Below are positions 1 to 64,000 of a DNA stretch of 64,000 bases, piece by piece. The stretch is from Chthoniobacterales bacterium (lineage in GTDB: Bacteria; Verrucomicrobiota; Verrucomicrobiia; Chthoniobacterales; Terrimicrobiaceae): the NCBI GenBank assembly GCA_014879575.1, contig JACSRU010000108.1, positions 1 to 64,000 on the forward strand. The letters run 5' to 3'. The number at the start of each line of letters is the position of its first letter. The first letter of the stretch is position 1. The notes under the pieces are model-generated. The model worked only from the letters and a program-made list of their open reading frames with translations, searched no databases and was not told where the DNA came from. The translations under genes were made by a program, and so were the position numbers.

Positions 1-108
1 CCCCGCTGCCGACAGTCCTTCCTTCAACAACCTCTCCGCCTCCTTTTCTCCGTGCGCCAGGCGTTCTTTGCTTCTGGCATATATGATTGCGCCCAGAACA
101 AAGCCCAA
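1..108 (-). CDS. Possible partial gene running off the left edge
   Basis: The minus-strand frame is open from about position 166 to the edge and reads like protein: a short hydrophobic stretch (GFVLGAIIYA) followed by a charged helical segment rich in K, E and R. No ATG is in frame; the only plausible start is a TTG at 108. A perfect 6-bp inverted repeat (gttcat-tt-atgaac, 117-130) lies just upstream. A membrane-anchored coiled-coil protein would fit. The stretch is short and lacks a convincing ribosome binding site, so it may be non-coding. Confidence 0.22.
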   Translation of the reverse strand, partial: MGFVLGAIIYARSKERLAHGEKEAERLLKEGLSAAG

Positions 109-164
109 GTTGTAACGTTCATTTATGAACAGCCCCCTGCGGTTTTGCGGTGCTGGCCGTGCCC

Positions 165-878
165 TCAGTGGGTGACACGAACCGGAGTGCCGTAGGGAGC
201 GTTTTCGTAGAATTTTTCCGCAGCCCCGCGGGGGAGACGGATGCATCCATGCGACGCGGCATAACCGGGAAGATAGCCTGCGTGCATTCCCACCGCGCCG
301 GTGATTCTCAGAAAATAAGGCATGGCAGCCCCGCGGAATCGGGTGCCCGGCGGACGCTTGTCCTTATTGACCCCGACATTTTTCATAACCACATCCCCGC
401 CCGCATCCACGTAATCCCCGTAGAGAGTCGAGACGTGGTCCACATCTTTTTCAATGACGGAATAATCCCCCGAAGGCGTGCTGTAGCCCTCGCGACCGGT
501 CGAGACGGGGGAGATTCCCACAAGAACGCCTCCCTTGAAAAATCTCGCCGTTTGGTCGCTGAGATCAATGACAATCGAGGGGGATCCGCCGGGATTGTCA
601 TCCACCCACGACCACGAGACTTCCGGCGGCTGAGGAGCCTCGGCGGGCTTTTTCTGGCCGCGGGGAGAGGCAAAAAGAATCTCTCCGTTGGGTCCGAGGT
701 AGGCTGTCGAAAAATCCGGATGGTTCTGGAAGCCGGGGGGCTTTGAGGCACAGGAGATAAGAAAAGGAGCGGCGAGAACCGCCAGGGATACACCCCGGAC
801 CGCCCGTCGCCGGGCGGCTTGCCCAGGCCACCTGGCCAGCCTCAAAAAAATCGGTTGGAAGGAGGTGTTACTCTTCAT
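165..878 (-). CDS. L,D-transpeptidase (YkuD family) lipoprotein
   Basis: A 237-residue protein. It starts with a basic n-region and a hydrophobic segment ending in a lipobox (LISC, about residue 40), so it is probably an outer-membrane or periplasmic lipoprotein. The C-terminal half is a YkuD domain with the conserved HAG...SHGCIRLP signature; the Cys is the catalytic nucleophile that forms 3-3 peptidoglycan cross-links or attaches proteins to peptidoglycan. The ATG at 878 overlaps the stop codon of the upstream RND pump by 4 bp (ATGA), so the two are probably co-translated. The physiological substrate cannot be read from sequence. Confidence 0.88.
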
Positions 879-3800
879 GGGGTTGTCGTCTTTTCCTGAG
901 TCTGGGGCACTTCTTCTTTTCGCCCCGCAAAAAACCGTTCCACCACATAGAAGCAGGCCGGAATGAGGAAGATGGAGAGGAACGTGGCCGCGAGCATGCC
1001 GCCGATCACCGTGGTTCCAAGCACCCGACGCGAAACCGCTCCCGAGCCGGAAGCCAGGGCCAGGGGAATTGTTCCGAAGATAAAGGCAAACGCCGTCATA
1101 AGGATCGGGCGCAGCCGAAGCTTGGCGCCTGCCAGCGCGGCATCCATGGCGGACTTGCCTTTCTCGTATTCGTCCTTGGCGAACTCCACGATGAGGATCG
1201 CATTTTTGGCAGCGAGTCCGATGAGCATGACGAGCCCGATCTGTGCGTAGAGGTTGTTTTGCATGCCACGAATGCTTAACCCGGCAAAGGCGCCGAAGAC
1301 GGCAATCGGCGTGGTGAGAAGCACGCTGAAGGGCAGTGACCAACTCTCATATTGCGCGGCGAGAATCAGAAATACGAAGAGCAACGAGAGTCCAAAAATC
1401 GCGCTGGGCGGAACCCCCTGGGCGGCTTTCTGCTCCTGATAGGACATGCCAAAGTAGTCGAACCCCATGCCGGACGGCATGGTCTGGGCGAAGACGTCCT
1501 CGAGTGCCCGCATGGCTTGATTCGTTGAAAAGCCAGGGGCAACCGCCGCGTTGATCTGGGAACTTCGGAACATGTTGTAGCGCATCGTGAACTCCGGGCC
1601 AAACGAGTGCTTTGCCCGCACGAAGGAATTGATCGGCACGGCCTGACCTTTGTCGTTGGTCACGAAGAACAGGCCGAGGTTGTCGATGTCGGTCCGGTAT
1701 TCCCCCTCCGCCTGGATATACACCTGCCATTGGAGACCGAAGCGGTTGAAGTAATTCACAAAATACCCGCCCAGAAAGGTTTGGACCGTCTCATACGCAT
1801 CCGAGAGGCTGACTCCCTGAATCATCGCCTGGGCCTCGTCCACATCGAGAAAGATTTGTGGCACATCCCAGAGGGCGGTCGTGAACACGCTGGAGAATTC
1901 CGGACGCTTTTTTGCGGCCGCCATGAAGGTCTGCGTGTTTTTTGCGATGAATTCCACATCGGCACCGGTTCGGTCCTCGAGCATGAAGGTTACGCCACCC
2001 GCCGTGCCGATCCCCGGAATGGCCGGCGGAGGGAAGGCGAAGGCGGCCGTCGGTTTTGCAAGGCCCGCCAGTTCGCGGTTGATGTTAGCCTGAAGGGCAT
2101 CAATCTGGAGGTCCGGGGAGGTGCGCTCTGCCCAGGGTTTCATCGCGATGAAGAAAAAGCCGGTGTAGGTACTCTGCACCGTGCTCAGCAGGTTGAACCC
2201 GATGATCGAGGTGACATGCTGGACGCCGGGGGTCTTCTCGAGGATTTTCTCGATATCAGCGGATGCCGCAGCGGTCTGTTGAAGCGACGAGGCCCGCGGA
2301 AGTTGCACGACACCGAAGAGATACCCCTGGTCCTCCTCGGGAATGAAGCCGGTCGGCATGCGGGCTCCCAGACCAAAGCCGGCAAGCGTCAGGAGCCCGA
2401 GCAAGAACAGACTGATGACAAACTTCCGCATGAGTCCATGGCAGACCCTTCCATAGCCGTTGGTGGCGGAACCGAAGATCTTGTTGAATCCCCGGAAGAA
2501 CGCTCCGAGGGGGCCGGAAGCCTCCTGCCTTGGCCGGAGGAGAAGCGCCCCCAGCGCGGGACTGAGGGAGAGGGCGTTAAAGGCCGAGATGATCACCGAC
2601 ACCGCCATCGTGACAGCGAATTGCTGATACATCGCGCCCGTGATGCCGGGAATGAAAACCGTGGGAATAAACACCGCCGCCAGGATGAGTGCAATGGCGA
2701 CCACAGGCCCGGAGACCTGGGACATCGCTTTGAAGGCCGCATCCTTCGGCGACAACCCCTGCTCGATATGGTGCTCGATGGCCTCCACCACGACGATGGC
2801 GTCATCGACGACCAATCCAATGGCCAGCACAAGTCCGAACAGGGACAGTGTGTTGATGGAAAATCCCAATACCGGAAAAATCGCGAAGGTTCCGATCAGG
2901 GACACCGGAACCGCGATCAGCGGAATCAGGGTGGCCCGCCACCCCTGAAGGAAAATGAACACGACGATGATGACAAGAATCATCGCCTCAAACAACGTCT
3001 TCACGATTTCCTTCATGCCCTCGGTGATGGCAAGCGTCGTATCCAACGCCACTTCATATTTGAGATCATCGGGAAAAAGCTTCGCCTGCTGCTCGAAAAG
3101 TGCCCGGACCTGTTTCATGGTGTCCACGGCATTCGATCCGGGAAGTTGATAGACCGCCACGATGGCCGCGTTCTGACCGTTGAAGCGTCCCTGCAGGTTG
3201 TAAATCTGGCCGCCCAGTTCCACGCGCGCCACGTCCCGCACGCGCACAATGGATCCGTCCTCATTGGCGCGAATGACGATGTTCTCGAAATCCTCCGGCG
3301 TCACGAGCCGCCCGGTGGTGTTGACCGTGAACGTGAAGACCTGACCGGGCGGCACGGGTTCGGCGCCGATCTGGCCGGCCGGATTCACGTTGTTTTGCGC
3401 GTTGACCGCATCGATGACCTCCGGGACCGTGATGTTCAGGGTCGCCAGGCGATCCGGCTTCACCCAAATCCGCATGGCATACTGACCCGCGCCAAAAATG
3501 CTGACGCTCCCGACCCCGTTGACGCGGGTGAGCGGGTCATTGATGTTGATGTAGGCGTAGTTTGCCAGGAAGGTGGGATCGAACGTCCCGTTCGGCGAGT
3601 AGATGGCAAACACGCCGAGCGGCGAGGAAAGTGCCTGTTCCACGGTGACTCCGAAATTCCGGACATCCTGCGGGAGCTGCGAAGAGGCCTGGGTCTGCCG
3701 CATCTGGGCGAGAATCTGATCCGTCGTCGGTTCGGTTGATGTGTCGAAGATGACATTCAGATTCATCATGCCGTTGTTGGCATTGATCGAATACATGTAG

Positions 3801-4027
3801 TCCATTCCCTCGACGCCGCTCATCTGTTGTTCGATCGGGGTGGCCACCGATTGCTCGACCGTGAGCGCATCGGCACCGACATACGTCGTCTGCACCTGGA
3901 TTTGCGGGGGAACGATATTGGGAAACTGGGAGACCGGAAGACCGGCCATCGAAACGAGGCCAACAATCACCGTGATGATCGCAATGACCATCGCAACGAT
4001 CGGCCGACGGATAAAGAAATTCGACAT
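875..4027 (-). CDS. RND multidrug efflux pump, HAE1/AcrB family inner-membrane subunit
   Basis: A 1050-residue protein of full AcrB/MexB length. It begins with the typical [12 protein letters not shown] amino terminus. It carries the proton-relay residues of the family: the paired Asp in the transmembrane segment [13 protein letters not shown], and the Lys in [14 protein letters not shown]. Large periplasmic porter and docking loops lie between the transmembrane blocks. It should export amphiphilic drugs, detergents or lipids by proton antiport. The adaptor subunit lies 2 bp upstream (stop at 4030, pump start at 4027), and the L,D-transpeptidase overlaps its 3' end. No TolC-like outer-membrane factor is in the window, so one must be supplied from elsewhere. 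Confidence 0.96.
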
Positions 4028-4029
4028 GG

Positions 4030-5196
4030 CTATTTGGCGTCCGCCGGTGCGGGGGTCGGAGACTCCGCCGGTGCGGGGGTCTGGTAGGGCTTGGCGATGA
4101 TCTTCGATTGCGGAGTCGCTTTTTCCGTTCCATCCACGATCACTCTGTCACCCGCCTTCAGGTCGCCCTGCACGACCTGCCACTTCCCCTCGAGGGGCCC
4201 CAGCTTGACCGACACGGGTTTCACCACGTTGTCTGGGCTGAGCACCTTAACAAAAGACATTCCCTGCAATTCGACTGTGGCGGCTTGGGGGACGAGAATG
4301 GCGCCGGGGATCTGCTGGACCGGCGCGGTGATCCTCGCAAAGAGACCGGGGCGCAGGACATTTTTGGGATTTGGGAAAAGCGCGGTGATTTGGATTGTGC
4401 CCGTCGAGGCATTTATCTGCCGGTTGACGAAGTCGAATTTTCCGGGTTCGGGATATTCGGTGCCATCGGCGAGCCGGAGGCGCAGGAGAGGCTTCAAATC
4501 GTTTGGAGCGGTTTCCTGAAGCCGTGCAAGCAACGCGCTGGCACCGAGATATTCGGACTCGGTGATCGAGAAATTCATCTTCATCGGATCGACCTGGGAG
4601 AGTTGGGTGAGGATGGTCGTTTTTCCGCCGGGTCCCACGAGATCCCCGATCTGCGCCTGGGCGATGCCGACAATCCCATCGAAGGGTGCCTTGATCGTGC
4701 AGTAGTCGAGGTTGACCTGCGCAGACTGCACCTGTGCCTGGGCGGCTGCCGCCGCCGCCAATGCCGATTGGGTGTCCTGATACGAGACATCGTATTGTTG
4801 CTGGCTGATGACTTTTGTCTGGTAGAGCTGCGCCTGGCGTTGAAGCGTGATCTGCTGCAGCTGGGCCTGGGCAACCGCCTGGGCATAGTTTGCCTGAGCC
4901 TGGGCAAGCACCGCCTGGAAGGGTCGCGGATCAATGGTGAAGAGCAGCTCGTCTTTTTTGACAAACGAACCCTCCTTATAGTTCTGGGTGAGGAGATATC
5001 CCGTCACCTGGGCTTGGATGTTTGTGTTCAGATAGCCATCCAGGAGGCCAATCCATTCCTGTGTGGCGATCACATCCTTCTGAATCGCCTCGGTGTAAGT
5101 TACCACCACCGGTGGAGGCTCCGGTTGCTTTTTCTCGCACGCGGCAAGAAGAACGACCCCGCAAAGGGTCAGGACGCGGAACGAATACGGGTTCAT
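4030..5196 (-). CDS. RND efflux periplasmic adaptor (membrane fusion protein, AcrA family)
   Basis: A 388-residue lipoprotein. The chosen ATG at 5196 gives a short signal peptide ending in the lipobox LLAAC at about residue 17; an upstream in-frame ATG at 5256 would bury this signal. The body follows the adaptor pattern: a biotinyl-lipoyl half, a long Gln/Ala-rich coiled-coil hairpin ([16 protein letters not shown] and following), the second lipoyl half, then beta-barrel and membrane-proximal domains, ending in a Pro/Ala-rich tail. It should bridge the downstream RND pump to an outer-membrane channel. It is the first gene of the adaptor-pump-transpeptidase operon. Confidence 0.94.
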
Positions 5197-5334
5197 GGAG
5201 CGAATCACTACCAACTGCGGGATTCGACTGCGAGCCTGAAAATTGTCGCAGATCAAAAAGGAGCAAGTCCAGGCGCCGTAATGCGCGGACAGGGGTGCCG
5301 GATATCCGGGGCAACCACCAACAGGAAATGGCCG

Positions 5335-6465
5335 CTACTGGGGCAGATCGCGCAGACCAACCCCCGGCACCGGGGGTGGCGGGACAGCCTCCACGATGGG
5401 CTTCAAGGCGGTTTCGGGATTTCTGTAGGCCGCCACTTCCCGGGGGGAAATGTGATTTTCGGCCAATTTTTTGTATTCCAAAATCCCGCGGGCGATGGAG
5501 GTTGCGTAATCGTCCCTCCATTGTTTCGAGGCGACCTTGCGGGCGTCGTCGGCATTGGTTAAAAACCCTCCCTCCACGAGCACGGAGGGAACCTCCGCCA
5601 GGCGGATTACGGCAAACCGAGCTCTCTTTACTCCACGATCGGTCATTTCAACCCTGCCAAGCATGGAATGGTAAATCGCGTTCGCGAGGGCAAAGCTGTG
5701 GATGTCGTGATGGTTGCCGTTTTCCTGAACCATGTCCCGCTCCCGAATTTGTTCGTAGGCGGTGGAGGGTGCCCCCCGGGGGGTCACACAAAAAATCTCA
5801 AATCCTTTGGCCGCCGGATTGGTGTCGGATGCGTTAAAATGCAGGCTGACAAAAACGGCGTTTTTCAAGCGACTGGCCACCGCCGCCCGGTCGGCCAATT
5901 CAACAAAGCTATCGCTGTTCCTCGTGAGAATGACCCGTATTCCGGATTTTTGAAGTGCGTTTCGAACCCGACGGGCGATATCGAGCGCGAAGTTTTTTTC
6001 GTGTTCATACGGACTGCGAGCCCCATTGTCGCGCCCCCCGTGGCCCGGATCGAGAATGACCGTGGAAACGGGAGGGAATTCCGGAATGCGGGTCGGGCGA
6101 AAGGCTGGTTCCAGTGTTTTTCCAAGATCCAGGCGCGAGACATAAACCTTGCCGTCATCCTCCAACACCGGGAAGGCGAGCCAGTGCCTGATCCCGTTGA
6201 TTTCCATTTCGCGGCTGTTTAGCGTCGCGAGGAGGGAGCGACCCGAGCCCTTGAGCTTCCGGGTTTTGGCATCCGGGGACGTCGCTTCGCCGAGACCGTA
6301 GAAGGTTGCGATTTCCTCCAGGGAAACATGATCCCTTCCGGAGAACGATTTGATCTCCCACGCCCTTGCCGGGAGCGCACCGAGCAGGATCACCAACAAT
6401 CCTCTGCCGACGATACGACACAGGCGGCCAATCCCTCCGGCGGATCTGGGACCGGGGAATCGCAT
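5335..6465 (-). CDS. N-acetylmuramoyl-L-alanine amidase (Amidase_3)
   Basis: A 376-residue exported protein. After the signal peptide (cleavage near ALPARA-W) comes about 110 residues without a motif I recognise, then an Amidase_3 domain. Its zinc and catalytic residues are visible: His in ILDPGHGG, Glu in YEHEKN, His in VSLHFNAS, and the catalytic Glu in VLVEGGFL. It cleaves the amide between MurNAc and L-Ala of the stem peptide, as AmiC does in daughter-cell separation. ATG at 6465 is chosen because the next one upstream (6501) would overlap the neighbouring gene. It is the last gene of the ECF sigma operon, 7 bp after the HtrA-like gene. Confidence 0.9.
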   Translation of the reverse strand: MRFPGPRSAGGIGRLCRIVGRGLLVILLGALPARAWEIKSFSGRDHVSLEEIATFYGLGEATSPDAKTRKLKGSGRSLLATLNSREMEINGIRHWLAFPVLEDDGKVYVSRLDLGKTLEPAFRPTRIPEFPPVSTVILDPGHGGRDNGARSPYEHEKNFALDIARRVRNALQKSGIRVILTRNSDSFVELADRAAVASRLKNAVFVSLHFNASDTNPAAKGFEIFCVTPRGAPSTAYEQIRERDMVQENGNHHDIHSFALANAIYHSMLGRVEMTDRGVKRARFAVIRLAEVPSVLVEGGFLTNADDARKVASKQWRDDYATSIARGILEYKKLAENHISPREVAAYRNPETALKPIVEAVPPPPVPGVGLRDLPQ

Positions 6466-6472
6466 TGGCCGG

Positions 6473-7513
6473 TTATTTCGGAGCGATGTTTGAGGTGGCA
6501 TCGGGTGCGGAGGTCGCCTGCATTTCGTGGTCCGGAGCCAGCGGATGGAGTGTCGGCTTCACCGGGAAGGACAATTTTTGCGAGCCCCGCATGACTTGGA
6601 TTTCCGCCGGATCTCCGGCAGTCAAATAGTAGGAGGCGTCCAGGACGTCTTCACTTGTGGTGATGGGGGTATTGCCCACACGGAGGAGGACGTCGCCAAG
6701 TTGCAGGCCCGACAGGGCCGCAGGGGTCTCCGGATCCAGCGCACCGATTCTGGCAGTGGACCCCTCAACGGATTCCCGGGCGTCCTCCACCTCGACCCCC
6801 ACCCATCCAGGGCGAAGCTCCCCGAAGCGAACCAGATCCCGGTGCAACTTCTCCGCCGCCTGCATCGGAAGGATGTGGCAGGCGGATCCGTCGCCGAGGC
6901 TCCCCACAAGGATTCCGATGGACTCCCCTTTCATGTTCAAAATGGGAGAGCCCCCCTGACCGCGCTGCACGGACAGGTTTGCGCGAAAATGCGTCGTGGA
7001 AAAATATTGTCCCAGATACTTGCGGTCCCGTCCGGCGATAAACCCGAAGCTCGGACATTCCTCCAGATCCTCCGGATAGCCGATCAGCACCACCGGTGTC
7101 GCGATGTCCACTGGCTTCGAATCCCCGATCGGGATGAACGGAGTGCTGGCATCCACCTTCAGGATGGCGATTCCGCTCCGTTGATCCGCCACGAGAATTT
7201 TTGCGGGAAGCTCTTTGCCATCGAAAATCACCCGCACCTCCTGGGCCTTGAGCACAATGCCCGCATGCGTGTAGAGCGTGCCGAAAGGATCCGAAAAAAA
7301 TCCGCTCCCATACCGGATCCCCAGGGCGTCCGTGGCCCGCACCTTCACAACCGCCCTGCCCCGTTCCTCAAAAATTTTGTGGACCTGCGCGGAAAGCTTG
7401 TCCGCCACGGACTCTTCCGCATTCAGACAGACGCAAAATCCCAGGGAAAAAAGGGCGGCAAAAGAAACCGCCGAAACCCGGAAAGAAAAGCTAGAAGCTG
7501 CGGGAGGAAGCAT
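6473..7513 (-). CDS. HtrA/DegP-like exported PDZ protein lacking the catalytic triad
   Basis: A 346-residue protein: signal peptide (about 1-32), a chymotrypsin-fold protease domain (about 38-215) and one PDZ domain (about 230-325). The fold landmarks of HtrA are all present (GSGFF, THAGIV, SGIAILKVD, RGQGGSPILN). Aligned by eye on the usual TNNHVV, TDLAVLK and GNSGGP motifs, however, the catalytic His, Asp and Ser are Gly85, Gly114 and Gly187. His83 and Ser189 lie two residues away. It is therefore probably a pseudoprotease acting as a binding or sensor protein. It overlaps the anti-sigma-like gene by 23 bp and sits in the position a DegP/MucD-type protease often takes in rpoE-type operons. 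Confidence 0.85.
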   Translation of the reverse strand: MLPPAASSFSFRVSAVSFAALFSLGFCVCLNAEESVADKLSAQVHKIFEERGRAVVKVRATDALGIRYGSGFFSDPFGTLYTHAGIVLKAQEVRVIFDGKELPAKILVADQRSGIAILKVDASTPFIPIGDSKPVDIATPVVLIGYPEDLEECPSFGFIAGRDRKYLGQYFSTTHFRANLSVQRGQGGSPILNMKGESIGILVGSLGDGSACHILPMQAAEKLHRDLVRFGELRPGWVGVEVEDARESVEGSTARIGALDPETPAALSGLQLGDVLLRVGNTPITTSEDVLDASYYLTAGDPAEIQVMRGSQKLSFPVKPTLHPLAPDHEMQATSAPDATSNIAPK

Positions 7514-7925
7514 AACTCACCGGACGGGTCGGAAGCACATAGTGCACAGAGGGAGAGCCGGTGGATGTCATCGCTACGGGAGCGGATTCGCCAATGGTTA
7601 CCGATTGCGGTGAGGTCAAATTGAGGGGGGCGGGCGGATTTGAGGCAATGGCACCGCCGGGAACCGGGGCACTTGGGCGAAAGACGATCAAGCTCGAGGC
7701 GGCTACCGCCATGGCGACAATGGTGGCGTAAACCATGCGGGGAACCTGAAAATTGGGTGCCAAAGAAACCAGCCGGTCCCAGGTAATCTCCCAGAGGGGG
7801 CGCCGGATGAGTTCCGCGCGTTGGCGCGCCTGGAATTCCTGCAGGAAATCCTCGAAATATCCCGGAGGCGGCATCTCGTAACGTTTCAACCTCAGTAGTT
7901 TGGAGACTTGTTCTTCGGGTGTCAT
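7491..7925 (-). CDS. Small single-span membrane protein, candidate anti-sigma factor
   Basis: A 144-residue protein with a charged cytoplasmic part (about 1-63), one transmembrane helix (about 64-83, ending IVFRP) and a Ser/Pro-rich periplasmic tail. I do not recognise the family by motif, and there is no HxxxCxxC zinc signature of ZAS anti-sigma factors. The evidence for anti-sigma function is position and topology: it starts 10 bp after the stop of the ECF sigma gene and overlaps the HtrA-like gene, matching the sigma, anti-sigma, DegP-like order of rpoE/algU operons. The cytoplasmic part would bind the sigma factor and the tail would sense the envelope. This role is inferred. Confidence 0.7.
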   Translation of the reverse strand: MTPEEQVSKLLRLKRYEMPPPGYFEDFLQEFQARQRAELIRRPLWEITWDRLVSLAPNFQVPRMVYATIVAMAVAASSLIVFRPSAPVPGGAIASNPPAPLNLTSPQSVTIGESAPVAMTSTGSPSVHYVLPTRPVSYASSRSF

Positions 7926-7935
7926 GGTTCCGTGA

Positions 7936-8520
7936 TCACGTGGTGATAAACTCTTGCAGGTAATTTTGCAACTGTCTGTGCGCGTAAAAGAGCCGCGAGC
8001 GGACGGTCCCCTCGGAGGTCTTCAAAACCTTTGCGATTTCCGCATGCGGCATTCCCTGGATATCAAACATCGTCACAACAGCTCTATGCTCATCTGACAA
8101 CTTCATCATGGCTTCGTTCAATTTTTTTTGAAGTTCACCGAGATTGGCCTGATGTCGGGGGTCGCGGGCGGTGGTGGCTTCGATGAAATCCGGATCATTC
8201 GCGATCCCATTATCCACATCGTCGAGACTCATCGTCATCCGGCGGTTGCGTTTCTTCAGGAAATTGATCGCCATGTTGACGGCGATCGAGTGCAGCCAGG
8301 TATAAATGCTGGATTTCCCCTGGAACCCCTTGATCGAGCGATAGGCCTTGGAAAAAACCTCTTGGAGGAGGTCGTTTGTATCCTCGTGATTCGAGGTCAT
8401 GTTGTAGATCAGTCCGTAAAGGCGGGGACTAAATCGCGTCACGAGTTCGTCAAACGCCCGGGCGTCGCCCGCTTGGGTGCGGGCCACGAGTTCTTGGTCG
8501 GGCGTCTCGGGTGTTTCCAT
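7936..8520 (-). CDS. ECF-type RNA polymerase sigma factor (sigma-70 family)
   Basis: A 194-residue protein with region 2 (about 20-90, including LLQEVFSKAYRSI and a Trp-containing -10 recognition helix) and region 4 (about 132-185, a helix-turn-helix around HAEIAKVLKTSEGTVRSRL). It lacks regions 1 and 3, as ECF sigma factors do. The start at 8520 (METPETPD) is chosen because upstream codons in this frame read like noise. It heads the sigma, membrane protein, HtrA-like, amidase operon. Its likely regulon is envelope stress and peptidoglycan remodelling, and it probably activates its own operon. Target promoters cannot be determined here. Confidence 0.93.
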   Translation of the reverse strand: METPETPDQELVARTQAGDARAFDELVTRFSPRLYGLIYNMTSNHEDTNDLLQEVFSKAYRSIKGFQGKSSIYTWLHSIAVNMAINFLKKRNRRMTMSLDDVDNGIANDPDFIEATTARDPRHQANLGELQKKLNEAMMKLSDEHRAVVTMFDIQGMPHAEIAKVLKTSEGTVRSRLFYAHRQLQNYLQEFITT

Positions 8521-8650
8521 GAGCTGGGCAAGGCGACATCTATCGCAAAGCCGGACGGCTGTGCAGAAAAAAATGGGGTGCCCGCGTGTCGGAGTTTTCG
8601 TCGCCCGGGTGTGGAAGCTGGAAGGGAGAGGAAAGGCGGTTCGCGCAGGC

Positions 8651-9916
8651 TCAGGCCGCGTCCTTTTCCTGCTTCTTGCGAATGAGCGGGGCACGCTTGC
8701 CCTCGACCACGGAGCGATTGATCGTGACCTCGGCAATGTCGTCCCGACCTGGGGAGTCAAACATGACATCGAGCATGATCCGTTCGATCATGGTGCGCAG
8801 GGCTCTGGCACCGGTGCCCTTTTTGAGGGCTTCCGAAGCAAGAGCCCGGAGGGCATCCTTCGTGATGTTGAGACCGACGCCATCCATGGCGAGCAGCTTG
8901 GTGAACTGCTTGACCATGGCATTTTTTGGTTCCTGAAGGATTGTCACCAGCTCCTCCTCGGTCAATTCATCCAGCGCGGCAACGATCGGGAGGCGTCCGA
9001 TGAATTCAGGAATGAGCCCGAAACTCAGGAGGTCTTCGGGTTCAACCCCCCGCAAGGCTTCGCGATGGAGAAGATTCGAGGACAGATCCTTGCCGGCATG
9101 GAAGCCCATTGCGCGTCCTCCCATCCGGCGGTGGATGATTTTGTCGAGTCCGACAAACGCCCCCCCGCAGATGAAAAGGATTTTTTCGGTGTTCACCTGG
9201 ATGTATTCTTGGTGCGGGTGCTTTCGTCCGCCCTGCGGCGGGACATTGCAGACGGTGCCCTCGAGCATCTTGAGGAGAGCCTGTTGGACTCCCTCGCCCG
9301 AGACGTCGCGTGTGATGCTGACATTCTCGGTTTTGCGCCCGATTTTGTCGATTTCATCAATATAAACGATCCCCATCTCGCAGCGTTTGACATCGTAGTC
9401 GGCATTCTGAAGGAGACGGAGAATGATGTTCTCGACATCCTCGCCCACATAGCCGGCTTCGGTGATCGAGGTGGCGTCGGCGATGCAAAACGGAACATCC
9501 AGGATTTTTGCGAGCGTGCGGGCGAGGAGGGTTTTTCCCGAGCCCGTGGGGCCGATCAAAAGGATGTTGCTCTTTTCGATTTCCACATCCGCCAGCGGGT
9601 CAACACCAACCGTGGAGGGGATTTCCTGCAACAGTCGTTTGTAGTGGTTGTGCATGGCGACGGAGAGCACCTTCTTTGCCTGGTTCTGTCCGATCACATG
9701 CTGATCGAGTTGCTGCTTGATCTCCGCCGGTTTTGGCACCCGGAGCGTAGGCTTCACCTTCCTGGTTTCCTCCCGGGTTTCCTTGTCCAGAATCCCTTTG
9801 CAGACCGTGATGCAGCTGTCGCAAATATAGACGCCGGGTCCGGCAATGAGCTTGCGGACCTCTGCATGGTTTTTGCCACAGAAGGAACACATCGTCAGGT
9901 TGGTCGTGCGCGCCAT
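8651..9916 (-). CDS. clpX: ATP-dependent Clp protease, ATP-binding subunit ClpX
   Basis: A 421-residue AAA+ unfoldase. It starts with the four-Cys zinc-binding domain (CSFCGK ... YICDSC), then the Walker A motif GPTGSGKT and a Walker B ending in DEIDKI, with sensor and arginine-finger regions and the C-terminal small domain. It recognises tagged substrates, unfolds them and feeds them into ClpP. It follows clpP by 10 bp in the conserved order tig-clpP-clpX. Length and motifs are normal for the family. Confidence 0.98.
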
Positions 9917-9926
9917 AGAGAGGAAC

Positions 9927-10538
9927 TTATTCCGCTAATTTATCGAACCCCTGGAGTTCCTTGCGGGATTTCACAACCTCGTCCACAAGTCCGTAGGCCT
10001 TCGCCTCTTCCGCCGTCATGTAGTAGTCCCGGTCCGCATCCTGGTTCACCTGTTCGACCGACTTTCCGGTATGCAGGGAAAGAATCCCGTTGAGGCGTTT
10101 CTTGAGCTTGAACATGAACTCGACCTGGCGCTCGACATCGCTGGCCTGGCCTTGGGCGCCGCCGGAGACCTGGTGGATCATGATGTCGGAATTCGGGAGC
10201 GCATAGCGCTTTCCCTTGGCGCCGGCACAAAGGAGAACGGCGCCCATGCTGGCGGCGATGCCGATGCAGTAGGTGTTCACATCGCAGGTCACGAATTGCA
10301 TCGTGTCGTAAATTGCGAGTCCGGAAGTCACCGAGCCACCGGGAGAGTTGATGTAGATGCTGATGTCCTTTTTCGCGTCTTCCATTTGAAGGAAAAGCAA
10401 CTGGGCAATGACGAGATTGGCGACATGATCATCAATCGGTGTGCCGATGAAAATGATGCGATCCTTCAGGAGGCGCGAGTAGATGTCGTAGCTGCGCTCT
10501 CCGCGCCCGGTCTGTTCAACAACAATGGGAACCAACAT
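9927..10538 (-). CDS. clpP: ATP-dependent Clp protease, proteolytic subunit ClpP
   Basis: A 203-residue serine peptidase of usual length. The catalytic Ser is in [10 protein letters not shown] and the catalytic His in IMIHQVSGG, with the Asp further on ([10 protein letters not shown]). It forms the tetradecameric barrel that degrades polypeptides delivered by ClpX. It lies 5 bp after tig and 10 bp before clpX, so the three are probably one transcript. Confidence 0.98.
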
Positions 10539-10543
10539 AAATT

Positions 10544-11872
10544 TTAAGACTGAGCCGGCGTGTCGGCCGGTTCGCGCACCGTAACATTGGCGGCAATCAA
10601 ATCAAGTGCCTTGCGAATGAGAACCCGCTCACGAACCCCTCCAAGCCCATCGCGCGCCTGCAGTTCCTTGATGAGTTTTTTGACGGGAATCTCGTGGCGG
10701 CGGGCCATTTCTGAAATGACCATGACCATGTCGGTGTCGGTCGCCTCGAGATTCTCCTTTTCGGCGATGCGGAGGAGCAGGAAATTCGTGCGCACGCGGT
10801 CGGTCGCATTCTGTTGGGCAATGCCGACAATTTCATCCTGGTTGGCGCGAAGCTCTTCGTCGCTGACTCCGCGGGCGTGGTTTTCCTGCACGATCTCGCG
10901 CAGGAGGGTGGAGGTCTCCTGCTGGACGGATTGGGCGGGAAGTTCACACTGGACGGAGGAAAGCAGTTGCTTGAGCGCGGCGTTGCGTTTGCCGTTGAGG
11001 AATTCGGATTCCGCCATTTGTTCAAGAGCCTCGCGGACCTCCGTGCGAAGGGACTCGAGGGTTTTTCCGGATTCGATTTTTTCCGCAAGTGCGTCGTCAA
11101 ACGGCGGGAGTTGTTTGACGTTGATGCCGTGGAGGGTGACCGCGTAGCTCACCTGTGACCCCCGGAGATCCTCCAGGGGAAAATCGGAAGGCACATCGAG
11201 CGTGAAGGAACGCTCGTCGTTGATCGCCATCCCCTCGACCGCCTTTGCAAAGCCGGGAACCAGCGTTCCCTCGTCCATGAAAATCCAGGCATTCCGGCGG
11301 CCCTGCAATTGTGCGGGAGCTTTTGGGAGGGCCTCGGAGAGGAGCTGGTCGCCGCGCTTTCCCTCATAGGTCATCACGGCATAGTCGCCCATCGCCACCG
11401 GGCGGTTCTCGACCGCCTCGAAGGTGGCGTGCGGCTCGCGGAGTTGCTCCAACCATTTTTGCACGTCCTCATCCGAGACGGTGCGCTTGGCCAGATCGAT
11501 TGTGATCGAGGAATAATCCGGCAGTTCAAACTCCGGCGCGGTGATGACGCTTGCGCGGTAGCGCATGGTTTTGTCCTCGCCGATCTGGACATCCTCGACC
11601 TTTTCCACCGACAGGCAGCGGAGGTTTTTTTGTTTGATGGCTTCGCTGAGGCTTTCGTTGAGGAGTTTTTTTTCCAGTTCCTCGCGGATGTCCCTGGCAA
11701 AGCGGGTGTCGATGAGCGACTGCGGCGCCTTGCCGGGTCGGTAACCGGGAATCCGGGCCAGGCGTTGAAAATCTTTGGCAATGGACTGCCATTCCCGCGT
11801 CACCTGATCAGCGGGAAGCTCGACTTGAAGGTGGACTATACAATTGGGTTGAGGATCGCAAACGACATTCAT
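10544..11872 (-). CDS. tig: Trigger factor (ribosome-associated chaperone, peptidyl-prolyl isomerase)
   Basis: A 442-residue protein with the trigger-factor order: N-terminal ribosome-binding domain, central FKBP-type isomerase domain (about 150-240, from [14 protein letters not shown] to [12 protein letters not shown]) and a helical C-terminal chaperone domain. It binds near the ribosome exit tunnel and shields nascent chains. The start at 11872 (MNVVCDPQ) gives normal length. It is the first gene of tig-clpP-clpX and is divergent from the pyrophosphatase gene across about 135 bp. I see no clear promoter hexamers there. Confidence 0.95.
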
Positions 11873-12008
11873 GGGCAATCGGACATATTGAGCACAGGAT
11901 GTGTGTTCGGGCAATCGGGAACCGAAAAAATCTGCGGGCCATCGTCGGAAAAGTCTTTCGACTTGTGTGGAGACAATGGCATCAATACCTCCCCTCCATC
12001 CCAAGAAA

Positions 12009-13658
12009 ATGAACACAATCGTCATCGGCCACAAGAACCCCGACATGGACGCCATTTGCTCCGCGATCGGATACGCGGCGTTTAAGACCGCGAGCGGCAC
12101 GCCGAATGTCCAGCCCGCCCGATGCGGCAACACGAATGAACGAATTGATTTTGGGCTCGGCCGCTTCGGATTCGAGGCCCCCGTTTTTCTGAGCGACGTG
12201 TATCCCCGGATCGAGCACGTGATGGAACGCGATGTGGTGAGCGCGCATTGCAAGAGCCCGGTTTATGAGGCGATGACACGGATTGGAGAGTCCCGGTTTC
12301 GCGGGCTGCCGGTTGTGGACGATGAACGCCGCTGTCTGGGGCTGATCTCGGCCTTCAAACTCAGCCAATACCTCTTTCCGCCGCTGGAGCGGATTTCTTC
12401 CGCGCGCGTTGTGGACGCCTCGCTGGCAGACATTCAGAAGTCGATTCACGGCAAACTTCTGGCCGGCCCCTCGGACAGCGAGGTCCGTCCACATGATCTT
12501 GTCGTGGCGGCCATGCACACGGCGACCTTCACCAAGCGATTGAGCCACCTGAATCTGAAGGCCACCGTGTTGATCGTGGGGGATCGGTGGAACATCCAGG
12601 AGATTTCGATCAAGGCCGGCGTCCGGGCGCTCGTGATCCCCAACTATTCCTCGCCGAAAAAGTCCGTGCTTTCCCTGGCGGAAAAGCACGGGGTCTCGCT
12701 GATTACCTCTCCTTACGACACGGCGACCACGGTCCTTCTCGCGCGCGCGGCGGTGTCATCGGAAAAAATGCTGCAACCGAAATTCACGAGTCTGCAAGCC
12801 GACATGCCCTTGCGGGAGGCCCGGGCCGACGTCACGATGTCCTCGCAATTCGCGTTTCCGGTCCTTGGTCCGGAGGGACGCCTGGAGGGGATTGTCTCCA
12901 AAAGCGATTTTCTCAAGCCGGTGCCCCACCAGTTGATCCTGGTGGATCACAACGAGCTGAGCCAGGCCGTGAGCGGGGCCGACGAGGTTCCGGTCGTTGA
13001 AATCCTCGACCACCACCGGATCGGGGTTGCCCCCACGCACCAACCGATCCTCTTTCTGAACCGCCCGGTGGGATCCACCTGCACAATCGTGGGCGGATGC
13101 TACCAACAGGCCGGGATCCCAATCCCAAAAAACGTCGCCGGGCTGCTCATGTGCGGGCTGATTTCCGACACCTTGAATCTTTCCTCCCCCACCACGACTG
13201 ATGCGGATCGCGCGATGATGAAGGATTTGGCGCGTCTCAGCGGCGTCACCCCCTCGGATCTCGCTTCGGAAATTTTTTCGGTTGGCTCCCCGCTTTTGAC
13301 CATGTCCTCCGGGCAGGCCGTCACGGCCGACTGCAAGGAATATATCGAGCGCGGGTTTCGGTTCAGCGTCTCGCAAATCGAGGAGCTCAGCTTCTCGCAC
13401 CTGTCGGAGAAGCGCGGGGAACTCATCGCGGCATTGGAATCCTACCGCCAGTCCAAAGACTACTTCTTCTCGACGCTGCTCATCACCGACGTCAACACCC
13501 AGAACTCGATCCTCCTCCTTTGCGGTCCCGATAACTTCACGCGGTTGATTGATTTTCCGGACGAAGAGCCCGGTGCCTGGAAACTCGACGGGGTCGTCTC
13601 ACGGAAAAAACAACTCCTGCCCTACCTGACGACCCTGCTTGGGCGCGTCGTGGTGTGA
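12009..13658 (+). CDS. ppaC: Manganese-dependent inorganic pyrophosphatase, family II, with CBS and DRTGG insert
   Basis: A 549-residue enzyme hydrolysing pyrophosphate to phosphate. DHH-family metal motifs are clear: HKNPDMD at the N-terminus, DHHRIG in the middle and LISDTL further on, with a DHHA2 domain at the C-terminus. Between the first motif and DHH lie two CBS segments (about 70-130 and 255-315) flanking a DRTGG-like domain. This arrangement is known from nucleotide-regulated CBS-PPases, which are inhibited by AMP/ADP and activated by diadenosine polyphosphates in characterised members. ATG at 12009 is chosen from family similarity (MNTIVIGHKNPD); an in-frame ATG at 11975 is the alternative. 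It ends 6 bp from the convergent carbonic anhydrase gene. Confidence 0.93.
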   Translation: MNTIVIGHKNPDMDAICSAIGYAAFKTASGTPNVQPARCGNTNERIDFGLGRFGFEAPVFLSDVYPRIEHVMERDVVSAHCKSPVYEAMTRIGESRFRGLPVVDDERRCLGLISAFKLSQYLFPPLERISSARVVDASLADIQKSIHGKLLAGPSDSEVRPHDLVVAAMHTATFTKRLSHLNLKATVLIVGDRWNIQEISIKAGVRALVIPNYSSPKKSVLSLAEKHGVSLITSPYDTATTVLLARAAVSSEKMLQPKFTSLQADMPLREARADVTMSSQFAFPVLGPEGRLEGIVSKSDFLKPVPHQLILVDHNELSQAVSGADEVPVVEILDHHRIGVAPTHQPILFLNRPVGSTCTIVGGCYQQAGIPIPKNVAGLLMCGLISDTLNLSSPTTTDADRAMMKDLARLSGVTPSDLASEIFSVGSPLLTMSSGQAVTADCKEYIERGFRFSVSQIEELSFSHLSEKRGELIAALESYRQSKDYFFSTLLITDVNTQNSILLLCGPDNFTRLIDFPDEEPGAWKLDGVVSRKKQLLPYLTTLLGRVVV

Positions 13659-13664
13659 GGCACG

Positions 13665-14318
13665 TCACTCGCCGGAGGCTGTTGGAAGATCGATGTGGCG
13701 AAACGCCGGGGTCACCTGTTCGAGGGAGGCCACCTTCACGTCGAGATCTTTGACGAGGCCGTCCTTGATGCCGTAGATCCAGCCGTGGATGGTCAGCGAC
13801 TGCCCGCTTGCCCAGGCGTTTTGGACGACATTTGTGTGGGCGACACTTTGGACCTGCTTGATCACATTCATCTCGCACAACCGGTCCACGCGTTCCTCGG
13901 CGGTGGAGAGATTTTGAATTTCCTCCCACCGGTGGGCATAGGTGTCGCGGATGTCATTGAGCCAGTTGTCCACAAATCCGTGGCTGGTGCGCTGCATGGC
14001 GGCCACGACTCCGCCACAGCCGTAATGCCCGCACACGATGATATGGCTGATGTGCAGTGTATGGATCGCGTATTCGAGCACGGAGAGGCAGTTCAAGTCC
14101 GCCGGATAGACGATGTTGGCCACATTGCGGTGGACAAAAAGTTCCCCCGGCAGAAGACCTGTGATTTCGTTTGCCGGCACGCGGCTGTCGGAACATCCGA
14201 TCCACAAATAACGGGGAAACTGCTGGGCGACGAGTTTTTCAAAGAACCCCTCCTCTCGTTGCTTCATTTCGTTCGACCAGGCCCTGTTGTTTTCGATGAG
14301 GTGTTGGATTTCGCTCAT
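13665..14318 (-). CDS. Beta-class carbonic anhydrase
   Basis: A 217-residue zinc enzyme interconverting CO2 and bicarbonate. The zinc ligands and the catalytic dyad are seen in GCSDSRVPA and VCGHYGCGG. The ATG at 14318 (MSEIQHLIENN) matches the usual start of this family. It resembles the Can/CynT type and has no signal peptide, so it should act in the cytoplasm. It is convergent with the pyrophosphatase gene, with no room for an intrinsic terminator between them. Confidence 0.96.
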   Translation of the reverse strand: MSEIQHLIENNRAWSNEMKQREEGFFEKLVAQQFPRYLWIGCSDSRVPANEITGLLPGELFVHRNVANIVYPADLNCLSVLEYAIHTLHISHIIVCGHYGCGGVVAAMQRTSHGFVDNWLNDIRDTYAHRWEEIQNLSTAEERVDRLCEMNVIKQVQSVAHTNVVQNAWASGQSLTIHGWIYGIKDGLVKDLDVKVASLEQVTPAFRHIDLPTASGE

Positions 14319-14391
14319 GGGTGATGTGTTTCCGTGGTTCGTAAGCGGTCTCCGCCGGTTTTGCAACCGAAGGAATCTCCGGCGGATGCCT

Positions 14392-15696
14392 TCATAATTT
14401 GATCCCGACCCGCCGGTAAGCGGAGCGGATATCTTCCATCAGGCGATCTGTCGTCCGTCCGTTGAGAAGGATTTCGAGGCAGGATTTTTCAAACTCCGCC
14501 TGCTTTTCCGGCAAAGAAAGGATTTCCGGTTTTTCGGGAGGCCTCAAGGATTTTGGCCAGCGATAGCTGTTATTCGGGAGCTTTTCCACCTCGGGGAGTG
14601 CCGTGAAGGTGTTCCATGCGTTCTCATAGTCGGCGATCTCCTGTCGGACACGCTCCACCGCGCGCAGGAATTTGACAAAGGCGGCTCCGTCGCCCTTTCC
14701 GTCCATGTGCATGAAGTAGTTCACAAGGAGGTAGGCCGTGAAATACATCCGGCGGGCTTCCTTGGGATTCGTTGCCAGAGTCTCGGACCAGTCCTTGTTG
14801 CTGATCCCAAAAAGTTTTTCCACCGGATAGGGTTCCGGAACTCCGCCTCTGGCCTTGAGGAAGCCCAGGTATTCCCGGAGTCCGGATTTGGCGGCGGAAA
14901 TCCTGAAGACTCCGAGTCGGAGGGGGAGGATGTTGGTGTATTCCGCCGTGCCCTCGACCACCCATTGCGGCAGGATGGCCAGCGAGGCGTGCATCATTTG
15001 GTGGGTCAGCTCGTGGACCAGGGTGTCGGACCGGTAGTCGGAGGATTTCGCAAAGCTTTTTCCGACGCGCTCGATGCCGAGGCTCTGAAAGGGGACGACG
15101 AAGACTTTCCGCCCGCGAAAATAGACGCCTCCGCTGTTCTCGGGTCCTCCCTCTTCCTTGTAGCGCTCGGACGAGCGGACCAGGATCGCCTGGAAGCGCT
15201 CCCCTTCCTCCGGTTGCGGATCGATCCCCCAGGGAAGTGCCTTCACCAATTCATAGGTCGCCTCAAAATTTCTTGCCACATCGCGCAGGAGACTTGGGGT
15301 CAGCCTTCCGTCGCTGGTGAACTCAAAATGTTGTGTGCGGTAAACATACTTTTCGGTCCTCTCGTCCTCGCTCACGACTTCGACCTCGACCTTGTTGCTT
15401 TCCACTCCGACAGAATCCGGCATCACGACCGGTTGCCGTTCCTTCCATTCAGACAAATACGCCCGGTCCGTCTCGCCCAACGTGTCCACGGAAACCGTTG
15501 TGCGCTGGCCTCCGGGAAGCCGCAACACCGCCGACTTGCCATCGAAGGATTGGAGACCGGCCCGGGTTGGGATTCCACCGGTCAGCACCCACTCGCGATC
15601 CGGCTCCACCGTCGGCAACTGGGCGTCGGCGCCCATCGTCAACAGCAGGACCGCAGCCGCCCCCACCCGTATGGCATGACCTGGAAAACTTCTCAT
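14392..15696 (-). CDS. Exported SHD1-domain protein with gluzincin-type peptidase fold (DUF1570-like)
   Basis: A 434-residue protein. A signal peptide (cleavage near GADA-Q) is followed by an SHD1-like module (about 32-85) whose pattern W...G....A.L....G..V.L....G....V....L...D..YL is visible. The C-terminal part has a zinc-metallopeptidase signature, HELTHQ, with a downstream Glu in VVEGTAEY, as in peptidase-MA/DUF1570 proteins. SHD1 plus this domain is a combination I associate with planctomycetes and verrucomicrobia. It may be a periplasmic or cell-surface peptidase; the substrate is unknown. Confidence 0.8.
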   Translation of the reverse strand: MRSFPGHAIRVGAAAVLLLTMGADAQLPTVEPDREWVLTGGIPTRAGLQSFDGKSAVLRLPGGQRTTVSVDTLGETDRAYLSEWKERQPVVMPDSVGVESNKVEVEVVSEDERTEKYVYRTQHFEFTSDGRLTPSLLRDVARNFEATYELVKALPWGIDPQPEEGERFQAILVRSSERYKEEGGPENSGGVYFRGRKVFVVPFQSLGIERVGKSFAKSSDYRSDTLVHELTHQMMHASLAILPQWVVEGTAEYTNILPLRLGVFRISAAKSGLREYLGFLKARGGVPEPYPVEKLFGISNKDWSETLATNPKEARRMYFTAYLLVNYFMHMDGKGDGAAFVKFLRAVERVRQEIADYENAWNTFTALPEVEKLPNNSYRWPKSLRPPEKPEILSLPEKQAEFEKSCLEILLNGRTTDRLMEDIRSAYRRVGIKL

Positions 15697-15824
15697 GGCA
15701 CCATTGCTAGACGACCATCCCGTCCGATGGCCAGTGCGTTCTGTGCGGACTCCCCCACTCGATGCATGGTTCGCATGGAGTCTGCGGCTTGCGCTTGTCC
15801 GGGAAATCGTCTAAACGGGATGGC

Positions 15825-16331
15825 ATGTTTTCACGAATTGTCCTCGCCGTTTTTGTCTTGCTGGTGTCCGCTTCGCTTCGTGCGGACGATGCCGTCCTCG
15901 CCACCCAGAAAAAACTCGCCCAACTCGGCTTCTACAAAGGCACGCCGGACGGCCAGATGGGGAGCCAGACGAGTGCCGCGATCCGCCGGTATCAAATCGC
16001 GGAAAACCTGAAGGTCACCGGGGAATTAAATCGGCAGACCCTCGATCAACTCGGCATCAAGGGCTCGACCCCGGCACCGGCCTACATTGCCATCGCCGAC
16101 ATCTTCAAGGGCGGGCCCTATATTTCCGCAGGCCCCGAAATGCAGGTCGCAACAATCCGGCAGGCTCAAAAAAACCTCAAACTTCTCGGCTACTACAACG
16201 GCCCGGAGGATGGGATGCCGAATGCCAGCCTCGTCTCCGCGTTGAAAATCTGGCAGAAGAGCGCCGGATTCCGCCAGAATGGACGTTTTGACGAGAGCAC
16301 GCTGAAGGGTTTGGACCTGATGCCAAATTGA
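15825..16331 (+). CDS. Exported protein with two peptidoglycan-binding-like domains
   Basis: A 168-residue protein: signal peptide (about 1-21, ending SLRAD), then two copies of a PG_binding_1-like module. Copy one has LATQKKLAQLGFYKG, DGQMGSQT and IRRYQ; copy two has RQAQKNLKLLGYYNG, DGMPNASL and LKIWQK. The GFYKG/GYYNG repeats are the hallmark. There is no catalytic domain, so it probably tethers to or monitors peptidoglycan. Start at 15825 is chosen for the signal peptide; an ATG at 15762 gives a less natural leader. It precedes pyrE by 17 bp. Confidence 0.78.
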   Translation: MFSRIVLAVFVLLVSASLRADDAVLATQKKLAQLGFYKGTPDGQMGSQTSAAIRRYQIAENLKVTGELNRQTLDQLGIKGSTPAPAYIAIADIFKGGPYISAGPEMQVATIRQAQKNLKLLGYYNGPEDGMPNASLVSALKIWQKSAGFRQNGRFDESTLKGLDLMPN

Positions 16332-16348
16332 CCGAACCTCCGGACACC

Positions 16349-16915
16349 ATGAGCGAAGTCTTGGATCTTTTCCGACAGACCGGTGCCCTGCTCAACGGGC
16401 ATTTCGTGTTGCGCAGCGGCCTCCACAGCAGGGAGTTTTTTCAATGCGCGTTGCTGCTTCAGGATGCGACGATCGCGGCGCGTGTGTGCGGGTGGCTGGC
16501 CGACAAACTCGGTGCCCACGCCGCCACCACCGTCATCTCGCCCGCAGTCGGTGGAATCATCGTGGGCCAGGAAGTCGCCCGCCACCTCGGCAAGCGGCAC
16601 ATCTTTGCGGAGAAGGACGGCAACGGCGGACTCGTCGTCCGCCGGGGGTTCACGATCAAGCCCGGCGAGAAATTTTTGGTGGCCGAGGATGTGGTGACCC
16701 GCGGGGGGCGGGTGCAGGAAACGATCCAGATCGTGCGGGATCACGGCGGGATTGTTTCCGCCGCCGGCGCCATCGTGGACCGCAGCGGCGGCAACCTTCC
16801 CGATTTCGGGTGCCCCTTTGTTTCTCTCGTGCAGATGGCCGTCGAGACCTTCCCCCCGGACAACCTTCCCCCAGACCTGGCAAACACCCCATCCGTGAAG
16901 CCGGGCAGCAAGTAA
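16349..16915 (+). CDS. pyrE: Orotate phosphoribosyltransferase
   Basis: A 188-residue type I phosphoribosyltransferase. The PRPP-binding loop is the hydrophobic-acidic stretch FLVAEDVVTRGGRVQE, and the N-terminal half has the OPRT pattern GHFVLRSGLHS. It converts orotate and PRPP to OMP in pyrimidine synthesis. ATG at 16349 (MSEVLDLFRQTGA) is preferred over an in-frame TTG at 16328 that would overlap the preceding stop. Residues usual in OPRT are present, although the acidic pair is ED rather than DD. Confidence 0.93.
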   Translation: MSEVLDLFRQTGALLNGHFVLRSGLHSREFFQCALLLQDATIAARVCGWLADKLGAHAATTVISPAVGGIIVGQEVARHLGKRHIFAEKDGNGGLVVRRGFTIKPGEKFLVAEDVVTRGGRVQETIQIVRDHGGIVSAAGAIVDRSGGNLPDFGCPFVSLVQMAVETFPPDNLPPDLANTPSVKPGSK

Positions 16916-17085
16916 CCACTCAAAAAAATCCTCCCGCCTTGCCGGGAACCATCGTGCGCCAATCCCCCAGGCGATGCATCACGGGATGCGCGTGCTGTTG
17001 AGCGGGTCCAGGAGGGCTTTCGGGCATTTTCCCGACATCACGGGTTGAAGTGCCGGGGAGTCCGCCGCATACTACCGGGCGTTTC

Positions 17086-17871
17086 ATGGATCGTTTTCTC
17101 TTAACTGGCGCAACCTTTTGTCTGCTCCTGAGTTTTTGCCATACGCTGCTTGCGCTGGGAGCCGGACGGTATCGGCCCGGGGTGTTCAATCGGGTGGCAC
17201 TTTTCGGGGGGTTTGTGTTACTCACGCTGGATCTCTGGCAACGCGGTCAGGCCCAGGGTTCCTGCCCGATCAACTCGCTGTTTGATGTCCTTGTCTTCAT
17301 GAGCTGGTCCATCCTGCTGATCTACCTGTTGGTGGGGCCCGCTTATCATCTCTCCCTGCTCGGCGCGTTTACTTCGCCTCTGGTCTTTCTGGTTTTGCTG
17401 TTTGCGCAGCTGGGGCTGGCCGGTCCCCCCGCCCAGGGCCGGTTTGCGCGCGATCCCTGGGTGGAGGCGCATGCGGCTCTCAGCCTGATTGCCTACGGAG
17501 CCTTTGCCCTGGCTGCCGTGGCGGGGCTGATGTATCTGGTTCAGGATCGTCAGTTGAAAAAGCGGCAGGCGGGGACGCTCTTCTACAATCTGCCGCCGGT
17601 CACCGAGCTGGGTGTTGCCAACGCGCGGCTTCTCTGGCTCGGATTCGGAGTTCTGACAGTCGGGTTTGCGGCGGGTTTTATGAGCGACCTCCAGGTGAAC
17701 AACTTGAAGTTCGCGACCTCAGTGCTGATCTGGATTGGTTACGGCCTCCTCCTGGCATTGCGCAAAACCCATCGGCTTCCCGCCCGGCGGACAGCGTATG
17801 CTTCGATGGTTATTTTTGGTCTGACCCTCCTCGCGCTGCCGACCATTCAATACCTTTCCACCGCCAAATGA
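17086..17871 (+). CDS. Cytochrome c assembly / HemX-like integral membrane protein
   Basis: A 261-residue membrane protein with about eight hydrophobic segments. It has the CcsA/HemX pattern: an early GRYRPG loop, a DPWVEAHAALSLIAYGAFALA segment typical of the cytochrome c assembly superfamily, and a later GLMYLVQD motif. It immediately precedes hemA with an ATGA overlap. This position is that of hemX in many hem operons, where the protein influences glutamyl-tRNA reductase level or heme handling. ATG at 17086 is the first natural start. Whether it handles heme or regulates HemA cannot be told from sequence. Confidence 0.85.
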   Translation: MDRFLLTGATFCLLLSFCHTLLALGAGRYRPGVFNRVALFGGFVLLTLDLWQRGQAQGSCPINSLFDVLVFMSWSILLIYLLVGPAYHLSLLGAFTSPLVFLVLLFAQLGLAGPPAQGRFARDPWVEAHAALSLIAYGAFALAAVAGLMYLVQDRQLKKRQAGTLFYNLPPVTELGVANARLLWLGFGVLTVGFAAGFMSDLQVNNLKFATSVLIWIGYGLLLALRKTHRLPARRTAYASMVIFGLTLLALPTIQYLSTAK

Positions 17872-18890
17872 ACATCGTCTGTGCGGGGATCAACCATCGG
17901 AGTGCGACCGTGGACATCCGGGAAAAGTTTGCGGTGGGTCCCCAGGAACTCCAACGGGCGCTCTCGCGCATTCGCGACATTGATGGTCTTGCGGGTGCCG
18001 TGATTGTTTCGACCTGTAATCGGGTGGAATATTACACGGCCAGCGTGTGTCCGATCCGTGTGCTGGACGGCCTCCGGGGATACCTGAAGGAACGGAGCGG
18101 GGAAATGGATGCCCCGCTCTACACGCATGACTCGCCCTCGAGTGTCCGGCATTTGTTTCGTGTGGCGAGCGGACTGGATTCCATGGTGCTCGGAGAGACG
18201 GAAATCCTTGGGCAACTCAAGCAGGCGTATGCGTCCGCCACGGCGTGTGGCGCCACCACGCGCCACCTCAACAAGTTGTTCCAACACGCCTTTCGGGTGG
18301 CCAAGCACGTGAGGAGCGAGACCCAGATCACACGAGGCTCCACATCCGTCGGATCGGTGGCGGTGGATCTCGCGGGAAAAATCTTTGGCGACCTCGGCGG
18401 ACGGACAATCCTGATCCTGGGAGCCGGGGAGATCAGCGAGAAGACCGCCCGCAGCTTTGTCTCCCGGGGCGCAAAAACCGTCATAGTCGCCAATCGCACC
18501 TTCGACCGTGCGGCGCGGCTCGCGGAGGAAATCGGGGGCATGGCCGTCCATTTCGAAAATTGGCCGAACATTTTTGAAAGCGTGGACATTTTGATCTGTT
18601 CGACCTCTGCCCCGCAGCCGATCATCACGCGGGAAATCCTCGGCCCCCTGCTCAAGAACCGTCCCGATCGTCCGCTCTTTGTCATTGATCTCGCCGTGCC
18701 CCGCGATGCGGAGGCCGCGATAAACGATCTGGAAAACGTGTATCTTTTCGACATCGACTCCCTCGAGAAAATTGTGGCGGAGTCCTTGGAAATCCGCCGG
18801 GCGGAAGTCCAGCGCTGTGAAAAAATGATTGATCAACATGTCAGCGAATTTGTGGGTTGGATGCGAAACCACATGGCCTTTCACGCATGA
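17868..18890 (+). CDS. hemA: Glutamyl-tRNA reductase (short form)
   Basis: A 340-residue enzyme that reduces Glu-tRNA to glutamate-1-semialdehyde, the first step of C5 heme synthesis. The catalytic Cys50 lies in VSTCNRVEYY. The substrate-recognition motif LDSMVLGETEILGQ and the NADPH Rossmann segment ILGAGEISEKTA follow. It stops about 70-100 residues earlier than typical enzymes, so most of the C-terminal dimerisation domain is missing or minimal. Chlamydial enzymes are similarly short. It overlaps hemX and hemC by ATGA on both sides, which implies tight translational coupling. Confidence 0.95.
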   Translation: MNIVCAGINHRSATVDIREKFAVGPQELQRALSRIRDIDGLAGAVIVSTCNRVEYYTASVCPIRVLDGLRGYLKERSGEMDAPLYTHDSPSSVRHLFRVASGLDSMVLGETEILGQLKQAYASATACGATTRHLNKLFQHAFRVAKHVRSETQITRGSTSVGSVAVDLAGKIFGDLGGRTILILGAGEISEKTARSFVSRGAKTVIVANRTFDRAARLAEEIGGMAVHFENWPNIFESVDILICSTSAPQPIITREILGPLLKNRPDRPLFVIDLAVPRDAEAAINDLENVYLFDIDSLEKIVAESLEIRRAEVQRCEKMIDQHVSEFVGWMRNHMAFHA

Positions 18891-19729
18891 AAACATTGAT
18901 TCTCGGCACACGGGGAAGCGATCTGGCACTTGTGCAGACGCGGGACGCAGCCTCCCGGATCGGGCGGGCATTTCCGGATCTGGTCCTGGAGGAGAAAATC
19001 ATCCGGACCACGGGAGACAAGCGCCTGGACGTCCGCCTCTCCTCGCCGGGGTCGCTCGACAAGGGGCTTTTCACCAAGGAACTCGAGGAGGCCCTGCTCG
19101 ACGGCTCGATCCATGCGGCAGTGCACAGCCTGAAGGATTTGCCCACCGGGCAGCCCCCCGGTTTGGTCGTCGCCGCCATCCTTGAAAGAGCCGACATGGC
19201 GGACGCCCTGGCTTCGAAGCATCCGGGCGGATGGCAGGGACTTCCCTCCGGCGCGACGGTCGCCACGTCGAGTCTTCGCCGCAAAAACCAAATGTTGCTC
19301 CTGCGCCCCGACCTGAACATCCGCGAGATCCGGGGAAACATTCCGACCCGCCTGCGCCGGATTCTGGAGAGTCCGGATTGGGATGCGCTGATTGTTGCAA
19401 AGGCGGCGCTGAACCGGCTTGGGATGGAGGTTGTTCCCGCCGGGCTGGAGGTGACGACCATTGAGGAAATGCTTCCCGCTCCCGGCCAGGGCGCAGTGGG
19501 TATCGAGTGCCGGGAATCGGACGGAGAGACCCGTTCGATCCTTTCAGCCATCCACCATGAGCCCACGGCCCGTTGCGTCACCGCCGAGCGGGAGTTGCTC
19601 AGTGGCCTCGGAGGGGGCTGCCACCTTCCGCTGGGCGCAAGAGCCACCCTCGACGAAGGCGGCAAACTTCACCTGCTGGCCGCCCTCTTCGAAAGCGACG
19701 GAATTCGCTGGCTTTCCCAAAAGACCTGA
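18887..19729 (+). CDS. hemC: Porphobilinogen deaminase (hydroxymethylbilane synthase)
   Basis: A 280-residue enzyme assembling hydroxymethylbilane from four porphobilinogens. The N-terminal GTRGSDLAL, the substrate loop HSLKDLPT and the arginine-rich TSSLRRKNQ are intact. The cofactor-bearing Cys is residue 245 in GGGCHLPLGA. Only about 35 residues follow it, roughly half the usual third domain, so domain 3 is short. It is the last gene of hemX-hemA-hemC and ends 3 bp from the convergent helicase gene. Confidence 0.94.
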   Translation: MKTLILGTRGSDLALVQTRDAASRIGRAFPDLVLEEKIIRTTGDKRLDVRLSSPGSLDKGLFTKELEEALLDGSIHAAVHSLKDLPTGQPPGLVVAAILERADMADALASKHPGGWQGLPSGATVATSSLRRKNQMLLLRPDLNIREIRGNIPTRLRRILESPDWDALIVAKAALNRLGMEVVPAGLEVTTIEEMLPAPGQGAVGIECRESDGETRSILSAIHHEPTARCVTAERELLSGLGGGCHLPLGARATLDEGGKLHLLAALFESDGIRWLSQKT

Positions 19730-19732
19730 ACC

Positions 19733-20953
19733 TCAGCGGCGGCGGCGGAAATTTTTCTGACGCCCGAAGCGGTTGCGTCCGTCCAGGCGCGGCTCCAGTT
19801 TTTTGGGCTGCGGACGCAGGGGAGCTTCGCCATTCGGCGGAACCTGAAATCCCTCGAGTTTGAGGCGGGCGATTTTTTGTCCGATGAAACGCTCGATGGC
19901 CGCAAGTTTTTTTCCTTCATCCGGGGTGATGAGGGTAAAGGCGTCCCCCGTCTGCAGGGCGCGTCCCGTCCGGCCGATCCGGTGGACATAGTCCTCCGGA
20001 TGTTGGGGAATGTCGTAGTTGATGACGTGACTGACCCCGGCGACATCAATGCCGCGCGCCGCGATGTCCGTCGCCACCATCACCTCGTATTTTCCCGATT
20101 TGAACCCCTGGAGTGCCTCGATGCGCTGGTTCTGCGAGCGATTCGCGTGGAGAACGGCAACGGAGTGGTTGTTGGCCCGCAACTTCTTTGCGATCTTGTC
20201 GGCACCGTGCTTGGTGCGGGAGAAAATAATGACGCTTTGGTAGTCGGTCGCCGTGAGGAGGGCGAGCAACATGTCGAATTTTCTGGTGGGCTCCACGGTA
20301 TAGATCCCGTGCTTCACGGTGGAGACGACCGAGGTGGAGGCTCCGATCTCGATGCGCACGGGCTCCCGTAGCGCAAAGGTGGCCAGTTCCGCGATCTCCG
20401 GCGGCAGGGTTGCGGAAAAGAACAACGTCTGCCGGTCCTTCGGGCACTTGGCAATGATCCGCCGCATGGGGGGGAGAAACCCGACGTCCAACATCCGATC
20501 CACCTCGTCCAGCACAAGAATTTCGATGTCCCTCAGCTGCAATGTCCCCTGCTGGAGGTGATCCTCCAACCGTCCCGGCGTGGCGACCACGATGTCCAGG
20601 CCTTCCCGGAGAGCGGTGCGCTGGGCACCATATCCCACTCCTCCGAAAATCGAGGCCACACGAATGTTGGTGAACCGCGCGAAATCCCGGATCGACGTCT
20701 CGACCTGCATGGCCAGCTCACGCGTGGGCTCGAGAATCAGGCACCGACACCGCCCGTGCGCTCCCAGCTTCTGGAGGGCGGGCAATCCGAACGCGGCCGT
20801 CTTTCCGGTGCCGGTTTGCGCGGAGGCGATGACATCCCGCCCCTCGAGGGCCGGCGGGATCGCCCGCAATTGGATGGGTGTCGGATCCTTGTAGCCCATG
20901 GCCTGGACGCCTTGCAGGATGGGCCTGGTCAGTCCAAGCTTGGAAAATGGCAT
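19733..20953 (-). CDS. DEAD-box ATP-dependent RNA helicase (RhlE-like)
   Basis: A 406-residue helicase with all core motifs: Q-motif (TPIQLRAIPPAL), Walker A SAQTGTGKTAA, PTRELA, TPGRLEDH, motif II as DEVD rather than DEAD, SATLP, VATDIAARGID and HRIGRTGRA. It ends in a basic tail rich in Arg, Asn and Phe (NRFGRQKNFRRRR), the kind that binds RNA. It should remodel RNA during ribosome assembly or decay. RhlE is the closest type by overall length and tail, but the exact subfamily is uncertain. Confidence 0.93.
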   Translation of the reverse strand: MPFSKLGLTRPILQGVQAMGYKDPTPIQLRAIPPALEGRDVIASAQTGTGKTAAFGLPALQKLGAHGRCRCLILEPTRELAMQVETSIRDFARFTNIRVASIFGGVGYGAQRTALREGLDIVVATPGRLEDHLQQGTLQLRDIEILVLDEVDRMLDVGFLPPMRRIIAKCPKDRQTLFFSATLPPEIAELATFALREPVRIEIGASTSVVSTVKHGIYTVEPTRKFDMLLALLTATDYQSVIIFSRTKHGADKIAKKLRANNHSVAVLHANRSQNQRIEALQGFKSGKYEVMVATDIAARGIDVAGVSHVINYDIPQHPEDYVHRIGRTGRALQTGDAFTLITPDEGKKLAAIERFIGQKIARLKLEGFQVPPNGEAPLRPQPKKLEPRLDGRNRFGRQKNFRRRR

Positions 20954-21036
20954 AGGCGGTGACCTTGGGGCGGCCTGGAGGGATTGTCAATCCGTTGCCA
21001 GAGAATGCCCCGCGTCCCGCCTGATGGCCCTCTGGC

Positions 21037-23247
21037 CTAACCGGCGACTTCCTTGTCCCAATCCGCATCCACGGCGGTGTAGCTCAGACAACTGATTTCT
21101 TCGAGGGACGTGTTGCCGTTGAGCACTTGTTGAAGGCCTTCCTGGTAAAGCGTGCGCACGCCTTTTTTGAAGGCGAGCTTGCGCATCTCACTTTGCGGGG
21201 CATTCCGCGAAATCAGATCCGCGAGGGCGTTATCCGACGGACACATTTCCATGAGAGCCATGCGTCCGGTGTAGCCGGCTTCGTGGCACTCCGGGCACCC
21301 GTGCTTTTCATAAATGAACTGGGTTTCCGGCGGGATGGCCACTCGGTTGGTGTCAAAAATGGCGCGAATTTCCGCGGTGAGCGGCGCGGGATGCTTGCAA
21401 TACGTGCAAAGCCGCCGGACCAGTCGCTGGGCCTGCGAGAGCGCAAGCGAGTCCGCCAGCAGATAGGGCGGAATACCCATGGAAATCAGACGGCTGACCG
21501 CGCGCAGCGAGTCGTTGGCATGCAGGGTGGTCAGCACGAGGTGTCCGGTCAACGCCGCATTCACCGCCGAGTTTGCCGTCTCCTGGTCGCGGCACTCGCC
21601 GATGAGGATCACATCCGGGTCCGCGCGCATGAGCCGCCGAAGGCCTTCGGCAAAATCAATCCCATTGATCGGATCGGTCTGGGTCTGGTTGAGTCCCTCG
21701 ACCTCGTATTCGATCGGATCCTCGATGGTCTGGATGTTGATGTTGTCGGCATTTACGCTGTTGAGGAGCGCGTAGAGGGTGGAGGTTTTTCCGCTGCCCG
21801 TGGGACCAGTCACGAGGATGAGTCCCTGGTCCCGGCCCATCGCCTCTCCGAGCGTCGCGATTTGCCTCGGCGACAAGTTCAGTTCGCTGAGCTTTCGCAC
21901 GCCGTCCTGGCGGTCCAAAAATCGGATCGTGATTTTCTGGAGATCCTTGCGGCAGGGGATGGCCGAGACCCGGCAGTCCACGCGCCGTTTTCCCAGGGTG
22001 AGCGAGAAGCGTCCGTCCTGCGCGTCCTGGCGTCGCTGCCCCATGTTCGAATAGTTTTTGATGAGGCTGACGAAGCGGGCGAGTTGCTCCTCCGGGCAGG
22101 AATGGATGACCTTCAACTCGCCATCAATCCGGGCCCGGAAGCGGGCGGTATTGAAGTATTTTTCGATGTGCAGGTCGCTTGCCCGCCCGGTGATGGCCCG
22201 ATACAGCACCCAATGAACGACCTGCTCGGGAGTGGCATTGATGCTGGAGGGGTTGATGCGCTGAATTTCCTGAACATCGATGTCAACGATGTTTGCGACA
22301 TCCGAGTAGGTAAGATCCTGGTCCTCGGCAGCCGCGCTCGTCGCCACCGAACGACTGCGGTCGCGGTTGATTGCCGCAATGATCGCCTCCTTTTCCCCAA
22401 GAACCGTCCGGAAGACCATCGGATCGTTGCCGCCGGAGAGCCACTCGTCCTCGAATCCAAAATTTTCCTTTTCCGCCGAGAGCAGGAAGACCGTCTTCAC
22501 CCCGCAGTGCAGGGGATAAACCGCGTGCTTTTCCAGCAGAGCCTCCGGAAAGAGGTTTTGCGGCGTCGCATGCTCGGCATTGAAGCAGGCCTCCCCGGTC
22601 GAGAGGTAGCGCAACGCGAGACCGTATTGGCTGGGAAGCGTTTTGATTGATGCAAGCGCATCCACCGTGATGCCCGCGATCTCGCCCTTTGCCCGCTCCA
22701 ATTTGGAGCGAATTTCATTCTCCAGCGGATATTCCTCCAGGAGCCATCCCAGCGCACTCTCCGGACGCCCGTCCTTCAGAAGGGGTTTGGAAAATTGCAA
22801 TGGGGACTTGGCCTCGAGCGGTTGGATTTCCAGGCGCCCCAAAAAATCCCTCTGCAAAATGGCATACTTGGACTGGGGGATCAGGACCGGGATGATCAGC
22901 TCGACCGGAATATCCCAGAGTTGCGTGCAGGCCGGATTGTAATGCGCGCACAACATGAGGGGCCCCAGCGTCCCGAAGGGGATCCATTTTTCTGTTTCCG
23001 GGTCGCCGGCTTGCGGAGCAAGCCGGCGAAAAGCATCCTCCGCGCGCGTCGAGCACTTTGCGCGAACAGGGTCAAAAGGCAGAATCCCAAATTTTCTGGC
23101 GAGCCACTCGAGAGCCTCCTCCTGGTCAACGCCATTATTCTGGGCCAGATGATGATGCAGATCGACGACTTCTTCGGGCATCTGGCCGGTGTCAATGTTG
23201 CCCTCCTTGAGAACCGCGCAGAGTTCCGCCCAGTCTTTCGTCGTCAT
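21037..23247 (-). CDS. Type II secretion / type IV pilus assembly ATPase (GspE/PilB family)
   Basis: A 736-residue ATPase. An N-terminal domain of about 300 residues is followed by the core: SDLHIEKY, Walker [16 protein letters not shown], the Asp box and Walker B region ending LIGECRDQETA (Cys where Ile is usual), and the His box TLHANDSL. A C-terminal zinc element has four Cys (CTYCKH ... CPEC). It powers pseudopilus or pilus extension from the cytoplasm. It overlaps the pseudopilin gene upstream by 4 bp and is the last gene of a four-gene operon. No GspF/PilC platform, secretin or prepilin peptidase is nearby. Confidence 0.92.
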   Translation of the reverse strand: MTTKDWAELCAVLKEGNIDTGQMPEEVVDLHHHLAQNNGVDQEEALEWLARKFGILPFDPVRAKCSTRAEDAFRRLAPQAGDPETEKWIPFGTLGPLMLCAHYNPACTQLWDIPVELIIPVLIPQSKYAILQRDFLGRLEIQPLEAKSPLQFSKPLLKDGRPESALGWLLEEYPLENEIRSKLERAKGEIAGITVDALASIKTLPSQYGLALRYLSTGEACFNAEHATPQNLFPEALLEKHAVYPLHCGVKTVFLLSAEKENFGFEDEWLSGGNDPMVFRTVLGEKEAIIAAINRDRSRSVATSAAAEDQDLTYSDVANIVDIDVQEIQRINPSSINATPEQVVHWVLYRAITGRASDLHIEKYFNTARFRARIDGELKVIHSCPEEQLARFVSLIKNYSNMGQRRQDAQDGRFSLTLGKRRVDCRVSAIPCRKDLQKITIRFLDRQDGVRKLSELNLSPRQIATLGEAMGRDQGLILVTGPTGSGKTSTLYALLNSVNADNINIQTIEDPIEYEVEGLNQTQTDPINGIDFAEGLRRLMRADPDVILIGECRDQETANSAVNAALTGHLVLTTLHANDSLRAVSRLISMGIPPYLLADSLALSQAQRLVRRLCTYCKHPAPLTAEIRAIFDTNRVAIPPETQFIYEKHGCPECHEAGYTGRMALMEMCPSDNALADLISRNAPQSEMRKLAFKKGVRTLYQEGLQQVLNGNTSLEEISCLSYTAVDADWDKEVAG

Positions 23248-23756
23248 GGCTGGGGAGGGATTGGCGTGTTGGTCGGGCTGGCGGATACGGCACCCATCAT
23301 TTTCATCAGATCCAATCCTGTGCCATTTGTGCCGGGCACAACAATCTCAAACATTCTCCCGTTCCAGCGGGCGCGGTAGGTGTTTGTGCCGCTGGTGGCC
23401 ACGAACGCGGCGTTCTCGGGAAGATACGGGGAGCCGGGCGTGGGATTTGTGGCCGCCCGATACCGCAGCGAGTCAAAAATCTTTTGTTCGTCATCGCTTC
23501 CGGAAGCGGCGGCGAGCACAAGTTCCCAATTCGATTGGTTGAAGTTGAGCACGGCTCCGTTGAGGACGTTGAGGTTTCGTCGGGCCACTTCCTGGTTTGA
23601 AGACGAAAAAACACCGATGATCGCGGGAATCCCAATGCCGGCAATGATGGCGAGCACGGCAATGACCACCAGCAATTCTGTCAGAGAAAATCCTGCGACC
23701 GAGAACTGCCGACACCTCCCGAATCCCGGATCCCGCATGACAGGGGAGTCCGCCAT
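23244..23756 (-). CDS. Type II/IV pseudopilin, Thr/Asn-rich
   Basis: A 170-residue prepilin-like protein with a 21-residue basic leader. The cleavage motif is G-FSLTELLVV, and a hydrophobic alpha-1 helix (AVLAIIAGIGIPAIIG) follows. The globular part is rich in Asn, Thr and Pro, including PNTPIPPQP at the end. The +5 Glu needed for methylation and assembly is present. It lies between the second pseudopilin and the ATPase with 1-4 bp overlaps, so all are one operon. It may be a minor pilin or a T2SS pseudopilin; no family-specific loop is recognised. Confidence 0.85.
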   Translation of the reverse strand: MADSPVMRDPGFGRCRQFSVAGFSLTELLVVIAVLAIIAGIGIPAIIGVFSSSNQEVARRNLNVLNGAVLNFNQSNWELVLAAASGSDDEQKIFDSLRYRAATNPTPGSPYLPENAAFVATSGTNTYRARWNGRMFEIVVPGTNGTGLDLMKMMGAVSASPTNTPIPPQP

Positions 23757-24175
23757 CAGTAGGGAATATTGGTGCTGCCCGGACCGCTGAGCCGCACCTT
23801 TGTTGTGAGCGGACTGATTGCTGTGGGAAGTGTGTTGGTGTAGCCTGCGGGGGTAAACGCCGTGAGGTTCGTTTCCGCAAAAGCGATATAGGGCGCGATG
23901 AGCAGGTAGCGCGCACTGTCATTCCCGGCACCAGACCAGTTGCTCTGGGCGGTGTTTGTTCCGAGGGCCTGGACATAGGCGGCGATCGCCATGTTGAGAG
24001 CCTCCGCACGGGCCCGGGCCAGATTTTCCTCCGCATCCTGCTTGACCCGCACGATGTTGGGAACGGCAAGAAACGTGATGATTCCGATGATTGTGATGGC
24101 TGCCAGAACCTCCACGAGGGAAAACGCCGGGTGGGGTTTGGGGATCGGATGGATTTTGAGTGCTTCCGGATTCAT
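23756..24175 (-). CDS. Type II/IV pseudopilin with A-F cleavage site
   Basis: A 139-residue prepilin-like protein. The leader (about 17 residues, His/Pro/Lys-rich) ends at HPA-FSLVEVLAAITIIG, so the residue before the cleavage site is Ala instead of the usual Gly. This is tolerated in some prepilins. The +5 Glu is present, and a coiled region follows the hydrophobic helix (RVKQDAEENLARARAEAL). The rest is Thr/Asn-rich. Its stop overlaps the next start by 1 bp (TGATG). It is the second of three pseudopilins in the operon. Confidence 0.83.
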   Translation of the reverse strand: MNPEALKIHPIPKPHPAFSLVEVLAAITIIGIITFLAVPNIVRVKQDAEENLARARAEALNMAIAAYVQALGTNTAQSNWSGAGNDSARYLLIAPYIAFAETNLTAFTPAGYTNTLPTAISPLTTKVRLSGPGSTNIPY

Positions 24176-24204
24176 GGGGATGGGAGTGCGGGTGTCGCCG
24201 ACGA

Positions 24205-24669
24205 TCAGTTCGTATGCCAGCCGACGACGGGATAGTTGGTTGTGTTCCAGGAGGAAAATTCCAAGTGGACGCCAATCCTTGACATCGCGTCGCTTTTGAT
24301 CTGTGAGGACGACGAAAAATTCGTCAGGTGGCTGTAGGTTTCCGAGTGCAGATAGTTGGTGAGCAGGCCCAGTTTCGCAAGCGATGTGCTGGCCGCGTTG
24401 TAGGTCGTCCGCGCACTCAGCAGGGTGTTTGTGCCGCTGGAGTTTGCGGAGACCCAGGAGTTCAGGGCATCCTGCACGGTGATCTGCTGTTGCCGTGCCA
24501 CCACCCGCCAGGCATCCCGTGAGGCATTTACCACGGAGGTGATGATGAGGGTGCTCAGAATTCCAATGATCGCGATGACGAGCAGCAACTCGATCAGCGA
24601 AAACCCCTGCCTCCTCTGGAATCGCAAAGGCAGGGGGACGGAACCGCGCAACAAATCACAGGGCCACAT
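24205..24669 (-). CDS. Type II/IV pseudopilin
   Basis: A 154-residue prepilin-like protein. The leader of about 22 residues ends in RRQG-FSLIELLLVIAIIG, a canonical prepilin peptidase site with +5 Glu. The remainder is Ser/Thr/Asn-rich, with a coiled stretch after the hydrophobic helix. It is the first gene of the pseudopilin-ATPase operon and starts 44 bp after the end of the fucose-salvage gene on the same strand. I see no intrinsic terminator in that gap. Confidence 0.83.
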   Translation of the reverse strand: MWPCDLLRGSVPLPLRFQRRQGFSLIELLLVIAIIGILSTLIITSVVNASRDAWRVVARQQQITVQDALNSWVSANSSGTNTLLSARTTYNAASTSLAKLGLLTNYLHSETYSHLTNFSSSSQIKSDAMSRIGVHLEFSSWNTTNYPVVGWHTN

Positions 24670-24713
24670 GGCAGAAAGCTAACACGCGTTTCCAAAAAAT
24701 CCCAACCGAAATC

Positions 24714-27569
24714 TCAGCTCCTCGTAATCTGTAACCCCGTCTGCGACACGGAGAAATCCACAAACCGGGCGCGGGGATTTGGCGGATACAACGTCAGTTG
24801 CTGACGCACCCGGTTGCCGGATTCCTCGTCTTTGGAGAGGATCAACATATACCCCCCGCCTCCCGCGCCAAGCAACTTGACCCCGTCGGTCCAATCGCTG
24901 ATCGAGCGGATGATCGCTGCGATTTCCGGCGGGCTGGTTCCCTTGTCAAGCGACTCGTTCAGCAGACGGCTCTCATTCACAACGCGGCAGAGCGACGACC
25001 ACGACTCACGCTGGATTGCCTGATAAGCCGCCAGCGCGTGATCGCGGATGGCAAACAGTTTCTCCATGTGGGAAGAGTTGTTGAGCAACATTCCCCGGAC
25101 GATCTCCTGGAGAATGGTCCGCGCGACGCGGGTGATTCCCGTGTAGTAGAGCAAAGCCATGCGGTTGGCCGTTTGGGAGGCGAAGAGGTGTTCGGGGAGC
25201 CAGCGCACGAGCGGTTTTTGATCGAGGCCGGGAGCGGTTTCGACGAGTTTGATGCCATGGTAGATGCCGCCCGCCTGATCCTGCCAGCCGCCCCCCGAGG
25301 TCAGCATTTGTTCGACAGCCAGGGTTTTCCGGAAGAGATCCTCCTGGTCCCAGGCGAGGCCACCGGTTGCACCCAGTGCGGCAAGAAGGGTGGCCGCGAG
25401 CACGCTGCTGGTGCCGAGTCCGGAGCCTTTGGGCGTCGCGGCGAGAAGGGTGACTTCGATGCCCCCGCCAAAATTTTTTAGGAGATTGGCGAGCGAGGAG
25501 GGGGGATTTTTGTGAAAACGCGGGTGAAATCCCGCGATGCAAAAGGCGGCCTTGGCCAGGGAAAATTCCCCGCTGAGGTTCGCGTGGGCTTCGAGTTCCT
25601 CGAAGGAACGGATCACCTGCTGGGCGCCGAGATCAATCGAACGGATGACAAGGTGGGGTTCCTGGCAGATGCGCACAAAAACCTGCACGGGCGCCTGGCC
25701 GTTGAGATTTGCGCCAAGGTTAACAACCGCTCCGCCATGTTTGAGACAAAAAGGCGGCGTATCACTCCAGCCGCCGGCGAGATCCAGCCGGATCGGTGCC
25801 CGGGCCCAAAGGATTTGATCCTCGATCAGAGAGTTGTGGGGCTCGACCTTTCCGCACGATGTGACAATACGGTCTGCAAGGATTGCGAACGCCTTTTTTT
25901 CGGAGTCCGCACCATCCTCCCCGCGCGCGCGAAGCACGGCGGATGTGAAGGCGTGATCGTGCATGGACTCGATGGCATTCTCCCTTGAGGGATCCGGTTC
26001 CGGGACCGGATGGGAGGCCTGCGCGTAAAGCTGGGCCGCATTTTCGAGATCAATCCGGTAAAAGGGGTTCTCCGATCGGTGCTCCCAGAATTGCCACACG
26101 GCTTTTGCGGAAAATTCCTTTCTCTGCCGGAAAAGCCGCCCCAGGTGGACTTCTTCACCAAGTTCCTTTGCGCTGAAGCGTGGTGCCGCGAGCCATTTTT
26201 CCCGGGCGTCTTCTTCGTCCGAACCGTGGAGAAGCCATGTGATCCAATCGGAATCCGGCGCGCTTACCGCCGCGAACAACCTGGCCTCCTGGATGTCGGT
26301 CTCGGAATCCAGTCCGGCTTGCGCCAGGGAAATCCCCCGTTTTTCAAACCAGTCCATCGCCGGTTCGCCCATCCAGAGCGCCTCGCGAAGCGACCCGGAA
26401 AAGACATCGTCAAACCCATACGCACGGACGACATAATTTTCCTCACCGACGGGGACACAGTCCAGGCACTGCCCCGGGCGCAGCACAAACGTCCAGTTGC
26501 CCGCCGGGAGGCCCGTGAGGGCGTTCTCGTGCGCAGGTAAAAAATCCGCGGGAAGCGAGCAATTCTCGATCCAAAGCATTTTGTTTTCCGGAGAGCGGCG
26601 GGAGAATGCGAAATCCGAGTTCAGGACATACATGTCCGGATGCGGTTTTCTCCAGAGGGTGCTTTGGCCGCTTCGGCCCGACCCGCAGTTTTGGAGGGCG
26701 GAAAGCGACTCAATGATCTGGCGGGTTGTGCCAAAATGGAAAAATCCGGCATTCTCGAGGACGATGACCCTTGCTCCCAGGCCGCTGATCATCGGGTCGG
26801 GCAGAAAGGGTGTCGCCCCAATGGCCGGCCCGAACTCCGAATACAACTCGTAGGGTGAAACCTGACCGTTCGGGGACGCATCTCCCGTCCACCCACACCG
26901 ACCCATCAATGCCTCGGTGGCCCGTTGGCTCAGGAGCCAGAGGCCGGTGTCCACGAAGAAGGCATGCGTCGGAGCCAACTCGCGGACTTTGTCCGCCGTC
27001 GGCTTCTGGATAAAAAAGGAAATCTCGCCGGACGAATCCCTGGGGGAGAAAAAGACCCCGAAGTCCGCCGCGATTTCCGGGCTCACCGCCATTCCAAACC
27101 CCACGACATCGGCGGAAGGGATTGCCGGGAGGGTGTCCGGAATTTTGAGAAACACATCCCCGCTGGCGATGAGAACCCGCGCCGTCTCGGGAGAGTGATC
27201 CAGGATGCGCGTGTAGTCATCCGACTGCATATCCAGAAGCGTCTGATCCAGTCGCTGTCCGTGCGCCCAGCGCATCACGGGAACAGGCATCAGGACTTTG
27301 CCGGTTGCGCCATAGGCGGGAAGCCGCCGACTCTGACCACCGGCCAGTATGGCCAGCTTTTTTGATTTTCCGAGCCAGGAGTGAAATCCCATGCCGTCGT
27401 GCGCGGCGGCCTCGGCGAGCAGGTGAGCCGCCCCGCCACCGGAACCCAGTTTTTGTCCGGCAGGATCACTGGAAACAAACCACCGATACGAGGACTCCGG
27501 GAAAAGCCGGTGAAAGTTCGAAGCCATTGCCGGAGGCAACGAGAGGAGGTGTTGGACAGCGGGAGGCAT
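24714..27569 (-). CDS. fkp: Bifunctional L-fucokinase / GDP-fucose pyrophosphorylase (FKP type)
   Basis: A 951-residue protein, almost exactly the length of the Bacteroides enzyme (949). The N-terminal half has a nucleotidyltransferase motif (LAGGQSRRLPAYGATGK) and resembles fucose-1-phosphate guanylyltransferase. The C-terminal part (from about residue 580) is a GHMP kinase with RAPIRLDLAGGWSDTPPFC, the ATP-binding PKGSGLGTSSVLAA and a late GAGGGGYML motif. Together they convert L-fucose to GDP-L-fucose for surface glycans. The frame stays open to 28175, but that extension lies antisense to the next gene, so ATG 27569 is used. It is divergent from a glycosyltransferase gene across 84 bp. Confidence 0.9.
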   Translation of the reverse strand: MPPAVQHLLSLPPAMASNFHRLFPESSYRWFVSSDPAGQKLGSGGGAAHLLAEAAAHDGMGFHSWLGKSKKLAILAGGQSRRLPAYGATGKVLMPVPVMRWAHGQRLDQTLLDMQSDDYTRILDHSPETARVLIASGDVFLKIPDTLPAIPSADVVGFGMAVSPEIAADFGVFFSPRDSSGEISFFIQKPTADKVRELAPTHAFFVDTGLWLLSQRATEALMGRCGWTGDASPNGQVSPYELYSEFGPAIGATPFLPDPMISGLGARVIVLENAGFFHFGTTRQIIESLSALQNCGSGRSGQSTLWRKPHPDMYVLNSDFAFSRRSPENKMLWIENCSLPADFLPAHENALTGLPAGNWTFVLRPGQCLDCVPVGEENYVVRAYGFDDVFSGSLREALWMGEPAMDWFEKRGISLAQAGLDSETDIQEARLFAAVSAPDSDWITWLLHGSDEEDAREKWLAAPRFSAKELGEEVHLGRLFRQRKEFSAKAVWQFWEHRSENPFYRIDLENAAQLYAQASHPVPEPDPSRENAIESMHDHAFTSAVLRARGEDGADSEKKAFAILADRIVTSCGKVEPHNSLIEDQILWARAPIRLDLAGGWSDTPPFCLKHGGAVVNLGANLNGQAPVQVFVRICQEPHLVIRSIDLGAQQVIRSFEELEAHANLSGEFSLAKAAFCIAGFHPRFHKNPPSSLANLLKNFGGGIEVTLLAATPKGSGLGTSSVLAATLLAALGATGGLAWDQEDLFRKTLAVEQMLTSGGGWQDQAGGIYHGIKLVETAPGLDQKPLVRWLPEHLFASQTANRMALLYYTGITRVARTILQEIVRGMLLNNSSHMEKLFAIRDHALAAYQAIQRESWSSLCRVVNESRLLNESLDKGTSPPEIAAIIRSISDWTDGVKLLGAGGGGYMLILSKDEESGNRVRQQLTLYPPNPRARFVDFSVSQTGLQITRS

Positions 27570-27653
27570 CGCCGGAGACTGGGCATTTTCTCCGCAAAAG
27601 TCAGTTTCATTATTTTTAATGGATCGCGGAGATTTTCCTGCCAACACTTCCGG

Positions 27654-28595
27654 ATGTCCGAACATGCGCGAAGCATCCTGATCATCCGGGGAGGGGCGAT
27701 CGGGGATTTTTTGCTGACTCTGCCGGCCCTGCGGCTGCTTCGGGAGGGCTTTCCGGACTGCCGGATGGAAATCGTGGGATACCGGCATATTTGCGCGATT
27801 GCGGAGGGGAGGTATTATGCGGATGCGGTGCGCTCGATGGAATACGCCCCCCTGGCGGGATTTTTCAACCCCCGTTCGGAACTGGATCCGGAACTCTCCG
27901 CCTACTTTGCAAGTTTTGGGCAGGTCATTTCCTACCTCTTTGATCCGGACGGATATTTTGCGGGCAATCTCCGGCGTTGCGGCGTGAAGAATTTGATCTG
28001 CGGGGATCCAAGGATCACCGGTGCGCGACCCGCTGTCCACCAACTCGCCGATCCGTTGGAGTCGCTTGCACTCTTCCTGGAGGATTCCTCTGCGGAGATT
28101 TTCCCCAATGCGAAAGATGTTGCCGAAGCGGACTGTCTGCTGGCCGGATTTCGGAAGCCGCTTGTGGCCGTCCACCCGGGCAGCGGATCATCAAAAAAAA
28201 ATTGGCCTCTTCCGGCGTGGAGGGAACTTTTGTCGCACCTCTGCGAAGCTGGTGTTTCGGTGCTCGTGGTCTCGGGGGAAAGCGATGTCGAGCGTGTGGC
28301 GGAGTTGCGCCGTGCCTTCGGCGCGCGGCTCCACTGGCTCGAACATCTTTCCCTGCCGGTCCTTGGCGCCGTCCTCCAGCGGTGCGCGTATTTCATCGGA
28401 CACGACAGCGGGATTTCGCACCTCGCCGCCGCAGCCGGGACGCCGGGCCTGCTCCTCTTTGGGCCGACGGACCCGGGAGTCTGGGCGCCGACAAATCCCG
28501 ACGTGAATGTCTTGTGTGCTCCCGGGGGGATGTTGCAAAACCTTTCCGTGAGTGCCGTCCGTTCCCGTTTGCCTGATTTCCTGACACATCCATGA
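27654..28595 (+). CDS. Glycosyltransferase family 9 (heptosyltransferase-like)
   Basis: A 313-residue protein of ADP-heptose:LPS heptosyltransferase type. The N-terminal domain has IIRGGAIGDFLLTLPAL. The C-terminal domain has HPGSGSSKKNWPLPAW and the donor-binding GHDSGISHLAAAAGTP with LLFGPTDP. It probably adds a sugar to lipopolysaccharide or another surface glycan on the inner-membrane cytoplasmic side. It is short for the family, and no other LPS core gene is close. It starts a three-gene operon with ruvC and lipB, each joined by an ATGA overlap. Confidence 0.88.
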   Translation: MSEHARSILIIRGGAIGDFLLTLPALRLLREGFPDCRMEIVGYRHICAIAEGRYYADAVRSMEYAPLAGFFNPRSELDPELSAYFASFGQVISYLFDPDGYFAGNLRRCGVKNLICGDPRITGARPAVHQLADPLESLALFLEDSSAEIFPNAKDVAEADCLLAGFRKPLVAVHPGSGSSKKNWPLPAWRELLSHLCEAGVSVLVVSGESDVERVAELRRAFGARLHWLEHLSLPVLGAVLQRCAYFIGHDSGISHLAAAAGTPGLLLFGPTDPGVWAPTNPDVNVLCAPGGMLQNLSVSAVRSRLPDFLTHP

Positions 28596-29101
28596 AAGAA
28601 ACCATCCTGGCCGTGGATCCCTCGCTCCGAGGCACGGGGTTTGCCATCCTTGTGCGAGAGGGCGGAAAGGTGCGCTGCCAGCATTTTGCCGTCATCAAAA
28701 ATCCTCCCCGGCTCCTGCAATCGGGATGCCTCGTGGCCATCTACGAACAGCTCAGCGACGCGATCACGCAATTTTCCCCGGAGGTTCTGGCGATCGAGAG
28801 CGTGATTTATATCCAGAGCTACCCGACTGCGATCACGCTGGGATCCGCCCGGGGAGCCGCCCTGCTCGCCGCCGCCCAGCGCGGGATTCCCATCCACGAA
28901 TACGCGCCCCGGCGGGTCAAACAGGCGGTGGTTGGGCGCGGAGGCGCACAAAAAAACCAGGTGGCTTTCATGGTGCGCGCCCTTCTCGGCATGACGGTCA
29001 CCCCTCCGCCGGATGCCGCGGATGCCATTGCGGTTGGCCTCACCCATTTCCAATCGGCCGACGCGGCGGCCCGGCGAAAAGTTCCGCTCGATCCCGTATG
29101 A
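28592..29101 (+). CDS. ruvC: Crossover junction endodeoxyribonuclease RuvC
   Basis: A 169-residue Holliday-junction resolvase. The acidic active-site residues are visible in LAVDPSLRGTG (Asp), LAIESV (Glu) and PPPDAADAIAVGLTH (Asp pair); KQAVVGRGGAQKNQV is the DNA-contacting region. It cuts junctions symmetrically with RuvAB in recombinational repair. ruvA and ruvB are not in the window. It overlaps both neighbours by 4 bp, although their functions are unrelated. Confidence 0.95.
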   Translation: MKETILAVDPSLRGTGFAILVREGGKVRCQHFAVIKNPPRLLQSGCLVAIYEQLSDAITQFSPEVLAIESVIYIQSYPTAITLGSARGAALLAAAQRGIPIHEYAPRRVKQAVVGRGGAQKNQVAFMVRALLGMTVTPPPDAADAIAVGLTHFQSADAAARRKVPLDPV

Positions 29102-29727
29102 AGGTCCTTCCGCTCGGACGCCTCGACTACCAGTCCGCACTGGACATCCAGAACCGGTATGTGGACGGGCTGATCGCCGGGACCGGCGGGGAGGTGCTCC
29201 TGTTGCTCGAACACGAACCGGTCTATACCATCGGACGCACCCGCGATCACTCCAGCCTCCGGGACAGCCTTCCGCACCCCGTCGTGGAAACCAACCGCGG
29301 TGGTCAGGCGACGTTTCATGGTCCCGGTCAGTTGGTCGGATACCCACTCCTCGACTTGAACCGCCGCGGACGCGACCTTCACAACTACCTCCGCTTTCTC
29401 GAGGAATTTTTGATCCGCCTCTGCGCGGAATACGGCGCCGAAGCGGAGCGCCGCGAGGGACTCACCGGCGTCTGGATGGGACGAAAAAAAATCGCATCCC
29501 TGGGGGTCGGCGTGCGGAAGTGGGTGACCATGCACGGATTCGCCCTGAATGTGCAGGCGGTGAGCCTCCCGGCCTTTCTTCACATCACCCCCTGCGGAAT
29601 CGCAGGCGTCGAGATGACCTGCCTCGAGGACGCATCCGGCCGTCGCATTTCCTTGGAGGATATCACCGCACGGGCCACGGAAATGTTCCCGGCACTCGCG
29701 GAGGAAATCCTTCAGTCGGACGCCTGA
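29098..29727 (+). CDS. lipB: Octanoyl-[acyl-carrier-protein]:protein N-octanoyltransferase LipB
   Basis: A 209-residue enzyme moving octanoate from acyl carrier protein to lipoyl domains. Family motifs: EHEPVYTIGR, the RGGQATFHGPGQLVGYPL signature, the Lys in RKKIASLGV and the catalytic Cys in ITPCGI. No lipA is in the window, but acpP lies about 6 kb away. The last 16 bp overlap the 3' end of the convergent pdxA gene. Confidence 0.96.
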   Translation: MKVLPLGRLDYQSALDIQNRYVDGLIAGTGGEVLLLLEHEPVYTIGRTRDHSSLRDSLPHPVVETNRGGQATFHGPGQLVGYPLLDLNRRGRDLHNYLRFLEEFLIRLCAEYGAEAERREGLTGVWMGRKKIASLGVGVRKWVTMHGFALNVQAVSLPAFLHITPCGIAGVEMTCLEDASGRRISLEDITARATEMFPALAEEILQSDA

Positions 29728-30593
29728 CTCCGGTTTCGAAGCATCACGGCCGCAAGCCGAATCGCCGCCAGCATGCTGTCTGCCCGCGCAATTCCCTGGC
29801 CGGCGATTCCGAAGGCGGTGCCATGATCCGGGCTGGTGCGGACAAACGGCAGACCCAGCGTCACATTCACGCCCTGATCAAAGGCATGGAGCTTCAACGG
29901 AATCAACCCCTGGTCGTGATACATGCAAAGCACGCCATCGAACTCCCCCTCCACGGCCTGCCGAAAAATCGCGTCCGGCGCAAGCGGACCCGTGAAGATT
30001 GCGCCTCCCTGGCTTTCCAATTCCCCGATGGCGGGGGCAATGATCTGGATTTCCTCCCCGCCCAGATCGCCGCCTTCGCCGGCATGCGGATTGAGTCCCG
30101 CCACGGCGATTCTCGGTTTCTTGCAGCCGAGTTGACGGAGGAAGCCCGCGAGCAGCGTTCCGATGCGGATGATCTCGGATGTTTTCAGAAGGCCCGGCAC
30201 TTCCACGAGGGGCACATGCGCGGTCACCAGGGCGACCGTCAGCCCCCCGCCGGTCAGGCACATGGCGAAGTTCCCCACCCCCGCCCGCGTCGCAAAAAAT
30301 TCCGTCTGCCCCGGGAAGGCATATCCGACATCATGCAGGCTCTTCTTCGAGACCGGTCCCGTAACGACCGCATCCCATTTTCCGGCAAGCAGGTTTTTCG
30401 CCGCGCCCTCCAGGGCATCCACCGCCGCGCGGGCGGATTCCCGGGTGGGGATTCCGGGTTTGTGGCCGGACATTTCCCCGATGACTTCATACACGAAATC
30501 CTCCGGAAGATCGCGGCTGGCCATGGCGGCGCGGAGGATCTCCGGACCGATGCCGGCGGGATCTCCGGCGGTGATGCCGATGGTGGGTTTCAC
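29712..30593 (-). CDS. pdxA: 4-hydroxythreonine-4-phosphate dehydrogenase
   Basis: A 293-residue enzyme of pyridoxal phosphate synthesis, somewhat shorter than usual (about 330). Motifs: ITAGDPAGIGPEI at the start, VTGPVSKKSL, the metal-binding His residues in VTAHVPL, GLNPHAGEGG and MYHDQGLIPLK, and FVRTSPDHGTAFGIAGQG. The start is GTG at 30593, overlapping the nadE stop as GTGA. The order of genes (CPBP protease, nadE, pdxA) and the overlaps imply one transcript. Confidence 0.95.
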   Translation of the reverse strand: MKPTIGITAGDPAGIGPEILRAAMASRDLPEDFVYEVIGEMSGHKPGIPTRESARAAVDALEGAAKNLLAGKWDAVVTGPVSKKSLHDVGYAFPGQTEFFATRAGVGNFAMCLTGGGLTVALVTAHVPLVEVPGLLKTSEIIRIGTLLAGFLRQLGCKKPRIAVAGLNPHAGEGGDLGGEEIQIIAPAIGELESQGGAIFTGPLAPDAIFRQAVEGEFDGVLCMYHDQGLIPLKLHAFDQGVNVTLGLPFVRTSPDHGTAFGIAGQGIARADSMLAAIRLAAVMLRNRSQASD

Positions 30594-32314
30594 CGGACGG
30601 GGGAGGGAAGGAATTTCTGGGCGAGGGGCATCCGGCGGCCGATCCCGAAGGCCCGCCCGGTGACCTTGAGCCCGGGAGCCGCCTGCCCGCGTTTGTATTC
30701 GTTCCGGTCAACCTGCCGGATCACCCAGCCGACGGTTTCCGCATCAAACCCGTTTTGAACAATCCCTGCGAGGCCCAGATTTTCCTCCACATGGAGCCTG
30801 AGGATCTCGTCCAGGATCTCATACGGCGGGAGGGTGTCCTGATCGGTTTGATCGGGGCGGAGTTCGGCGCTTGGCGGCTTGGTGATGGTCCGCTCGGGGA
30901 TGAGCGGGTGCCGGGCGTCCTGGTTCAGGAAGTCCGCCAGCTTATACACCATGGTCTTCGGAAGATCGGAGAGCACGGCGAGACCGCCGCACATGTCACC
31001 ATACAACGTGCAGTAGCCCACGGCGAGCTCGCTCTTGTTGCCCGTCGTGAGGAGGAGGTGCCCGAATTTGTTCGACAACGCCATGAGCGTGAGGCCGCGA
31101 AGCCGGGCCTGCATGTTCTCTTCGGTGAGATCCGCGACCCGACCGGAAAATGCGGGTGCCATCTGGTCCTTGAAGGCCTCAAAACTTTTTTTGATCGGAA
31201 TCTGCAGGCATTCCATTCCCAGATTTTTTGCGAGTTCGATGGCGTCCTCGATGCTGTGGGCGGAGGAAAACTCGGACGGCATCGCGACACCCAGGACATT
31301 GTCGGCTCCCAGAGCCTGCACCGCGATGCACGCGGTGACCGCACTGTCAATGCCTCCGCTGAGACCGAGCACCGCCGTGCGAAATCCGCATTTCCCCATG
31401 TAGTCCTTCAACCCGAGAACCAGCGCGTCCCGCAAATCGGCCAGGTCGTCGCGAGGGGAGGTTTCGGTGGGCCAGGGATTCAGGATCGAAACCCTGCGCT
31501 GGGAGACTCCGGGCGCATCCCGCAGCGGCGTGAACTCCACCGCATGATTCATGTCGCCAATATCCAGCAGAAAGACCCCTTCCGAAAATCCGGGAGCCTG
31601 CACCCAGACGACTCCGTCCGCAGTGACGGCAAGGGACGAACCGTCGAAGACGAGTTGGTCATTGCCTCCGACGGCATTGCAGTAAAAGAACGGCACGCGA
31701 TGGCGTCCGGCCTGCCGCCGGATCATCTCCCGCCGCAGGGCCGGTTTTCCCATTTGAAAGGGAGAAGCGCTCAGTGTCAGGATCGCCCCCGCCCCGGCCG
31801 CCACGAGATCATGCACAGGATCGCGAGGATACCGCCCTGCCGGAAGAAATTCGGGCGTCCAGATGTCCTCGCAGATTGCCACCCCGAGCCGGTGGCCCGC
31901 GATCTCAAGCGGCATCGGCTTGGGCCCCGGCTCAAAGTAGCGGGCTTCATCGAAAACGTCGTAGGTCGGCAGCAGGGATTTGCAGACTTTGCGCAGGGGC
32001 TTGTCCTTCTCGAGCACTGCGGCCGCGTTAAAAAATGGCCGCCCCTTTCCGGTGGCATTTCTTTCGACGCAGCCGACAAGCAGCGCCGCCTTCCCCACTT
32101 CCTTGTGCAAAACCTCGAGCATGTCGAGATTTCCCGGAACGAAGTCCGACTTGAAGAGCAAATCCTGGGGAGGATAGCCCGTGAGCGAAAGCTCCGGCGT
32201 AAGGACGACCTCCGCTCCCCGGCTTTCAAGATCCCGTGTGGCTTGCAGGATTTTTTCCGCGTTCCCCGCGAAGTCACCCACCGTCGTGTTGATTTGTGCG
32301 ATGCCGATTTTCAC
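30590..32314 (-). CDS. nadE: Glutamine-dependent NAD+ synthetase
   Basis: A 574-residue two-domain enzyme. The N-terminal nitrilase-type glutaminase (about 1-265) has the Glu in LTPELSLTGYPP, a Lys in CKSLLPTYDVF and the Cys in VAICEDIW. The C-terminal ammonia-dependent synthetase has the ATP loop LGLSGGIDSAV and GNKSELAVGYCTLYGDM. It amidates nicotinate adenine dinucleotide to NAD+. I take GTG 32314 as start because it forms GTGA with the preceding stop and matches the family start (VKIGIAQINTTVGD); an ATG at 32326 is the alternative. Confidence 0.95.
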   Translation of the reverse strand: MKIGIAQINTTVGDFAGNAEKILQATRDLESRGAEVVLTPELSLTGYPPQDLLFKSDFVPGNLDMLEVLHKEVGKAALLVGCVERNATGKGRPFFNAAAVLEKDKPLRKVCKSLLPTYDVFDEARYFEPGPKPMPLEIAGHRLGVAICEDIWTPEFLPAGRYPRDPVHDLVAAGAGAILTLSASPFQMGKPALRREMIRRQAGRHRVPFFYCNAVGGNDQLVFDGSSLAVTADGVVWVQAPGFSEGVFLLDIGDMNHAVEFTPLRDAPGVSQRRVSILNPWPTETSPRDDLADLRDALVLGLKDYMGKCGFRTAVLGLSGGIDSAVTACIAVQALGADNVLGVAMPSEFSSAHSIEDAIELAKNLGMECLQIPIKKSFEAFKDQMAPAFSGRVADLTEENMQARLRGLTLMALSNKFGHLLLTTGNKSELAVGYCTLYGDMCGGLAVLSDLPKTMVYKLADFLNQDARHPLIPERTITKPPSAELRPDQTDQDTLPPYEILDEILRLHVEENLGLAGIVQNGFDAETVGWVIRQVDRNEYKRGQAAPGLKVTGRAFGIGRRMPLAQKFLPSPVR

Positions 32315-32997
32315 CAGAACCCCCATTGCCGCGTGAGCATGATGTAGATCCCCAGACCAAGATTTGTGACAGCATGGGCCACCACGCAGGCTCCCAGACT
32401 CTTCGTGCGGACCATCAACCCGTTGTAGAGGATTCCGGTCAGAAAGGCGGCCGGCCAGTCAGGCAGGGAATGCACGAGCATGAACAGCCCGGCCACCCCG
32501 AAAAAGGAAACCCGGCTGAAGGCACCCAGCGGAATCGCCAAAAAATCCTCGCGAATCAGATAACGCATCAAAAACCCGCGCCAGAAAATTTCCTCGATCA
32601 GCGGAACAATGATCACCAGCCTCGCAAACCGCGCTGTGACCGTGAGCCAGTAGAGCATCGGACTTTCAGAAAAATGCGTGGGATCAAAGCCCTCCGTGCG
32701 CGCGGGCACCCCGGGCAACAAGGTGGGCAGGAGCCACAATCCGAGAGCCAGCAGCCCCACCCCCCACGCCGTCAGCCAGGCGACCCTCCTTCCGAAATCA
32801 TAGTGCTTCCAGTAAAAGACAAGTGCGGCACCGCACGCGAGCGTCTGCAGCGGATACACCCAGAACTCCGGCTTCGAGAACAGGAGGGACTTCCCGCCGC
32901 CGAATTGCCGCACCGCCTCGGTGAGGGCCAAGCCCGCCAGGAACAGCGCAAACGGCACGACATAGGGCGCCATCGGGGATTTTCTGGATTCACTCAT
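32311..32997 (-). CDS. CPBP-family (CAAX protease-related) intramembrane protein
   Basis: A 228-residue membrane protein with about seven hydrophobic segments. It carries the CPBP metal motifs: EEIFWRGFLMRY (EExxxR), a His in LVHSLPDW and another in VVAHAVTNL. The layout resembles CAAX-protease-related proteins that accompany exosortase/PEP-CTERM systems, but no exosortase is seen here, so this is only a hint. ATG 32997 has a good Shine-Dalgarno (gaggaag) upstream and is preferred to ATG 33018. It is the first gene of the operon with nadE and pdxA. Confidence 0.83.
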   Translation of the reverse strand: MSESRKSPMAPYVVPFALFLAGLALTEAVRQFGGGKSLLFSKPEFWVYPLQTLACGAALVFYWKHYDFGRRVAWLTAWGVGLLALGLWLLPTLLPGVPARTEGFDPTHFSESPMLYWLTVTARFARLVIIVPLIEEIFWRGFLMRYLIREDFLAIPLGAFSRVSFFGVAGLFMLVHSLPDWPAAFLTGILYNGLMVRTKSLGACVVAHAVTNLGLGIYIMLTRQWGFW

Positions 32998-33081
32998 ACC
33001 CGCTTCCTCATAGCCCAATTTCCTGGTCGGGGGAACACTTTTGCTTTCCGTGATCTTTTGTCTCTGCTACCTTGCCGCGCC

Positions 33082-33534
33082 GTGACGAACAACCCCGTCT
33101 ATCACTTCTTCCATACCCCCGGGAACGTGGGGCCGCTCATCCTGCGAATGATGACTGCCGGGATTTTCTTCTTTCACGGAACCCAGAAGGCCTTCGGTTG
33201 GTTTGGGGGTGTGGGGTGGTACGAAACGATCACCGCTTGGTCGTCCGGTGCCGGACTCGGGATCCCCACCCTGGTTGTCTCCCTCATCATTATTTGCGAG
33301 CTTTTGATTTGTGTGGGGCTGTTTCTCGGATTCTTTACCCGACTTGCAGGGTTTGGCGTGGTTGTCATCATGTCTGGTGCCCTCTTCGCCGTCAGCAAAA
33401 CCTCGCCGGCTTTCCCCGAACTGGAATTTCCCCTGATGGTCTGGTCCGCCGGCCTGGCTCTCTTCTGCCTCGGTGGCGGCACCTTTTCCATAGACCGCGC
33501 AATCAGCAAAAATCTCCTCCCGGCTGTCGGCTGA
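33082..33534 (+). CDS. DoxX-family membrane protein
   Basis: A 150-residue protein with four transmembrane segments. DoxX motifs: LRMMTAGIFFFHGTQKAFGWFGG near the start, a central LIIICELLICVGLFLGFFTRLAG, and a final short helix. Start is a GTG at 33082, the only codon giving a complete first helix. DoxX proteins are quinone-related or redox-stress membrane proteins of uncertain role. It is divergent from the CPBP gene with about 85 bp between. Confidence 0.82.
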   Translation: MTNNPVYHFFHTPGNVGPLILRMMTAGIFFFHGTQKAFGWFGGVGWYETITAWSSGAGLGIPTLVVSLIIICELLICVGLFLGFFTRLAGFGVVVIMSGALFAVSKTSPAFPELEFPLMVWSAGLALFCLGGGTFSIDRAISKNLLPAVG

Positions 33535-33541
33535 GACGGAC

Positions 33542-33862
33542 GTGAAAAAACCGGATGGCTCGCGCTGGCCGGGATCGGTCTTTTTAATGCCGCATTCTCT
33601 CTCGTCACCGGCTCGGTCGCTTCCCCTCGGACCTGTCACATTGTTTCGCCCGCTGAAATCCGGCGAAGCGCGCCTCGGAGATCACCTCGCCTGGTTTCTT
33701 GCCTCTCTCGAAGCCGATGATCAGGTGATCTTTTGTTCTTCGTCCAAGGAAGATCTCCCACTCTGTCGAAGACTCTCCGCCACGCATCCGGAGTTGGCAA
33801 TTTTGTGCGTGGCACCCCGGGCCGGCCTCCGCCGAAATCCAAAAATCAACATTCGGGATTGA
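33542..33862 (+). pseudogene. Truncated remnant of a ceramide-glucosyltransferase-like (GT21/HpnI-type) glycosyltransferase
   Basis: A 106-codon frame starting GTG at 33542. Its second half follows the N-terminus of GT21/HpnI-like enzymes: VTLFRPLKSGEARL, then VIFCSSSKED, HPELAILCVAP and NPKIN, where intact proteins read NPKVNNL and continue for about 250 more residues. Here a stop follows four codons after NPK-IN (NIRD). The rest of the gene is absent; the tRNA-Gly promoter and tRNA occupy the next bases. It is probably a decayed end left by a deletion or integration at the tRNA. It could still be expressed as a short protein. Confidence 0.6.
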
Positions 33863-33887
33863 CGCCCCGAAACCGCCGGCGTTAAAT
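33859..33887 (+). promoter_or_regulatory. Sigma-70-type promoter of tRNA-Gly
   Basis: TTGACG (33859-33864) and TTAAAT (33882-33887) are separated by exactly 17 bp, placing the transcript start about 7 bp before the tRNA. The -35 box overlaps the stop codon of the glycosyltransferase remnant (ttgacg contains the TGA). Together with the gapA promoter it suggests the housekeeping sigma factor uses near-consensus boxes. Confidence 0.65.
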
Positions 33888-33900
33888 CTGGCTCCCATTC

Positions 33901-33971
33901 GCGGGTATAGCTTAATGGTAAAGTTCCTGCCTTCCAAGCAGGCCATGAGGGTTCGATTCCCTCTACCCGCT
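33901..33971 (+). tRNA. tRNA-Gly (anticodon TCC)
   Basis: A 71-base cloverleaf. The acceptor stem GCGGGTA pairs with TACCCGC without mismatch. The D-arm is AGCTTAATGGTAAAGT, the anticodon stem CCTGC/GCAGG encloses CTTCCAA (anticodon TCC, reading GGA and GGG), and the T-arm is GAGGG-TTCGATT-CCCTC. The discriminator base is T. CCA is not encoded and must be added. It is isolated, between a glycosyltransferase remnant and a convergent ABC exporter gene. Confidence 0.97.
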
Positions 33972-34002
33972 CCCCCTTTTTCGCGTCCTGGAGGGGATTT
34001 AT

Positions 34003-34785
34003 TTACAGGGCTTTTCGCCTGCGCGTGACAAGCGCGTGGGAGGCCATGTAGGTGACCACGCAAAATCCCAGCGTGACGAGCAACGAATACCCGAGGGAGG
34101 GAACGCCCGGGAGGGATGGGCTGCCAAGGGATTGGCGGATGGCAGCCACTCCGTAGGTCACCGGATTCATCCATCCGAGCCAGGCGATGAGGGAGCCGCC
34201 GGATGGCAACGGGAAGAGCGCGCCGGAGATCATCCATAGGGGCATCAGGACCACGTTCATTATCGCATGAAATCCCTGGGTCGAGTCCATCGGCCATGCC
34301 ACCAAAAATCCCAGACCTGTCATGCTGAAGCCAACCAGCAGAAACGAAGCGAACAGCGGGGGCAGGAGCGGGAGCGGGAAGGAAATGCCCGCCAGGGGGG
34401 CCAGGACGCAGAAAAGAACCGCCTGGCCAATCGCGAGTGTCGTGCCCCCAAGAAATTTGCCCAACACAATCGCCCCCGGAGAAACCGGCGCCACCAACAC
34501 GCCCTGCAGGAAGCCCTCCCGACGATCTTCAATGACCGATATGGTCGAAAAAATCGCCGTGAAAAGCATGATGAGAACAAGCGTCCCTGGGAAAAAATAG
34601 GCGAGATACGAAAGTTCCTGGCTCCCCGACGGACGGAAAGACGGACTGAATCCGGTGCCGAGCAGGATCCAGAAGACGAGTGGGGTCACCAGGGCGCCGA
34701 CGATTCGATTGCGTTGACGGAGGAAACGCACGACATCCCGGTGCCAAAGGGCTGCGGTTGGTCTCCAAAAGTATGTTCTATTCAT
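34003..34785 (-). CDS. ABC-2 type exporter, permease subunit
   Basis: A 260-residue membrane protein with six hydrophobic segments. It has the ABC-2 pattern of drug/polysaccharide exporters: VVRFLRQRNRIVGALVTPLVFW at the start, then SVIEDRREGFLQGVLVAPVSP, which is the conserved cytoplasmic loop, and LMPLWMISGALFPL. The start at 34785 overlaps the stop of the ATPase gene by 8 bp. It should form the membrane part of the exporter. The substrate is unknown; DrrB/NodJ-type drug or lipid export is the usual guess for this subfamily. Confidence 0.88.
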   Translation of the reverse strand: MNRTYFWRPTAALWHRDVVRFLRQRNRIVGALVTPLVFWILLGTGFSPSFRPSGSQELSYLAYFFPGTLVLIMLFTAIFSTISVIEDRREGFLQGVLVAPVSPGAIVLGKFLGGTTLAIGQAVLFCVLAPLAGISFPLPLLPPLFASFLLVGFSMTGLGFLVAWPMDSTQGFHAIMNVVLMPLWMISGALFPLPSGGSLIAWLGWMNPVTYGVAAIRQSLGSPSLPGVPSLGYSLLVTLGFCVVTYMASHALVTRRRKAL

Positions 34786-35695
34786 TGAGCTTCTTTCCTG
34801 TCTTGAAGAGAAAGACATCCTCCAGCGTGGGTTTGCCGACGGTGATCGAGGAGATCGAGGAGCCCAAATCTGCCGCGAGTCGGGCGGCAATGTCCTGTGC
34901 GCCATGCGCGGAGGCCCGCACCTCCCCTTCAAGAGCCTGCGGGGCGAGTCCGCATTTTGAATGCAGATATTTTATCACACCAACGACATCGCCGGTGGCC
35001 ACGCGCAAAACCTCCGGGCCGGCTGCCGCCAGCAGATTTTCCGGAGCATCCACGCCCGCCAGCTCTCCTCCGCTCAGGATGCCCACGCGGTCGGCCTGCG
35101 CGGACTCCTCCATGAGATGGCTCGTGAAGACAACCGTCATTCCCTGTGAGGAACGGAGGTGGCCAATGAGCGTCCAAAGATCCATCCGGGCAGCGGGATC
35201 AAGTCCGGTGGAGGGCTCGTCCAAAAGCAGAATTTCCGGACGGGCCAGGAGGCACTTGGCAATTTCGACGCGTCGTTGCTGCCCGCCGGACAGCGTCTCG
35301 ACGAGTGCGTCGAGCTTTTCCTCCAGCCGGAGTCCGGCGGCAACCTCCGCAATGCGCTGATTGAGCGGCTTCCCATGCAATCCGTAGAGAGCCCCCCCAT
35401 AGCGGAGGTTCTCGCGGGCGGTTAATTTTTTGTCGAGACTGGGAGATTGGAAAACCACCCCGATCCTGGCCCGGACCAGGGCCGCCTCCCGCACCACGTC
35501 GTGCCCGCCAATACACGCCACCCCGCCATCCGGTGGCACCAACGTGGTCAGAATTCGAAAGAGCGTCGTCTTGCCACTCCCGTTCGGTCCCAACAGGGCA
35601 AAAAGTTCCCCCGTGCGAATCTCCAGATCCAAACCCGGAAGAACCGTCTGGTCACCGAATTTTTTGATCAGCCCCCTTATGGTAACAGCCATCAT
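34778..35695 (-). CDS. ABC transporter ATP-binding subunit (DrrA/CcmA type)
   Basis: A 305-residue ATPase: Walker A GPNGSGKTT, Q-loop VFQSPSLD, signature LSGGQQRR, Walker B ILLLDEPSTGLDP and switch His in FTSHLMEE. A C-terminal extension of about 80 residues ends in PTLEDVFLFKTGKKLNE, the motif seen in DrrA-type ATPases. It energises the exporter with the permease encoded next. Two ATG codons lie in tandem (35695 and 35692). The frame is open far upstream, but those codons overlap the acpP promoter region. Confidence 0.92.
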   Translation of the reverse strand: MMAVTIRGLIKKFGDQTVLPGLDLEIRTGELFALLGPNGSGKTTLFRILTTLVPPDGGVACIGGHDVVREAALVRARIGVVFQSPSLDKKLTARENLRYGGALYGLHGKPLNQRIAEVAAGLRLEEKLDALVETLSGGQQRRVEIAKCLLARPEILLLDEPSTGLDPAARMDLWTLIGHLRSSQGMTVVFTSHLMEESAQADRVGILSGGELAGVDAPENLLAAAGPEVLRVATGDVVGVIKYLHSKCGLAPQALEGEVRASAHGAQDIAARLAADLGSSISSITVGKPTLEDVFLFKTGKKLNE

Positions 35696-35809
35696 TTTAG
35701 TATCCGCGAACCCTTGCAAATCTCCCCCTCGGACGCGAATGAAAAATTGGGCGGCCATTCCAGAGGTGGGAATTTGTTTGTTCCCGTGTTGCCGAACAAA
35801 AAAATACGC

Positions 35810-35836
35810 TTGACCTCTTCTGCCGATGAGTAATTT
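35810..35836 (+). promoter_or_regulatory. Possible acpP promoter
   Basis: TTGACC (35810-35815) is followed after 15 bp by TAATTT (35831-35836). The spacer is shorter than ideal. A second weak option is TTGCCA followed after 17 bp by TACTGC just upstream of the acpP start. Both are weak; no experimental support. Confidence 0.25.
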
Positions 35837-35923
35837 TCGCCACCCGCACACGACGAACGAAAAATACTTGTTGCCAAAGTGCGGGCCGCTCAATACTGCA
35901 TCACTCAACCAACCAATCCAGCC

Positions 35924-36169
35924 ATGTCCGAAAAAACCATTGAAGAAAAAGTCAAAGATATCATCGTCGATCAACTCGGCGTCAACCCGGAGCAGGTCAC
36001 GCCCACAGCCTCGTTCATCGAAGATCTCGGAGCCGACTCGCTCGACACCGTCGAACTCGTCATGGCATTCGAAGAAGAGTTCGGCGTGGAAGTCCCGGAT
36101 GAGGACGCGGAAAAGCTCCAAAGCGTCGGCGACGTCATCAAATACATCGAGGAAAAGTCCGCAAAGTAG
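35924..36169 (+). CDS. acpP: Acyl carrier protein
   Basis: An 81-residue acidic helical protein. The 4'-phosphopantetheine attachment Ser is in [12 protein letters not shown]. It carries acyl chains in fatty acid, lipid A and lipoate synthesis. The start follows from its [14 protein letters not shown] beginning. No fabD, fabG or fabF is adjacent, which is unusual since acpP normally sits in a fab cluster. It is followed by a strong intrinsic terminator. Confidence 0.97.
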
Positions 36170-36196
36170 GGCGTCCGTCCGTTTTTCCATCTTGCG

Positions 36197-36224
36197 AACA
36201 CCCCGCCTTTGTGCGGGGTGTTTT
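36197..36224 (+). terminator. Rho-independent terminator after acpP
   Basis: A perfect 10-bp GC-rich stem (aacaccccgc / gcggggtgtt) with a 6-base loop (ctttgt) is followed by TTTT. It begins 27 bp after the acpP stop, so acpP is probably a monocistronic transcript. Confidence 0.85.
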
Positions 36225-36451
36225 CGTTCCCGCACGTCGGCACTCCGGCCTGCCAGCGGGGCGCGAAAGTTCCTCAGCAAGCCCGATTCGGCCCGGCCTG
36301 TTTCTTAGGAAAAGAAAATCAAATCGGCAATGGACGCGTGAATTTGTCGCCTGCTAGGTAATTGAGGCGTGAGCCCGCCGCTTCTTTCCTCTCCACTCCC
36401 GGGCTTTTTCGTGCGGGGAAATGTCGGGAGCATCCGGAAAATTTGTTTACC

Positions 36452-37246
36452 ATGAATCCAGACATTGAAGTCCGCACCTATTTTGCCCGTCATCGCAATG
36501 CGCTTGTGGCGCGCGGGGATTTTTCCGAGTTGTTCGCCGCCTGGTATCTGCACCGCATGGACAGCGGGACATCCTTGCCGCCGGAGTGCGATCCCTTCGG
36601 GCGGGACGCCCTTGCGGCACTGACTCTGCATTGCGCGGGACGGCCCAGGAAGGAGACCTGCGCATGGACGGTGTGCCTGCAGGAGCCCCGCATGAACATC
36701 TTCGCCGCGTGCGACAATACAAGCGGCACGGTGGTGGCCAATGTCTTCACGGAAAACGTCCGGGAAATCTCCAAGGGAGCCTTTTATTCGGATGTCATTG
36801 ATTCCGGGAAGCCACCCCGGAGGAGCGTGATTGATTTCGAGGGCAACGATTTCTTCAAGGCGGTCGAACAATTTTACTCGAAGAGCGAGCAACGTTCCGC
36901 CCGATTTTTTTGGCATGGGGAGGAGGATCTGGTCATGGTTGCCGCCCAGCCGGATTGCGATTTGGAATGGCTTGAGTCCCTGGATGCCGCCGCCATCGCC
37001 ACGTTGGATGCCGATGTGGAACTCGCGCTGCTCGAAAAGCGATTTTACCGTTTCGAATGTGGTTGCAACCAGGAACGCATGCTGGATTTTCTGAGGCCGA
37101 TTTTCCGGAGGGAGGGCGAGGAGCTCTTTGCAGGCGAAGAAACGCTCCGAGTCCAGTGCCCGCGATGCGGCGCCCGCCATTTGATCACCCGGGAGTCCCT
37201 CGAAGCCCACGAAACGTCCAGCCGGCCTCCCTCCGCCTCCCCGTAG
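36452..37246 (+). CDS. Hsp33-like redox-regulated chaperone (divergent)
   Basis: A 264-residue protein. The C-terminal zinc site of Hsp33 is clear: CGCNQERMLDFL and, about 40 residues later, CPRCGARHLITRESLE, giving the CxC and CxxC pair that binds Zn2+ when reduced and forms disulfides on oxidation. The N-terminal chaperone part is weakly conserved; FSELFAAWY is one of few recognisable stretches. The likely role is holding unfolded proteins under oxidative stress. The start at 36452 fits a short leader. It is convergent with the FUSC gene, 7 bp away. Confidence 0.75.
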   Translation: MNPDIEVRTYFARHRNALVARGDFSELFAAWYLHRMDSGTSLPPECDPFGRDALAALTLHCAGRPRKETCAWTVCLQEPRMNIFAACDNTSGTVVANVFTENVREISKGAFYSDVIDSGKPPRRSVIDFEGNDFFKAVEQFYSKSEQRSARFFWHGEEDLVMVAAQPDCDLEWLESLDAAAIATLDADVELALLEKRFYRFECGCNQERMLDFLRPIFRREGEELFAGEETLRVQCPRCGARHLITRESLEAHETSSRPPSASP

Positions 37247-37253
37247 ATCGGAA

Positions 37254-39422
37254 CTACAGCGAAAAGTCGCCCATATAGAGCGGGAGACGGAGGCGGGCAA
37301 AAGCGCGTCCCGCCGAGAGAATCTCTTCGCCCAGCAATTGGTAGCGTTCGGCGAAGCCGGTAAACCTCGCAAGACCCAGCGGATGGAAGGAGCTTTCCAG
37401 CAACACAAGGCGCGCTTGTTGTGTCCATGTCCGCCAGGAGGCGAGCGCATCCTGGATTTCCTTGTCGTCGAAGGTCACGGGGGATTCCAATTGAAAGCCC
37501 CTTTCGATGGCTTCCAAGCGCGCCTCGAAAAATCTGTCCAGGGCCTTGGTTTTTTCCTGTCCGGACTGTCGGATGTCGGAAGGAAGGTCGGAGGGCAATC
37601 GGTCGAGTGTGATGACGAATCCCGCGCCCAGCCCGGCAATGGAAAGCGCGAGCGCTTTGAGTCGGCCGGGTTCTTCCGGAGGGCAAATCGGCGGTTCGAG
37701 GTGTTTCAATCGCACCTGCACCTCGTCGGGAATGAGTGCCAGGCGGGTTTCCTCCCAAAGCGGACGGGTCTCGCGGCGCAGGATTTTTCGGCAGAGCCGC
37801 AGTGCTTCCACGAATCTGTCCCGGATTTCCCGCTGGGGAAGCGACGGCCAGATCAAGCGCTGGACCAGGGCCGCGAGCAGGAGGGCAAGAACCAGTCCGA
37901 AAAAGAACTCCACGACCGCCTGGAAGCCGACGGGGTGCTGTGCGTTCAGTCCCAGAATCCCCACCAGCATAAGCATGCCAAGTTGCATCGGGATTGTCAT
38001 GCCCCGGGTCGTAAATGACAGGAAGCCCCAGACAAACAACCAGACAAAGAGCAGCGTGTTCATGACCGCGTAACTCGAAAGCATCGGAGCCGCCGCCAGG
38101 AGCAAAAGACTGACTGCCCCAACGACGCTCACGCACAAAGGAACCAGGTGGAATGCCCGCCGATCCCCCTGCCCCCCGGGACTCGCGGCATTCATGGCGG
38201 TGAAAACCCAGGCTCCCAAGATAAACATCGTCCCACCGGGCGGGTGGAGCCAGTTGTCGATAAGGAAAGCCAGGATCACAACCACCCCGGATTTGATCCC
38301 GGTCCGAATCCAAAAAAGCGGGGGCCGCGGAGAGAGCATCGGAGCGGGATGGAACTCGCGTTGGAGCGGGTTTTTCGGCAGGGAGTCCATGAGTTCCTGC
38401 GTCTTCACGATCTGGGCCCGGATGTCGTCAAAGGCGGCGACATGAAGCCCCACGACAAGAGCCTGATCGGGGGGAAGAAGCCGGGTCACCTGTTTGTCCC
38501 GCATCTCGAGAAACCTCGCATCCAGCACCTCAAAGGCGGCGGCAACCTTCGTCCGGTGGAATGCCCGGGATGCGCCTGTTGACGAGCGGCCGGAGAGATC
38601 GCCGAGCGCGGACTCCAACGCGCGACGGAGATCCCCGAAAGCCTCCCCCGCATGGACGAGAAGCGGAGACTCCGGAGGGATCCCCTTGCGCAAGGTTCCG
38701 ATGGCGCAGGCCATTTTTCCCAGGCAAACCGTCAGTTCAAAATACGTCCCCAGTCTTTGTCGGAAAAAAAAGCTCTCCCGTGCGCCAAACGTGAGCAACG
38801 TTCGCAGGCCGGTAATCCGCGCGGCAAATTCCTGTGCCCGGGAGGCGCCTCTCTGTGTTTCCCCCGGAGCGCAGATGGGGGAGGTATCCGCGAAGCAGCT
38901 TCTCAAATCGCCGAAACAAGCCCGCAGGTGTTCGTGGAATTCCAAGCGGGCATAGCGCGGCCAGAGGACGCCTTGGACAACCATCGTGACGAGGATTCCC
39001 ACGCCAATTTCCTCGATTCTCGTCAACAGGAACGTCCACGAGTTTTCCGGGTGCCTCATCCCATTGCTGGCGACCACAAGGGCGGTCATTCCGCACAACA
39101 AAAATGCGTAGGGATAACGGCTCTGGCCAAAGAGGGCCGTGCAGGTGCCGATCACCAGACCAAGCAACACAAGGAAAACCACCGGATTCTGTTCGAGGGC
39201 GCCGGTGATCAAATACCCGATCAGCCCGCCCGCAACCGTCCCGATGAGGCGAAAGACGGATTTTTCCGCAACCGCTCCCACATACTGCGCCGTCATCAGC
39301 ACAAAAACCGTGAAGAGCGCCCAGCCGGGCATTTCCAACCGGGCCCACAAGGAAATGAAAACCACCGCTGTTCCCGCCAACCCAAACTTCAACCCGTAGC
39401 GGATTGCGGGGCTGTTTCCCAT
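37254..39422 (-). CDS. FUSC-family (YccS/AaeB-like) inner-membrane transporter
   Basis: A 722-residue protein with two hydrophobic blocks of about six transmembrane segments each (about 8-160 and 375-510) and cytoplasmic stretches between and after. This is the AaeB/YccS arrangement, including an N-terminal ARLEMPGWALFTVF and the second block beginning GIKSGVVVILAFLIDN. Members export aromatic acids or act as efflux pumps. No partner adaptor (AaeA) is next to it; the function here is uncertain. Confidence 0.82.
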   Translation of the reverse strand: MGNSPAIRYGLKFGLAGTAVVFISLWARLEMPGWALFTVFVLMTAQYVGAVAEKSVFRLIGTVAGGLIGYLITGALEQNPVVFLVLLGLVIGTCTALFGQSRYPYAFLLCGMTALVVASNGMRHPENSWTFLLTRIEEIGVGILVTMVVQGVLWPRYARLEFHEHLRACFGDLRSCFADTSPICAPGETQRGASRAQEFAARITGLRTLLTFGARESFFFRQRLGTYFELTVCLGKMACAIGTLRKGIPPESPLLVHAGEAFGDLRRALESALGDLSGRSSTGASRAFHRTKVAAAFEVLDARFLEMRDKQVTRLLPPDQALVVGLHVAAFDDIRAQIVKTQELMDSLPKNPLQREFHPAPMLSPRPPLFWIRTGIKSGVVVILAFLIDNWLHPPGGTMFILGAWVFTAMNAASPGGQGDRRAFHLVPLCVSVVGAVSLLLLAAAPMLSSYAVMNTLLFVWLFVWGFLSFTTRGMTIPMQLGMLMLVGILGLNAQHPVGFQAVVEFFFGLVLALLLAALVQRLIWPSLPQREIRDRFVEALRLCRKILRRETRPLWEETRLALIPDEVQVRLKHLEPPICPPEEPGRLKALALSIAGLGAGFVITLDRLPSDLPSDIRQSGQEKTKALDRFFEARLEAIERGFQLESPVTFDDKEIQDALASWRTWTQQARLVLLESSFHPLGLARFTGFAERYQLLGEEILSAGRAFARLRLPLYMGDFSL

Positions 39423-39442
39423 GATCGAAATCTCCCCCCGGG

Positions 39443-40279
39443 CTATTTCACCGCCGCCCAGGAGTCCTCGATGGTGCGGAGACGGGATTGTTTGCGGCCC
39501 AATTGTGGAACGCAGGCGATGAGCGCCTTGGTGTAGGGGTGCTGTGGGTTTTTGAGCAGGCTTTCGGTGTCGCCATATTCGACGATCTCGCCGCGGAACA
39601 TGACGGCAACGCGCTCGCAGAGGCCGCGAATGATTGCGAAGTTGTGGGTGATCAGAATGAGGGACATCCCAAATTCGCCGCGCAGCCTGCGAAGTTCGGA
39701 GAGAATCTGCGCCTGGATCGTGACGTCCAACGCGGTGGTCGGTTCGTCAGCGACAAGCAACCGGGGACGGCAGCTGAGAGCCATGGCGATCATGGCGCGT
39801 TGCTGCATGCCGCCGCTGAGTTGGTGCGGATAGTCGTGCATGCGCTTTTCCGGATCAACGATGCCGACGGCACCCAGCCACTTGATGATTTCGGCATCCA
39901 CATCCGAAATATCCGGACGGTGCAGGTGGATTCCCTCGGCAATCTGGCTGCGGATCGAATAGACGGGATTCAGTGAGGTGGCGGGTTCCTGAAAAACGTA
40001 GGCAATTCCGCCACCGCGCATGAGCCGGATCTGGCGGGGCGTCATCTTCAGGACATCGCGGCCCAGGAAGAGAATTTTTCCGCTGACGTATTCCGCAGGC
40101 GGCGTCGGGATCAGCCGGGTAAGCGAGAGGGCGGTGACGCTTTTCCCACTGCCGCTCTCGCCGACAATGGCGAGCGAGTCGCCCTCCTTCATGGAAAGTG
40201 ACACTTTCTTCACGGCATCAACCGTGCCGTTTTCCGTTCGAAATCGGATCGAGAGATTGTGAAGTTCCAGAAGGTTCAT
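39443..40279 (-). CDS. Oligopeptide/dipeptide ABC transporter ATP-binding protein (DppD/OppD type)
   Basis: A 278-residue ATPase with Walker [11 protein letters not shown], signature LSGGMQQR, Walker [13 protein letters not shown] and switch His THNFAI. The end has the [14 protein letters not shown] motif common to peptide/nickel uptake ATPases. It should power uptake with the permease encoded 8 bp upstream. The usual second ATPase (DppF), second permease and binding protein are missing. Confidence 0.88.
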
Positions 40280-40287
40280 GGGAGGCT

Positions 40288-41178
40288 TTAACGGGTGGTG
40301 GCGGCGCGCCGGAGGGCGTCGCCGGCCAGGTAGAAGGCCAGCGAGGCGGTGAAAATTGCCAGACCCGGAAAAACAATCAGCCACCACGCGTCCAGGAAGT
40401 AGGTTTTGCCATCCGCAATGATGTTTCCCCAGGTCGCCTGCGGCGGCGGCACACCAAAACTGAGAAAGCTCAGCCCGGACTCCACCAGGATCGCATCGGG
40501 GATGCTGATCACGGCGGTGACAAAGATCGGCGCAAAGGCATTTGGAAGAATGTGACGAAAAATGATCCGCAGGCGGCTCTGCCCGAGCGCCCTTGCGGCG
40601 CGCACATACTCGCTCTCGCGCAGGGTGAGAAATTCCGCGCGCACAAGCCGGGCGGTGCCGGTCCATCCGACCAGTCCGATGACCGTGATGATGATCCAGA
40701 TGTTTGGGCCAATGATGGCAATGGCTGTCAGGATCAGAAAGAAGGACGGAAAACAAAGCAGGGCATCAACGACGCGCATCGCGACATTGTCCACCCACCC
40801 GCCAATATAGCCGGAAACCGCACCAATGAAAATCCCGATCCCCAGAGAAACGGCCATCGCGACAAATCCGACCGTCAGGGAAATTGTCGAGCCGGCAATC
40901 ATCCGGGAAAAGACATCCCTCCCGAGATTATCGGTCCCGAGCCAGTTCACGGAGTTGGGCGGCAGGAGTTTGCGTTCCAAAAACGTGGCGTTCGGATCCA
41001 AGGGCATCGGGAGATGCCACCACGAACAGACGCCCCCCACGATGGCCACCGCGAAAAACAAAAGGATCCCGCCCGTGGCACAGATCGCCAGCCGATCCCG
41101 GAAATACCTGCGCGCGACCCGCCGGAAGGGACTGTCCGACGGGACCGGTTGCGGGATGGCGTCAACGGTGGTTGTCAC
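40288..41178 (-). CDS. Oligopeptide/dipeptide ABC transporter permease (DppC/OppC type)
   Basis: A 296-residue membrane protein. Motifs of DppC-type permeases: N-terminal extension, WLGTDNLGRDVFSRMIAGS, and the EAA loop EYVRAARALGQSRLRIIFRHILPN that docks on the ATPase. It is the first of two genes (permease, ATPase). The missing DppB-type partner may be encoded elsewhere. Confidence 0.9.
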   Translation of the reverse strand: MTTTVDAIPQPVPSDSPFRRVARRYFRDRLAICATGGILLFFAVAIVGGVCSWWHLPMPLDPNATFLERKLLPPNSVNWLGTDNLGRDVFSRMIAGSTISLTVGFVAMAVSLGIGIFIGAVSGYIGGWVDNVAMRVVDALLCFPSFFLILTAIAIIGPNIWIIITVIGLVGWTGTARLVRAEFLTLRESEYVRAARALGQSRLRIIFRHILPNAFAPIFVTAVISIPDAILVESGLSFLSFGVPPPQATWGNIIADGKTYFLDAWWLIVFPGLAIFTASLAFYLAGDALRRAATTR

Positions 41179-41263
41179 GATGGTTTCTGGAACGACGGGC
41201 GAGAATGGCGAAGCCCGGCGAGGTTGTCACGCCTGTTGAACGGGGCGCGGAATTTCCGCGCGG

Positions 41264-42001
41264 CTAGCCGCCCGTTGCCTTCGCATACAACTCTTCGACG
41301 AACGGCCAGTTCACGACCTTCCACCATGCGGTCACGTATTCGGGGCGGCGGTTTTGATACTTCAGGTAATAGGCGTGTTCCCAGACATCGAGACCGAGCA
41401 GCGCCTTCTGGCCCTCCAGCAGGGGCGGATCCTGGTTCGGTGTGGAGAGGATCGCCAACTTGCCGTCTTTGAGAACCAGCCAAGCCCAGCCGCTGCCGAA
41501 ACGTTTCAGAGCCGCTTCGTTGAATTGTTTTTGAAATTCCGCAAACGAGCCGAATGTTTTCTCAATCGCCGCCGCCAGTGGCCCGGCGGGCTCCCCGCCG
41601 CCCTTGGGCGACATCATCAGCCAGAAAAGCGTGTGGTTGACATGGCCGCCCACATTGTCCCGCAAACCTTTGCGGATCGCCTCGGGTGCCTTGTCGAGTT
41701 GGAGGAGCAATTCCTCGGGAGAGAGCTTGGAGAGTTCCGGATGGTCGGCCAGAAGTTTGTTCGCATTGGTGATGTAGGCCTGGTGATGCTTGTCATGATG
41801 CAGCCGCATGGTTTCCGCATCAATTGTGGGCTCCAATGCCTCATAGGGGTAGGGCAAAGGCGGGAGTTTGTAGGGGCCGGAGGGCCCCGCAGGAGCCGGA
41901 GCGGCTGACTGGGCCATCAGGCGGTCGCTGAAAAATGCGGTGACAGCCGAGGCAAGGCTGAGACGGAAGATGCTGCGGCGGGTATATTTCTGTGTATTCA
42001 T
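41264..42001 (-). CDS. Fe/Mn superoxide dismutase with Tat signal
   Basis: A 245-residue protein. The first 31 residues form a twin-arginine signal ([13 protein letters not shown], ending LMAQSAA), so it is folded in the cytoplasm and exported with its metal. The body is an Fe/Mn-[46 protein letters not shown]. It dismutates superoxide in the periplasm. The start at 42001 is fixed by the signal. Metal choice (Fe or Mn) cannot be told. No oxidative-stress partner is adjacent. Confidence 0.93.
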
Positions 42002-42062
42002 AACAAGAAGGCAAAATACCCAGCGCGACGCCCGGCGCAAGTGCTGTCCAGAAATTTGGGGG

Positions 42063-43019
42063 TCAAGGTATCTCGGTCAGTGCCTTGACATGCGAGACGG
42101 CCGCCGAGGCCAAACCCTCGGGGCTGTAACCGCCCTCCAGCACGGAAACAATACGGCCCCGGCACCACTTCTGCGCGGTCGAGACGCACCGGCGCGTCAT
42201 TTCGGCAAACGTTTCATCCGTCCACCGCAAATCCCCCACCGGGTCATTTTCCCGGGCATCAAAGCCTGCGGAAATCAGCAAAAACTCCGGCTGGAAAGCG
42301 TCCAGTGTCGGGGTGACCTGCTCATCCCACACGCGCAGTGCCTCCGGGCCGCCGGAATTTTTCGGCAGCGGAAGGTGGAGCGTCGTGCCCTCGCCGGCGC
42401 CGCGTCCCCGTTCCTCCGCGATGCCGGTGAACGGATAAATCCCCGCCTCGTGGAGCGAAATGTAAAGGACCTGCGGATCTTCCCGGAAAATTTCCTCGGT
42501 TCCATTGCCATGATGCACGTCCCAATCCACGATGGCCACCCGCCCGAGATGGTGCCGGAGCAGGAGATGGCGCGCGGCAATCGCCACATGATTGAAAATG
42601 CAAAACCCCATGCCGCGTTCAGCGGTCGCATGGTGACCGGGCGGGCGAACCGCGCAAAATACTGCGGCCAACTCGCCGCGCATCACAAAATCCACGGCCT
42701 GGAGCACCGCTCCACTGGCCTCAAGAGCCACGTCGTAACTCTCCGGACAAATCACGGTGTCGCCCGTGCGCAGTTGATCGGCAAAATTTTCGACATCCTG
42801 ACGAACGATATCCAGATACCACGGCGCGTGCGCCAGGAGGATGTCCTCCGGTGTGGCCTTGCGTCCGGGGACCTTCACAAAGGTATCCGGCAGATCCTCC
42901 AGGGCGGCGGAGAGGGCGCGGTAACGTGCGGGGGATTCCGGATGCCAGGGGCCGGTGTCGTGACGCTCGTAACAGGCGTCAAAATGGATGCCCACCCGAC
43001 GCGGTTTCCTCCGGCTCAT
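42063..43019 (-). CDS. Histone deacetylase-like (AcuC/HDAC superfamily) amidohydrolase
   Basis: A 318-residue Zn-dependent deacylase. Motifs: RPPGHHAT (catalytic His pair), [10 protein letters not shown] (Zn-binding Asp and His), [11 protein letters not shown] (second Asp ligand) and EGGYS (substrate Tyr). It should remove acetyl or related acyl groups from lysines or small amines. The start at 43019 overlaps the stop of the next gene upstream by 4 bp. That gene encodes a CoA-transferase fused to an acetyltransferase, so protein acetylation control is likely. Confidence 0.92.
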
Positions 43020-44896
43020 GCGACGCCCCGGATTCCCTTGCGTTTCAAAAATTGCGGACGCGAGCGCAGGATGCCCGCCAGCGGAATCCGGAATTCCTCC
43101 TCGCCTTCCTCTCCGGGGATTCGCCGGCCACCGACCGCCAGGAAAAGATTCTTCATCGGATGGTTCTCGGCCAAAACACTGGCCCAAAAATATTTTACCC
43201 CGCGCGCCCTGGCGATGAGGGCGAGTTTTCCGAGAAGAAATCCCGCCATACCGATGTGGCGCGAATCCTCATGCACCACGAAAGCCACCTCGGCTCCCTT
43301 TTCGTCGCGATCGAGGTAGTAGCGGCCGATGGCCCGCAATTCCTCGTGTTCCCGGGATCCCCCAAACAGACCGAACGCCAGATCTTTTTTTTGATCCACC
43401 GCCGCCAGTTTGTAGGCGGATTCCCCGGTCATGCGGTGCCGCTGGTAGCCGTAGCGCAGGCGGACGGTTTCCTCATCGTGGGAATAAAAAAATTCCTGAA
43501 TCGTCCGCATGTCACTCGCATACAACGGGCGCAGGAGAAAACGCTGTCGGCCGAAATTCACCCAGGCACTCTCGACGCCATCCGGGGAAAATGCGGGATC
43601 CGCCGGGGGCATGGTGAAAAATTTTGGCAACCATCCGCGTGACCGCGCGCCGGCCAGCAACTTTTCGCGGTGGTCCGGGTGGGCAACCTCGACGAGTCGC
43701 GCCACCCGCTCGCGAATGCTGCGTCCATGAAGGCTGGCCACCCCAAATTCCGTGACCACATAGTGGACATCCCCGCGTCCGGTGCAGACCCCGCTGCCGG
43801 ATTCCAGTTCCGCCACAATGCGGGAGTGCCCGCCTTCGTCGGAAGTCGAGGTGAGCGCGATGATGGGTCTTCCGCCCTTGCTGCGCCCCGCGCCCCGGAC
43901 AAAATCCTGCAACGCTCCGATGCCCCCGTAAAAGCGGTGCCCGCTCGAGTCCCGCACGACCTGGCCGGTGAGATCAACCTCGCGGGCGCCATTGATCGCC
44001 ACCATGCGATGATTGCGCGCGATATTCGCAGGATTGTAAACCCACTCGCTCGCATGCAATTCGATCGCGTTGTTGCCGTCCACAAATTGATACAGCTTCC
44101 GGCTCCCGATCACATGGCTGGCGATGATTTTCCCCGGGTGAAAGGATTTTTTCGATCCATCCGCCGCCCCGCATTTCACCAGGTCCATGAGCGCGTCGTT
44201 GAACAGGCCGCTGTGGATGCCGAGATGCCGGTGCTTGCGCAAGGCTCTCGCCACGGCCTCCGGTGTGTTGCCAAGGCCGACCTGGATGGTGGCGCCATCG
44301 TCAATCAATTGCGCCGCATAGCGCCCGATGCGGGCATGACGTTCATCGAGGATCGGTTTTTTTGCCTCGGGAAGGCGGGCGGCGTGATCGAGGGCGAAAG
44401 TGATTTTTTTGACGGATATTTTGGAATCCCCCCCGGTTCTCGGCATGTGCGGATTGATCTGCGCCACCACCACCCGGGCGCAATCAATGGCGGATCGCAC
44501 CACATCCACACTGACCCCCAGCGTGCAGAATCCCCGGGCATCCGGCGGACTCACTTGGATGAGTGCCACGTCCAGGGGCAGGGGGCCCTGCCGAAACAAG
44601 GACGCCACTTCCGAAAGCGGACACGGGGTGTAGTCCGCCTGCCCCCGCTCGACAGCCTCCCGCAGCGGACGGGTCAGAAAAAAGGAATTCGTCCGGATCA
44701 CCTCCCCATACCGGGGCTCAATCCAGGGCGATTCCCCCAAGCCATAGATATGAACCAACTCGACATCCTGGAATCCCCCCGAGGCGGCAAGAAACGAATC
44801 CACCAGGGCAAACGGCACAGAGGCACCCCCGCCGATAAAGACGCGGCATCCGGGGCGGACGATCTGCGGCCAGTCCTGGGGGGTGAGTGATTTCAT
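43016..44896 (-). CDS. Acetyl-CoA hydrolase/CoA-transferase fused to a GNAT acetyltransferase
   Basis: A 626-residue fusion. Residues about 1-430 match acetyl-CoA hydrolase/4-hydroxybutyrate CoA-transferase: LGVSVDVVRSAID, a GLG near the middle, HRFYGGIGALQDFVRGA and VTEFGVASLHGRSIRERVA. Residues about 455-600 form a GNAT domain with AYKLAAVDQ and HIGMAGFLLGKLALIARARGV, in the acetyl-CoA-binding region. The protein could handle acyl-CoA and acylate a lysine target at the same time. It is followed by the deacetylase gene with an ATGA overlap. The acyl substrate and protein target are unknown. Confidence 0.85.
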   Translation of the reverse strand: MKSLTPQDWPQIVRPGCRVFIGGGASVPFALVDSFLAASGGFQDVELVHIYGLGESPWIEPRYGEVIRTNSFFLTRPLREAVERGQADYTPCPLSEVASLFRQGPLPLDVALIQVSPPDARGFCTLGVSVDVVRSAIDCARVVVAQINPHMPRTGGDSKISVKKITFALDHAARLPEAKKPILDERHARIGRYAAQLIDDGATIQVGLGNTPEAVARALRKHRHLGIHSGLFNDALMDLVKCGAADGSKKSFHPGKIIASHVIGSRKLYQFVDGNNAIELHASEWVYNPANIARNHRMVAINGAREVDLTGQVVRDSSGHRFYGGIGALQDFVRGAGRSKGGRPIIALTSTSDEGGHSRIVAELESGSGVCTGRGDVHYVVTEFGVASLHGRSIRERVARLVEVAHPDHREKLLAGARSRGWLPKFFTMPPADPAFSPDGVESAWVNFGRQRFLLRPLYASDMRTIQEFFYSHDEETVRLRYGYQRHRMTGESAYKLAAVDQKKDLAFGLFGGSREHEELRAIGRYYLDRDEKGAEVAFVVHEDSRHIGMAGFLLGKLALIARARGVKYFWASVLAENHPMKNLFLAVGGRRIPGEEGEEEFRIPLAGILRSRPQFLKRKGIRGVA

Positions 44897-45219
44897 GATG
44901 AAAATTTTGGGACCGTCCCGCACGGAAGATGCCGGCTTTTCAACGGTTCGGATCGCCAGTCGCCCGGCAGGAACAGGCTCAACGATGGTGGATTGTAATC
45001 CGTGCGGCTGCTAGGCAAATTTTCCCGATGGGGGTTGTGGGCTCTTCCGGAAAGTTTCGTCATTTCGGGAGTTGCCCCATGATGTGGCCGGGTTGTTTCC
45101 GGCGGCTTCCAGGGGGCTTTGTGGCACTCGGATGCGTGATGTGGCGGTTGACGCGCGGATTTGGGCAACTTGGTGCACGCTTGCGTCCGGACAAAAAATG
45201 CGAAATTCTCCGAGGTTTC
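44897..45219 (+). other. Divergent intergenic region (323 bp) upstream of ftsK
   Basis: The ftsK frame is open back to 44929, but the codons do not look like protein and no homology is apparent, so I treat it as leader. A TTGACG lies at 45148-45153, with no convincing -10 box 17 bp on. I see no repeat, tRNA or small gene. Confidence 0.4.
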
Positions 45220-47631
45220 ATGGCCAATCGTTCGCGCAATCACCGGGCAGCCGATTTTTTCATGGGACTCGCTCTGGTCCTCATGGGGGGGTATTTGTTT
45301 GTCGCGCTTCTGACGTATTCGGCGGGAGATGTGCCCAGTTGGGCAAGGTTGATTTACACCAAAAGTTCGGCCTCACCGGTGTCTCACAACCTGGGGGGAC
45401 TCGTGGGGACGCTGCTTGCGGGGCATGTGCTCTTTCTTTTTGGCGCGGCGGGTTATCTTCTGGCGGTCGGGTTGGTTGGCTACGGACTCGCGAAGTGGTT
45501 TGTGCCGCACTATTCGCTCAAGGACAAAGCCGGCTGGGGGGTGGTGATGCTCCTCCTCGCGACGTGTCTGTTTCAAATCCAACCTTGGGCGTTGCAAAGC
45601 TGGAAAAAGGTGATCGGTATCGCTGGGCCCGGCGGATGGATTGGCGTGAATCTGGGGGAAAATGCCATCCGGAAGCCTTTTGGAACGGCTTCCGTGGTCC
45701 TTTTGATCATCATTTATTTGATGAGCCTGGTGTTCGCGATTTCGAGTCATCCGTTCCGGGACATGCATTCCGTATGGAAGTCGTTTCTTGGCTGGATCGA
45801 GGCCAGAAGGCAGGCCCGCCTCCAGCGTCTCGATCACGACCGCCGGATCGAGGAAGAGGGCCGACGCCTCGAACAAAGAAAACAGAAGCTCGAGAAAAAA
45901 CTCAAAAAATCCACTTCTGAACCCCTGCAAAAAATTGAGCCCCCGCTTCCGGATATCGAGCCGGAAATCATTGATGCGACGGCGCCCCTGCCTGCTTCCA
46001 AAAAGCCCAAACTCTCCGATGTCCACCAAGGGAAGACGGGCACCTTCCCTCCCGGGCTCAAGGATGTCCACCTGGAGAATTACACACTGCCCGGATTGGA
46101 TCTCCTGGAGCCTCCGGATGAGGAGGGACGCACGCCCCTGGATCGCGATGAACTCCTCAAAATCCAGGGCCTGATCATCGAGACCCTCCAGCAATTTGGG
46201 ATCAAAACCACGCCCGGCACGATCACCAAAGGCCCGACGATCACCCGTTACGAGCTGTATCCGGATGTCGGAGTGCGCGTGGATAAAATTGTTTCGCTCG
46301 AAAGGGACATCGCCCGCGCCACACGGGCCGAAAGAATCAACACCCTCGCCCCGATCCCCGGCAAGGATACGGTGGGAATCGAGATTGCCAATTCGAAGAA
46401 GGTGAAGGTCACGCTCCACGAACTCTTTGAGAAGGACGCCTGGCGCGAGACCTCCGCGCGCCTCCCGCTGGCACTCGGGATGGATGTGTATGGGCATACA
46501 ATCATTGGGGACCTCGCGAAGATGCCCCATTGTCTCGTTGCGGGAACGACCGGAAGCGGCAAGAGCGTCTGCATCAACTCGATCATCGCCAGCCTGCTCT
46601 TCCGGTATTCCCCGGAGCACCTCCGCTTCATCATGATTGATCCGAAGGTTGTGGAAATGCAGATCTACAACAAGCTGCCCCACCTCATCACACCGGTCGT
46701 CACCGATCCGAAAAAAGTGCTTCTGGCCCTGCGCTGGTTGGTGGATGAGATGGAATTGCGTTACCGGATCTTTGCCAAATGCGGCGTCAAAAACATCGCG
46801 GCCTTCAACGAGCGCCCCCTCCCGAAGTCCCAGGCGGAACTCGATACCGAGGAGTCGGCGGAAGTTCCGGAATCTTCTGCGGAAGTCGCGGAGGATCTGC
46901 CGGACGAGGAATCCCCGGACGAGGAGCCACCACCGATCCGGGTTCCCCGTTCCGAGGAACTTATTGTGCCCGATCGCATGCCATTTATCGTGATGATTAT
47001 TGATGAGTTGGCGGATCTGATGCAGACGGCTCCCGCAGATGTCGAGAGCGCGATTGCCCGCATCACCCAGATGGCCCGCGCGGCGGGCATCCATATGATC
47101 GTCGCCACACAAACGCCGAGAGCTGATGTCGTGACCGGCATCATCAAGGCAAACATCCCGAGCCGGATCGCCTTCCAAGTGGCTTCAAAAATCGACAGTC
47201 GCGTGATCCTTGATGAGAACGGCGCCGAAAAGCTCCTCGGCCAGGGCGACATGCTCTACCTGCCTCCGGGAACTTCCAAATACACCCGGGCGCAGGGGGT
47301 GCTTGTCACCGAAGAGGAGATCCACCGGATTGTGGAGTTTGTCGCCAATCAGGCGGAGCCGAAATTCGACCCGGGCATCCACGACAAGATGACCAGTCCG
47401 ACGATGTCGGAGGAGGATGTGAGCGACGCCGACGAGGAACTGGTCACAAAATGTCTCGAGATCATCCGCCAGGAAAACCGCGCCTCGACATCCATGCTCC
47501 AGCGGCGGCTCAAACTCGGCTACACGCGCGCGGCCCGGGTCATGGATATTTTGGAACAACGGGGGATTGTGGGTCCCAAGGACGGGGCGAAAGATCGCGA
47601 CATCCTCGTGGATTTGAATGAAGACTATTAA
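45220..47631 (+). CDS. ftsK: DNA translocase FtsK/SpoIIIE
   Basis: An 803-residue protein. Four N-terminal transmembrane segments (about 13-33, 55-90, 108-130, 160-180) anchor it at the septum. A charged linker follows, then the RecA-type motor with Walker A GTTGSGKSVC and Walker B VMIIDELADLM. A short acidic insert, rich in Glu and Pro, lies between the two. The C-terminal gamma winged helix (LKLGYTRAARVMDILEQRGIVG) reads KOPS-type polarity sequences. It segregates chromosomes at division. ATG 45220 gives normal length. Confidence 0.96.
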   Translation: MANRSRNHRAADFFMGLALVLMGGYLFVALLTYSAGDVPSWARLIYTKSSASPVSHNLGGLVGTLLAGHVLFLFGAAGYLLAVGLVGYGLAKWFVPHYSLKDKAGWGVVMLLLATCLFQIQPWALQSWKKVIGIAGPGGWIGVNLGENAIRKPFGTASVVLLIIIYLMSLVFAISSHPFRDMHSVWKSFLGWIEARRQARLQRLDHDRRIEEEGRRLEQRKQKLEKKLKKSTSEPLQKIEPPLPDIEPEIIDATAPLPASKKPKLSDVHQGKTGTFPPGLKDVHLENYTLPGLDLLEPPDEEGRTPLDRDELLKIQGLIIETLQQFGIKTTPGTITKGPTITRYELYPDVGVRVDKIVSLERDIARATRAERINTLAPIPGKDTVGIEIANSKKVKVTLHELFEKDAWRETSARLPLALGMDVYGHTIIGDLAKMPHCLVAGTTGSGKSVCINSIIASLLFRYSPEHLRFIMIDPKVVEMQIYNKLPHLITPVVTDPKKVLLALRWLVDEMELRYRIFAKCGVKNIAAFNERPLPKSQAELDTEESAEVPESSAEVAEDLPDEESPDEEPPPIRVPRSEELIVPDRMPFIVMIIDELADLMQTAPADVESAIARITQMARAAGIHMIVATQTPRADVVTGIIKANIPSRIAFQVASKIDSRVILDENGAEKLLGQGDMLYLPPGTSKYTRAQGVLVTEEEIHRIVEFVANQAEPKFDPGIHDKMTSPTMSEEDVSDADEELVTKCLEIIRQENRASTSMLQRRLKLGYTRAARVMDILEQRGIVGPKDGAKDRDILVDLNEDY

Positions 47632-48250
47632 GGAAATGGACACACCGGATTTTTTTGTGGGAGCCCGGCTCGGTGGGGCAAGGGTGAAGGCGGGTATTTC
47701 GCTCGAAAAGGCGGCGAAGGACACGCGGATTCGGGTGCAACGACTGCGCGAAATCGAGGCGGATGACTTTTCCGGCTTCTCGCATCCAACCTATTCGCGG
47801 CTTTTTCTGTTGGATTATGCGGAATACCTTGGCATTTCCCCGGACGAAATCCGCCCGCTGTTGCCGGATCGGGCGGGCGCGGGAGCCGGTGGCTTCGAAT
47901 ACATCGACGCCCTGGCCCGCGATCCCTCGTCCCCGGTATCTCCCAGGCCATACAAGAGGCCGAATCTTTTCAAAATTTTCGTCATTGTGGCGGCTGCCCT
48001 CATCCTGGCGGCGGTGGGGTTGTATGTTTATGCCACAGTGAAGAAGATCGGGCGCGTCGCCGCCTCTTCCTCCCTCGGAATCAAGCCGCCCGCAGGGAAG
48101 TCACTCCAATCCGCACCCTCCGGGGACACGGCATCGGAACCTTCCGCAGTGCGAAATTCTGAGGAAAGTGCCCCGCCCGAGCCCGCCCCGCCTGCTGTCG
48201 AACCCTCCGACGCCGAAGATCAACCCGCGCCGCCGCCTTCCCTCCCCTGA
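47618..48250 (+). CDS. RodZ-like protein with N-terminal helix-turn-helix and one membrane span
   Basis: A 210-residue protein: HTH domain (about 14-80; LRAAR-like GARLGGARVKAGISLEKAAKD, YSRLFLLDYAEYLGI), a transmembrane helix (about 118-138) and a Pro/Ala/Ser-rich periplasmic tail. This is the RodZ architecture: the HTH binds MreB and the tail reaches the cell wall. Its start overlaps the end of ftsK by 14 bp. ATG 47636, right after the ftsK stop, is an alternative start. It probably works in cell-shape control; no MreB gene is in the window. Confidence 0.78.
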   Translation: MKTIKEMDTPDFFVGARLGGARVKAGISLEKAAKDTRIRVQRLREIEADDFSGFSHPTYSRLFLLDYAEYLGISPDEIRPLLPDRAGAGAGGFEYIDALARDPSSPVSPRPYKRPNLFKIFVIVAAALILAAVGLYVYATVKKIGRVAASSSLGIKPPAGKSLQSAPSGDTASEPSAVRNSEESAPPEPAPPAVEPSDAEDQPAPPPSLP

Positions 48251-48265
48251 CTCTCCGACCAGACC

Positions 48266-49624
48266 ATGAGCTACAAAATTGGAATGATCAGCCTTGGCTG
48301 CGCAAAGAATCTCGTTGATGCGGAGATCATGCTGGGAGGCGCGCGGGAGGAAGGATTGGAAATTACGGCGGATCCCGGCGAGGCCGATGTGGTGGTGGTG
48401 AATACCTGTGGGTTCATAGACTCGGCAAAGCAGGAATCCGTTGACGCCATCCTCGAGTCCCACCGATTGCGCGGACTCCGGACCCGTCCGGGACAAAAGC
48501 TGGTGGTGAGTGGGTGCATGTCCCAGCGGTTTTCCACGGAACTCGCCAGCGAGATCCCCGAAGTGGACGCCTTCATCGGACTCGACCAGGTCGCGGAGGC
48601 CGGAAAAATTTTTCGGCAGATCCTGGAGCGGGACGAAAGGGCCTTGAACCTCGTGACGCCGAAGTCGCGTTACATCCCCGACTACGCGACTCCCCGGTTC
48701 CGTTTGACCCCGCGCCATACCGCCTATGTAAAAATTGCCGAGGGCTGCAACCACCCCTGCAGTTTTTGCGTGATCCCCCAAATGCGGGGGCGCCACCGCA
48801 GCCGCACGGTGGACTCGGTGGTGCGCGAGATTCGGCAATTGGTGGATGACGGGGTGAAGGAACTCAACCTCATCAGCCAGGATACGACGTATTTTGGCAT
48901 GGATCTCTGGGAGGAAAAGGCGGGGCCCCGGCAGCCTGTGGATTCCACGCGGGGTGCTTCGTTGGTCCACCTTCTCGATGAACTCGCCGGGGTGGACGGG
49001 GATTTCTGGATTCGCCTCCTCTATACGCATCCGGCCCATTGGAGCAATGAACTCATCGCGGCCATCGCCCGGAATCCGAAGATCGCGCGCTACGTGGACA
49101 TGCCACTCCAACACATCCACCCGGAAATGTTGAAAGCCATGCGCCGCGAGACCTCCCGCGAGCACATTGTGGATCTCATCGCGCGCCTGCGCGCCGGAAT
49201 TCCGGGCCTGGGACTGCGGACGACGTTTATCGTCGGATTCCCCGGTGAGACCGAAGACCACTTTGAGTCCCTGCTCGAGTTCATCCGCACAACAAAATTT
49301 GAACGTCTCGGAGTTTTCAATTACTCACAGGAGGACGGCTCCCGGGCGGCAAAGATGGACGGCCAGATTCCCGTCCGCACCAAAAATCGTCGTCATCGTG
49401 AGGCGATGAAGCTGCAACAGGCCATCGCGCAGGAGTCCGCAGCCGCCGCCGTAGGCCAGTCGCTCAAGGTGCTTGTCGAGCAGCCAAATATCGGACGCAC
49501 CGAACACGATGCCCCCGAGGTGGACTGCCGCGTGATCCTCACCGAAACCTGCGAGCCGGGAACATTCGTCACCGCAAAGGTTATCGGCTCGCAGATCTAT
49601 GACCTGATCGCCCAACCATTCTAA
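48266..49624 (+). CDS. rimO: Ribosomal protein S12 methylthiotransferase RimO
   Basis: A 452-residue radical-SAM enzyme that methylthiolates Asp89 (E. coli numbering) of ribosomal protein S12. The N-terminal UPF0004 domain has three Cys (LGCAKN, VNTCGF, VSGCMS) for a second cluster. The radical-SAM motif is CNHPCSFC, and a C-terminal TRAM-like segment follows. MSYKIGMISLGCAKN is a typical start. It lies 15 bp after the RodZ-like gene. Confidence 0.95.
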   Translation: MSYKIGMISLGCAKNLVDAEIMLGGAREEGLEITADPGEADVVVVNTCGFIDSAKQESVDAILESHRLRGLRTRPGQKLVVSGCMSQRFSTELASEIPEVDAFIGLDQVAEAGKIFRQILERDERALNLVTPKSRYIPDYATPRFRLTPRHTAYVKIAEGCNHPCSFCVIPQMRGRHRSRTVDSVVREIRQLVDDGVKELNLISQDTTYFGMDLWEEKAGPRQPVDSTRGASLVHLLDELAGVDGDFWIRLLYTHPAHWSNELIAAIARNPKIARYVDMPLQHIHPEMLKAMRRETSREHIVDLIARLRAGIPGLGLRTTFIVGFPGETEDHFESLLEFIRTTKFERLGVFNYSQEDGSRAAKMDGQIPVRTKNRRHREAMKLQQAIAQESAAAAVGQSLKVLVEQPNIGRTEHDAPEVDCRVILTETCEPGTFVTAKVIGSQIYDLIAQPF

Positions 49625-49642
49625 GAACCAGGAAAGCAGAGG

Positions 49643-49879
49643 GGGTCAGTCCCATAACTTATAATAGACTCCGAACCTGAAAATGCCGAGGATGGCCTCA
49701 TGATCAAATGTGTTTCAATCCCGCCACAAAAGTCTCCCCATCGAGGAAGGGCGATCGCTGCCTGGGTTGGTCAACTCCATTTACCTGAACTCTGTCTGCG
49801 GGAGGCTTGCCCCCTTGCTGAATTGCGGACCTTTCCTTGAGCCGCGATTACGAGAAATTATAAAATATGGGACTGACCC
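49643..49879. mobile_element. Small inverted-repeat element (MITE or REP-type, non-autonomous)
   Basis: A 237-bp stretch bounded by inverted repeats: GGGTCAGTCCCATA (49643-49656) and its exact reverse complement (49866-49879). The match extends to TTATAAT after two mismatches, giving 21 of 23 positions. It carries no transposase. GGGTCAGTCCC-type palindromic ends are associated, in my recollection, with IS200-like Y1 transposases and REP elements. No target-site duplication is seen, consistent with that type. Its right end overlaps the first codons of the next gene. Confidence 0.65.
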
Positions 49880-51009
49880 TTTTTTGTCACCTCATCCTTC
49901 TCGTCGCTGCTGTTTCTGCTGCGACAGGAGGGCAGGATGCCGGCCGGGTTGTGGAATCCGAGGAAGGGAAGTTCCGAATCGAAATGGTGGCCGAGGGGCT
50001 CGAGGCACCGTGGGGCATGGAGAAGCTTCCCGACGGGCGCTTCCTCGTCACCGAGCGCCCTGGACGGCTGCGGGTGATTGAGAACGGAAAGCTGCTCGAG
50101 GCTCCGGTCGAGGGAGTTCCAGAAGTGCGCGCCAAGGGCCAGGGCGGGTTGCTGGATATCCGCCTTCATCCCGATTATGAAAAAAACAGATGGCTCTACC
50201 TCACTTTTTCCAAGCCGTTGCCAAAGGGGACGCTCACCTCGGTGGTCCGGGCGCGGCTCACGGACAATCGCCTGACAGACACGGAAACCCTCTTCGATCC
50301 CCCTGCGGAAGAGGCGTCAGAAGGAGGTGCTCATTTTGGGAGTCGCGTGGTGTTCGACGGCAAGGGGCATGTGTTTTTTTCCATTGGCGACCGGGGGGAT
50401 GTCACCACCCCGGCCAACCAGGCCCAACGATTGGATAATGTAAAAGGCAAGGTGCTCCGGTTGAAGGACGATGGAACGATTCCGGGGGACAATCCGTTTG
50501 TGCATCAGCCCGGAGCCAATGCCGCCATCTGGTCCTACGGGAACCGCAATCCGCAGGGCCTTGCCATTCAACCGGGAAGCGGACTGTTGTGGGCCACCGA
50601 ACATGGTCCACGCGGTGGGGATGAACTCAACATCATCCGCAGGGGAGAGAACTACGGGTGGCCGGTCGCGACCTACGGCATCAACTACAGCGGCATTCCA
50701 ATCACGGACAGTCCCTCCGCGCCCGGTATGCGGGATCCGGTCAAACAATGGACGCCCTCCCCCGGTGTTTGCGGGATGGCATTTTACGTCGGTGATGCCT
50801 TTCCGGGATGGAGGGGCAACCTGTTCGTTGCGTCCCTCGCCCAGGCCCGGTTGTTTCGTCTGAAACTCGAAGGGGAAACCGTAGTTCACCAGGAAGAGCT
50901 TCTCAGTGGCACGGGTCGCATTCGGGATGTAAGGTGCTTTGACGACGGCACCCTTTACGTCATCTATGACCGGCCTGGGTGCATCGTGCGGCTGGTTCCG
51001 GCGTGGTAA
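49867..51009 (+). CDS. Exported PQQ-dependent sugar (aldose) dehydrogenase, YliI/Asd type
   Basis: A 380-residue beta-propeller enzyme. The signal peptide ends near SAATGG. The propeller has EGLEAPWGMEKLPDGRFLVTER, LLDIRLHPDY, the catalytic His region GGAHFGSR, GNRNPQGLAIQ and TEHGPRGGDELN, as in YliI. It oxidises aldose sugars in the periplasm with PQQ. No PQQ biosynthesis genes are in the window. The start codon and first residues (MGLTLF) come from the right inverted repeat of the preceding element. Confidence 0.87.
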   Translation: MGLTLFCHLILLVAAVSAATGGQDAGRVVESEEGKFRIEMVAEGLEAPWGMEKLPDGRFLVTERPGRLRVIENGKLLEAPVEGVPEVRAKGQGGLLDIRLHPDYEKNRWLYLTFSKPLPKGTLTSVVRARLTDNRLTDTETLFDPPAEEASEGGAHFGSRVVFDGKGHVFFSIGDRGDVTTPANQAQRLDNVKGKVLRLKDDGTIPGDNPFVHQPGANAAIWSYGNRNPQGLAIQPGSGLLWATEHGPRGGDELNIIRRGENYGWPVATYGINYSGIPITDSPSAPGMRDPVKQWTPSPGVCGMAFYVGDAFPGWRGNLFVASLAQARLFRLKLEGETVVHQEELLSGTGRIRDVRCFDDGTLYVIYDRPGCIVRLVPAW

Positions 51010-51068
51010 CTCCCGCAGCCAGTGGTGTTTACGATTGGCCTCTTTGAGGAGGAGAGCCTGCGTTCCTG

Positions 51069-52310
51069 CTACTTATTGTCGAGCGTGGCCACGCCGGGTA
51101 GGGACTTGCCTTCGAGCAATTCGAGCGAGGCTCCGCCGCCCGTGGAGCAATGGCTGACCTTGTCGGCCACGAGGAATTTCTTTGCGGCCGTGGCGGTATC
51201 TCCTCCTCCGACCACTGTGATTGCGCCCTTGGCTGTGGCGGATGCCACGGCTTCGGCCATGGACTTTGTGCCCTCCGCAAAACGGTCAAATTCAAAGACC
51301 CCGGCGGGACCGTTCCAGATGATCGTCCTGGCCCGTGCGATGACATCGGCAAAGAGTGCCCGGCTTTTTGGCCCGACATCCAGCCCCATCCATCCGTCGG
51401 GGATGCCGGTCGTATCGTCGGCCGCCTGGATCTCGGCATCCGGCGCAAATTTTTCCGCACAGACAAAATCCACAGGCAGGTGGATTTGGACGCCTTTTTC
51501 CTTCGCCTTGACGAGCAGATCGCGGACGATCTTAGCGCCCTCGGGATCGAAGAGGCTGTTGCCGATGGGCATGTTCTCAAGGACATGCTTGAAGGTATAG
51601 GCCATGCCGCCGCCGATGATGATTTCGTTGGCATTGTCGAGCAGGTTGCTAATGAGCGGGATTTTGTCGGCCACCTTTGCGCCGCCGAGAATCGCCAGCA
51701 GGGGGCGTTTCGGGTGTTCGAGGACTGCCGCAAAGGCATCCAGTTCCTTTTGCATCAGGAAACCGGCCACCTTGTTCGGGAGGGCCACGCCGACGACCGA
51801 AGAGTGCGCCCGATGCGCGGTGCCGAAGGCGTCACTCACAAAGACATCCCCCAGCTTCGTCAGGCTCGCGCGGAATGCGGCCACTTTGGCAGGATCCGCC
51901 TTTGTGGAGGTGCCCTCCTCGTTCTTCCGCTTCCCTTCCTCCTCGATGTGGAAGCGCAGGTTCTCGAGCAGGATGACTTCGCCCGGCTGAATCGCCGCAC
52001 AGGCGGTCTCGACCTCGAGGCCCACGCAATCCGGCAGAAATTTGACCGGCCTTCCGAGAAGTTCGGAGAGCTTCTCCGCCACCGGCTTAAGCGAAAATTT
52101 TTCCACGCGGGAGCCATTGGGTCGGCCCAGGTGGCTCATCAGAATCACCGAAGCTCCCTGGTCGAGGGCATACTGGATGGTTGGCAGGGCGGCGGTGATG
52201 CGTTGCGGATTGGTGATTGCGCCGGTGGCTTTGTCCTGCGGGACATTGAAGTCCACGCGCATGAGGACACGTTTCTTGGCGAGCGGGATGTCAGTGATGG
52301 ATTTTTTCAT
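51069..52310 (-). CDS. pgk: Phosphoglycerate kinase
   Basis: A 413-residue glycolytic enzyme. Motifs: [19 protein letters not shown], the hinge [13 protein letters not shown], the nucleotide-binding GPAGVFEF and a final [11 protein letters not shown]. It transfers phosphate from 1,3-bisphosphoglycerate to ADP. It follows gapA on the same strand; an apparent intrinsic terminator lies 8 bp ahead of the start, so its expression may be partly independent. The start is MKKSITDIP. Confidence 0.97.
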
Positions 52311-52318
52311 GGGTGCTT

Positions 52319-52376
52319 AAAAAAACCCGCCGGAACGTGGCCGGATCCTTGCGGGATCCCGCGACATCCGGCGGGT
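52319..52376 (-). terminator. Intrinsic terminator between gapA and pgk
   Basis: Read on the minus strand, acccgccgga (52376-52367) pairs perfectly with tccggcgggt (52334-52325), with a 32-base internal segment. The 10-bp stem is followed at once by a run of seven T (52325-52319), and pgk begins 8 bp later. It should end or attenuate gapA transcription before pgk. Confidence 0.7.
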
Positions 52377-52407
52377 GGTGAGTCATCGCGGTTGTGTCAA
52401 CCGTTCG

Positions 52408-53415
<1,008 letters not shown>

Positions 53416-53445
53416 TTATTGGTTATGTCCGGTGGGAGCCATTTC

Positions 53446-53474
53446 ATTAAAGAATCCCCCTCGCCGAGCGTCAA
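53446..53474 (-). promoter_or_regulatory. Sigma-70-type promoter of gapA
   Basis: On the minus strand TTGACG (53474-53469) and TTTAAT (53451-53446) are separated by 17 bp, giving a transcript start near 53440 and a leader of about 34 bases. The -10 differs from consensus by one base. Confidence 0.65.
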
Positions 53475-53498
53475 TCCGCAATCACAAGGAATCTTGAG

Positions 53499-54494
53499 CT
53501 AGAGCAAACAAGCGGCATCCAGGGCGGCGAGTTCCTCCGGGGAAAAGGCGGTGTTTTTCAGGGCGCCAACATTTTCATCAATCTGGGCGGGGCGGCTGGC
53601 ACCGATGAGAACTGTCGTCACGGACGGGCGCGACAAAGCCCACGCCAGAGCAAGCTGGGCAAGCGACTGGCCCCGGGTTTCCGCGATCGCGGCGAGAGCG
53701 CGCACCTTCCGAAGCGTGTCTTCGGTGATGCGGTCGGCCTTCAAAAATCCATGCGGTTTGCTGGCTCGCGAGCCTTCTTCGATTCCATGCAGGTAGCGAT
53801 TGGTGAGAAGCCCCTGAGCCAGGGGGCAGAAGGCAATGCACCCGACCCCGGCGTCCATCAACACCTGGGAGAGTCCACTGGTCTCGACCCGTCGGTCGAT
53901 CAGATTATACGCAGGCTGGTGGATCAGCAGGGGGACGCCAGCGGCGGAGAGCAAGTCTGCGGCGCGCCGGGTGAGTTCCGGCGGATAGTTTGAAACCCCC
54001 GCGTAAAGTGCCTTCCCGGAGCGCACGGCCTGCACGAGGGCGCCGACGGTTTCCTCAAGCGGAGTCTCGGCATCCGGGCGGTGACTGTAGAAAATGTCCA
54101 CGAAGTCGAGCTGCATCCGCCGAAGGCTTTGATCGAGGCTCGAGAGAAGGGATTTCCGCGAGCCACCGTCCCCATACGGTCCCGCCCACATGCGATAGCC
54201 AGCCTTCGTGGACACGATCAGTTCGTCGCGGTGACAGGAGAGGTCCGAGCGCAGGATGCGCCCAAACGTCTCCTCCGCGCTCCCCGGAGGCGGGCCATAA
54301 TTATTTGCCAGATCGAAATGCGTGATGCCCAGATCGAAGGCCCGGAGAATCATGGCCCGGCTGGTCTCGTGAACATCCACGCCCCCGAAGTTGTGCCAGA
54401 GTCCGAGCGAAATCGCGGGGAGGCGCACTCCGCTGTGCCCGCAACGCCGGTAGTCCATGTGATCATAGCGCGAGGTGGACGCAGTGTGGCTCAT
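53499..54494 (-). CDS. Aldo/keto reductase (YghZ/MgrA type)
   Basis: A 331-residue NADPH-dependent reductase. Visible active-site residues: Asp and Tyr in FDLANNYGP, Lys in VSTKAGYRM, His in YSHRPDAE. The cofactor region includes IGASRPAQIDENV. Members of this subfamily reduce L-glyceraldehyde-3-phosphate or methylglyoxal, which suits a place next to gapA-pgk. The start at 54494 is uncertain; ATG 54458 (MDYRRCG) is an alternative. Confidence 0.88.
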   Translation of the reverse strand: MSHTASTSRYDHMDYRRCGHSGVRLPAISLGLWHNFGGVDVHETSRAMILRAFDLGITHFDLANNYGPPPGSAEETFGRILRSDLSCHRDELIVSTKAGYRMWAGPYGDGGSRKSLLSSLDQSLRRMQLDFVDIFYSHRPDAETPLEETVGALVQAVRSGKALYAGVSNYPPELTRRAADLLSAAGVPLLIHQPAYNLIDRRVETSGLSQVLMDAGVGCIAFCPLAQGLLTNRYLHGIEEGSRASKPHGFLKADRITEDTLRKVRALAAIAETRGQSLAQLALAWALSRPSVTTVLIGASRPAQIDENVGALKNTAFSPEELAALDAACLL

Positions 54495-54586
54495 TAGGCA
54501 AAAATTCCTTCAATCCTCGAAAAGCGCAAGTCCCGTTCGAAGGCGGGGGGCAAAATCCTCCGCCCGGCAATCGGTTCATGTCGCGG

Positions 54587-54616
54587 TTGTCAGCCGACAG
54601 AGTTTGTGCCTACGCT
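54587..54616 (+). promoter_or_regulatory. Possible oprB promoter
   Basis: TTGTCA (54587-54592) and TACGCT (54611-54616) are spaced by 18 bp, 14 bp before the porin start codon. The -10 is weak (3 or 4 of 6 consensus bases). Confidence 0.3.
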
Positions 54617-54630
54617 CCCGCATTCTTCCC

Positions 54631-56058
54631 ATGAAAAAAATCCTGTTGGCCCTGGTGATTTTCCTTCCCGCGCTTTCCGCTCAATTCGTCGGTGAGGTGC
54701 CGGGCGATGACAACGGTGCCGGGCACTCCCGGTTTTGGACGTATTACAATCCGCATCCTTCGAGCTTTATCGGCTCGCGCGAATGGTGGGAAGGGACCAC
54801 CCTCTCCGGAGACTGGTGGGGAATCCGCAATTACTTCGACGATTCCGGCTTCGAAGTTTCGGCCAGCTATACGAACAACATCGCCGGAAATCCCGTGGGG
54901 GGAAAAAGTGCCGGATTCACCTACACGGACAACGTCAGTTTTGGCGTCCAATTCAACTTCGAGGAACTGGCCGGATGGAAGGGGCTTACCCTGACTCTCA
55001 GCGGACTGAATCGCGCCGGTTCCAGCCTCTCGCAGAATGCCATTGGCAATCAGTTCACCGTCCAGCAGGTCTATGGCGGGCAGACGGCGATGTTCTACGC
55101 TCTCTTCTTCGAGCAACGCTTGCTCGACGAAAAAATCAGCCTCAAGGCCGGGCGGTTCTCGACGGGTGATGATTTTGCCTCATCGCCCATTTACTGGCTC
55201 TACATGAACAACGGGATTGATGGCAATCCGCAGGCACTTCCTGTGAACACCCAGTTCTCGGCCTATCCCTGGGCGGTTTGGGCGGCCCGCCTGCGCGTGG
55301 AGCCGACTCCGGAGACCCACGTCATGCTCGGTGCCTACCAGGTCTCGACGCGTGTTTTTGACCGGGACTACCACGGGATGGACTGGAGTATCCGGGCCAA
55401 TGACGGAGTCCTCCTGATCAGCCAGGTGGGATGGACGCCGGAATTTTTCAAGCGGGCGGTGGAAAAGTCTGCTGCGTCGGACGGCAAATCCGCCCTTTCG
55501 ACAAGGGCGCGTTCCGAAGGGAAATCCTTCAAAGCGATCTCCCCCGAGACCGAAATGAGGGGACTCCCCGGGCACTATTGGGTCGGCGTGTATTATTCGC
55601 CCTGGCAATTCGCCCAGTTCGGAACCACCGAAACCGCCTCGCATTCCTACGGATTCTACTGGCATGCGGACCAGATGGTCTGGCAGGAGGCGCCGGGGAG
55701 CGATGAAGGCCTGACCCTCTGGTCGGCGTTCGTGCTCTCCCCCCAACAAAACATTGCCAAGCTCCCGTTCCAGGCCAATGCCGGCATCGTTTACAAGGGA
55801 CTGCTTCCGGGGCGCACCCAGGATGAGACGCTCTTCGGACTGGCTTATGGAAAATTCAGCCGGAACTACGCCCGGACGGTCGAGGCCGCAGGAAATGGCT
55901 ACCCCCAATACGAAATGGCTCTGGAGTGGGGTTACCGCATCAACTTCACAAAATTCGCCTACATCCAGCCCGACCTGCAGTGGGTCATCAATCCGGGCGG
56001 CACAGGCCGGATCCCCAATGCCCTCGTGCTCGGCGCCCAAATGAGCGTGACATTTTGA
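54631..56058 (+). CDS. Carbohydrate-selective porin, OprB family
   Basis: A 475-residue outer-membrane beta-barrel. Signal peptide (MKKILLALVIFLPALSA, about 1-17), then the OprB pattern LSGDWWGIRNYFDDSGFEVSASYT with alternating hydrophobic strands. It ends in ALVLGAQMSVTF with a terminal Phe, the outer-membrane insertion signal. It lets sugars diffuse across the outer membrane. It overlaps the next gene by 4 bp (TTGA). Confidence 0.93.
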   Translation: MKKILLALVIFLPALSAQFVGEVPGDDNGAGHSRFWTYYNPHPSSFIGSREWWEGTTLSGDWWGIRNYFDDSGFEVSASYTNNIAGNPVGGKSAGFTYTDNVSFGVQFNFEELAGWKGLTLTLSGLNRAGSSLSQNAIGNQFTVQQVYGGQTAMFYALFFEQRLLDEKISLKAGRFSTGDDFASSPIYWLYMNNGIDGNPQALPVNTQFSAYPWAVWAARLRVEPTPETHVMLGAYQVSTRVFDRDYHGMDWSIRANDGVLLISQVGWTPEFFKRAVEKSAASDGKSALSTRARSEGKSFKAISPETEMRGLPGHYWVGVYYSPWQFAQFGTTETASHSYGFYWHADQMVWQEAPGSDEGLTLWSAFVLSPQQNIAKLPFQANAGIVYKGLLPGRTQDETLFGLAYGKFSRNYARTVEAAGNGYPQYEMALEWGYRINFTKFAYIQPDLQWVINPGGTGRIPNALVLGAQMSVTF

Positions 56059-56813
56059 GCCGTCCCCCGCGCATCTTCCGCACCCCCTGGCGGATCTGCC
56101 TGTTGGCATTCCTATCCGTGCTTGCCGGCACAGGCATTGGCCGCTGCGGGGATCTGTCCAAGGATACGAATGAACTGATCTCGTGGCTGCTGAAGGACGG
56201 ACGGGAGATGAAGGAGATTCCCTTTCCGGTCGTGCTCGCCGCCGTGACGGGCCGGAAAGTCATCCCCATCGAGCCGGAGGCCGACAAAGTCCTGCTCGAG
56301 CGTCTGGCCGGGGTTCTCAACAAGGTTCTGGCCGACCTGAACGATCCCGCCCGGGAAATCCACCGGGCAGGCCGGATCAATGAAGCCAGCCGGTTCATCG
56401 AGGACCAACTCCGCCAGGAGCTGAATCGCCAGCCCGGCTGGAAGTGCTCGATTCCGAAAACGAACGCCGGAGAGGAACAACGCAGCGGGTATCCGGATCT
56501 CCAACTCGAATTGGAAAATGGCGATGTCGTCTTCCTGGATCCGAAGCTCCATGAGGAAAACTCGCGCACCAGCACGCTGAGAACCTTCTACTACGAACCA
56601 AAAATCACGACAAACAAGGTCCACAGGGACGCCCGCCACATGTTGGTGGCGATCCGGCACAATGGAAAAACGGGCGCGGATCTCCGCCTGTTGGGATGGG
56701 AACTTGTGGACGTTTCGCGGATTTGCGTGAAACTCAAGGCGGAATTCCAGGCCTCCAATAACGACATGTATCAGAAGGAAAACGTCGTCGCCGAAGGCGG
56801 CACCAACCCCTGA
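56055..56813 (+). CDS. Exported protein with PD-(D/E)XK nuclease-like motif
   Basis: A 252-residue protein of unrecognised family. Start is inferred as TTG 56055, which overlaps the OprB stop (TTGA); no early ATG exists. The N-terminus looks like a Sec signal (basic n-region, then ICLLAFLSVLAGTGI). Later, YPDLQLELENGDVVFLDPKL shows PD-x13-DxK, the PD-(D/E)XK nuclease pattern, followed by WELVDVSR and KLKAEFQASNNDMY. No methyltransferase is near, so it is unlikely to be a classical restriction enzyme. An exported DNase or a non-catalytic fold are both possible. Confidence 0.6.
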   Translation: MSRPPRIFRTPWRICLLAFLSVLAGTGIGRCGDLSKDTNELISWLLKDGREMKEIPFPVVLAAVTGRKVIPIEPEADKVLLERLAGVLNKVLADLNDPAREIHRAGRINEASRFIEDQLRQELNRQPGWKCSIPKTNAGEEQRSGYPDLQLELENGDVVFLDPKLHEENSRTSTLRTFYYEPKITTNKVHRDARHMLVAIRHNGKTGADLRLLGWELVDVSRICVKLKAEFQASNNDMYQKENVVAEGGTNP

Positions 56814-56879
56814 CCCGCAAAATTTTCCCATTTTACTTTTTCAGGAATCCGCCTTTGATGCACAGTTCGCCTGTTCATC

Positions 56880-59864
56880 ATGTTCAACTGGATTCTCAAG
56901 AAAATCATCGGCTCAAAGAACCAGCGGGAAATCCGTCGGTTACAGCCCGTTATTCGGCAAATCAACGAAATCGAGGCCGGCTTCCAAGGGCTGTCGGACG
57001 AAGGCTACCGGGCCAAAACGCAGGAGTGGAAGGATCGCCTCTCAAAAATCGAGGATTCGCCAACGCTGAAGGCGGAGCTTGAGGCGTTGCTTCCCGAGGC
57101 CTTTGCCCTGGTGAAAAGTGCCGCGCGGCGTCTCGTGGGCCGCGACATCACCGTTTGCGACCAGCCTCTCAAATGGAACATGGTTCACTTCGACGTTCAG
57201 TTGATCGGCGGGATGATCCTGCACCGCGGGCGCATCGCGGAAATGGCGACCGGCGAGGGGAAAACCCTGGTTGCCACGCTGGCCGTTTATCTCAATGCCC
57301 TGAGCGGGCGGGGGGTCCACGTCGTGACCGTGAACGACTATCTGGCCAAGCGCGATGCCGAGTGGATGGGTCAGCTCTACGGTTTTCTTGGGCTCACGGT
57401 GGGGATCATCCAGAACGACCAGCCGCCCGAGCACCGGCGCGCCCAATACCAGTGCGACATCACCTACGGGACCAATAGCGAGTTCGGTTTCGACTACCTC
57501 CGCGACAACGGCATGGCCACCAGCCGGGAACAACAGGTGCAGCGGGGCCACTTTTTTGCCATCGTGGACGAAGTGGATTCCATCCTCATTGACGAGGCGC
57601 GAACCCCGCTGATCATCAGCGGACCCGCGACGATCTCCACCCACCAATACGACCGGTTCAAGCCCCTCATCGAACAACTCGTCCGCAAGCAGACCATGCT
57701 CTGCAACCGGCTCGCCACCGAGGCCAGAGAGTCGCTCGAAGCCGGCCACCGTGAGGAGGCCGGTCGCACGCTCTTCAAGCTCAAGCTCGGCCAGCCCCGC
57801 AACAAGGCCCTGCTCCGCATCATGGAAGATCCCGACATGCGCAAGGTCATGGACAAGGCCGAACTCGAATTTTACAAGGACACCGACGGCAAGGCCGCCC
57901 TTGTCGCGCTCAAGGAGGAATTGTTTTTCACCATCGAGGAACGCCAGCACGATGCCGACCTTACGGAACTCGGGCGCGGGTATCTGAACCCGGACGATCC
58001 AAATGCGTTCGTGCTACCGGATCTCCTCACGGAGTTTGCCGACATCGAGAATGATCCCGCGCTGGATGCCGCCGGCAAGGCCCGGAAAAAGGGCGAGCGC
58101 CAGCAGCATTGCGATGCCCAGGCCGAGCGGATCCATAATATTTCGCAACTGCTCAAGGCCTATTGCCTCTACGAAAAAGATGTCGAGTATGTGGTGGAGG
58201 AAAACAAGGTGGTGATCGTGGACACCTTCACCGGACGCAAAATGCCCGGACGCCGCTGGAGCGATGGCCTGCACCAGGCGGTCGAGGCAAAGGAGGGCGT
58301 CCAGATCGACCGCGAGACCCAGACGCTCGCGACGATCACCATCCAGAACTATTTCCGCCTCTACGAAAAACTTGCCGGCATGACCGGCACGGCCGAGACC
58401 GAGGTCAACGAATTCCACGACATCTATCAACTCGACGTGAACGTCATCCCCACGAACCGGAAAGTCGCCCGCGTGGATGAAAACGACCGGATCTTCAAAA
58501 CCCGCCGCGAAAAATACAACGCCTCCATCGAGGCGATTCGCGAAGCCCACGGGCGGGGGCAGCCGGTCCTCGTCGGCACGGCGAGCGTCGAATCCAGCGA
58601 GTTGCTCAGCCGCATGCTGAAGCTGCAGAAAATCCCGCATACCGTCCTCAATGCGAAATACCACATGCAGGAGGCCGAGATTGTCACGCGGGCGGGCCTT
58701 CGCGGCGCCGTCACCATTTCCACGAACATGGCCGGACGCGGCACCGACATCAAACTCGGCGAGGGAGTTGGCGAGTTGGGCGGCCTCTATGTCATCGGAA
58801 CCGAACGCCACGAATCCCGCCGCATTGACCGGCAGCTTCGCGGACGCTGTGCCCGCCAGGGAGATCCCGGACGCTCGCGGTTCTATGTGAGCTTCGAGGA
58901 TGACCTGATGCGGAATTTTGGCGCGAGCGACCGCATGACAAAGATCATGGAAACTTTTGGCCTCAAGGAGGGCGAGGAACTCGAGCATCCGTGGCTGAAC
59001 AAAAGCGTGGAAACCGCGCAGAAACGGGTCGAGCAACGGAACTACCAAATGCGGCGGCGCACGCTCGAGTTCGACGATGTGATGAACCAGCAGCGCGAGG
59101 TCGTTTACGGCTACCGCAACGAGGTCATGGATTCGGAAAACCCCCGGCAGTTGATCCAGGAAGTGATCACCGAGGTGGTTCCGAAGAAGGTCGCCGATTT
59201 TCTTGAGGCACCGGAGGGCGAGGAGCCCGACGCGGACGGTCTCCTCCAGTGGTTGAATTCGACATTTCCCCTGGGCCTCAGCCGTGAGAAAGCCGCGCTG
59301 GACACCCGCTCGGTCGAGGAAAACGGCCAGTTCCTCATGCAGACGATCCGCGATGCCTACACGCGCAAGGCCGAGCTGGAGAATCCGGATGCCCTGCGAG
59401 GCCTGGAGCGTTACATCATTCTCAATGCCGTGGACCGGCTCTGGCAGGAACACCTCTACGCGATGGACGGCCTCCGCGAGGCGGTTTACCTCCGCGCCTT
59501 TGGCCAGAAGGATCCCCTCGTCGAGTATAAAAATGACGCCTACGGAATGTTCGTCGAACTGATGGAAAACATCCGGCTGGAAGTCCTGAACAATCTCTTC
59601 CGCAGCACGACAAATCTCCAGGCCTTTGAGCAGCTGCTCGCCAGCCTGCCGCAAAATCTCCTGCGTGCGGATCCTGCGGGACGCGCCCGTCCGGCGGGTG
59701 CTCCCTCTGCGGGGAGCATCGAGGGAGGGCTGTCGGAAGATGCCCCGGACGTCCCAAAATTGGAACTGCCCATCCGCCGCGAGTTGCCGAAGGTCGGACG
59801 GAACGATCCGTGTCCGTGCGGAAGCGGCAAGAAATTCAAATCCTGCTGCGGACGCAACGCCTGA
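56880..59864 (+). CDS. secA: Protein translocase subunit SecA
   Basis: A 994-residue ATPase driving proteins through SecYEG. Core motifs: Walker [34 protein letters not shown] and [15 protein letters not shown]. It ends in the zinc SEC-C motif [18 protein letters not shown], which binds SecB and phospholipid. It is about 90 residues longer than the E. coli protein; an extra charged segment lies at about residues 270-410. The start is [11 protein letters not shown]. Confidence 0.97.
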
Positions 59865-59921
59865 TCCGTTGACGGCGCGGGCAGCGAATGCCGCGGCCAC
59901 AGGGTCCGTGCGGACGGGCGT

Positions 59922-61187
59922 TCAGCGAACCTGGCCGGTTCCGCGGATGAGATATTTGTAGGAGGTGAGTTCCTCGAGGCCCATCGGCCCGCGGGCGTGG
60001 AGTTTGTCGGTGCTGATCCCGATCTCCGCGCCGAACCCAAACTCCCCGCCATCGGTGAACCGGGTCGAGGCGTTCCAATAGACCGTCGCGGAATCCACTT
60101 CGCGCAGAAACTGAGCGGCGACATCTGCGTCTTCCGTGACAATTGCGTCGCTGTGATGCGACCCGTAGGTTTCCATGTGGGCCACCGCCTCCTCCAGGCT
60201 CCCAACGACGCGCACCGAAAGGATGAGATCGAGGTATTCCGTGCGCCAGGAGGTTTCGTCCGCTGGACCGAGGGGTTCGTAGCCGAGGTCCGCAAGAAGC
60301 TGGAAGGCTTCGGGATCGGCCCGCATCTCGACGGGATATTTTTGAAAGGCGGGGGCGACCCTGGCCAGGAAGGCGGGGGCGATTTCGCGGTGGACAAGCA
60401 GGGTTTCCATGGCGTTGCAGACTCCGGGCCGCTGGCATTTTGCGTTGAGCGCGATGTCGAGTGCCATGTCGAGATTGGCCCTTTTGTCCACATAGACGTG
60501 GCAAACCCCGTGGTAATGTTTGATGACCGGCATCCGGGCATGCGAAACGACATTCTCGATGAGCGAGTGCCCGCCGCGGGGGATGATCACATCCAAAAAC
60601 TCATCCATCTGGGCCAGAATCCGCACGGCTTCGCGATCCGTGGTGGGAACGAGTTGGACGGAATGTTCCGGCAACCCGGCTTTCGCACCGCCGGTCTGAA
60701 GGGCGGAGGCGATGGCGAGATTCGAGGAAATGGCCTCGGAGCCTCCGCGCAGGATAACGGCGTTTCCGGTCTTGAGGCATAGAACCGCCGCGTCGCTTGT
60801 CACGTTCGGGCGCGACTCGTAGATGATCCCGATAACGCCGATCGGAGTCCGGATTTTCGTGATTTGAATTCCGCTTGGCTGGGTCCACTCGCGGAGGATT
60901 TCTCCCACAGGATCTTTCAGGTCCGCCACCTGGCGGATTCCCTTCGCCATCCCGGCGATGCGTTCGGGAGTCAGGCGCAAGCGGTCAATGGCCGCCTTGT
61001 TCAGCCCCTCCGCACGGGCTACATCCTGCGCGTTGGCGCGGAGGAGGGCGTCCGTTTCGGCGACCAGCCCGCTCGCCATGGCCTGCAGGATTTCGGATTT
61101 TTTGGCGGAGGAAAGTTTTGCCAGCTCGCGCGAAGCGGCGCGTGCCCGGACTCCGATTTCCAGGATTGAGGATTCAAGGGCTTTCAT
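59922..61187 (-). CDS. proA: Gamma-glutamyl phosphate reductase
   Basis: A 421-residue enzyme of proline synthesis. Motifs: TPIGVIGIIYESRPNVTSDA, the nucleotide site AVILRGGSEAI, the catalytic Cys in NAKCQRPGVCNAMET and the end motif GPMGLEELTSYKYL. It reduces gamma-glutamyl phosphate to the semialdehyde. No proB is adjacent. The start at 61187 overlaps the stop of ald by 4 bp (ATGA), so the two are coupled. Confidence 0.95.
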   Translation of the reverse strand: MKALESSILEIGVRARAASRELAKLSSAKKSEILQAMASGLVAETDALLRANAQDVARAEGLNKAAIDRLRLTPERIAGMAKGIRQVADLKDPVGEILREWTQPSGIQITKIRTPIGVIGIIYESRPNVTSDAAVLCLKTGNAVILRGGSEAISSNLAIASALQTGGAKAGLPEHSVQLVPTTDREAVRILAQMDEFLDVIIPRGGHSLIENVVSHARMPVIKHYHGVCHVYVDKRANLDMALDIALNAKCQRPGVCNAMETLLVHREIAPAFLARVAPAFQKYPVEMRADPEAFQLLADLGYEPLGPADETSWRTEYLDLILSVRVVGSLEEAVAHMETYGSHHSDAIVTEDADVAAQFLREVDSATVYWNASTRFTDGGEFGFGAEIGISTDKLHARGPMGLEELTSYKYLIRGTGQVR

Positions 61188-62284
61188 TCGGTAAAAGGGA
61201 CATGGGGCAGGCCATGTGCGTCGGCGACAGCTTTGCAGGTGACTTTTCCGGCGATGATGTTGAGTCCGCCGGCAAGTCCCGGTTGGCGGAGAAGGGCTTC
61301 CCGCAGCGGAAAATCGGCAAGGGTTTCGATGTAGCGGTTGGTGACATTCGTCAGGGCCTGGGTCGCGGTGCGGGCATAGGCACCCGGCATGTTGGCGACA
61401 CAGTAGTGCGTGATCCCTTCCTCCACAAATGTCGGATCGTGGTGGGTGGTCGGACGCGAGGTCTCCACGCACCCGCCCTGGTCGATCGCGATGTCCACAA
61501 GCACGCTGCCGGGCTTCATCAGGCGCAGCATCCCGCGGGAAATGAGCTTGGGAGCTTTTGCCCCGGGGACCAGCACGGCGCCGATCAGCAAATCCACCCC
61601 CGGCAGGAGTTCCAGGATGCTGGCTTCGCTGGAATAAAGCGTGTGGGCGGAATGCATCGTGATATCCAAAAACCGCATGCGTTCCAGGTCCACCTCAAGG
61701 ATGGTCACGTCGGCGCCAAGCCCCGTGGCCATGCGGGCGGCATTCACTCCGGCGGTTCCGCCGCCGATGACCATGACTTTCCCGGGGAGAACACCGGGAA
61801 CCCCGCCGAGAAGAACGCCTTTGCCCCCGTTGTTTTTCGCCAAAAAATATCCGCCGACGAGGACGGACATCCGGCCCGCGATTTCGCTCATGGGTTCCAG
61901 GAGCGGCAGGCGGTGGTTCACCTCGACCGTCTCGTAGGCGATACAGGTGGCGCCGGTGCCGATCAGGGCTTCCGTCAGACTTCGGTTTGCGGCCAGGTGC
62001 AGGTAGGTAAAAAGGATCTGATCTTTCCGGAGCAGCCCATATTCCGAAGGGAGAGGCTCCTTGACTTTCACGATCATGTCCGCCCGCTCAAAAATCTCTT
62101 CGTGCCGCTCCAGCACCTCCACCCCGGCAACCCGGTAGTCCTCGTCGCCGAATCCGATTCCGGCTCCCGCCCGGCTCTCGACAATGACTTTGTGACCGCG
62201 CTTGACGAGTTGATAAGCGGCCGACGGCAACAGGGCCACCCGGTATTCCTGTTCTTTGATTTCCCTGGGAACGCCAATGATCAT
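61184..62284 (-). CDS. ald: Alanine dehydrogenase
   Basis: A 366-residue NAD-dependent enzyme. Motifs: VPREIKEQEYRVAL, the active-site KVKEP, LHLAAN (catalytic His), the Rossmann VIGGGTAGVNAA and DIAIDQGGCVETS. It deaminates L-alanine to pyruvate or the reverse. ATG 62284 (MIIGVPREI) is the family start. It is the first gene before proA. Confidence 0.96.
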   Translation of the reverse strand: MIIGVPREIKEQEYRVALLPSAAYQLVKRGHKVIVESRAGAGIGFGDEDYRVAGVEVLERHEEIFERADMIVKVKEPLPSEYGLLRKDQILFTYLHLAANRSLTEALIGTGATCIAYETVEVNHRLPLLEPMSEIAGRMSVLVGGYFLAKNNGGKGVLLGGVPGVLPGKVMVIGGGTAGVNAARMATGLGADVTILEVDLERMRFLDITMHSAHTLYSSEASILELLPGVDLLIGAVLVPGAKAPKLISRGMLRLMKPGSVLVDIAIDQGGCVETSRPTTHHDPTFVEEGITHYCVANMPGAYARTATQALTNVTNRYIETLADFPLREALLRQPGLAGGLNIIAGKVTCKAVADAHGLPHVPFTE

Positions 62285-62358
62285 TGGGCGACTATTGCGC
62301 ATGGACCCCGCTCCCGCAAGAATACGGTTATTTTGTCGTTGCCCACCCCATGCATTGG

Positions 62359-62389
62359 TTGGACATGCGGGCGGGAAATGGGTTATATG
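62359..62389 (+). promoter_or_regulatory. Possible promoter close to the start of the 282-residue gene
   Basis: TTGGAC (62359-62364) and TATATG (62384-62389; spacer 19, or TTATAT with spacer 18) would start transcription within a few bases of the ATG at 62398, implying a leaderless or near-leaderless message. Confidence 0.25.
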
Positions 62390-62397
62390 TCCGGGCC

Positions 62398-63246
62398 ATG
62401 CACCGGGGTTTTGTTTTTTTGCCGCTGGCCGTTTGCCTGCAAGTCGCCGGTCTCCGGGCGCAGGACATCGACGCCGAACTCAAGCAGAGCGGAGAGGATC
62501 ACATGCGCGAGGAACTCGGCGTGAATCCCATCACCACTCCCTCGATCCAGGAGCTCCTGAATCAACTCCAGAACTTCCGTCCCATCCCGCTGGATTTGAT
62601 TGATGCCGCCAAGCGGGATGCCGTGTTCAACAACCGGCTCCAGACGGCCATGCACTTTGGTTCGCTGGTTGCCGACGGGTTCCTGCTCACCTTGGCGGAG
62701 CGTCCGAAGGATGTGCAGGATGTCGGCAAGGCACTCATCCGCCAGGCCCGGGCTCTGGGGGTCGGCGAGCGCCTCACCAAGCGGAGCAAGAGCCTCCTCG
62801 AACTCAGCGACAAGGGGGACTGGTTGGGCATGCGACAGGAACTCGTCCGCACCCAGCAGGATGTCGAGACCTCGATGCTTGAACTGCGCGACGAGGAAAT
62901 GGCGCACATGATCAGCCTCGGGGGCTGGCTCCGCGGATTCCAGCTGGCCGCCAACAGCACGGTCACCCTCTACACACCGAACAAGGCGAAAATTCTCGGG
63001 AATGCGGAAATTGTGGAATATTTCCTCGACCGACTCTCGACCTTGCATCCGCGGCTGAAGAAGACGGCATTCGTTAAAACCCTTACCGAACGGCTCCGGG
63101 GAATCCTCAACCAAATCACCGAAACCCAGGGCCAAATCCTCACGCCCGAGCAGGTCGCAAAGGTTCGCGATCTTGCCAACGAGGCAGAGGCGGCCACCAT
63201 GTCGAAGGTTGACGAAGAGGGGAACTTCGAGGAACCGAAACCGTAA
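62398..63246 (+). CDS. Exported helical protein of unknown function
   Basis: A 282-residue protein. Signal peptide (about 1-21, cleavage near GLRA-QD), then mostly alpha-helical, Leu/Glu/Arg-rich sequence with no Cys in the mature part and no motif I recognise. One stretch, LTPEQVAKVRDLANEAEAA, looks like a coiled segment. It lies between the divergent ald gene and a protein kinase on the same strand, so it may be an envelope protein of a signalling locus. Function not assigned. Confidence 0.7.
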   Translation: MHRGFVFLPLAVCLQVAGLRAQDIDAELKQSGEDHMREELGVNPITTPSIQELLNQLQNFRPIPLDLIDAAKRDAVFNNRLQTAMHFGSLVADGFLLTLAERPKDVQDVGKALIRQARALGVGERLTKRSKSLLELSDKGDWLGMRQELVRTQQDVETSMLELRDEEMAHMISLGGWLRGFQLAANSTVTLYTPNKAKILGNAEIVEYFLDRLSTLHPRLKKTAFVKTLTERLRGILNQITETQGQILTPEQVAKVRDLANEAEAATMSKVDEEGNFEEPKP

Positions 63247-63341
63247 GTTCCGCACGGCGGAAACGGGTTTCTCCAACGGATTCTCGCAAACTCCTCCGCG
63301 TGGATTTTCTTCCCCTTCAGGCTTTATCCGATGTAATGGCA

Positions 63342-63350
63342 TGGTATATA
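63342..63350 (+). promoter_or_regulatory. Possible extended -10 element for the kinase gene
   Basis: TGGTATATA (63342-63350) fits an extended -10 (TGnTATATA) with no good -35. Transcript start would be about 5 bp before the ATG at 63362, giving a very short leader. Confidence 0.25.
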
Positions 63351-63361
63351 CCCCCTCTTCC

Positions 63362-64000
63362 ATGGCCGAGCCCGTCCGCTTCCAACACTTTGAGGTCCCG
63401 CTGCGTGAGGACGGGTCGCTGCACGAACTCGGACGCGGTGCCATGGGGATCACCTACAAGGCATTTGATACGAATCTGCGTTGTTTTGTCGCCCTCAAGG
63501 TGATCAATGCGGCGTATTTGAGCAGCGACGTGGCGAAGCAAAGATTCCTGCGGGAAGCCCGCTCGGCGGCCGCCTTGCGCCATCCGAATGTCGCCACGGT
63601 TTTCCATCTTGGCGAGGAGGGCGGAGATTGTTTTTACGCCATGGAATATGTGGATGGCGAGACCGTCGAGGCGATGATGAAGCGCGAGGGGGCCATCCCG
63701 GCCTCCGTTTCGTTGGAAATCATCCTGCAGGTTTCCCGGGCTCTCGGCGCCGCCCACAAGCAGGGACTCGTCCACCGCGACATCAAACCTTCCAACCTCA
63801 TGGTCGTTCGTGAGGAGGAGGGGGAGTTCACGGTCAAGGTGATTGACTTTGGTCTCGCAAAAAGTGCGGCGGGAACCGAGGGGGACGGCGAGGCGACTCT
63901 CACGGTGGCGGGCTTTCTCGGCACACCGCATTTTGCGAGTCCCGAGCAACTCGAGGAACGTGAGCTGGACGTGCGGTCGGACATCTACTCCCTCGGCGTC
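63362..64000 (+). CDS. Serine/threonine protein kinase (PknB-like), cut by the window edge
   Basis: The frame is open to the right edge: 213 residues seen. Kinase motifs are in order: glycine loop LGRGAMGITYKAFD, VALKVI lysine, the alpha-C Glu (FLREARSAA), catalytic loop VHRDIKPSNLM, DFGLAK, and GTPHFASPEQL with DIYSLGV. All catalytic residues are intact. An in-frame ATG at 63341 is an alternative start. The C-terminal part, which often carries a transmembrane helix and sensor domain, is beyond the window. Confidence 0.92.
   Translation, partial: MAEPVRFQHFEVPLREDGSLHELGRGAMGITYKAFDTNLRCFVALKVINAAYLSSDVAKQRFLREARSAAALRHPNVATVFHLGEEGGDCFYAMEYVDGETVEAMMKREGAIPASVSLEIILQVSRALGAAHKQGLVHRDIKPSNLMVVREEEGEFTVKVIDFGLAKSAAGTEGDGEATLTVAGFLGTPHFASPEQLEERELDVRSDIYSLGV

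Follow-up and report, generated by a model that had tools for sequence, protein, structure and literature searches.

What does a protein of the HtrA family do once its catalytic triad is gone? The window, a stretch of 64,000 nucleotides from the order Chthoniobacterales, encodes such a protein, here called pseudo-HtrA. The original prediction placed glycines at its three catalytic positions, regarded its fold motifs and PDZ domain as preserved, and took it for a selected pseudoprotease, perhaps a sensor or holdase. An ECF sigma factor and a candidate anti-sigma factor are encoded just upstream; this operon, which the prediction had missed, points to a regulator. We conclude that the triad-less HtrA-fold protein, encoded third after the sigma factor and the likely anti-sigma factor, is probably a non-cutting periplasmic co-regulator, which is predicted to hold the C-terminal tail of the likely anti-sigma factor in its PDZ domain and may thereby act as a sensor.

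Fold and catalytic positions of the pseudo-HtrA

The features of the protein and its gene are as follows.

6473..7513, minus strand: pseudo-HtrA, 346 aa, with a signal-like N-terminal stretch (judged by eye), a triad-less trypsin-like domain and one PDZ domain
6911..7309, minus strand: trypsin-like domain, residues 69-201 (Pfam Trypsin_2, 60.2 bits, E 5e-16)
6557..6799, minus strand: PDZ domain, residues 239-319 (Pfam PDZ_2, E 5.5e-12)
7259..7261, minus strand: codon of Gly85, at the position of the catalytic His (phmmer alignment and homologue columns)
7172..7174, minus strand: codon of Gly114, at the position of the catalytic Asp (Gly in every order-wide sequence examined)
6953..6955, minus strand: codon of Gly187, at the position of the catalytic Ser (phmmer alignment and homologue columns)

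Pseudo-HtrA has the trypsin-like double-barrel fold followed by a PDZ domain that defines the HtrA (S1C) serine proteases, and lacks the His-Asp-Ser triad of their active members. The two Pfam domains and the predicted model, which has the HtrA fold as in DegS and AlgW, bear out the claim that fold motifs and PDZ domain are preserved. Beyond Trypsin_2 and PDZ a Pfam scan at E<=0.001 found nothing, RseB/MucB domains included, and the score against the NCBIfam Do family TIGR02037 (111.4 bits) was below the curated score of 416.2 bits. The sequence W237-V-G239-V at the start of the PDZ domain is presumably the carboxylate-binding loop; W237 and G239 are invariant in the 43 order-wide sequences described below. 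A long plus-strand ORF over the gene (6527..7624) was taken for its mirror image.

In phmmer alignments with the PDB chains of DegP-like protein, DegQ and MucD, THAGIV of pseudo-HtrA stands opposite TNNHVV, SGIAILK opposite SDVAVLK, and GQGGSP opposite GNAGGP/GNSGGP. Since the motifs align in this way, Gly85, Gly114 and Gly187 replace the catalytic His, Asp and Ser, as had been predicted. The only other match to pseudo-HtrA in the same genome lies on another contig and has an intact triad (TNFHVV / SDIAVLKI / GNSGGP).

A protein search with pseudo-HtrA yielded 270 homologues, and the 120 listed were aligned. Residues 85/114/187 of these 120 read GGG in 110, AGG in five, GGA in three, DGG in one and SGG in one; H85, D114 or S187 did not occur. 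The order-wide alignment consisted of 43 sequences from genome contigs, three partial ones of 46 (L032, L045, L046) being omitted. Position 114 was Gly and position 187 Gly or Ala in all 43, and position 85 was Ser in 20, Gly in 15, Tyr in three, Ala in two, Asp in two and Thr in one. The three glycines thus characterise the nearest relatives; across the order Gly114 alone is kept while positions 85 and 187 vary, and the three glycines were rejected as a selected trait. What persists is the absence of the triad. Gly114 is encoded by all four Gly codons, and dN/dS values of 0.05-0.19 (13 pairs) indicate purifying selection. Because the absence of the triad is conserved, dN/dS is low and Gly114 is kept through all four codons, the gene is not decaying. 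The source labels 'serine protease Do' and 'S1C family serine protease' on several homologues are misleading. In column 177 most pseudo-HtrA sequences have Arg versus Gln in the active HtrA of the genome; readings of this and other columns (175, 212 etc.) are uncertain for the sequences of family f7.

At E<=1e-50 pseudo-HtrA matched in 163 of the 197 genomes of the order, with one match each among the genomes listed, and in 98 of 112 good-quality genomes and 42 of 45 genera. The 20 listed of the 34 genomes without a match include 0.9-Mb genomes (f3) and all members listed from the genera g7 (f5) and g176 (f65).

The sigma factor operon and the tail of the membrane protein

Around the pseudo-HtrA gene the window contains the following features.

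7936..8520, minus strand: ECF sigma factor, 194 aa (Pfam Sigma70_r2 and r4_2; near relatives start at the corresponding Met)
7491..7925, minus strand: membrane protein, 144 aa, candidate anti-sigma factor (hydrophobic segment at residues 64-82)
7494..7541, minus strand: conserved C-terminal tail of the membrane protein, residues 129-144, with Phe end
7491..7513, minus strand: 23-nt overlap of the end of the membrane-protein gene with the start of the pseudo-HtrA gene
5335..6501, minus strand: Amidase_3 (N-acetylmuramoyl-L-alanine amidase) gene, overlapping the end of the pseudo-HtrA gene by 29 nt

On the minus strand the ECF sigma factor gene is followed by the membrane-protein gene and then by pseudo-HtrA. 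The start of the sigma gene was moved from 8769 to the ATG at 8520, the longest ORF (7936-8769) being 83 codons too long and extending into clpX. In the membrane protein a conserved, charged N-terminal part precedes a single hydrophobic segment; the linker that follows is variable and the C-terminus again conserved. At E<=0.001 the protein matched no family of Pfam or NCBIfam, and it has no recognised anti-sigma domain; we call it a candidate anti-sigma factor because of its place after the ECF gene and its single-pass architecture, and it is likely to be the anti-sigma factor of this sigma factor. If so, the pseudo-HtrA gene adjoins the anti-sigma gene in an ECF operon, as is characteristic of RseB/MucB.

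Forty-five related loci (L003-L047) were fetched for comparison. The ECF and membrane-protein genes precede pseudo-HtrA on the same strand in 42, and the other three are cut by contig ends. The 23-nt overlap was found in 34 of 43 loci, that of the window included, when the start codons closest to that of the window were chosen; the largest gap was 366 nt (L031). An amidase gene follows pseudo-HtrA in L003-L005 alone (L042 has one upstream of the ECF gene), and is probably outside the core set since it was found there only in the nearest relatives. In the window, clpX, clpP-like and trigger-factor-like genes (the last two named from sequence) occupy 8651-12253 on the minus strand, just upstream of the sigma operon. 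ClpX was rejected as a core member: L003-L047 have no same-strand ClpX match just before the ECF gene, and other-strand matches lie near it in L022, L031 and L032. Inspection by eye of 17 upstream stretches gave no claimable ECF-type promoter before the sigma gene, and an Rfam scan of the window detected nothing near the operon, its sole match being one tRNA gene (33901-33971, plus strand).

The most constant element of the membrane protein is its C-terminal end, which in the window reads Y-x8-Y-x5-F-COOH. Tyr129 and Phe144 are invariant in the alignment, and column entropy is 1.25 bits in residues 126-144 versus 2.52 bits in the linker. The final Phe, preceded by S, R, K or T, is present in all 43 loci (codons TTC in 26, TTT in 17) and in all 120 homologues listed of the 2993 obtained in a second search, with the membrane protein as query; among background ORFs 11 of 401 (2.7%) end in Phe. 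Where the last codons overlap the next start, part of the tail might be kept constant on account of the overlap, but this does not explain the Phe, because loci without overlap under the chosen starts (L009, L010, L014, L017, L031) also have it. PDZ domains of DegS and AlgW bind C-termini such as YxF and WVF (PMC8545111), and in sequence the tail ends resemble these ligands.

A further sample of the order comprised 50 loci from the 163 genomes, the 30 best and 20 chosen from other families, and was read for two of the genes, those of pseudo-HtrA and the membrane protein. All 50 had a same-strand match to the membrane-protein profile beside pseudo-HtrA, and all 50 membrane proteins ended in Phe. 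H85 was absent from these loci, Gly114 was present in all 50, and S187 occurred once (L181, together with Ala85).

Spread in the class and origin

Across the phylum the membrane-protein profile matched in at least 72 of 288 genomes, a lower bound, since G008 and G078 gave no match there yet carry the set. In 39 of the 72 loci an HtrA-like gene directly follows the membrane-protein gene; the last residue of the membrane protein is F in 23 of these, M in 11 of Akkermansia type and Y in 5. The HtrA-like gene of L071, which gave no tblastn match, was located with a profile built from the other f7 sequences (E 4.5e-56).

Five of the remaining 33 loci have no ECF gene alongside (L101 is cut 223 nt upstream); their ends are R, R, M, H and I. 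The other 28 are ECF-linked without an HtrA neighbour, and 23 of them end in F or Y. In family f9 Phe is the last residue of the membrane protein at all 18 ECF-linked loci of this kind, and no HtrA gene follows; in L104 the contig ends 200 nt later, and absence there rests on the genome search. Of four single loci (f5, f20, f25 and L072 of f7) three end in F and one in Y, and six f10 loci, ending in R, R, R, Y, R and Q, are the main exception to the aromatic end.

The f9 membrane proteins without an HtrA neighbour (L078, L086, L088-L090, L093-L095, L097, L102-L104, L108, L109, L111-L113, L118) have 260-300 aa and end in [LIVF][KR]F; the gene that often follows them is one we take to be class II fumarase-like. 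At L072, in one f7 genus, a 168-aa protein without a Pfam match (808-1314, minus strand) occupies the HtrA-like place, and the membrane protein ends in NPF.

A profile search for pseudo-HtrA in the 18 f9 and six f10 genomes gave no strong match; the best scored 114-173 bits, compared with 403-452 bits in the four genomes that contributed a pseudo-HtrA to the profile and 290 bits in an f9 genus with the set, and this sensitivity would not suffice for a copy with the divergence of the Akkermansia type. The best matches that were read carry GNSGG, once GNNGG.

In a class-wide search with a mixed profile, which has a cut that f7 genomes fail, 112 of 236 genomes had one strong match each. Twenty of these 112 loci, chosen from eighteen families, served as a fresh sample. 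In all 20 an ECF gene is followed by an ORF with a hydrophobic stretch and then by the HtrA-like gene; the middle protein was recognised in L213, L219 and L223 by place and hydrophobic stretch, its profile score being just 5.5-13 bits. The middle protein ends in Phe in 18 loci and in Tyr in two. Neither H85 nor D114 was found, and S187 occurred in two loci, both with Ser85 and Asn114. These two, L206 and L207 of families f70 and f71, retain the catalytic Ser (GQSGSP, GESGAP) without His and Asp. The locus sets share some genomes, so that counts are not additive, and profile searches favour loci that resemble the query proteins.

The set of sigma factor, membrane protein and triad-less HtrA thus spans the class Verrucomicrobiia, Akkermansia-type genomes included, and Phe, Tyr or Met is the last residue of the membrane protein wherever a pseudo-HtrA locus of the class was read. 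Akkermansia itself is very likely among the carriers. A strict one-to-one pairing of tail and pseudo-HtrA was rejected, because the aromatic end also occurs where no HtrA gene is adjacent, in f9 and in the single loci of f5, f20, f25 and f7 (L072). One f9 genus (L221) carries the complete set, which makes its loss in most of the family probable. In the f9 genomes that keep the tail without a detectable pseudo-HtrA, something else probably reads it.

In a tree of 33 sequences, 19 pseudo-HtrAs and 14 active HtrAs of the same class, one branch with support 100/100 separated the two groups. The root was not fixed, and all 12 f7-type sequences, which have very long branches, two near-duplicates and 13 of 26 fetched active sequences were omitted, so that the tree bears on a single origin outside f7. 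That f70 and f71 still keep Ser suggests that His and Asp were lost first. Together with the conserved absence of the triad and the purifying selection, the branch that sets it apart from the active HtrAs supports the original view of a selected pseudoprotease rather than a decaying one.

Proposed role and comparison with known systems

We propose that at rest the PDZ domain of pseudo-HtrA would bind the tail of the candidate anti-sigma factor. Binding of the tail would shield the anti-sigma factor from the site-1 protease, a function that RseB and MucB perform with a different fold. The C-termini of misfolded outer-membrane proteins could compete for the PDZ domain and displace the tail. The exposed anti-sigma factor would then be cut by an active HtrA or an S41 protease and subsequently by an S2P protease, and the sigma factor would be freed. 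Pseudo-HtrA would be, in effect, a DegS converted to a shielding role. Candidates for the cutting are present in the genome: an S2P protease, S41 proteases and an HtrA with triad. Met ends, found in the 11 Akkermansia-type loci, are weaker PDZ candidates. The f9 loci suggest that the tail is probably also read by something else, which is expected if pseudo-HtrA is a shield or decoy and is not expected of an exclusive pair. In a bolder form, which we regard as possible but on balance doubtful, the envelope stress response of Verrucomicrobiia would run via an ancient HtrA that is catalytically dead, a pseudo-DegS. Its PDZ domain would recognise a C-terminus that is part of the anti-sigma factor itself but resembles that of an outer-membrane protein; stress would be sensed by competition between this tail and the ends of misfolded proteins, without cutting by the sensor.

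As to the sign of regulation, shield versus delivery, our choice is a guess. Pseudo-HtrA might bind the anti-sigma tail and present it to the site-1 protease, and so be a positive regulator. The anatomy would be the same as for a shield, and the MamO pseudoprotease promotes MamE-dependent proteolysis in magnetotactic bacteria (PMC4794232). We consider delivery unlikely: in f9 genomes the sigma gene, the membrane protein and its tail persist although no pseudo-HtrA was detected, so that delivery by this protein is not generally needed.

HtrA proteins are known chaperones, and mucD is co-transcribed with algU. The HtrA fold with one PDZ domain would also suit a periplasmic chaperone or holdase, a product of the stress regulon that, co-transcribed in this manner with its sigma factor, binds unfolded proteins by its PDZ domain and leaves the anti-sigma factor untouched. 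The place of the gene directly after that of the membrane protein, with the 23-nt overlap in most loci, and the presence of the tail wherever a pseudo-HtrA locus was read are more in keeping with a dedicated partner, and make the chaperone a rather improbable reading.

There is little likelihood that pseudo-HtrA is a metal- or ligand-binding scaffold in which H175 and C212 form a new site. Each of these residues is present in 42 of the 43 order-wide sequences, Cys212 recurs in three of 12 f7 and His175 in four of four f8 sequences, and MamO binds metal via two surface histidines (PMC4794232). Outside the order, however, the pair is not kept together: f6, f13, f14 and f15 have Y/F at 175 and S/T at 212, f8 has A/S at 212 and f7 has L at 175, and the operon is unchanged.

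A working protease with a displaced active site, in which His83, Ser189 or Cys212 takes over, is very improbable and was rejected on conservation. His83 is present in all 120 listed near relatives, and Cys212 is as frequent in the order as stated above; but across the order His83 falls to 16 of 43 sequences, which speaks against the take-over considered in the original prediction, as does Ser189 with 10 of 120 listed homologues and 12 of 43. Position 114 offers no acid, and Cys212 is not part of the GxSGG loop and is missing from f6, f8, f13, f14 and f15. A decaying pseudogene is contradicted by the open frame, the dN/dS values and the presence across the order, and has next to no probability.

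Non-catalytic relatives of HtrA and non-enzymatic co-regulators of anti-sigma factors are both known. MamO and other magnetotactic HtrA pseudoproteases are, like pseudo-HtrA, derived from HtrA, and the MamO group has non-catalytic roles; MamO keeps His116 and Asp149, has Thr at the place of Ser, binds metal and carries a transporter domain (PMC4794232). Unlike MamO, pseudo-HtrA has lost both His and Asp, and it is encoded next to a sigma factor and a membrane protein.

MucD is an HtrA encoded in the algU-mucABCD cluster. It shares with pseudo-HtrA the location of an HtrA gene in an ECF sigma cluster, and its chain was the third-best PDB sequence match; that chain has the Ser motif GNSGGP, whereas the triad of pseudo-HtrA is gone.

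RseB and MucB, like pseudo-HtrA, are encoded in the sigma operon (PMC8103513), the gene order being rpoE-rseA-rseB-rseC (PMC4336711), and they shield RseA and MucA (PMC8545111 and PMC8103513). A non-enzymatic shield is what we propose likewise for pseudo-HtrA, although the domains of RseB/MucB are unrelated to its Trypsin_2 and PDZ domains (Pfam).

Another close parallel is with DegS of E. coli and AlgW of Pseudomonas. Like these, pseudo-HtrA has a trypsin-like domain and one PDZ domain, with the same fold in its predicted model, and is linked with an ECF sigma factor and with an anti-sigma factor in the membrane, here a candidate. The PDZ domain of DegS/AlgW reads Phe-ended C-termini (PMC8545111), and a Phe-ended tail also lies beside pseudo-HtrA; here it belongs to the neighbouring membrane protein, and for DegS/AlgW to an outer-membrane protein or MucE. 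Unlike these site-1 proteases, pseudo-HtrA is without a full triad in any sequence examined and is encoded in the sigma operon. Judging from the aligned motifs, it would be unable to cleave the anti-sigma factor as DegS and AlgW do, since this needs the triad.

Among the matches listed from the open-access PMC literature we found no report of a pseudo-HtrA beside an ECF sigma factor, or of the set in Verrucomicrobia, and against that background the class-wide triad-less HtrA next to one sigma factor, with a PDZ-type tail on the membrane neighbour, appears to be new. In many families of one bacterial class, one sigma factor and a membrane protein with such a tail are accompanied by a catalytically dead HtrA that has been retained. 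The pairing of PDZ domain and tail offers a concrete and cheap handle on envelope-stress sensing in Verrucomicrobiia, and pseudo-HtrA is predicted to exemplify how a relative of the site-1 proteases can become, in nature, a regulator that does not cut.
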